Virus record (IMG/VR): IMGVR_UViG_3300017760_000096
Span: 1-23,962 of that record
Length of the DNA: 23,962 bases
Origin: a virus
Direction: 5' to 3' (one strand)
Positions 1 through 23,962 of the stretch are shown one piece after another (position 1 is the first letter of the stretch; each line of letters begins with the position of its first letter). The translations under genes and the position numbers were made by a program. The notes beneath the pieces were generated by a model. It was not told where the DNA came from. It made no database searches and worked only from the letters and a program-made list of their open reading frames with translations.

Positions 1-213
1 AATACTACCTATTGTTACGGCAGAGCTATCATTTGAATAAAAATCAGATAGTTGTTCGTTACCTAATAAATTTTCAATAGCTCCCACATCAGAACTCTCA
101 GACGATGCTACTTTGACGTTTAATGCGTCAATATATTCACCATTTGGTATAAGCCTGTCGTCGAGGTCTTTATTCATTCTCCCCGACGTAAAAGTATGCT
201 TAAGTTCTGCCAT
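1..213 (-). CDS. Large tail/muzzle-type protein, N-terminal fragment (runs off left edge)
   Basis: Reading the minus strand from the ATG at 213-211 gives 71 open codons to the window edge with no stop, so only the N terminus is present. It begins MAELKHTFTSGRMNKDLDDR and continues with LIPNGEYIDALNV (residues 21-33) and GAIENLLGN (about 46-54). The pattern G-[RM]MN-D---R--PNG-Y-DALN-- followed by a G---N--GN stretch is what I recall at the N terminus of the large muzzle/tail-stabilisation proteins of crAss-like and related flavobacterial podoviruses. Members usually exceed 500 residues and form the distal part of a short tail. The start overlaps the stop of the 297-aa gene as TAATG, which supports both the start and translational coupling. 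The family call rests on this short motif; the role is inferred. Confidence 0.6.
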   Translation of the reverse strand, partial: MAELKHTFTSGRMNKDLDDRLIPNGEYIDALNVKVASSESSDVGAIENLLGNEQLSDFYSNDSSAVTIGSI

Positions 214-1106
214 TAGTGTTTAATTTGTTTTGATTTACCTCTCATAGTTTGAGTGAGATCTTCCATATTAATGTTAGCTAATCTAATTTTAGCTGAACGC
301 ATTGTAGCTTTCTTTTCTTTTTTTAATCTATTTACTTGGTATTCAGGTATATTTGCTTTTGCAGACATGATAGCCAATGCTATAGACTTATACATAGCTT
401 CTTCCGCAAACTTATGTATTTTCATATCCCCGTCAACATTTAATCCGTCCGACACGTATTTTATAATTATTATTTTGTTTTTAACACCGCTACTAAAAGA
501 TATAACACCTCTTGGTTGATCTATTATAAATGTATCATTTCTATTTGCATCTTGTGGATTAATACCATATCTTTTACCAAAATCAACATTAATCCCTCCG
601 CCTTCTTCTAAATATTTGGTGTCTGATAGATCTGGGGTGCCTGTAGCGTTGTCGTTTTGAGCCTTAAACCTTTTTGAAGCTTCAGATTCTTTGCCTAATA
701 ATACGTTACCCTGATTATCATATAAAAGATTATAATCTTGATCTTGAAGAAAAGGGGTTGGGGCTGTAGTATTGTTAGTCGGCTTTAAAGGTCTTTCAAG
801 ACCATTATCATCTAAACAAGTAATTCTTACATAACTAACAAAATCGTGTGGCAATGGAAATGATAATGATGGTGGTATTTCAATTTCTATTGATTTAACA
901 TTATCTATAGTGTCATAGCTTAGCTCTTGCAAAGTTCTTTGTGCATGGTATGCAATTTCAGTCCTTTTTGCAGATTTTATTATTTTATCATCTCCAACAT
1001 AAGAAACAAGAAAATTACTTATAATATCGTCAATTGATATAAATTGATAATAACCTTGGTTCTTACTATTGTAGTATTCTTTTGGAGTATATTGTGCTAA
1101 AGCCAT
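213..1106 (-). CDS. Putative ring / head-tail connector protein (297 aa)
   Basis: Complete 297-aa protein placed just before the muzzle-type gene. Residues about 20-75 are helical (FISIDDIISNFLVSYVGDD, then TEIAYHAQRTLQEL). They are followed by a beta-rich core with IEIEIPPSLSFPLPHDFVSY, which matches the 'P-LP-DFV-Y-R' pattern of small podoviral connector and tail-stabilisation proteins. A low-complexity insert (about 100-185) contains polar and Asn-rich segments, then another beta region (FIIDQPRGVISFSSGVKNKI). The C terminus is a basic helix (about 230-297) rich in Lys and Arg. Homologous-looking proteins in crAss-like phages form ring layers between portal and muzzle. No signal peptide or membrane segment is visible. 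The start lies 3 bases after the upstream stop, with an A-rich leader and no Shine-Dalgarno site. The ring assignment is inference from order, size and the P-LP-DF motif. Confidence 0.6.
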   Translation of the reverse strand: MALAQYTPKEYYNSKNQGYYQFISIDDIISNFLVSYVGDDKIIKSAKRTEIAYHAQRTLQELSYDTIDNVKSIEIEIPPSLSFPLPHDFVSYVRITCLDDNGLERPLKPTNNTTAPTPFLQDQDYNLLYDNQGNVLLGKESEASKRFKAQNDNATGTPDLSDTKYLEEGGGINVDFGKRYGINPQDANRNDTFIIDQPRGVISFSSGVKNKIIIIKYVSDGLNVDGDMKIHKFAEEAMYKSIALAIMSAKANIPEYQVNRLKKEKKATMRSAKIRLANINMEDLTQTMRGKSKQIKH

Positions 1107-1109
1107 TTA

Positions 1110-1790
1110 TTATGATTTTTCTTTTTGTACTTTTAAATTGTCTTTTTGTTCTGCAACCTGGCTTATTTCAGGTTGTTTTATAACAAGTCCTGCATAACTT
1201 AATATTTTATATACAACAGTAGTTTCATCAGACTCATGCAATTCAAAATCTGTTGCCGTCGATGAATCATATTTTGCTATTGAACTTATTTCTACATATC
1301 CCCAAACAACTTGTGCTGGTTTTTTAATGTAAGTACATGATAATGAAGTTATTGTGGAAGGATAAACCGTAAGGTTATTGCCGTTTCTAATGTAAACAGG
1401 TTTTTTAACATCTGGTTTTGTAAGTTTAGATGCATTTATGTGTAGAAAATCGTTTTGATCTATTGCATCAAGCTCTGTTGTGTTGTTATAATATACAGTA
1501 CCAAGCCTATATATATCTGATGGTAAAGCAAATACAGAATTTGCTATACTCAATCCAGCTGTGGTTCTAAATAAATTAATTTTTTCTTTAATATTGTTAA
1601 CTATATTAGCGTACTCATTTGTTATTTCGCCTGTTCTGTTAAATTGATTTAGGTCATAAAAGTACTGTTCAAACACTTCTAACTGTGCTTGATTTGCTAA
1701 AAGATTATATTCTTGTGGAGTCATATAACCTCTATTCTCTTTATTAAGAATGGCTTGTACTCTTTGATATACTGTATCTACGCTAATCAT
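1110..1790 (-). CDS. Putative ring / head-tail joining protein (226 aa)
   Basis: A 226-aa soluble protein. The N-terminal helices (residues about 1-45) read VYQRVQAILNKENRGYMTPQ then EYNLLANQAQLEVFEQYF, a layout I recall from ring or connector proteins of crAss-like and flavobacterial podoviruses: a helix, a G-[YF]-[TS]P-[EQ]-[FY]N turn, and a second helix. A 'FALPSDIYRLGTVYY' segment near residue 92 matches the LP-D[IV]YR element shared by small connector proteins of this kind, including the neighbouring 297-aa protein (PLPHDFVSYVR), so the two may be distant paralogues. The C-terminal part has further strands (VYIRNGNNLTVYP) and a helix (TVVYKILSYAGLVI). It sits between the 254-aa structural gene and the 297-aa gene. 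Function is inferred from order and these motifs. Confidence 0.6.
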   Translation of the reverse strand: MISVDTVYQRVQAILNKENRGYMTPQEYNLLANQAQLEVFEQYFYDLNQFNRTGEITNEYANIVNNIKEKINLFRTTAGLSIANSVFALPSDIYRLGTVYYNNTTELDAIDQNDFLHINASKLTKPDVKKPVYIRNGNNLTVYPSTITSLSCTYIKKPAQVVWGYVEISSIAKYDSSTATDFELHESDETTVVYKILSYAGLVIKQPEISQVAEQKDNLKVQKEKS

Positions 1791-1809
1791 ATTTTTTTAT
1801 TTATAATGA

Positions 1810-1830
1810 AGGGCCACACTAAGTGACCCT
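1810..1830 (-). terminator. Hairpin between the 254-aa gene and the ring genes
   Basis: On the minus strand AGGGTCAC, a 5-base loop TTAGT and GTGGCCCT form an 8-bp stem with one G-U pair, just after the stop of the 254-aa gene. What follows is A/T-rich (TCATTATAAATAAAAAAAT) but is not a clean U-run, so termination is probably weak. It may be an attenuator or an mRNA processing/stability element. Confidence 0.45.
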
Positions 1831-1845
1831 ATCACTATAGTTTGA

Positions 1846-2610
1846 CTATTTAAATTTCTTTTCAATTGCTTTATAAACTTCAGAACCTTCATCCGTTTTT
1901 AAATACGCAGCAAAAGCTGAATATGGATTTTCATCAAAAGGAACTGTCATTAGCTTTTTATTATTATTATACCAGAAGAAATTTCTTTGGTCTGGATCTA
2001 AGTATATAATAGAAGCCTCTGTTGCTTTAATAGTAAAGTTTCTTAATTGAACATTATCATCATTTACTAAATTTATAAATAATCCAGGATTATCTTTTGC
2101 AAATAATAATAAATCTCTTTTAATTTCTTGAGATGTCATTTTTGAAACCGAAGAGCCTTGTTCTACTCTTAACACAGCTTCTGCATGATCAACCTCTAAT
2201 TTACTTGCTAAGTTTAAAGCTTCAATTTCTAATTGTATGTCTTCTAATTCATCTTTAGCCTCTTCAACATTATCAATTTCGTAATAAGTTACATTTCTTT
2301 GAGGATGATATAAAGACAATAGCTTTTGTAAGCATTGGTCAATTTTAGACACAAATAAATTGCCATCTTTAAAAACTATATGCTGTAATGTAGATCTACC
2401 TTTTTGTTCATCAACAAATGGAGATTTTTGATTAATAGCATATCTTAATTCTCTTGAAAACCCTTTTTCTTCATCAAACCACATAAGAGGTGTTCTTCCG
2501 TGATGTTTTGATGCCAGGGTAAGTGTTAAAGGCATTTTATTGCCTAATAACGCATATGTTCTATCTTTTACAACCCACTCATTGGTGGTTGCTTTTTGTT
2601 TTGTTGCCAT
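1846..2610 (-). CDS. Conserved phage structural protein of unknown function (254 aa)
   Basis: A 254-aa protein placed directly after the capsid gene. I recognise the family as a conserved but unnamed protein of flavobacterial and crAss-like podoviruses. Its hallmarks are RTYALLGNKMPLTLTL (about 18-33), PLMWFDEEKGFSRELRYAIN (41-60), SPFVDEQKGRSTLQHIVFKD (64-83), a helical middle with an EAVLRVEQGSSVSKM segment, and a C terminus reading KLMTVPFDENPYSAFAAYLK then TDEGSEVYK. No catalytic motif, signal peptide or membrane helix is visible. The position just after the capsid gene suggests a head-associated role (auxiliary, vertex or cargo protein), but that is inference. The gene is set apart by hairpins on both sides, which suggests its dosage differs from its neighbours. 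The start is preceded by a TATAT-type repeat and no Shine-Dalgarno site. Confidence 0.75.
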   Translation of the reverse strand: MATKQKATTNEWVVKDRTYALLGNKMPLTLTLASKHHGRTPLMWFDEEKGFSRELRYAINQKSPFVDEQKGRSTLQHIVFKDGNLFVSKIDQCLQKLLSLYHPQRNVTYYEIDNVEEAKDELEDIQLEIEALNLASKLEVDHAEAVLRVEQGSSVSKMTSQEIKRDLLLFAKDNPGLFINLVNDDNVQLRNFTIKATEASIIYLDPDQRNFFWYNNNKKLMTVPFDENPYSAFAAYLKTDEGSEVYKAIEKKFK

Positions 2611-2629
2611 AATATAATATAATATAATT
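2611..2629. repeat. Short (AATAT)n tandem repeat in the leader of the 254-aa gene
   Basis: The plus strand reads three exact AATAT units and a partial fourth immediately before the ATG of the 254-aa gene. On the transcribed strand this is an unstructured A/T-only leader, which would favour initiation in a host that does not use Shine-Dalgarno pairing. Confidence 0.7.
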
Positions 2630-2637
2630 AATAAAAT

Positions 2638-2679
2638 GTAAAGGAAGGAGCACTCAAAAAGAATGCCCCTTGTCTTTAC
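2638..2679 (-). terminator. Strong hairpin after the major capsid gene (terminator/attenuator)
   Basis: The minus strand, starting 8 bases past the capsid stop codon, reads GTAAAG-AC-AAGGGGCATTC, loop TTTTT, GAGTGCTCCTT-C-CTTTAC. The inner 11-bp stem contains two G-U pairs. It is extended by a 6-bp outer stem across a 2x1 internal loop. It is followed by ATTTTATTAATTATATT, a U-rich but interrupted tail. This is the most stable-looking hairpin I found in the gaps between genes. Its position fits partial termination or 3'-end protection of capsid mRNA. The flanking A/T on both sides means it might act in either direction. Confidence 0.7.
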
Positions 2680-2686
2680 TTTAAAA

Positions 2687-4159
2687 TTAAGCTACCTGAG
2701 AGGCAGTTTTAAATAATACGAAGTTATTAGCTCCTTGAACACACAAACATCTTTCTGATAAGAAGTGTACATTCATTTCATCAACGTCAGAAGTATAAAC
2801 TCCACCTACAGATCCAGTGATCCAAGATTTCATTTTTCTATCATCAGCTTCAGAAGCTCTATATCTTACGTGCAAGAATGGTCTTTTAATGTTTTTACCA
2901 AGCGATTGATCGTACACTGTTGAAGTTCCAGCAGGTACAAGTACACCGTCGATATTTCCACCAAGTCCTCTTGTTGTAGCATCATTTAAATATTTCCAGT
3001 CAGTCTTATAAAAATCATAAGAACCTCTTCTGAAACCGCTAAACCCAAGATTAAGCGCCATGTCCTCACTATTGTTGAATACTCCAAAAGAACTACCACC
3101 ATTATAATGAGCATTTACGGCTCCTAGCATATCATCAAAGGTAAGTGCAGTGGCTCTATTAAGGAAAAGCATGTTTTCTTCAATAGCTCCTTGCTTATCT
3201 AAATTTTTAAGAATTTCATCAAAGTCTTGTAACCCAGATCTTGCAGCACCATCAGAATTGTCTAGTGCATTTTCACCTGAATTAAAGTTTTGATAAATAT
3301 TCCCTCTTGACTCAATAGCAGCAAACATACCTTCAGTACCTTTGTATCCATCGCCTATAGCGCCAGATCCAGAAGCAGCAAGTTCACCTTCTACCATAGC
3401 CATTTCAAGATAATCCTCATATCTAAGCCTTGTTTCATGTTCTGATTTTAAGTACCATAGGTACCCAGACGCCCCGTTTTCGGTAGTAACCTCAACCCAA
3501 CCAATTTGCGCAGTATCAGAACCAGAGATAGAATATTTATCTTTGATAATGATAGGCGAATTAGAGAATTTTTGGAAACCAGCATCAACAGAACCGGCCA
3601 TACCTGCAGTTCCTTTAGCAAATTCAGAACCGTATACAAACACCTTAACAGTTACAGACGAACCTGAAGTAAGTCCAGCCGCAGTAAGTGTAGACCCACC
3701 GTAAGCTTTAACAGTAAATGTGTTAGTAGCTACAGCAGAAACAACTCCTTTAACCACTTTATCAGCAGTCCAAGTAACACCGTCGTTAGGGTGAGTTCCA
3801 GCTTCAATAAGTGCAACAGTTTGGCCAACTCTTACAGCGTGTCCGTTTTCAGTGACAACGCCAGAAGTAGTATTAGCAGATGCTGCATTATAAGCAATGT
3901 GTAATCTTCCTTGTTCTGACCAAATAATTTGATCCGAAGCGGAAGGAATTTCAGCACCAACCATACGTAAGAAAGAAGCTACGGATCTGTTTCCATATCT
4001 TTCAACTTCTTTTTCGTATACATCGGGTAGAAATTGTTGTGTAAATGTTCCTCCACCAGAAGCAGAGTCAAATGTTAGGTAGTTATTACCAAACAACGTT
4101 TTTGTTGGGGTAGGCGTTAATCCTGCTGGAAACGATCCACCCGTACTAAATAATCCCAT
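2687..4159 (-). CDS. Major capsid protein
   Basis: A 490-aa protein of the size and sequence type of crAss-like/flavobacterial podovirus capsid proteins, presumably HK97 fold. Residues 22-30 (LFGNNYLTF) and 46-90 (DVYEKEVERYGNRSVASFLR, then IIWSEQGRLHIAY) form the N-terminal arm and first core strands. Residues about 95-180 are a Thr/Val/Ala-rich beta insertion (ENGHAVRVGQTVALIEAG, TNTFTVKAYGG), probably a surface domain. Residues 199-245 carry the conserved SNSPIIIKDKYSISGSDTAQ, IGWVEV and GYLWYLKSEHETR segments, followed by DYLEMAMVEGE. The C-terminal half has typical SFGVFNNSEDMALNLGF and FLHVRYRASEADDRKMKSWI segments. It lies right after the scaffold candidate and before a strong hairpin. 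Codon and base use are visibly more G/C-rich than the portal gene, which fits selection for high expression. The family call is confident; domain boundaries are estimates. Confidence 0.88.
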   Translation of the reverse strand: MGLFSTGGSFPAGLTPTPTKTLFGNNYLTFDSASGGGTFTQQFLPDVYEKEVERYGNRSVASFLRMVGAEIPSASDQIIWSEQGRLHIAYNAASANTTSGVVTENGHAVRVGQTVALIEAGTHPNDGVTWTADKVVKGVVSAVATNTFTVKAYGGSTLTAAGLTSGSSVTVKVFVYGSEFAKGTAGMAGSVDAGFQKFSNSPIIIKDKYSISGSDTAQIGWVEVTTENGASGYLWYLKSEHETRLRYEDYLEMAMVEGELAASGSGAIGDGYKGTEGMFAAIESRGNIYQNFNSGENALDNSDGAARSGLQDFDEILKNLDKQGAIEENMLFLNRATALTFDDMLGAVNAHYNGGSSFGVFNNSEDMALNLGFSGFRRGSYDFYKTDWKYLNDATTRGLGGNIDGVLVPAGTSTVYDQSLGKNIKRPFLHVRYRASEADDRKMKSWITGSVGGVYTSDVDEMNVHFLSERCLCVQGANNFVLFKTASQVA

Positions 4160-4177
4160 TTTTTTAAATTTTTAAAG

Positions 4178-5419
4178 TTATTTTCTAAGTTTAATTCGTA
4201 AACGTTCGAAATCATCACCACTTACTGCTTTAACTTGCATACCCCCTTGAGTAGTTACATTTTCATGTGTACCCCTTGGGTTCATATCTATGTTTTTAGA
4301 TTGGGCCATATTAGCTTTAACAGCATCGGCTTTACCTTGTTCATAAAAATGGTTTGCAACAGCATCAGCATTCATAGCTGTAAATAATGCTTTGTGATAA
4401 CCACCGGCATCTTTCATATTATTGTTTTTGTCAACAAACTTGCTGACTAACGAATTAATGTCGGATTGGTTTTCTTTTACATTATTAACATCTTTGACTT
4501 TAAATCTATATTTGTTTTCGCCTACTTTATATTCAAAACCTTTGAAATTTTCAGAAAACAAATCGCTTGTTTTTTGTTCAAATATAGATCTCTGTTGTTT
4601 AGATGTTTCTTGCGTCTGTTTATAATTGTCGTAAAACTGAACCGCTTCTTTCTGTTCATGAGACAACTTAGAACTTAACTTAAGTTCGTCGTAGTACTTA
4701 CTCTTTAAATTAGTAAGAGTTGATTTAGCCTCGGCAATTGATTCTTTTAAAGCAAGTTTTTTTCTTTTAACATCTCTTTCTTCATCTGATTCTTCATCAT
4801 AAGAAAAAGAGTCATCAATTAAAAAACTTATTTCTTCTTCTGTTAAATGCGGCTTAGTTTGGCGATAATGCTCTCTTAGTATTTGCATATCTTCCATGTC
4901 CGCATAATCTTTATTAAGATTTACATAATCTTCAAGAGTACCTCCTGTTTCTTTCATAAAATCAACTAATTTGTCAATATTTTCAGGTAATTCAGGTTGT
5001 GGCTCTTGTATATTATTTACGTCTTCCGATTTTTCTTTAAGCTTATTAGGAATATCTTTTATTTTATCCGCTAATGTAGCTTCTTCTTCCTCATTTACAA
5101 GCTCTAATACTTCATCCTCATTGTTATCGGTGTCGCTTTCTCCGGAAGGTTTTTCATTTGTTGTTTCGATGTTTTGTTCTTGTACCTCTCCGCTAGTTTC
5201 GGATTCGTCGCGTACAGGTACCTCATCTGTGCTTTGCTCTTTAGCGGCATCTTCTTCTTGTTTAAATTTACGTAAATCTAATTTTAGCGTCCCGTCTTCA
5301 TCAACTGGTGTTTTGTACGGAGTGGGCTCTTCTTTTTTTTCTTTTGTTTTAGGTTGTGCTTGATCTTCAGTTTTATCAACTGTTTCTTCCTGCACAGCCT
5401 CTTTTATTTCTTCTGCCAT
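4178..5419 (-). CDS. Putative scaffolding protein (413 aa, acidic, coiled coil)
   Basis: A 413-aa hydrophilic protein between portal and capsid genes, the usual scaffold position. Residues 1-150 are very acidic and low in complexity (Glu/Asp/Lys/Thr/Ser, for example VLELVNEEEEATLADKIKDI). Residues about 140-200 hold a small helical region with ENIDKLVDFMKETGGTLEDY. Residues 210-290 are charged helix or coiled coil. Near the C terminus are HKALFTAMNADAVANHFYEQ and then GKADAVKANMAQSKNID, a [AV]--HFYEQGKADA- pattern seen in scaffold proteins of marine podoviruses. The last residues (DDFERLRIKLRK) form a basic helix of the kind scaffolds use to bind capsid protein. No protease motif is visible. 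The A/T-only leader (ATAATTATATAATATTTTATC) before ATG has no Shine-Dalgarno site. The role is inferred from composition, tail and position. Confidence 0.68.
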   Translation of the reverse strand: MAEEIKEAVQEETVDKTEDQAQPKTKEKKEEPTPYKTPVDEDGTLKLDLRKFKQEEDAAKEQSTDEVPVRDESETSGEVQEQNIETTNEKPSGESDTDNNEDEVLELVNEEEEATLADKIKDIPNKLKEKSEDVNNIQEPQPELPENIDKLVDFMKETGGTLEDYVNLNKDYADMEDMQILREHYRQTKPHLTEEEISFLIDDSFSYDEESDEERDVKRKKLALKESIAEAKSTLTNLKSKYYDELKLSSKLSHEQKEAVQFYDNYKQTQETSKQQRSIFEQKTSDLFSENFKGFEYKVGENKYRFKVKDVNNVKENQSDINSLVSKFVDKNNNMKDAGGYHKALFTAMNADAVANHFYEQGKADAVKANMAQSKNIDMNPRGTHENVTTQGGMQVKAVSGDDFERLRIKLRK

Positions 5420-5449
5420 GATAAAATATTATATAATTATTAAAAGTTA

Positions 5450-7870
5450 TTATCGGGGTTCAAATTGTTCTAAGTTAAATCCGCTCCCCATGGTATCGTT
5501 ACCAGCAGATTCAAATTTTTGCTCACCTTTTTTGTCTTTTCTTTGTTCTATTAATTGAGACTGTTGGCTAGCTTGTATTCTTGTTCTTTCATCTTTTCTA
5601 TCTTCTTTAAAACTTTCTTTGTTTTTATATATTTCTGTTTCTTGTTGTTTTAAAGCCATATTAAGATCAAACTCAAATTTCATTAATTCTTTTTTGTATT
5701 CTTTTTCTTGCGCTAATTTTTTTATTTCTAATTCCGCTTCAACTTGAGCTAATTGAGATTTTTGTGCATTAATAGCTTCATTTTTTTGTATTTCCATTTG
5801 AGCAGCAACTTGTGTATTTTGAGAATTTGCATTAGCTTGCGCTTGAATATTTTGCTGTTGTTGTTTTTGATCTAAATCTATTTTCTTTTTTCTTCTTACT
5901 TTTAAAAGCTGATTAGCTAATTTTATATTTTTAATTTCTCTAATATCAATAGCATCTTCTAAATATATTTGATCTTTAGCTAAAGCTTGTTGTATATTAT
6001 TTTCAAGTTTTTGTTTTTCTTCTTCATCTGGTGATAATTCAATAAAAATACCAAAATCATGTAAATGCATATTTTTAATATCATCTAATGTTGAAACATT
6101 AAATCTTCCAATGCTAGAAATAAATGCTTCTCTTGTAGGAGAAAACTCTAACACATCAGATATTCTTAAACTTATAGCTTCAGCTGTTTTAGCAACGAGA
6201 TATAGACTTGATTGTAATATGTGCCTTGTCGCTGTATTAGAATTTGCTGCTGCTAATTTTTGAACACCCACTAAAGCATTTTTATCGGGTAATGATCCAT
6301 CTCTTGCTTCATTTAAGCCGGTTACATCCCTAATCATTTGTAAATAATAATTATAAGTGTTTATAAGAGAGCCTATTTTATTATTACCCCCATTTGATGT
6401 AAGCTCTTGAATAGGCACTTTACCCGGATTCATATCCCCTTCCTGTGTCATAGATCTTCCAATTACAGAACCTGTTTGAAAAAACATATTTAATGCTTCT
6501 TGAGGATTGTAATTTGTGCCATTACCCAGATCTATTTCAGCAAGGCCATCGGCATCTAAATAAACTCCATCTGGAATCATTCTTGCCATAACTTGCTGTA
6601 ACTTTAAATGTGTAAGTTGAATCATATCAGCAAAACCTGTAATTCTGCTAACTAAAGACTCTATCCTTCCTTTATATATTCTAGGTGCTACTATATTATA
6701 ATTCATCATTACTTTTGTAGTATCACTTTTAGGCCTTACCATATTTTTAGCAATTTCCCATTTAAGCATTTTTTTTGTACCTAAAACAAATGCACCATCA
6801 TATACAACCTCTAAAGATCTTGATTGTTTTGTAAATAAATCACTATCAGCTGGAGGATTAAATTGATCATCTTTTGGTATTGCTTTATCAGCACCTGTAG
6901 CCGTCTTTTTTATTTTAAATACTTGATTGTTATATGTTTTATAATTAAAATATAAAACCTGTATTGTATTAGCATCTAAAACTGAATCTTCATTTACATA
7001 TCTATTATGTGAAGCTGCAGTTTGTACACCTTGTTGAGAAATATTTTTTAATTCATCATCTGTTAATTCTGGAAATTGTTGCTTTAGTTCATTTATAGTT
7101 ACGGATCTTACTTCTCCTATATAGTATACATCGTCAAAATAAGGCGAATGCGTATAAGAATAAACTAAATCTGCTGGATCAACGTATTTTAATTTTATAC
7201 CTTCTGCGGTATTAAACTCATTTTTTAAAGCACCAATACCTATAACGGCTAAATCATAATTAATTCTTCTTTGTGTTAAATCATAATTATTAGAATTAAA
7301 TATAGTATTAATTGCTTGTTCTTCTGCAATTTCAATAGATTGTTTATATTCTAATTGCATGTGCAAAGATAATTCATCTTCGTTTTCAGGTAAATTATCT
7401 TTTTTTGTATTGTATACATTTATTCCTAACTTTTGTTCAATTTCATCAGAAATTTCTTTAGTTTTCATGTCAGCAATAATAGCTTCTACATAATCAGTTC
7501 TTTGTTTTATAGACGAAGGATCTTGTGAAAAAGCTTTTATATCATATAATCTGTCAGACATACCGTTTACAACTATATCAACAAACTTTGGTATTATAGG
7601 TACAGGCTTCCAGTCTAAATTTAAATATGATAAATCACCATTAATAGATAATTCATCTTTATATTTTTTTACTGATTGTTCTCCCCTTGCATATAATCTA
7701 AGTCTATGATATTCATCTCTATTAGAAAAAAATCTTGTTGCACCGCTGTCCCTTTTAAACCATTCGTGTTCTACAGCACGGGCAACTTTTAAACCGTACT
7801 CTAGGCTAGCCTTCTCAACATCAGAGGCTATTTGACTAGGAAATGAACTTTTTAGTATTGTTTCTGCCAT
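5450..7870 (-). CDS. Portal protein (806 aa)
   Basis: An 806-aa protein that starts one base after the terminase stop, the standard terminase-portal order. The N-terminal part has the portal clip/wing features: HRLRLYARGEQSVKKYKDEL near residue 54, LNLDWKPVPIIPKFVDIVVN near 83, and GMSDRLYDIKAFSQDP. The middle carries the DLAVIGIGALKNEF and LKYVDPADLVYSYTHSPYFD strand-turn elements (about 208-250), the 'YVDP-D-VYSYT-SPYF-D--Y-GE' pattern I associate with crAss-like portals. The stem/crown region includes MIRDVTGLNEARDGSLPDKN (about 513-532). From about residue 665 there is a long Gln/Lys/Glu-rich coiled-coil tail (QQQQNIQAQANANSQN, KKLAQEKEYKKELMKFEFDL), likely inside the capsid. The length is well above the 400-600 aa of classical portals but normal for the crAss-like type. 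This region is very A/T-rich. Confidence 0.85.
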   Translation of the reverse strand: MAETILKSSFPSQIASDVEKASLEYGLKVARAVEHEWFKRDSGATRFFSNRDEYHRLRLYARGEQSVKKYKDELSINGDLSYLNLDWKPVPIIPKFVDIVVNGMSDRLYDIKAFSQDPSSIKQRTDYVEAIIADMKTKEISDEIEQKLGINVYNTKKDNLPENEDELSLHMQLEYKQSIEIAEEQAINTIFNSNNYDLTQRRINYDLAVIGIGALKNEFNTAEGIKLKYVDPADLVYSYTHSPYFDDVYYIGEVRSVTINELKQQFPELTDDELKNISQQGVQTAASHNRYVNEDSVLDANTIQVLYFNYKTYNNQVFKIKKTATGADKAIPKDDQFNPPADSDLFTKQSRSLEVVYDGAFVLGTKKMLKWEIAKNMVRPKSDTTKVMMNYNIVAPRIYKGRIESLVSRITGFADMIQLTHLKLQQVMARMIPDGVYLDADGLAEIDLGNGTNYNPQEALNMFFQTGSVIGRSMTQEGDMNPGKVPIQELTSNGGNNKIGSLINTYNYYLQMIRDVTGLNEARDGSLPDKNALVGVQKLAAANSNTATRHILQSSLYLVAKTAEAISLRISDVLEFSPTREAFISSIGRFNVSTLDDIKNMHLHDFGIFIELSPDEEEKQKLENNIQQALAKDQIYLEDAIDIREIKNIKLANQLLKVRRKKKIDLDQKQQQQNIQAQANANSQNTQVAAQMEIQKNEAINAQKSQLAQVEAELEIKKLAQEKEYKKELMKFEFDLNMALKQQETEIYKNKESFKEDRKDERTRIQASQQSQLIEQRKDKKGEQKFESAGNDTMGSGFNLEQFEPR

Positions 7871-7871
7871 G

Positions 7872-10082
7872 CTATTGTATTATTTGCGACTGCATTCCTT
7901 TATTATTAAATCTTGATAACTTCAAATCTAAACCTTTTTTTTCATATTTTGGGCGAGGGTGATATAAATGTCTATTACATGCCATAATAGCCAAGCCTGA
8001 ACTTATAGTAGCATCAAACTTAGTTCTTTTATTTATATCAAATTTAGCCCAATCATTTAGCGTTGTATTAAAATATATATTTCCAAACCCGTCATCATTC
8101 ATACCCACGTGTTTTTGTATATATGTTTCAATTGCCGCCGCATGCACTTGTTTAATGTCTTCAGAAGAGTTAGGTATTCCACCAACTTCTCTTTCTGCAA
8201 CTGATAGTTTATTCCAAACTTTATCTGGCCTATTCATTGCAAACCCTCTATAACCTCTTCGTTTTAAATAGTATAAAAGACGAGGTTTGTTATTTTCAGC
8301 AAGCATTGGCATACCATAATACACTAATGCCATCAATACATCTTCAAAAAACATTTCAGCAGTTTGTGGTCTAGCTATATATTCTAAAAAAAATGTATTA
8401 GGAGGCGCATCCTCCATGCTAAATTTTGTTAACCCATGTAAAGATCCTTTCGATCCTTGCCCGTCGGTTGTGCCTGATATATCATATGAATCACAGCCAA
8501 ACGCGCCAATGTGCTCATTGCCAGGGTGTTTAATTCCGTTTTTAGTTATTACGTTATTTTCTAACTTTTTATCAGGTGTCCATGACACTAAAAATCTTCC
8601 GCTTTTATTTGGCGCAAACATTACTTTAGTATCTTTAACACCGTTTTCCCAAAGAAAACTTCCTTTTGTAATAAATCCTTTTCTTTCTAAATCTTCATTA
8701 TAATCAATTTGTTCATATATTTTACTTAAATTGAAAATACTATTTTTAGCTTCATCTCTAAAAGCGTGTTCTTCGGTTCTCGGGAATTGTCTATAATATT
8801 CATTTAAACCATCAGAGTCATTTTTTAATCCTTCAACTTCATTTTGCCAAAAATCTATGACCCCCGTTTCAATTGGTAATCCATCTGCATCAGACTCGGG
8901 TACTTTTGGCGTATCGAATACAGGGTATCCATTAGAATTAATGTATCCTTCGTAATTCCATTCCATAGGTATAAACAAAGAATATAATCCTGAGCTAGTC
9001 TGGCCATTTTTATTTCTTTTTGTAACGTCTGAATCATCATAAAGTCTTTTAAAATTATCACCTCCTTTATCTAACGAATTTGACGTTGATCCCATCATAC
9101 ATTTGCCTATAATTCTGCTACCTAATCTTAATGTAGTTTTTGTTACGCGCCAGTTGTTTAATATATTGTCTGGTCTTTCCCATTTACCGCTTTCATCGTG
9201 AACTAAAAGGCGAAGCTTTTCTCCATCATAAGAGTTGTCACCTGTGTTTTTCCAATCAATGGTTGTATCCAATCCCTCCGGAAGCTCATTGTTATCCCCC
9301 AAGGTAGACCTGAGACTGTTTCTTGTAAACTTGGCTGCTGGTACTCTATAAGCAAGTTCGGTTTTAGGTCTATCCATCCCGTCTTGTATCGGTTTGAAAA
9401 AGAACGGGTAATTGACTGATATGGGTACGACTTTATCTGTAAACATTTTTTTTGCGTCTGCACCGCTCTTTGATAATATACCGAATCTAGCGTCTTTAGA
9501 TATTGTAGCTTGGTTAACTGTCTCGTTCGAGGCCATGAAAGAAAATCCAGACCGTCTATTTTTGAGATAGCATATTCCATATGATCTGTAATCGGCCTTG
9601 CAAGCTTCCCAGAATATATAAAATATCCTATTGGCTTCTCTATAATCTGGTCTTCCAACGTCAATTTTTGACCATTGCAAATACATATAGTGAGTCCCTG
9701 TAATATAAGTAGGCTCATTGTTATTATTAAACCAATAACCTTTTTCCCTTCTTTCAAATTCTTCATCTATATAAGGATACCATTTGTTTTTAAATTGTTC
9801 AGGATATGTTTCCCAATCAAATATAGTTTTTAAATTTTTAAACTCTTTTGGAAGATCTATTGCTGTCCACTTATTGTTTACTTTATTTAATTTAGTTACC
9901 GAAGGTAATGCTATACACAAGTTTTGAATTTCAACAATATCACCTATAGTTCCGTCTTTACTTATAACAACTACATCGTATTCTTTATTGTAACCGTATT
10001 CCCACTTTTTATATCTATTATTTTTTTTAATAATATTTTTTTTAATGGGGGAAACAGTCTTTATTAATGTTTGTTCGTACAT
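7872..10082 (-). CDS. terL: Terminase large subunit
   Basis: A 736-aa packaging motor: an ATPase that drives DNA into the head and a nuclease that cuts concatemers. The ATPase domain has a deviant P-loop at 173-181 (LKNRRSGFS; no Lys before the final Ser), a clear Walker B at 292-297 (LLVHDE) with catalytic E297, and a coupling motif at 331-335 (GSTSN). The nuclease domain (RNase H-like) has D531 and D534 in FGCDSYDISGT, then a RLLYYLKRRGYRGFAMNRPD stretch, and D690 in RTKFDATISSGLAIM. Upstream, residues 118-150 (FNNNNEPTYITGTHYMYLQW, RPDYREANRIFY) match large terminases of flavobacterial and crAss-like phages. The start is fixed by a TAATG overlap with the 91-aa gene. The missing P-loop Lys looks like a family variant, because the Walker B, coupling and nuclease motifs are intact. 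Confidence 0.88.
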   Translation of the reverse strand: MYEQTLIKTVSPIKKNIIKKNNRYKKWEYGYNKEYDVVVISKDGTIGDIVEIQNLCIALPSVTKLNKVNNKWTAIDLPKEFKNLKTIFDWETYPEQFKNKWYPYIDEEFERREKGYWFNNNNEPTYITGTHYMYLQWSKIDVGRPDYREANRIFYIFWEACKADYRSYGICYLKNRRSGFSFMASNETVNQATISKDARFGILSKSGADAKKMFTDKVVPISVNYPFFFKPIQDGMDRPKTELAYRVPAAKFTRNSLRSTLGDNNELPEGLDTTIDWKNTGDNSYDGEKLRLLVHDESGKWERPDNILNNWRVTKTTLRLGSRIIGKCMMGSTSNSLDKGGDNFKRLYDDSDVTKRNKNGQTSSGLYSLFIPMEWNYEGYINSNGYPVFDTPKVPESDADGLPIETGVIDFWQNEVEGLKNDSDGLNEYYRQFPRTEEHAFRDEAKNSIFNLSKIYEQIDYNEDLERKGFITKGSFLWENGVKDTKVMFAPNKSGRFLVSWTPDKKLENNVITKNGIKHPGNEHIGAFGCDSYDISGTTDGQGSKGSLHGLTKFSMEDAPPNTFFLEYIARPQTAEMFFEDVLMALVYYGMPMLAENNKPRLLYYLKRRGYRGFAMNRPDKVWNKLSVAEREVGGIPNSSEDIKQVHAAAIETYIQKHVGMNDDGFGNIYFNTTLNDWAKFDINKRTKFDATISSGLAIMACNRHLYHPRPKYEKKGLDLKLSRFNNKGMQSQIIQ

Positions 10083-10357
10083 TACTTAGATCTTTTTTCC
10101 GCAAATCCACCAAAACTTTCTTTTTCTTTTGTAGGAGTATCTTGCATTATGTTTTTTTCATTTTCAATACGGTTGAGTATTTCAAATGCATCAAATATTG
10201 CTAACTTTTTAGTTGCAGCGGCATTTTTTAATCTGTCGGCTGCTAAATCCTCATCAGGATCATCCATTATTATTTGCTCTTCTGCTACTCTTATTAGCTC
10301 TTTTACAGCTTTATAGCCAGCTTGGATTATATTCGACTTCAGTTCCTGCTCTTTCAT
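10082..10357 (-). CDS. Small helical protein, candidate terminase small subunit (91 aa)
   Basis: A 91-aa protein immediately upstream of, and TAATG-coupled to, the large terminase. It is nearly all helix: residues 7-30 (KSNIIQAGYKAVKELIRVAE) and 38-68 (DLAADRLKNAAATKKLAIFD, AFEILNRIENEK), joined by an acidic turn MDDPDEDL, with a polar tail ending in FAEKRSK. Size, helicity and gene order fit a terminase small subunit, but I see no clear helix-turn-helix, so this could also be another packaging or head-assembly factor. The start overlaps the end of the GroES-like gene by 47 bases. The next in-frame Met (residue 31) would delete the first helix, so the upstream start is preferred. Confidence 0.55.
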   Translation of the reverse strand: MKEQELKSNIIQAGYKAVKELIRVAEEQIIMDDPDEDLAADRLKNAAATKKLAIFDAFEILNRIENEKNIMQDTPTKEKESFGGFAEKRSK

Positions 10358-10904
10358 ATTTAATTGATATTGAATTTATAGGTATTCGATATAATCTTTC
10401 CCCGTCAATTAAGAACTCATACTCACTGTTTGGAGTAAAACCAACTATATCTTCATTATTTAAATTAAAGCTTTTTAAATCGCTCCCTAGGTACTTTAAA
10501 ACGCCCGTGAGTGGCTTTTCTTTAGCTTCTGATAATAAATCATTATTTTTTATTGGTTTTACAAAACAATAACCAGGTGGTGTTAACCACTTATTATTTC
10601 TTTTATATAAAAATATTTGATCTATATAAACAAAAAAATTATTATTATCAAAATAATTACTGCTATCTTTTGCTTGGCCCCTAACATTATAAAATCTTCT
10701 AAATGTATTGTGATGTACTATAACTTCGTCACCTGTTTTAAGTATTGAATTATTTATAGGTGTTTCTTTTATAATGCCTTTTCTATTAATAAACTTATGA
10801 TTTTCAATAGTTGTGTTCAATATTAATTCTTTTTCACCTATTTTTTTATTATTAGTATATCTACCGTTTATAGGTGTTACCATATAAGCATGTAAGTGCT
10901 TCAT
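10311..10904 (-). CDS. Putative phage co-chaperonin, two tandem GroES-like domains (197 aa)
   Basis: Reads as a duplicated GroES fold, a cap for a GroEL-type chaperonin. Copy 1 (residues about 5-101): HAYMVTPINGRY strand, a polar loop with ELILN (27-30) where GroES carries its hydrophobic mobile-loop tip, then GIIKETP, LKTGDEVIVHHN (55-66; GroES pattern '-KVGD-V-F---') and FFVYIDQIFLYK (90-101), the closing strand pair. Copy 2 (about 111-184): GYCFVKPI, TGVLKYLGS (133-141; GroES 'G-V--VG'), LNNEDIVGFTPNSEYEFLID (148-167) and GERLYRIPINSISIKY. The C terminus AGTEVEYNPSWL lies outside the fold. Copy 2 has no obvious mobile loop. By analogy with T4 gp31, which is needed to fold the T4 capsid protein, it may help fold the capsid protein encoded downstream with the host GroEL. 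The fold call is by pattern reading only. It starts by TAATG overlap with the 72-aa gene. Confidence 0.62.
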   Translation of the reverse strand: MKHLHAYMVTPINGRYTNNKKIGEKELILNTTIENHKFINRKGIIKETPINNSILKTGDEVIVHHNTFRRFYNVRGQAKDSSNYFDNNNFFVYIDQIFLYKRNNKWLTPPGYCFVKPIKNNDLLSEAKEKPLTGVLKYLGSDLKSFNLNNEDIVGFTPNSEYEFLIDGERLYRIPINSISIKYERAGTEVEYNPSWL

Positions 10905-11122
10905 TAATATTGTAAATTATATTCTATTGCAATTGCCATATTCTTATTAAAAGTTTTCCAAGGCAATACCTCTTTGTTTTTTTCAATGTATATATTATAG
11001 CTTTCGTCTTCTTCTAATATTTCTACAATTTTATGGCCTCCAAATACTTCTTGGTCTAGGCTATAGTGCATGGCGTCGTTTTTATAATCTCTGCCAATAC
11101 TAATCTTTCTTATCAGATTCAT
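10904..11122 (-). CDS. Conserved small phage protein, unknown function (72 aa)
   Basis: A 72-aa soluble protein with the pattern ISIGRDYKNDAMHYSLDQ (residues 7-24), VFGGHKIVEI, YNIYIEKNKEVLPWKTFNKN (42-61) and MAIAIEYNLQY. I recall similar small proteins in flavobacterial podoviruses at the same place, before a GroES-like gene and the terminase, but no function is known to me. A mixed alpha/beta fold is likely; there is no signal peptide or membrane segment. The start lies inside the end of the coiled-coil gene (23-base overlap), and the stop forms a TAATG with the GroES-like start. The tight packing suggests co-translation. Its steady pairing with the GroES-like gene hints at a shared role; this is inference. 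Confidence 0.7.
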   Translation of the reverse strand: MNLIRKISIGRDYKNDAMHYSLDQEVFGGHKIVEILEEDESYNIYIEKNKEVLPWKTFNKNMAIAIEYNLQY

Positions 11123-11351
11123 TATTCTTTATTTTAGTATATTCACCGGTTTTAAAATCTATGTCTATATCACCGTATGTTTCTTTTAATTTTAATTTAA
11201 ACTCATTAAGCTTTTGTCCAACGGCATCATATTGATGTAGCAAAATATGTTTTTGCGTTTCAACTTTACCTATTTGAGATTGTAATGTTTGAATTGTTGT
11301 TACAATTTTTTGTAACGTGTCTAGTTCTTCTTTTTTAATTTGTTTACTCAT
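11100..11351 (-). CDS. Small coiled-coil phage protein (83 aa)
   Basis: An 83-aa protein, helical and heptad-rich over residues 5-60 (LDTLQKIVTTIQTLQSQIGK, VETQKHILLHQYDAVGQKLN), followed by YGDIDIDFKTGEYT (59-72) and a charged tail. The 'Q-QIG--E-QKH-L-H------L-------ETYG----D---GE' pattern is one I recall from small proteins of unknown function in many marine phages; they may be structural or chaperone-like. It begins the four-gene packaging-side cluster after a 52-base A/T-rich gap. ATG is preceded by AACTTAAATTTTATATA, with no Shine-Dalgarno site. Confidence 0.7.
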   Translation of the reverse strand: MSKQIKKEELDTLQKIVTTIQTLQSQIGKVETQKHILLHQYDAVGQKLNEFKLKLKETYGDIDIDFKTGEYTKIKNNESDKKD

Positions 11352-11403
11352 TATATAAAATTTAAGTTAATAAAATACAATTAATTATTACGTATTTAAC
11401 CTG
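11352..11403 (-). promoter_or_regulatory. A/T-rich gap before the packaging-side gene cluster
   Basis: Fifty-two bases between the giant LamG gene and the coiled-coil gene, almost entirely A and T on the minus strand (TTGTATTTTATTAACTTAAA is typical). No hairpin and no clear Bacteroidota -33/-7 pair (TTTG / TAnnTTTG) is visible. It is a possible promoter site for the packaging cluster by position only. Confidence 0.25.
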
Positions 11404-14400
11404 TTATGCAAATGCCATATAGATGTATGAATCACTACTACCATTCACAACTACATAGCTATTTTGTATTTCAAACCCTGTTGGTGTGAAATCTATATTT
11501 ATAGTTGTATTACTTGCACCCCATTCAGCTATGTGAGATGATGCAAATATAGCGTTTCCATTGTCATTAATACTATCTCTTGCCGCATCTAAAATAAGCC
11601 ACCCTGTACTGCTTGTACTTGTAATGTTTTTTATCATTACCCATGAGGGCTGAAATCCTATTTCTATAGAATGGCCCGAAGAGCCTGTTCCTTTATACCG
11701 GCCTATTTTACTATAACCAGGAACACTTTTCCAAGCATAAACTATCATCTCACTACCATCTTTATTTACTTCTGAAGATGCAGCGGTGCCACTGCCCGCG
11801 TTGCCAGCTTGAAACGTAGTTTCGCTTACATTAGTAAATCTATTTGTGTATTGTGTTGATCTACCCGCATAATCTAAAAATAAAGTTTCTGATGGAGAAC
11901 TAAATACACTTAACCATGTAGCCCAACTAGTGCTTGCGGTATCCATATTTTTTACAACAAGAAAATCAGGTTGTGAAGATAAGCCATGAGTTATTCTTGA
12001 AGATAACACCCCGTCACCTTTATGTTTTGCAATACTAAACCCTGCTTTTTCGTTTACAGAAACTGAACTGTGCATTAAAGCTGAATAGAACTGTGCTTTC
12101 GTAGCATCATAATTAGCTTTTATTTGTGCGTCTGTTAATGCGCTTGTGTAAGATCTAAATTGTGCTATTTCACCTTGAGTGGTTGCTACCGAACTGCCTT
12201 TAAAAGAACCAAGTGATCCTCCATAAGTAGAGTTATTTACTTTATCATAGCTGGCTGTTTTAGTTGCTACAAGCTTTCCGTTTATATATATTTTTTTAAG
12301 TCTACCTTGCACAGTATAAGCAACATGATACCAAACCCCTACTGATAAAGTACCCGCATAAGAACTAGTGCTAAGTATAAAGTCTTGAGCACCCCCGGTA
12401 CCGGCATTCGGTCTTTCTTGATAATCTATAGTCCCATCACTTGTAACTCTTAAATTTTCATAATATTGGCTAGTTCCCATATCCCCTATATATAGAAGGC
12501 CGTCGCTATTCGAACCTGCTGGCAAATCATCTATTTTAACCCATAGTTCTCTTGTTACATCTTGCGTTGCTGTTCTACCTAAACCTACAGGTAAAGTTAC
12601 ATAATCTCCTGAACCATCATATTTAAGGCTTGTTCCCCAAGAATTAGCTTCATTTATAGTTGTATTAACTAAAGAACCTAAAGATAAATTATTAGACGTT
12701 TGATCTTTAATTCTATAACCTGTTGTGTTGTCAAATTCATATGTTATACTAGTATTAACACCATTATTGCTACCGGTTAAATTATTAGAATTACCATTAA
12801 GATTGAAGGCAGCAACACAACTACTATCACCTAATACCTGTAAAGTACTTGTAGTGCTTGATGTTTCACTAAATAATTTTCTAACTTCTGCATCAGTAAG
12901 CACTTTATTAAATAAACGCACTTGATCTATACTACCAGTAAAAAATCCTGAACCGGTATATACGCCTATGCGTAATTCATTTGGTGCCGCAGAACTTAAT
13001 AAACTACCACTTAGACTTGATTCTGTTTCTGTTCTTACACCATCTAAATATAATCTACAATCAGAGGCACTAGATCCCCACGTCATTACACAATGATGCC
13101 ATTGTCCGGATGTTAAAGAACCTCCAGCTTGCATTAAACAATAATAAGCATTTTGTGCTTGGCTATAGACCCACCCTTTTAATGTGCCTGATTCAATATA
13201 CATATGTGCGCCATAAGCTGATCCATCTGTATTTGCTAAAACATAGCCATTACCTGTATATTTAACCCACGCTGAATACGACCTTACAGTGTTACTCGAA
13301 ACACTGCTGTCTGTTACAACTATTTTTGAACTTGATCCATTAAATTTAGCAACTTGATTTGTTGTATCAAAACTATTTGGATCATATGAGCTAAATGAAT
13401 CTACATCTATATTATTAAGTAAACCTGTTTGTAATACATTAGCTGTTGTGCCAACGCCTTGATATAATGTTCTTGTAGCATCATAGTTAGCTCTAATTTG
13501 TGCTTGTGTTAATTCTGCTGTATATATACGTGCTTGGCCAAATTTACCATCAAAAGTTTGTGTAGTAATAGCACCACCTGTATAATTTCCTAATGCCATG
13601 TTATTTGTACCATTTGCCGTCAGGCTATAATCAAAAGTTTTAACACTCATTAATATACCATTAATATAAAGCTTACCTGTAGTACCATTTATTGTCCAAA
13701 CAAAATGAGTCCATTTTTCTAGATAAGGCGTATAGTCTAATATGCCAGAAGCAATGTTGTTATTGTTTGTACCATTACCTATAAATACACTTACCTGGTT
13801 ATCATTATAAATTCTTGTCCCAAATCTTCCAGTTGTATCTGTTCCCGAAGTATTAAAATCTCCCCATATATATCTATAACTACTATCATTATCAACCCAT
13901 TGCCAAGTTTCAAAAGTCATAGTAGTACTTGAATTTTGTTGCCAATCTGTTCGTATATAATCATTTGTTCCATCTAAATCAAAATAATTACCATAAGATC
14001 TGTCTACAAATGTTGGTGAGTTTTGTAAAGCATTAGATACTGTTGAACTTGTAGCAATATTAGTAAGATCTGCTCCTGTTCCTGCGTAAGTATTAGAATC
14101 AGCAAAGGTATAATGCAATACTAAATTAGATGTAAGTATACCAGCTGATGTATATGTTGGTTTTTTAGTTACTTGAGTATCACCTGCTTTCCAAGCCCAC
14201 GCCACGTGATTACTTCCGCTTCCGTTATAATAAACACTACTACCAACAGTAAAACCATTTGAATTAAAGCTATTAAAATAAGCTGAACCGGGCCCTCCCG
14301 CAGTATCTTGTGCGTTTGTAATATCGGGATAAATAATTTTATTCGCCCCCCGCATAGAATCGTTTAATACATGATTATGGCCCGCCGAACGGTTTTTTAT

Positions 14401-17400
14401 CCATACAAGATCTGGTTGAAAATTTAAATCAATTAGCTGTGTTGCCCCATTACCTGGGTATGCAACAGCTTTAAAATGATTTGCAGGGTATTGAGTTGTG
14501 CCTGTGCCTTTTTCTAAAAATTTTTCTGTATCTGATGTTTGGCCAGTTCCTTGTGCATATTTTGCAGAATCTTCTGCAATTGCTATATAAATATATGTTT
14601 GATCGTCTGCATTAGTATCACCCCAGGTATTTGCTGGTTTAAATCCATTAGATAAAAAATCAAAAGATCCATAAGATGATTCTGCATCAGTAGCATTTGG
14701 GAAAAGATTTAAATTTCTTGTGTTAGAAATATTTCTTTTATTATCTACAATATACCAAAATCCACCAGAAGCGCTTGATTCTTTTACTAATAGCCAAGCG
14801 GGTTTAAAACCCGTATAAACAAAAGGTCCATTAGCATTTCCATTTCCAGTGTACGTGCCTATCTTACTATATCCTTCAACAGAATGAAAACAATAATTGA
14901 TCATAGTTCCACTTGTCCTCGAATAAATATAGTCAGTAGTTGGTGAAGTAAGTGAAGAGTTTCCTTTAAGAGCTGTATCATTAAGAACTATAAAATCGTT
15001 TGAACCATCAATAACAGTCGTAAATACGTACCAATCTTCAACCCCACCCGTTTGTTTATTAATAATCAGTTCAGGGGCTTGATTTAAGCCATGATAAACT
15101 GTCTGATTAACTGTACCACTTCCTGTGTATTTTACTATACTAAATCCTGATTTTGTATTTGCTGATATTTTTTCAGCTGCTAGTGATCCTGCTAAAGACG
15201 CTGTAGATGCAACACCATCTATCATTACGCTACCAGGTGTAGGTTGGGCTCCTGCTGAAGCAGTATTTGTTGCAGTTGGAGCTCCTCCCGCTTTCCAAGC
15301 CCACGCAATATATTCATTTCCTGCTAAATTAACATAGTTGCCACTACCACTATTATTTCCTAAAGAAAATCCATTAGCATCAAAAGACTCTAACTGATCA
15401 AGGTAGCTTGTTTGTTCAACAGCGGTACTATTAGAGGATAAAATTGAATTAGTACCTCTTACGCTGTCAATTAAAGCATTATAGTATCCGCTTGTGCTTT
15501 TAATATTTTGAATCCAAATAAAATCCGGTTGAAAATCTAATGATTTTATTTCATTTCTAACACCAGTACCATTATACGTTACACTTTCAAAATAATCTCT
15601 AGGTTTTTTCTGATTAAGTGGGTCTACGTTAGTAGAAGTTGGTAAATTATCACTTGATAATGCTTTATAACCTGAAGGTGGTGTATATGAAAATCCTTTT
15701 GCACCAAAATTAAAGTTAAGGGCTAAATTTGAATCAGCATTTTGCGCAAAAATTCTTTTTGGTCCTGATATACTACTTGCAACAGCATTACCTGAATTCT
15801 GTACAGATCCATTAATATAAATATGTAAAGTTCCACCATCTGCATCATAAGCCCAACCCACAATTGCACCATTTGGGTTAGTTGAAGTGCAGGTTAATAA
15901 TAATGTTCCGTCATCCCAAAATCTTCCGTCATCTAGCATGCCAAGTATTCCGTTGCTTGCAGATGTAAGCTGTCGCATATTAGTCATAGAAGAGCTCCAA
16001 AAAGTGTGATTAAGAATACCTGTAAAATGTAAATATGTACCACCATTTCCTTTATATTCAACTTCCCAATACCATTTACCTGTTTCAGGCAAATCTGGCC
16101 CTAAAAAGCGAGCATAATTACTATTGTTTGATGAATCTAATAACGTTAAACCTCCGTTTGTTACATTACCTTCAGAGGTCATTTGTCCTTCTGGTGTAAA
16201 TGTTGGGAATGCTACGTCAGGCTTATCTCCCGTGTGATCTGAGCCATCAAGATTTGTTCCGTTTGCAACGGCTCCTTTTGCATTACCGGATATATCTGCT
16301 AAACTAAGAACTTCATAATGACCTTGTGTAGCCCTAAAATTTTGTACAACTTCTTGAGCTGTTAAAGCTTTGCTATACACTCTAGATTGTGCAATACCTA
16401 TATTTGCATGGTAACCATCTGTTCTTTTAGCTAATAATAAATTTTCTGAACCATTCGTCCTTGTAGTAAAAGTACCAGTCTTAGCGTCTGTTAATGCACC
16501 ATTAATATATACCCTTGAAATGCCATTAGTAGAACTGAATGTGGCCGTTACATGACTCCATTTGTTGAGAGGCACGGTACCTGTAGTTGTGTTAGTAATT
16601 ACATCTTGAGCCGAGCTGTAATTTCCTCCAGAGTCTGCAACAGTCCATCTAAAATTTCGAGAGCTACCTGAGCTAAATCTTAAATCCCATTTATAGTTTG
16701 AACCAGAGGTATAAAGTAAATTAATCATTTCATCGTTACTAACCGTTACTGGATAAATCCACATTTCTACAGAAAAATCAGCTAATGATTGAAAACTAGA
16801 ATTAGAAGTTATTGTTGCGAAATCATCGCTGCCATCAAAAAGAAAATATCCTTCATTATTACCAGAATATGTTGGCCCATTAGTTAGTATTGCATGATGA
16901 TTATTACCACTTTTATCGCTCCATGTAGTACCACTAAAACTTGTTTCATCAGTGCCGTCAGCATCCCAATCTCCTGCATCTAAATTTATAACACTACCTG
17001 AAACAATAGATCCTTCATCACTGTTATTAAAATTTAAATGCCAACCATTAAGGCCATAAAAATATTTATATTTTGTAGCATTATAGTTTTGTAAAACATT
17101 AGCATCTGTAAATGCAGAATTATAAATTTGTACTTCACTTATGTGTGCTTTTAAATATCCAACATTATTATTGTCAGAACCGGCACCGGTATAACCAAGC
17201 TTGTTAAATTTATAGTTGCTATTAGTATAGTTTATAAATGATCCATTCCAGTTGTCACTATCAACTAGAGTACTATTTAAATATAAACGTATACCATTAC
17301 TATCACCCGTAAATACTAAATGATTCCAAACTTTATCAGCTACAACTGGTGTTTGAGCTTCAGGATATACTGGTCCCGGCTGTACTATTACAGCTTTTAC

Positions 17401-18534
17401 TGTATTATCTGTTTGTATATTTATATATATATAAATGTCATCTAAAAGATGAACTAATCTACCTCCGTATGTGGTATCTGTTTGATTACCATCTCTTCTA
17501 AACCAAAGAGAAATAGCAAAAGCAGCTGCGGTACGAATAGGTTCATCTATTGTAGATGGTAAAGTAATAAAACTACTAGTCCCATTAAAGCTTGCAATAT
17601 TATAATTATTTTGTTGGAAAGTAACATTAGACGCTGTACCATTATAAGTTGTACCACCAACTGATGTATCGTTAGCATTACCTTGTAATTGATAATTTGC
17701 AATAAGATTAGTAGTAATTAAAGTATCAGTACTTGGTGTATTAACTCCTTTAGGCACCCATATACCATTACTTAATTCACCAAATTCATTAGGGAGTAAT
17801 GCACTTCCGTCTACAAATATAAAATTAGCATATGTAGCATCTGCTCCATAACCATCGCCAAAGGCCCAATCATTAATTCTTTGATTAGTACCAAATTGAA
17901 TTGCCTGGCCATCTGACATATTAGCTACCTGCTCCCACGTTAATCTTATGCCATTTGCATAACAGTTTACTTTTATATCATCTTGCGGCACATTACTATC
18001 TAAAGAAACAACAAAATTGTACCAACCTGATTTATCTATAAATATAGCTTTTGTAACATAATTTGAAAGGCTATTAATCCTAACTTGCAGCTTGTGATTT
18101 GTTCCGGAAGAATGCAAGAGTATTGAAACAAGGCTTCCGTCTGCGGTACCTGATGTATATAAATATCTTTTGCTTGACTCGGTTTCATGAATTTTTATCC
18201 AAAAACTAAATGTACCTCTTGTATTTGTAAATACCGGTGCCGTTGTCAATGTAGGTTCCAAAACTTTAACACTATTGTGAGAAGACGATAACCCGTCCAT
18301 ATGTAAAGATTTTCCTAAAGCGCCTGTAGCTTCAGTAGTTGGGAATATTTGAAACAGTGTTTGGCCTCTAAGTTCTGACATAGATCTACCGGAAACAGTA
18401 CTACCATCACCTACTGCTGTAAATTTAACAGTATTGTTATCACCTAAAGATACATTTGATTCATTTGTATCTGCCTGTAACGTTGCGTTTACGTCATCGT
18501 TTAGTTTTATTTCACCGGTACTAGGAATTGGCAT
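11404..18534 (-). CDS. Giant LamG/SPRY-domain adsorption or tail-spike protein (2376 aa)
   Basis: A mosaic beta protein, probably for carbohydrate or surface binding at the tail. Approximate domains: 1-60, an N-terminal linker also typical of such proteins (PIPSTGEIKLNDDVN, SGRSMSELRGQ); LamG-type jellyrolls at 75-245 (GTFSFWIKI), 275-490 (SLWFRRDGN, WNHLVFTGDSNGIRLYLNS), 515-738 (FSVEMWIYP, KWSHVTATFSS), 1474-1692 (KWTHFVWTINGTTGKLYING), 1728-1888 (QWHHCVMTWGSS) and 1972-2145 (WYHVAYTVQGRLKKIYINGK); a SPRY-like domain at 806-960 (ETGKWYWEVEYKGNGGTYLH, GWAYDADGGTLHIYINGS). Phage modules with [FL]QPD[FL][VI]WI[KQ]N and AWAWKAG occur at 982-1080 and 1355-1450. Related modules with GFSI.K..G.G and GYSKIG.Y.G.G occur at about 1128-1318 and 2168-2376. 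Most LamG units close with a '-R-Y---LT-A-----YDAT' helix. No enzyme motif and no C-terminal chaperone is visible. It overlaps the fibre gene by 14 bases. Confidence 0.78.
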   Translation of the reverse strand: MPIPSTGEIKLNDDVNATLQADTNESNVSLGDNNTVKFTAVGDGSTVSGRSMSELRGQTLFQIFPTTEATGALGKSLHMDGLSSSHNSVKVLEPTLTTAPVFTNTRGTFSFWIKIHETESSKRYLYTSGTADGSLVSILLHSSGTNHKLQVRINSLSNYVTKAIFIDKSGWYNFVVSLDSNVPQDDIKVNCYANGIRLTWEQVANMSDGQAIQFGTNQRINDWAFGDGYGADATYANFIFVDGSALLPNEFGELSNGIWVPKGVNTPSTDTLITTNLIANYQLQGNANDTSVGGTTYNGTASNVTFQQNNYNIASFNGTSSFITLPSTIDEPIRTAAAFAISLWFRRDGNQTDTTYGGRLVHLLDDIYIYINIQTDNTVKAVIVQPGPVYPEAQTPVVADKVWNHLVFTGDSNGIRLYLNSTLVDSDNWNGSFINYTNSNYKFNKLGYTGAGSDNNNVGYLKAHISEVQIYNSAFTDANVLQNYNATKYKYFYGLNGWHLNFNNSDEGSIVSGSVINLDAGDWDADGTDETSFSGTTWSDKSGNNHHAILTNGPTYSGNNEGYFLFDGSDDFATITSNSSFQSLADFSVEMWIYPVTVSNDEMINLLYTSGSNYKWDLRFSSGSSRNFRWTVADSGGNYSSAQDVITNTTTGTVPLNKWSHVTATFSSTNGISRVYINGALTDAKTGTFTTRTNGSENLLLAKRTDGYHANIGIAQSRVYSKALTAQEVVQNFRATQGHYEVLSLADISGNAKGAVANGTNLDGSDHTGDKPDVAFPTFTPEGQMTSEGNVTNGGLTLLDSSNNSNYARFLGPDLPETGKWYWEVEYKGNGGTYLHFTGILNHTFWSSSMTNMRQLTSASNGILGMLDDGRFWDDGTLLLTCTSTNPNGAIVGWAYDADGGTLHIYINGSVQNSGNAVASSISGPKRIFAQNADSNLALNFNFGAKGFSYTPPSGYKALSSDNLPTSTNVDPLNQKKPRDYFESVTYNGTGVRNEIKSLDFQPDFIWIQNIKSTSGYYNALIDSVRGTNSILSSNSTAVEQTSYLDQLESFDANGFSLGNNSGSGNYVNLAGNEYIAWAWKAGGAPTATNTASAGAQPTPGSVMIDGVASTASLAGSLAAEKISANTKSGFSIVKYTGSGTVNQTVYHGLNQAPELIINKQTGGVEDWYVFTTVIDGSNDFIVLNDTALKGNSSLTSPTTDYIYSRTSGTMINYCFHSVEGYSKIGTYTGNGNANGPFVYTGFKPAWLLVKESSASGGFWYIVDNKRNISNTRNLNLFPNATDAESSYGSFDFLSNGFKPANTWGDTNADDQTYIYIAIAEDSAKYAQGTGQTSDTEKFLEKGTGTTQYPANHFKAVAYPGNGATQLIDLNFQPDLVWIKNRSAGHNHVLNDSMRGANKIIYPDITNAQDTAGGPGSAYFNSFNSNGFTVGSSVYYNGSGSNHVAWAWKAGDTQVTKKPTYTSAGILTSNLVLHYTFADSNTYAGTGADLTNIATSSTVSNALQNSPTFVDRSYGNYFDLDGTNDYIRTDWQQNSSTTMTFETWQWVDNDSSYRYIWGDFNTSGTDTTGRFGTRIYNDNQVSVFIGNGTNNNNIASGILDYTPYLEKWTHFVWTINGTTGKLYINGILMSVKTFDYSLTANGTNNMALGNYTGGAITTQTFDGKFGQARIYTAELTQAQIRANYDATRTLYQGVGTTANVLQTGLLNNIDVDSFSSYDPNSFDTTNQVAKFNGSSSKIVVTDSSVSSNTVRSYSAWVKYTGNGYVLANTDGSAYGAHMYIESGTLKGWVYSQAQNAYYCLMQAGGSLTSGQWHHCVMTWGSSASDCRLYLDGVRTETESSLSGSLLSSAAPNELRIGVYTGSGFFTGSIDQVRLFNKVLTDAEVRKLFSETSSTTSTLQVLGDSSCVAAFNLNGNSNNLTGSNNGVNTSITYEFDNTTGYRIKDQTSNNLSLGSLVNTTINEANSWGTSLKYDGSGDYVTLPVGLGRTATQDVTRELWVKIDDLPAGSNSDGLLYIGDMGTSQYYENLRVTSDGTIDYQERPNAGTGGAQDFILSTSSYAGTLSVGVWYHVAYTVQGRLKKIYINGKLVATKTASYDKVNNSTYGGSLGSFKGSSVATTQGEIAQFRSYTSALTDAQIKANYDATKAQFYSALMHSSVSVNEKAGFSIAKHKGDGVLSSRITHGLSSQPDFLVVKNMDTASTSWATWLSVFSSPSETLFLDYAGRSTQYTNRFTNVSETTFQAGNAGSGTAASSEVNKDGSEMIVYAWKSVPGYSKIGRYKGTGSSGHSIEIGFQPSWVMIKNITSTSSTGWLILDAARDSINDNGNAIFASSHIAEWGASNTTINIDFTPTGFEIQNSYVVVNGSSDSYIYMAFA

Positions 18535-21500
18535 CTTCTAATTTTTTTTCAAGGTTATTAACTTTTTGTGTAAGCTCTTTAACTGCTTCAATAAGTACAG
18601 CACTTAATTTTTCATAATCTACTGTTTTGACTTTATGGCCTTCAAATAATTCTTTTTCATGTACTATGTGTGGTATTACTTCTTCAACTTCCTGTGCTAT
18701 AACACCTAAATCGTGTTTACCTTCTCTGCTACCACTTTTCCAATCGTATTCAACACCTCTTAGTTGATTCACAGTTTCAAGTGCATCGGGTATTGTTTCA
18801 ATGTTTTCTTTAAGCGATACATCTGAAACAGAAGTAGAAAACGCAATAACATCACCATCAACTAATAGATCTTTATTTGTTGAATCTATTTCCATTATAA
18901 CAGTACCTCCAAATGCCCATTGGTGTTTTGTAGATGTTGATTTATAATAGTTGTTTGAACTATAACCTATTTGTTCAATATCATCTCTACAATCAGCATC
19001 TATATTCATTGTAGTGCCTGTAAGTGTCATACCCGCGCCACCTGAAATACTTGTAGCTGTAACAAAGTTTGCTTTAGTAATTGTTTTATGAGCGGCCGCA
19101 TCAGCATCATAAAATAATATTTCATCTGCGTCGGCTATACTTGTTTCAACAGTTAAATCATTTATTGCAAGACCTATATTGCCAGTCTCTGTAACAGTGC
19201 CTGTAAGCCCTGTGGAAGTACCAACTGATCTAACCCCAGCACCTACATATATGGTGCCACCCATATTTGAATGATTATCACAATAATAATACAATGTCTT
19301 AGGTGTATCTTGTTCAACTGTAATTTCTGTATAAGTTGAAGCGGTTGTTACGCCTGTAGTATAAGCAGAGCTATTACCTGAATCTGTAGAAAATCTAAGT
19401 GGGTGAGTTGTACCAGTTTGTGTAAATCTATATTTAAAACCTGGCATTAAAGTTACATCAGCTTGTTGTGTGCCATCTATATAGTATTTACCACCAGAAT
19501 CTGTCACAACTATATCATTTCTAAAATATTTAAGTGTTATTTCGCCGGCTGCTTTTCTTGATTCAGTTGCACTATTTTGTAATATAAATTCTGTTGTTCC
19601 AGATATATCAGCAGTCATATCAGTTAATTCAGAAAAATCTAAATTAAGTGTTATTGTTTCATCAGAACTTTGATTTGTTGTAAAATCACCAGCGGCGTCA
19701 GTTAATCCTGTTCCACCTGCAATTGTTATTGTAGCATTATTAGCAGCAGAAGGTATTGTAGGCGCACCTGTAAGATTACCATAAGCTAAATAATAACTAG
19801 CAGCCTGACTACCTAATGTAGTAGCATTAAGAGTTGAAGCTGTTGTAAGTAATTCTACTTCAGCACCCGCAAGACCTGCATACCATTTGCTCTGTGATTC
19901 ATTCCATATTAATGATGCATCAGTACCTGAACTTCCTCTTTCTATATTTATACCACCATTTACTGCAGTTCCTGTAAGATCAGAATTAAGTAATATAATA
20001 TTATCATAAATAGTAACTGTTTCTGTATTTACACTAGTTGTTGTGCCTGATACAGTTAAATTACCAGTTACAGCAACATTACCTGCGAAACCTACAGTAT
20101 CGCCCGCATCTGTGCCGATTGTAATGGTTTGATCTGCAGCACCGCCCGCTGACTCAAGGGCAGCAAGTCTAGTTAATAAATTAGCATTTGTAACATCTGA
20201 ATCTGTATTACTTGTAAATGTTAGGTTACTTTGTAAATACGATTGAAGAACACTAACAGCCATTTTTTTAACAACCCCAGCATCACTTATTGCAAATTCA
20301 TCAGTACTGGCTAGACCGGATGCTAGTGCAGCTTGACCTGAAATAATATCATCACTTAACATTGCATGATGAACAGCGCCTGCGGCTATAGTTGTTGAAA
20401 TACTTGTAGTGCCACTACCGGTTACATCACCCGAAAGTGTAATGCTTTGGTTACCAGTTGCATAACCTAAACCTGTTACAAAATCATATATCTGATCACC
20501 TGTTGCAAGAGAAGTTGAGCCATTTGATACAGCGCCTGTATTTATAGCGGTTGATGTAACACCTGTTACGTGACCATTGCCATCTAAAGTTAAATCTTGA
20601 ATATATGTAAGTCCTGAATTATCTACTGAAGAAGCCGCACCTGAAATACTTGGGTGGGCTGATGCTAATGTAAAGTTTGGATATGTACCGGTAATAGTCA
20701 TATTACCCCCGTTACTCAGCGCTACAGTTTGATCGTATTTATTAGTGCTCCCTTGTGTTATATTATCTGTTGTTATGGTTGCATTTTCAAATGCGCCTGA
20801 AGTACTATTAAATTTTAAAAACTGATTATTAGATGCGCTTGATACAGTAACATCTGATAAATCACTAAGAGCGGCTGCTGCTGCAGCTCCACCTACACTG
20901 ATTGCAGATAAACTCCTGTGTATACCACCTGTTAATATTTTCGCTTCAGATGCAGAAGATAAATTTGTAGCATTACCTCTTACTATAATTGCGCCTAAAT
21001 ATATTGCTTGTTCTGATGTATTACTAGATTCAGTAAAACTTTCTAACTGATACTGTTGTTCTGCAACAGATAAAGATGCATATTCTTCTTTACCATAGTA
21101 AACAACTATAGTGTTTATTTCATTTGGAAAATAATATAGTCTTTGTACAGAAAACTTAGTTGCAGTCATAGATGCAAGTGTTCCTGAACTGTCATCGTAT
21201 TTTGTAGGATCGATTGCTGTATAGCCTGATCCGTCATTTGTATCAAGTACATGGCCTGTAGAACTATCCGCATAATATCTATGTATAACAGCATCTGTTT
21301 TTGCAGCATCCGAAACAAGAGATGGATTATTAGGATCTGAAGAATAATTTCTACCAAATGCCCAAGCGACTCCCGCTGCTCTGTTTAATTTTAAATTACT
21401 ACCGTTTGCTGTAACTAAATGGCCTGATTTTTTCATTGGGCCAAAAATTCTTGAAAACTCTTGCAGTTGCGGAATAGCCCCATAAGCAGTTACTGGGAAT

Positions 21501-23377
21501 GTTTTTACAAAATCTATAGTAGCACTTGTGTGTATAATAGATCCTATAATAATGTTATGAGCAATTTGTGCGTCTGTAAAAGGTGTAGTTTGTTGATTAA
21601 CAGTACCTGATGCATCTATATAAACCCAGGTATTTAATTGTTTATTACTACTACTGGTAAGACCTGTACATGTAAATGTTTGTTGAGACCAAGCTATATG
21701 CTTTATTTCAGGGTGTGGTTCGCCCGAACCTGACTCTTTATTCAGGTCATTTATAATACCTGTACCTGCTGCAATTGTAACTTGTGTATTGTTTGCTTTA
21801 GTAAGTGTGCCACCACTTGTAATACCAGACGGAATGTTTTCAGTAACGTCATCTATAGACAGTTCTTTATCATCATATCTAAAATGTAATACATTGGTGC
21901 CGTCTTTTGCTTTTATAAATATTGCGTTATCATCTGTTGTTGTGCTTGCAGAAGTAAAAGTTAATACATTGTCAACCGTCATGTTATCAGCAGATGCATT
22001 AGCTGTAACAGTTAAATTATTAGCAACGTTTAAGTTATTACTTATTGTTACATCATTTGGAAGACCAATTGTAAAAGTTCTGTTTGTAGTTAAGTTTTGT
22101 GCAGACGACGGAGAAGTTTCTATTTCGTTTGCAGTACCTGTAAGAGTTATTGTAGTGTTTTGATCAAGAATTGTAGGTTTATTTAATATAAACGAATCTA
22201 CATTTGTATCGGTTTCAGTCCAGTTAGACTGTACATTCTGTTCTGCATTTGCAGCAATATTAGTAAGTTTTGTTCTTTCAGCCCCAGTGATTATAGCACC
22301 AGAACCAGCACTTGTTACATCAGAAAGATCTGTAACGTTATGGTTACTAAGTACTGTTAAATCTGTAGGTTTGTTTTGTATAAATGCATCAGAACTGCTA
22401 ACACTCTCATTCCAATTCGCTTGTACATTTACCTCAGCATTCGCTGCTATATTGTTTAATTTAGTTTGAAGTGTGTCAGTAAAATCATTTGCAGACAATC
22501 CTTTACCTGATACTACTGCAACTTTACCATCTAAAGCAGCTTGTAACCCTGATATACTGGATATACCCAGTGATGTAAGTGTTGTTCTATTAGCTTTTAT
22601 ATAAGTTACTACTTCTTGTAATACATCAAGATCAGTATCGTCTGAGTTAAGAATTACATTTATAGCTGTTGTTTCGGCTTTTAGTGCTTTACCTTGCTCG
22701 GCTGATAAAGGCACGCTGGTCCCGCCTGTAGTTAAATCATTTACAATATCTGTATATCGTACTCTTCCATTGATAGTAGCAACGTCTGCTCTTTCTGCTG
22801 TAGTTATTATAGCACCTGAACCAGCTGATGTTACATCATTTAACGATGTTACAGAAAAAGAATTAAGGTTTTTAAGATTGTTACCTAAAGTTGAAATGTA
22901 ATACTCTTCACCTTTTTCTAATTGACCACTAGCATCTTGATTTGATACAGAAAGTATTTTGTATTGTCCCGAAGAAACGTCAGCAACCGAGTCAACTCTA
23001 TATATACCAAAATTATTAGTATCCCCTTTCTTTGTTATCCTAACGTCATACCCTGCAAGTACGTCTATATAATTTGATACATCGCCATTTTGTAAATTTT
23101 TATCTGTTAAATACAGTGTTTGTATATCTGAAAAATTTGTGCTGTTATATGTACCTGTACTCGTTGTAATAATGCCAAAAGAATCGGCATCAACATTATA
23201 ATCTTGTGCTTTGAATACAATACCATCAAATTGTTTGATAAAGTTTTCGTCATTTGCAAGGTCTAATAAACTTTGTACAGAAAAGTTTTTTGTAACGTTA
23301 TCGCCTGAATTAGACCCGATAACTTTATCGTTTAAATGTAGATCAACATCTTGATCGTATGTAAATATTCTTGCCAT
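18521..23377 (-). CDS. Tail fibre/spike with C-terminal S74 intramolecular chaperone (1618 aa)
   Basis: A trimeric-fibre type protein. Residues 1-165 are a probable anchor domain (RIFTYDQDVDLHLNDKVIGS). Residues 175-400 hold degenerate repeats of LSDVTSAGSGAIIT-AER and NIAANAE-NVQ-NW-E---S-DAFI-NKPT. Residues about 545-820 form a distinct domain (GIINDLNKESGSGEPHPEIK, LNTWVYIDASGTVNQQ, INTIVVYYGKEEYASLS) that looks like a baseplate/receptor-binding module I cannot name. Residues 880-1240 are Ser/Thr/Gly-rich fibre repeats (SLSGDVTGSGTTSISTTI type, NLTVSGTTTSVNTETVTIYD). Residues about 1300-1378 are a cupredoxin-like segment with H1325, C1366, H1369 and M1372. From S1518 to about 1612 lies the S74 chaperone (SDVSLKENI, HDLGVIAQEVEEVIPHIV, VDYEKLSAVLIEAVKEL), ending in a coiled coil. 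S1518 and K1523 have the spacing of the Ser-Lys self-cleavage dyad of endosialidase tailspikes, so the tip is probably cut off after folding. Confidence 0.82.
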   Translation of the reverse strand: MARIFTYDQDVDLHLNDKVIGSNSGDNVTKNFSVQSLLDLANDENFIKQFDGIVFKAQDYNVDADSFGIITTSTGTYNSTNFSDIQTLYLTDKNLQNGDVSNYIDVLAGYDVRITKKGDTNNFGIYRVDSVADVSSGQYKILSVSNQDASGQLEKGEEYYISTLGNNLKNLNSFSVTSLNDVTSAGSGAIITTAERADVATINGRVRYTDIVNDLTTGGTSVPLSAEQGKALKAETTAINVILNSDDTDLDVLQEVVTYIKANRTTLTSLGISSISGLQAALDGKVAVVSGKGLSANDFTDTLQTKLNNIAANAEVNVQANWNESVSSSDAFIQNKPTDLTVLSNHNVTDLSDVTSAGSGAIITGAERTKLTNIAANAEQNVQSNWTETDTNVDSFILNKPTILDQNTTITLTGTANEIETSPSSAQNLTTNRTFTIGLPNDVTISNNLNVANNLTVTANASADNMTVDNVLTFTSASTTTDDNAIFIKAKDGTNVLHFRYDDKELSIDDVTENIPSGITSGGTLTKANNTQVTIAAGTGIINDLNKESGSGEPHPEIKHIAWSQQTFTCTGLTSSSNKQLNTWVYIDASGTVNQQTTPFTDAQIAHNIIIGSIIHTSATIDFVKTFPVTAYGAIPQLQEFSRIFGPMKKSGHLVTANGSNLKLNRAAGVAWAFGRNYSSDPNNPSLVSDAAKTDAVIHRYYADSSTGHVLDTNDGSGYTAIDPTKYDDSSGTLASMTATKFSVQRLYYFPNEINTIVVYYGKEEYASLSVAEQQYQLESFTESSNTSEQAIYLGAIIVRGNATNLSSASEAKILTGGIHRSLSAISVGGAAAAAALSDLSDVTVSSASNNQFLKFNSTSGAFENATITTDNITQGSTNKYDQTVALSNGGNMTITGTYPNFTLASAHPSISGAASSVDNSGLTYIQDLTLDGNGHVTGVTSTAINTGAVSNGSTSLATGDQIYDFVTGLGYATGNQSITLSGDVTGSGTTSISTTIAAGAVHHAMLSDDIISGQAALASGLASTDEFAISDAGVVKKMAVSVLQSYLQSNLTFTSNTDSDVTNANLLTRLAALESAGGAADQTITIGTDAGDTVGFAGNVAVTGNLTVSGTTTSVNTETVTIYDNIILLNSDLTGTAVNGGINIERGSSGTDASLIWNESQSKWYAGLAGAEVELLTTASTLNATTLGSQAASYYLAYGNLTGAPTIPSAANNATITIAGGTGLTDAAGDFTTNQSSDETITLNLDFSELTDMTADISGTTEFILQNSATESRKAAGEITLKYFRNDIVVTDSGGKYYIDGTQQADVTLMPGFKYRFTQTGTTHPLRFSTDSGNSSAYTTGVTTASTYTEITVEQDTPKTLYYYCDNHSNMGGTIYVGAGVRSVGTSTGLTGTVTETGNIGLAINDLTVETSIADADEILFYDADAAAHKTITKANFVTATSISGGAGMTLTGTTMNIDADCRDDIEQIGYSSNNYYKSTSTKHQWAFGGTVIMEIDSTNKDLLVDGDVIAFSTSVSDVSLKENIETIPDALETVNQLRGVEYDWKSGSREGKHDLGVIAQEVEEVIPHIVHEKELFEGHKVKTVDYEKLSAVLIEAVKELTQKVNNLEKKLEDANS
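22239..22852 (-). repeat. Degenerate internal repeats in the fibre gene
   Basis: Two copies of a unit encoding DVTSAGSGAIIT-AER lie at about 22288-22339 and 22801-22852, the second with several silent or near-silent differences. A linked unit encoding NIAANAE-NVQ-NW occurs at about 22239-22265 and 22425-22460. The pattern indicates old tandem duplication within the fibre shaft. Confidence 0.6.
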
Positions 23378-23379
23378 TT

Positions 23380-23793
23380 TTATTTATGTTTACTATTTCC
23401 AAAGACTTTTTCCACACCACGAGATCCGAAATAGCCTCCGATTACAATTGTTAAAAGTCCAGTTATTGAATCTAAGGGATAGCCCATATACCAGCCGGCT
23501 ACATAACTTATTGTTAAAAAAACTAAAACAAGTGGACGTACATTTGCCGCAAGCCATGAACCTGAAGTTGCGTCCGCCACCCAGCGTCTTGTTGTACCAT
23601 CTATTTCAGCTCTTTCAATATCTAATTTTTTAAGGGCAATTCTTTTATCGCCTTCAGACATATCGGATCCACCTATAATCGCTTGTATTACAGAGCCTAC
23701 AGGCGTGTCACCTGCAATTGCACCAACGACGTTAGGAATTTTTTCTAATAAAAATTTCCCAACACCAGTATCTTTAAAACGTTTCTTTGCCAT
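23380..23793 (-). CDS. Holin, three-transmembrane GTA type (137 aa)
   Basis: A 137-aa membrane protein matching the GTA_holin_3TM pattern: an N-terminal amphipathic or hydrophobic segment (residues 18-41, KIPNVVGAIAGDTPVGSVIQ), a charged helix (46-66, SEGDKRIALKKLDIERAEID), the invariant-looking SW-AANVRP (79-87), then two membrane helices at about 88-104 (LVLVFLTISYVAGWYMG) and 108-122 (DSITGLLTIVIGGYF), and a GSRGVEKVFG end. Holins of this type open the inner membrane at the end of infection. No endolysin is present in the window, so any lysis partner lies elsewhere. The gap to the fibre gene is two bases, so it is part of the late operon. No Shine-Dalgarno site precedes the start (AATAAAATTAAATG). 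Confidence 0.8.
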   Translation of the reverse strand: MAKKRFKDTGVGKFLLEKIPNVVGAIAGDTPVGSVIQAIIGGSDMSEGDKRIALKKLDIERAEIDGTTRRWVADATSGSWLAANVRPLVLVFLTISYVAGWYMGYPLDSITGLLTIVIGGYFGSRGVEKVFGNSKHK

Positions 23794-23803
23794 TTAATTT
23801 TAT

Positions 23804-23962
23804 TTAACAGTTCCACCTTCTTCTAGCGGCCTTACCTCTTTCTCCAGTCCAACCTCTAGATCTGGCACAAAATGATTTTCTTCTATTAGCAGCTTTACTA
23901 CCCGCTTTTAATTGACTAGGAGGGGTCGTTACCGCTGTTTTTAATTTAGAACCAGGATTGTC
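23804..23962 (-). CDS. Basic DUF6321-like protein, C-terminal fragment
   Basis: The minus strand from the window edge is open for 52 codons to TAA at 23806-23804, so this is the C terminus of a gene that begins outside. The protein is strongly basic and ends with GSKAANRRKSFCARSRGWTG and then ERGKAARRRWNC. The KAA-RRKSFCAR ... RKWNC-like ending is what I recall as the DUF6321 family, small proteins found in many marine phages near structural or lysis genes. The two Cys (FCAR and WNC) and the Arg/Lys density suggest nucleic-acid contact or metal binding, but no function is established to my knowledge. It is 10 bases upstream of the holin. Confidence 0.65.
   Translation of the reverse strand, partial: DNPGSKLKTAVTTPPSQLKAGSKAANRRKSFCARSRGWTGERGKAARRRWNC

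Follow-up and report, generated by a model that had tools for sequence, protein, structure and literature searches.

The stretch of viral DNA analyzed here (the window: 23,962 bases, an IMG/VR virus fragment; the marine phage it belongs to is called W below) encodes a 2376-residue protein that is likely a modular receptor-binding fibre, diversified domain by domain through homologous recombination at conserved joints. An earlier note, made from the letters of the window, had proposed that the layout of this protein suits modular swapping of glycan- or surface-binding sites. Comparison with related phages (numbered L007, L094 and so on) strongly supports this proposal: the domain order is kept and single domains are replaced in close relatives. 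Rather than one fixed, co-linear arrangement with no copy variation, single LamG domains are missing or replaced among the relatives (L131 and L095). Thus, W seems to change what surface it sticks to by trading whole domains with other phages.

As the note had stated, the protein is a single chain, encoded by a minus-strand ORF; the plus strand of the same region is full of stops. Its domains run LG1-LG2-LG3-SPRY-A1-B1-C1-A2-LG4-LG5-LG6-B2-C2, with the following positions and supporting evidence:

11404..18534, minus strand: fibre gene, 2376 aa, LG-LG-LG-SPRY-A-B-C-A-LG-LG-LG-B-C
18340..18534, minus strand: N-terminal 65 aa, probable virion-attachment end (putative role); 86% nucleotide identity to L094
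17749..18339, minus strand: LG1, the most divergent LamG, kept and not swapped in all full-length relatives (profile, comparison)
17101..17616, minus strand: LG2, LamG jellyroll, swapped slot (profile, comparison)
16351..16899, minus strand: LG3, LamG jellyroll, swapped slot (profile, comparison)
15700..16197, minus strand: SPRY domain, swapped slot (structure, relatives' profile matches, comparison)
15286..15609, minus strand: DUF7483 module A1 (profile)
14881..15153, minus strand: DUF7483 module B1 (profile)
14572..14880, minus strand: DUF7483 module C1 (profile)
14182..14493, minus strand: A2, the DUF7483 module that opens the split second unit (profile)
13519..14004, minus strand: LG4, LamG, allele common to L008 (92% nucleotide identity), replaced in L007 (profile, comparison)
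12889..13344, minus strand: LG5, LamG, with an allele of its own in each phage compared, the near-identical L007 and L009 being the exception (profile, comparison)
12127..12618, minus strand: LG6, LamG, one allele in W, L007, L008 and L130, absent in L131 and L135 (profile, comparison)
11725..12054, minus strand: B2, the DUF7483 module with which the split unit resumes (profile, comparison)
11407..11724, minus strand: DUF7483 module C2, C-terminal end (profile, comparison)
18521..23377, minus strand: upstream neighbour, 1618-aa tail fibre with a Peptidase_S74 chaperone end (profile matches)

LamG domains were called with Pfam and our own HMMs. The note had counted at least six and there are six, with PF13385 (Laminin_G_3) giving six matches that all exceed the curated cut-off (whole-protein E 1.4e-91). 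In a predicted structure spanning A2 to C2 (pLDDT 64, moderate quality), the LamGs adopt the jellyroll fold and match laminin LG and neurexin LNS domains with E values down to 9e-18; matches of the same model to toxin domains were set aside as reflecting the shared jellyroll fold only. The likeness to laminin and neurexin arrays lies in the tandem concanavalin-type jellyrolls. However, this is a phage protein with ~8-14% identity to them, and no relation beyond fold is implied. The single SPRY-like domain was confirmed by predicted structure and by SPRY matches at the same slot in relatives (L134, E 8.6e-5; L094, E 4.3e-4; both under the curated cut-off). Structure was needed to find it, as Pfam SPRY was not reached at E 0.1 in the window protein. 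An AlphaFold2 model of the SPRY domain with the following A-B-C unit (pLDDT 81.5, and 90-97 across most of A-B-C) has SPRY domains as its solved-structure matches, and the top Foldseek matches of the SPRY model in the PDB are likewise SPRY domains (E about 1e-6 to 1e-5, TM-score to target at most 0.72). From their folds, the LamG and SPRY domains are predicted to bind sugars or surfaces. In L095 (gene at 14814-21656), residues 1437-1623 form a probable F5/8 type C (discoidin) domain at the position of LG4 in W, a weak match (E 6e-4) below the curated cut-off. The LG4 slot therefore seems to accept folds besides LamG.

The remaining modules did not prove to be two phage modules in four copies, as the note had claimed, but one ~100-aa repeat family in six copies: A1, B1, C1, A2, B2 and C2. 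Both of its motifs were real, QPDFVWI...AWAWKAG marking type A and GYSKIG marking type C, but they do not define separate families, and type B (GFSI.K..G.G) had been missed. Profile comparison with hhalign relates all three types (A-B, E 4e-19; A-C, 3e-24; B-C, 4e-15), and A, B and C together correspond to Pfam DUF7483 (PF24299), which matches the window protein in four stretches with E 1.4e-145; in relatives, the 330-position profile is covered over its full length, 1-330. Hand alignment and these profile comparisons show DUF7483 to be three copies of one ~100-aa repeat. A search of the PDB by sequence returned no solved structure resembling it. In the window protein A-B-C occurs once as a continuous unit and once split at the A|B joint by three LamGs.

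The A|B joint is interrupted in other phages as well. Among the ORFs of the fetched loci, a census biased by the queries used to fetch them, type A was counted 148 times, type B 156 times and type C 157 times. B was followed by C 155 times, and never with a LamG or SPRY domain between them; for A, the next module was B in 130 cases and a LamG in 17, of which 13 were distinct. Between A and B, the loci carry from 0 to 3 LamGs: one in L017, L019, L221, L234, L258 and L155, two in L028 and L095, and three in the window, L094, L134, L007 and L008; in L138, Pfam finds one and the local HMM two. An initial call of an uninterrupted A-B-C pair in L138 was dropped after the HMMs were retrained, and a call of four LamGs in L134 was rejected, Pfam giving three in that stretch. 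The A-B-C unit that W carries is also found in virion proteins of pelagiphages, cyanophages and roseophages, but in W the second copy is split. Our literature search found nothing specific on DUF7483 or on phage fibres with LamG jellyrolls. For DUF7483, common in marine phages, these data provide an anatomical meaning: three repeat copies and one insertion-permissive joint.

The surroundings of the gene, together with its matches to the annotation families phrog_24898 (tail fiber) and phrog_19943 (virion structural), suggest that the protein is probably a long modular tail fibre or adhesin, from a tailed phage. In transcription order, a holin-like gene is followed by the 1618-aa S74 tail fibre, the 2376-aa fibre gene, an 83-aa coiled-coil-like ORF, a GroES-like gene, a small ORF, the terminase, and the portal and head genes. 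A profile search found the Peptidase_S74 C-terminal chaperone in the neighbouring fibre and not in the 2376-aa protein. The N-terminal 65 residues keep pace with the backbone clock (86% nucleotide identity between W and L094). The 83-aa ORF (11100-11351, minus strand), directly downstream of the fibre gene, has no credible family match. The GroES-like co-chaperonin gene lies at 10311-10904 (minus strand), and a GroEL-like ORF of ~517 aa, assigned by visual inspection of its start, is present in related genomes (L094, 5972-7522; L095, 4645-6204). A 413-aa ORF at 4178-5419 (minus strand), located between the portal and head genes and with no PHROG match, may encode a scaffold or head protein, to judge from its position. 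Inside the gene of the S74 fibre, the stretch 19220-19588 (minus strand) is cupredoxin-like, with an upstream His and a Cys-x2-His-x2-Met motif (HPLRF...YYYCDNHSNM) that is retained in L094, L095, L134 and the more distant phage L233. A sequence search found no matching solved cupredoxin; a type-1 copper site within this tail fibre is possible.

The relatives were gathered via the fibre gene itself and its neighbour genes and are metagenome contigs, those of the closest relatives being broken inside the fibre gene. As a backbone measure we used the terminase gene terL, which in L007, L008 and L130 is 95.2-97.4% identical to W at the nucleotide level (95-98% among the four phages) and in L094 and L134 78% identical. 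Domain order is the same in the close and in all full-length relatives compared. Outside fibre residues ~317 to 2369 the DNA matches continuously; inside, similarity is reduced to islands at the joints, which stay 64-97% identical among close relatives (most of them 71-97%). By contrast, slot identity in these phages takes two states, either 82-93%, the same allele, or 43-63%, unrelated. W and L008 have LG4 (92%) and LG6 (82%) in common and differ from A1 to A2 and in LG5, B2 and C2 (44-63%). W and L007 have LG6, B2 and C2 in common (87-93%) and differ from SPRY to LG5 (43-57%; LG4, 48%). W and L130 have LG6 in common and differ in LG5, B2 and C2. LG5 is 43-50% identical in all pairs tabulated, and B2/C2 are 88-93% identical between W and L007 versus 46-50% between W and either L008 or L130. 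Fragments of at least 70% identity thus lie beside unrelated fragments in pairs of these proteins, the pattern that defines recently emerged mosaic receptor-binding proteins. Because LG4 groups W with L008 and B2/C2 group W with L007, which is incompatible with one tree, recombination is required.

Binding domains of phage fibres evolve fast, and the slots could in principle have diverged vertically under positive selection between structurally constrained joints, with no exchange. The identical order in all full-length relatives agrees with such a history. Yet graded identities would be expected of it, rather than two states at terL identities of 95-98%, and it explains neither the conflicting groupings between slots nor the conservation of third codon positions at joints beyond that of terL. 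Moreover, some alleles are more alike than the backbones that carry them: LG4 is 91% identical between L007 and L094, against 79% for terL, and LG6-B2-C2 is 87% identical between L328 and L134, against 77%. These comparisons show alleles that, as judged from their identities, cross phage lineages. We therefore consider vertical hyperdivergence very unlikely. The number of domains varies too. L131 (terL 95% identical to W) lacks the LG6 core, a short form that it has in common with L135. Since the joint of this LG6-less form is 79% identical, equal to the backbone, the loss may be old, and forms with and without LG6 may be in circulation together.

Two of the joints are marked by conserved DNA:

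14095..14184, minus strand: jAL, the conserved joint from A2 to LG4; its third codon positions are 87-90% identical to those in L094 and L134, versus 56-57% for terL
13360..13518, minus strand: conserved joint j45 (LG4 to LG5), closing helix and linker (comparison)

Between W and L094, codons at unchanged residues are identical in 92% of cases at j45 and 89% at jAL, compared with 59% in terL (j45 versus terL, Fisher p 1e-6), and third-codon identity is 90-92% at both joints, compared with 56% in terL. Elevated codon conservation was not seen at j6B and j3S in this comparison, and between W and L134 it is found mainly at jAL. Protein constraint alone does not account for this conservation; recent exchange ending in the joints does; selection acting on the joints at the DNA level is possible. 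Scans of IMG/VR for exact joint DNA found the joints only in this phage group, so that they are no general recombination signal; the scans also yielded one new mosaic, L328. A broader proposal, which we advance tentatively and think on balance doubtful, is that joint DNA is kept conserved as recombination anchors and that the whole genus draws LamG, SPRY, F5/8-type and DUF7483 cassettes slot by slot from a shared pool, and that the A|B joint serves as an expandable slot, taking 0 to 3 lectin-type domains.

Near-identical joints are also where metagenome assembly could have produced chimeras. Several contigs do terminate inside the fibre gene, and W and L007 have an exact run of 123 bp at j45. 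Set against this, exact runs between W and the long, 65-68 kb contigs do not exceed 46 bp, frames are intact in 10 of the 10 fibre proteins compared, and the L007 domain combination recurs in L009 from another data set (99.6% over 6 kb), although the two data sets possibly stem from one sampling campaign. For the long contigs and the L007/L009 combination a chimeric origin is unlikely, and as an explanation of the whole pattern assembly error appears highly improbable.

Another reading is growth and reshuffling by internal duplication and unequal recombination within the one gene. The note had placed its emphasis on internal duplication and domain shuffling, pointing to similar DNA near 12100-12150 and 13460-13510. 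That similarity is real, with 44 of 57 bases identical between the two copies, whereas 60 codon-shuffled versions of the gene gave a maximum of 36 of 57:

12094..12150, minus strand: 57-bp repeat copy 1, closing helix of LG6 (DNA comparison)
13468..13524, minus strand: 57-bp repeat copy 2, closing helix of LG4 (DNA comparison)

Self-BLASTP of the 2376-aa protein gave no off-diagonal matches, and the repeats were instead aligned manually and with profiles. A1 and A2 are 41% identical and C1 and C2 36%, LamG number varies at A|B, and one relation crosses slots, LG5 of L007 resembling LG2 of W (40% at the amino acid level, 70% at the nucleotide level over 150 bp), all as duplication would have it. 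Recent duplication is nevertheless not supported: LamGs of the same chain are only 17-33% identical, which makes the duplications old, between-slot DNA similarity is limited to the joints, and, apart from that one relation, strong LamG matches among these fibres are to the same slot in another phage. Growth within one gene is thus an unlikely account, and exchange between phages accounts for the data better than recent internal duplication.

In the mechanism that we favour, exchange at conserved joints, the N terminus together with LG1 would attach the fibre to the virion, and the remainder would string together the LamG and SPRY jellyrolls as recognition domains, carried on two DUF7483 scaffolds and presumably binding receptor glycans. 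Each scaffold is built from A, B and C, three copies of one ~100-aa beta fold, and in the second the A|B joint is opened to hold three LamGs. Location on the virion, orientation, oligomeric state and ligands are those we infer for such a fibre. Each slot would act as a cassette, its joint DNA far more alike than its slot DNA, such that homologous recombination between co-infecting phages could swap single domains or blocks with frame and order unharmed. A phage ERF annealing protein would probably help. Genes of the ERF family are present in two of the four relatives searched, L094 and L134 (E 7e-35 and 4e-31), and were not detected in L095, L138 or W, the last a fragment; searches of the relatives for RecT and YqaJ nuclease were negative. 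Published tests with Erf of phage D3 showed recombination between 78%-identical substrates (PMC3945230). The likeness to such Rad52-like relaxed recombination lies in the ERF-family gene of two relatives and in joints more alike than the exchanged pieces, although the tests in PMC3945230 were on lambdoid phages and the role of ERF here is putative.

Variability restricted to one gene is also the mark of programmed variation, by a diversity-generating retroelement, inversion or silent cassettes. Here, however, whole domains are replaced, and no reverse transcriptase was found in three 65-68 kb relatives, records of unstated completeness; the window itself is a fragment. Spare cassettes were not found in these large relatives either: DUF7483 is confined to the fibre gene, and elsewhere no LamG passes the cut-off, one weak LamG-like match lying in a protein other than the fibre. 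A programmed switch is accordingly extremely improbable, and exchange with co-infecting phages is the simplest source of new cassettes; donors for most alleles were not identified among the fibres compared. Weak LamG matches in ~740-aa frames of the L094 and L095 records probably belong to a separate 737-742-aa protein (L094, 3399-5627; L095, 2416-4629; MARISTYDRDLVLS...).

Domain mosaicism of recent origin is established in phage receptor-binding proteins (Smug et al. 2023, PMC10684548), where, in tail fibres and spikes, fragments of high identity stand next to unrelated ones on either side. Fibre domain exchange is thus already known; the terms LamG, laminin and concanavalin are absent from the text of that paper. 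In W, by comparison, about eleven consecutive slots (LG2 to C2) of a 2.3-kaa chain are exchanged either individually or as blocks; the joints between them have conserved DNA, and the order is kept. What is unusual is this regularity along a very long chain, the conservation of joints and the expandable DUF7483 slot. The window phage and its relatives offer a natural, readable case of a putative host-recognition protein whose domains are altered one by one, along a long chain, in genomes otherwise 95-98% alike. Selection on joint DNA for exchange and a separate binding specificity for each slot become testable questions.

The host of W is likely a member of the Bacteroidota, as judged from terminase relatives: isolated phages that carry a terminase of this family have Flavobacterium, Cellulophaga, Tenacibaculum and Maribacter as hosts, and the label Bacteroidota is attached to many MAG contigs whose terminase is close. 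One distant terminase relative, L319 (39% identity), sits in an 862-kb contig of Flavobacterium caseinilyticum, and distant members of the group may thus be prophages.

Follow-up and report, generated by a model that had tools for sequence, protein, structure and literature searches.

Results

Virus record and fibre gene

The window, that is, the whole stretch of DNA analysed, covered the 23,962 bases of the virus record IMGVR_UViG_3300017760_000096, in which the structural genes lay on the minus strand and encoded a portal, virion structural proteins, two very large fibre/virion proteins and a holin. The tail-fibre gene under study (18521..23377, minus strand; 1618 aa) was recognized by its open reading frame, by PHROG matches to tail-fibre and baseplate proteins, and by a C-terminal Peptidase_S74 (chaperone of endosialidase), for which PF13884 matched aa 1518-1572 above its cut-off (E 6e-16), as in chaperone-assisted tail fibres of the S74 type. 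Self-cleavage was presumed, from the rule for endosialidase-type fibres, at S1518 of the S-D-x3-K motif (computed position 18824..18826, minus strand). The neighbouring protein (11404-18534, minus strand; 2376 aa) presented four DUF7483 and six Laminin_G_3 stretches. Furthermore, a protein of terminase size (7872-10082) had as its top match a 61-kb spring-water phage record, followed by Flavobacterium and Cellulophaga podophages (87 records), and this resemblance points to a member of the Bacteroidota as the probable host. The window virus is a probable marine virus of bacteria.

A cupredoxin-like domain (aa 1281-1382; 19232..19537, minus strand) with an HMM core at aa 1289-1378 (19244-19513, minus strand) was found within the fibre by AlphaFold2, Foldseek and VIA-align, ending 136 residues before S1518, the presumed end of the mature fibre (computed position). 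The first-pass annotation had placed a copper-site motif at 19240-19420, where the domain indeed lies, although it extends over a wider interval. It contains one cysteine, two histidines and two methionines, of which the cysteine, both histidines and one methionine are the four proposed ligands. These are H1325 in the HPLRF strand (19403..19405), the sole cysteine C1366 (19280..19282), H1369 (19271..19273) and the axial M1372 (19262..19264), all on the minus strand and predicted from their position and their conservation in 18 non-redundant relatives. The residue numbers given to them earlier agreed with the open reading frame, but the segment quoted as starting at residue 1305, LMPGFKYRF, begins at 1310. 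The four residues follow one another in the cupredoxin order His, Cys, His, Met, which is the ligand set of type-1 copper proteins. Moreover, the motif CxxHxxM occurred once in the 1618 residues, compared with 0.0003 occurrences expected from composition, and appeared in 9 out of 20,000 protein shuffles; this test, together with the conservation described below, ruled out a chance origin.

Fold and profile matches

AlphaFold2, run on 13 relatives, returned a pLDDT of 90.6 and a pTM of 0.83 for the fibre domain. When the model was compared with the PDB by Foldseek, 65 matches were obtained at E≤0.001 with moderate TM-scores (about 0.5-0.65), and the 50 matches listed were all plastocyanins, rusticyanins, pseudoazurins, amicyanins, AcoP or copper enzymes with cupredoxin domains. 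The apo-plastocyanin structure 2pcy and the P96 and M98 mutants of amicyanin were among these matches. VIA-align gave its best score with the copper nitrite reductase 2dv6 (Z 9.7 over 88 residues, 2.5 Å), followed by rusticyanin (9.0) and two-domain laccases (about 8.8). The three methods thus agreed on the Greek-key beta-sandwich of the cupredoxin fold, and the comparison with plastocyanin and other cupredoxins that had been proposed as a check came out in favour of the original claim. The model also matched BFVD entries for small proteins with a beta-sandwich from metagenomic lineages of Pithovirus and Marseillevirus (LCPAC, LCMAC), with E-values down to 4e-8.

At the sequence level, the window domain scored 14.3 bits against PF00127 (Copper-bind), below the curated cut-off of 21.2, and weak matches to this family were found in 8 of the 13 relatives (best E 9e-4) and, at E≤0.01, in 4 of 43 relatives (best E 3e-5). 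A profile of the domain alignment paired its own histidine and YYC..H with the ligands of plastocyanin at E 0.15. In sequence and profile searches of the PDB with the domain, the best cupredoxin appeared at E 0.14, and a sialidase and antibody chains scored equally well or better, whereas the NCBIfam search returned no match for either the whole fibre or the domain. The link in sequence to solved proteins being insignificant, the case for a cupredoxin rests on the fold and the ligands.

The antibody chains among these weak matches, and the copy in phage P-HM1 noted as containing PF07686, would fit an Ig-like decoration domain in which the likeness of the YYC strand to a copper site is accidental. 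However, cupredoxins were the first matches of the window model, the residues H, C, H and M are retained jointly, and a single cysteine leaves no Ig disulfide, for which a V-set domain has two. One cysteine per domain was found in all 97 instances of a set not selected on the motif, and in 179 of 184 instances of a motif-selected set. An Ig-like origin is therefore extremely improbable in general, and for the window it was discarded on the fold matches and the single cysteine. As to the P-HM1 protein itself (PHM1_104; L274), its copy carries all four ligands, and its annotation as Ig V-set PF07686 is probably owed to the YYC strand.

Comparison with known copper proteins

The fold and the ligand order His...Cys-x2-His-x2-Met are common to the fibre domain and to amicyanin, plastocyanin, pseudoazurin and rusticyanin. 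The C-x2-H-x2-M spacing, which we take to be that of amicyanin (C92/H95/M98), had been attributed to plastocyanin in the first-pass annotation; this attribution could not be maintained, as the aligned Phormidium plastocyanin reads C-x2-H-x4-M. Aligned plastocyanin also has HN at the first ligand, where the fibre has HP. Furthermore, blue copper proteins are free exported electron carriers, while this domain is embedded in a 1618-aa fibre and stays below the PF00127 cut-off, so that by its loop and its setting it is not a plastocyanin (PetE). The cupredoxin domains of two-domain laccases and nitrite reductases gave the best VIA-align scores, and the HPF motif of multicopper oxidases resembles the HPLRF of the fibre. 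However, those enzymes bind type-2/3 copper by His-x-His, and no HxH was found anywhere in the 1618 residues.

The same absence separates the domain from the fibre tips of the T4 gp37 type, where an iron-binding HxH was proposed to meet host metal receptors in a 'Ferrojan/Trojan Horse' manner (PMC11705849). Both would place a metal site (predicted in our case) in a phage fibre, although ligands, fold and metal differ, and the iron in T4-type fibres makes metal sites in fibres not outlandish (PMC11705849).

Conservation of the ligands

The conservation of the four ligands was measured in several sets of relatives. In a scan whose query and patterns lay before C, H and M, 218 relatives were found and the best 80 were examined, many of them on contigs already sampled. 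CxxHxxM was kept in 77 of these 80 loci, the other three reaching the contig end before the motif, and the first histidine was present in 79, the last one ending before its position. For a non-redundant alignment, 100 domains were gathered from the pre-Cys scan and from named phages, four short ones were dropped, and the 96 remaining (78 distinct) were reduced to 18 sequences below 70% identity. Without the motif having been used in this selection, the invariant columns were limited to His, Cys, His, Met and one Phe, although the underlying profile had been built from a motif-selected set and may miss remote copies lacking the ligands. In 26 named-phage loci, chosen for diversity from overlapping lists of 71, 330 and 354 records, all four ligands were present in 27 out of 28 domains; the residue after the first histidine varied (HP, HQ or HG), the histidine itself being constant. 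The figure of 183 out of 184 in the motif-selected set is inflated, since CxxHxxM itself served as search pattern, and the unselected sets are the fairer tests.

Only two ligand-poor copies were seen: a structural protein of S-RIM12 lacking all four residues, and the second of the copies in a Bacteroidetes protein, with F/S/Q/M at the four positions. In both, several ligands had been lost together; the four thus act as one unit, and such block-wise loss is what would be expected of a working site. Free loss of single ligands, which would have spoken against the initial proposal, was thus not observed in the alignment of homologues. These two copies nevertheless provide some ground for the view that the four residues hold a different metal (zinc, or Cu(I) alone), or have been inherited as a relic that binds none. 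In particular, the model of one of them (L160; pLDDT 90.5, from an alignment that also contained ligand-bearing relatives) had no PDB match at E≤0.001, and ephrin, which we take to be a copper-free cupredoxin-like fold, ranked first at E 0.28. A relic, however, would shed its ligands singly and often, and the axial methionine was kept in 18 out of 18 sequences, which leaves this view improbable.

Distribution and carrier proteins

Searches with the window domain retrieved 71 phage records, and 330 and 354 overlapping records were obtained with divergent copies as query; by name, almost all were phages of Synechococcus, Prochlorococcus, Pelagibacter and Methylophilales or other marine phages. 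With a pattern that included CxxHxxM, at least 544 relatives were found in viral contigs and 79 in genome contigs, the latter nearly all marine by title. The statement in the first-pass annotation that similar segments occur in other marine phage structural proteins was therefore well founded. The phage carriers were annotated as tail fibre, gp9 baseplate connector, baseplate wedge or virion structural protein. The C-terminal domain of cyanophage gp9, a protein described by name only as a baseplate wedge tail fibre connector, is this same domain with its ligands kept, in a different carrier protein and phage type. The carrier of S-SCSM1 is annotated as 'virion protein', and 45 virion proteins were detected by mass spectrometry in the particle proteome of this phage (PMC9602691).

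Within complete open reading frames, 139 instances were placed at the N-end (41), internally (35) or at the C-end (63), and some carriers held two or three domains in tandem. In the T7-type fibres of pelagiphages the domain lies about 50 residues from the C-end. Given the many N-end and internal copies, a role at the fibre tip cannot be general.

A redox-active or electron-exchanging module, or a phage-borne auxiliary photosynthesis gene of plastocyanin type, is suggested by one cyanophage copy labelled PetE in GenBank. This 168-aa protein of S-SCSM2R (PQ898602.1; L267:2767-3273) consists of the domain after a phage-like N-terminal stretch. However, it adjoins FhaB and a peptidase-S8-domain protein and has no evident signal peptide by eye, and the carriers elsewhere are structural proteins; its plastocyanin label is probably an error for a virion protein, and we regard the redox alternative as very unlikely.

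Cellular carriers were surface proteins of marine bacteria and archaea. In Poseidoniales the domain closed secreted proteins with collagen repeats, and it likewise made up the C-terminal part of a cadherin/PKD protein (signal peptides were assessed by eye). The marine archaeal collagen-repeat proteins (L104:5290-6330 and L103:4981-6303) end in the domain, in a layout of trimer-forming stalk and copper-site head like that of fibres. In SAR86 (L137, L142 and L171), lipoprotein-like genes of about 180 aa, with signal peptides judged by eye, encode this domain alone in a common gene order, lying between two genes, the one about 260 aa long (in L171 a short-chain dehydrogenase) and the other about 970-1030 aa long (in L171 without a Pfam match). 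No copper genes were found among the 10 neighbour proteins scanned near the SAR86, Poseidoniales and gammaproteobacterial copies. Further copies in Bacteroidota and Photobacterium (L112, L118, L124, L128, L136 and L140) lay within very long open frames of more than 3000 aa, which are probably giant surface proteins. In a domain tree of 71 rows and 105 columns with few forks resolved, five changes between 'cell' and 'phage' labels were needed, at least three of them forced, the labels having been assigned by hand with several genome-contig rows counted as phage by look; the placement of the window copy was unsupported.

Discussion

The cupredoxin fold, the complete His-Cys-His-Met set within a tail fibre, its near-invariance in relatives and the repeated use of the domain in virion structural proteins of marine phages emerge from the computational analysis, in agreement with the central claim of the first-pass annotation. 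Stabilisation of the shaft and contact with a host receptor, the two roles suggested there, would be possible uses of such a site. His2CysMet in a cupredoxin fold constitutes a type-1 copper site, and for this reason copper binding by the fibre domain is inferred. Overall, we lean towards a fibre or virion module with a cupredoxin fold and an amicyanin-type type-1 site, made in the apo form, loaded with metal outside the cell and offering a rigid recognition surface.

The fibre would be synthesised as apo-protein in a copper-poor cytoplasm. Since cytosolic copper is kept very low, loading would probably occur after lysis or at the next host, copper or a similar soft metal being taken up extracellularly or on the surface of the host. 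Once bound, the metal would hold the loops of the ligands in place. The exposed His face, the docking surface of cupredoxins for their partners, could act as a rigid recognition surface, with three copies per trimer. In the window, the module would sit near the distal end of the mature, S74 chaperone-assisted fibre. Free cupredoxins meet their partners through this His face, and on that analogy a rigid metal-bearing recognition face is favoured, pure stiffening being the main rival.

According to this rival, the copper site is purely structural, the metal stiffening a modular fibre domain against seawater, proteases and shear with no receptor role. Its placement at N-end, middle and C-end, as well as its tandem copies, fits a general building block. 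However, cupredoxins fold stably without copper, so that stability alone hardly explains near-invariant ligands, and we consider a solely structural site somewhat unlikely. A metal-loaded recognition or rigidifying role is favoured for the fibre domain, and a domain derived from a copper protein but no longer binding copper is less likely.

In the portions of the open-access literature covered by the search, cupredoxin domains were nowhere described from phage fibres. The fold is old, but its virion setting, outside PF00127 by the cut-off, appears to be undescribed in those portions. For annotation, the 'plastocyanin' calls in cyanophage genomes should be read with caution, as they can be virion domains. 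Should copper be bound by the site, metal measurements on cultured cyanophage or pelagiphage particles would test metal-assisted adsorption directly, and marine phages would become a candidate class of copper ligands. Speculatively, and with little likelihood in our judgement, many marine tailed phages might bear tens of blue-copper sites on each particle, in both fibres and baseplates, with a copper-loaded face docking on copper or redox proteins of the host surface; such docking would parallel, with copper, the iron 'Trojan Horse', and the particles would form a pool of strongly bound copper in seawater that has gone unrecognised.
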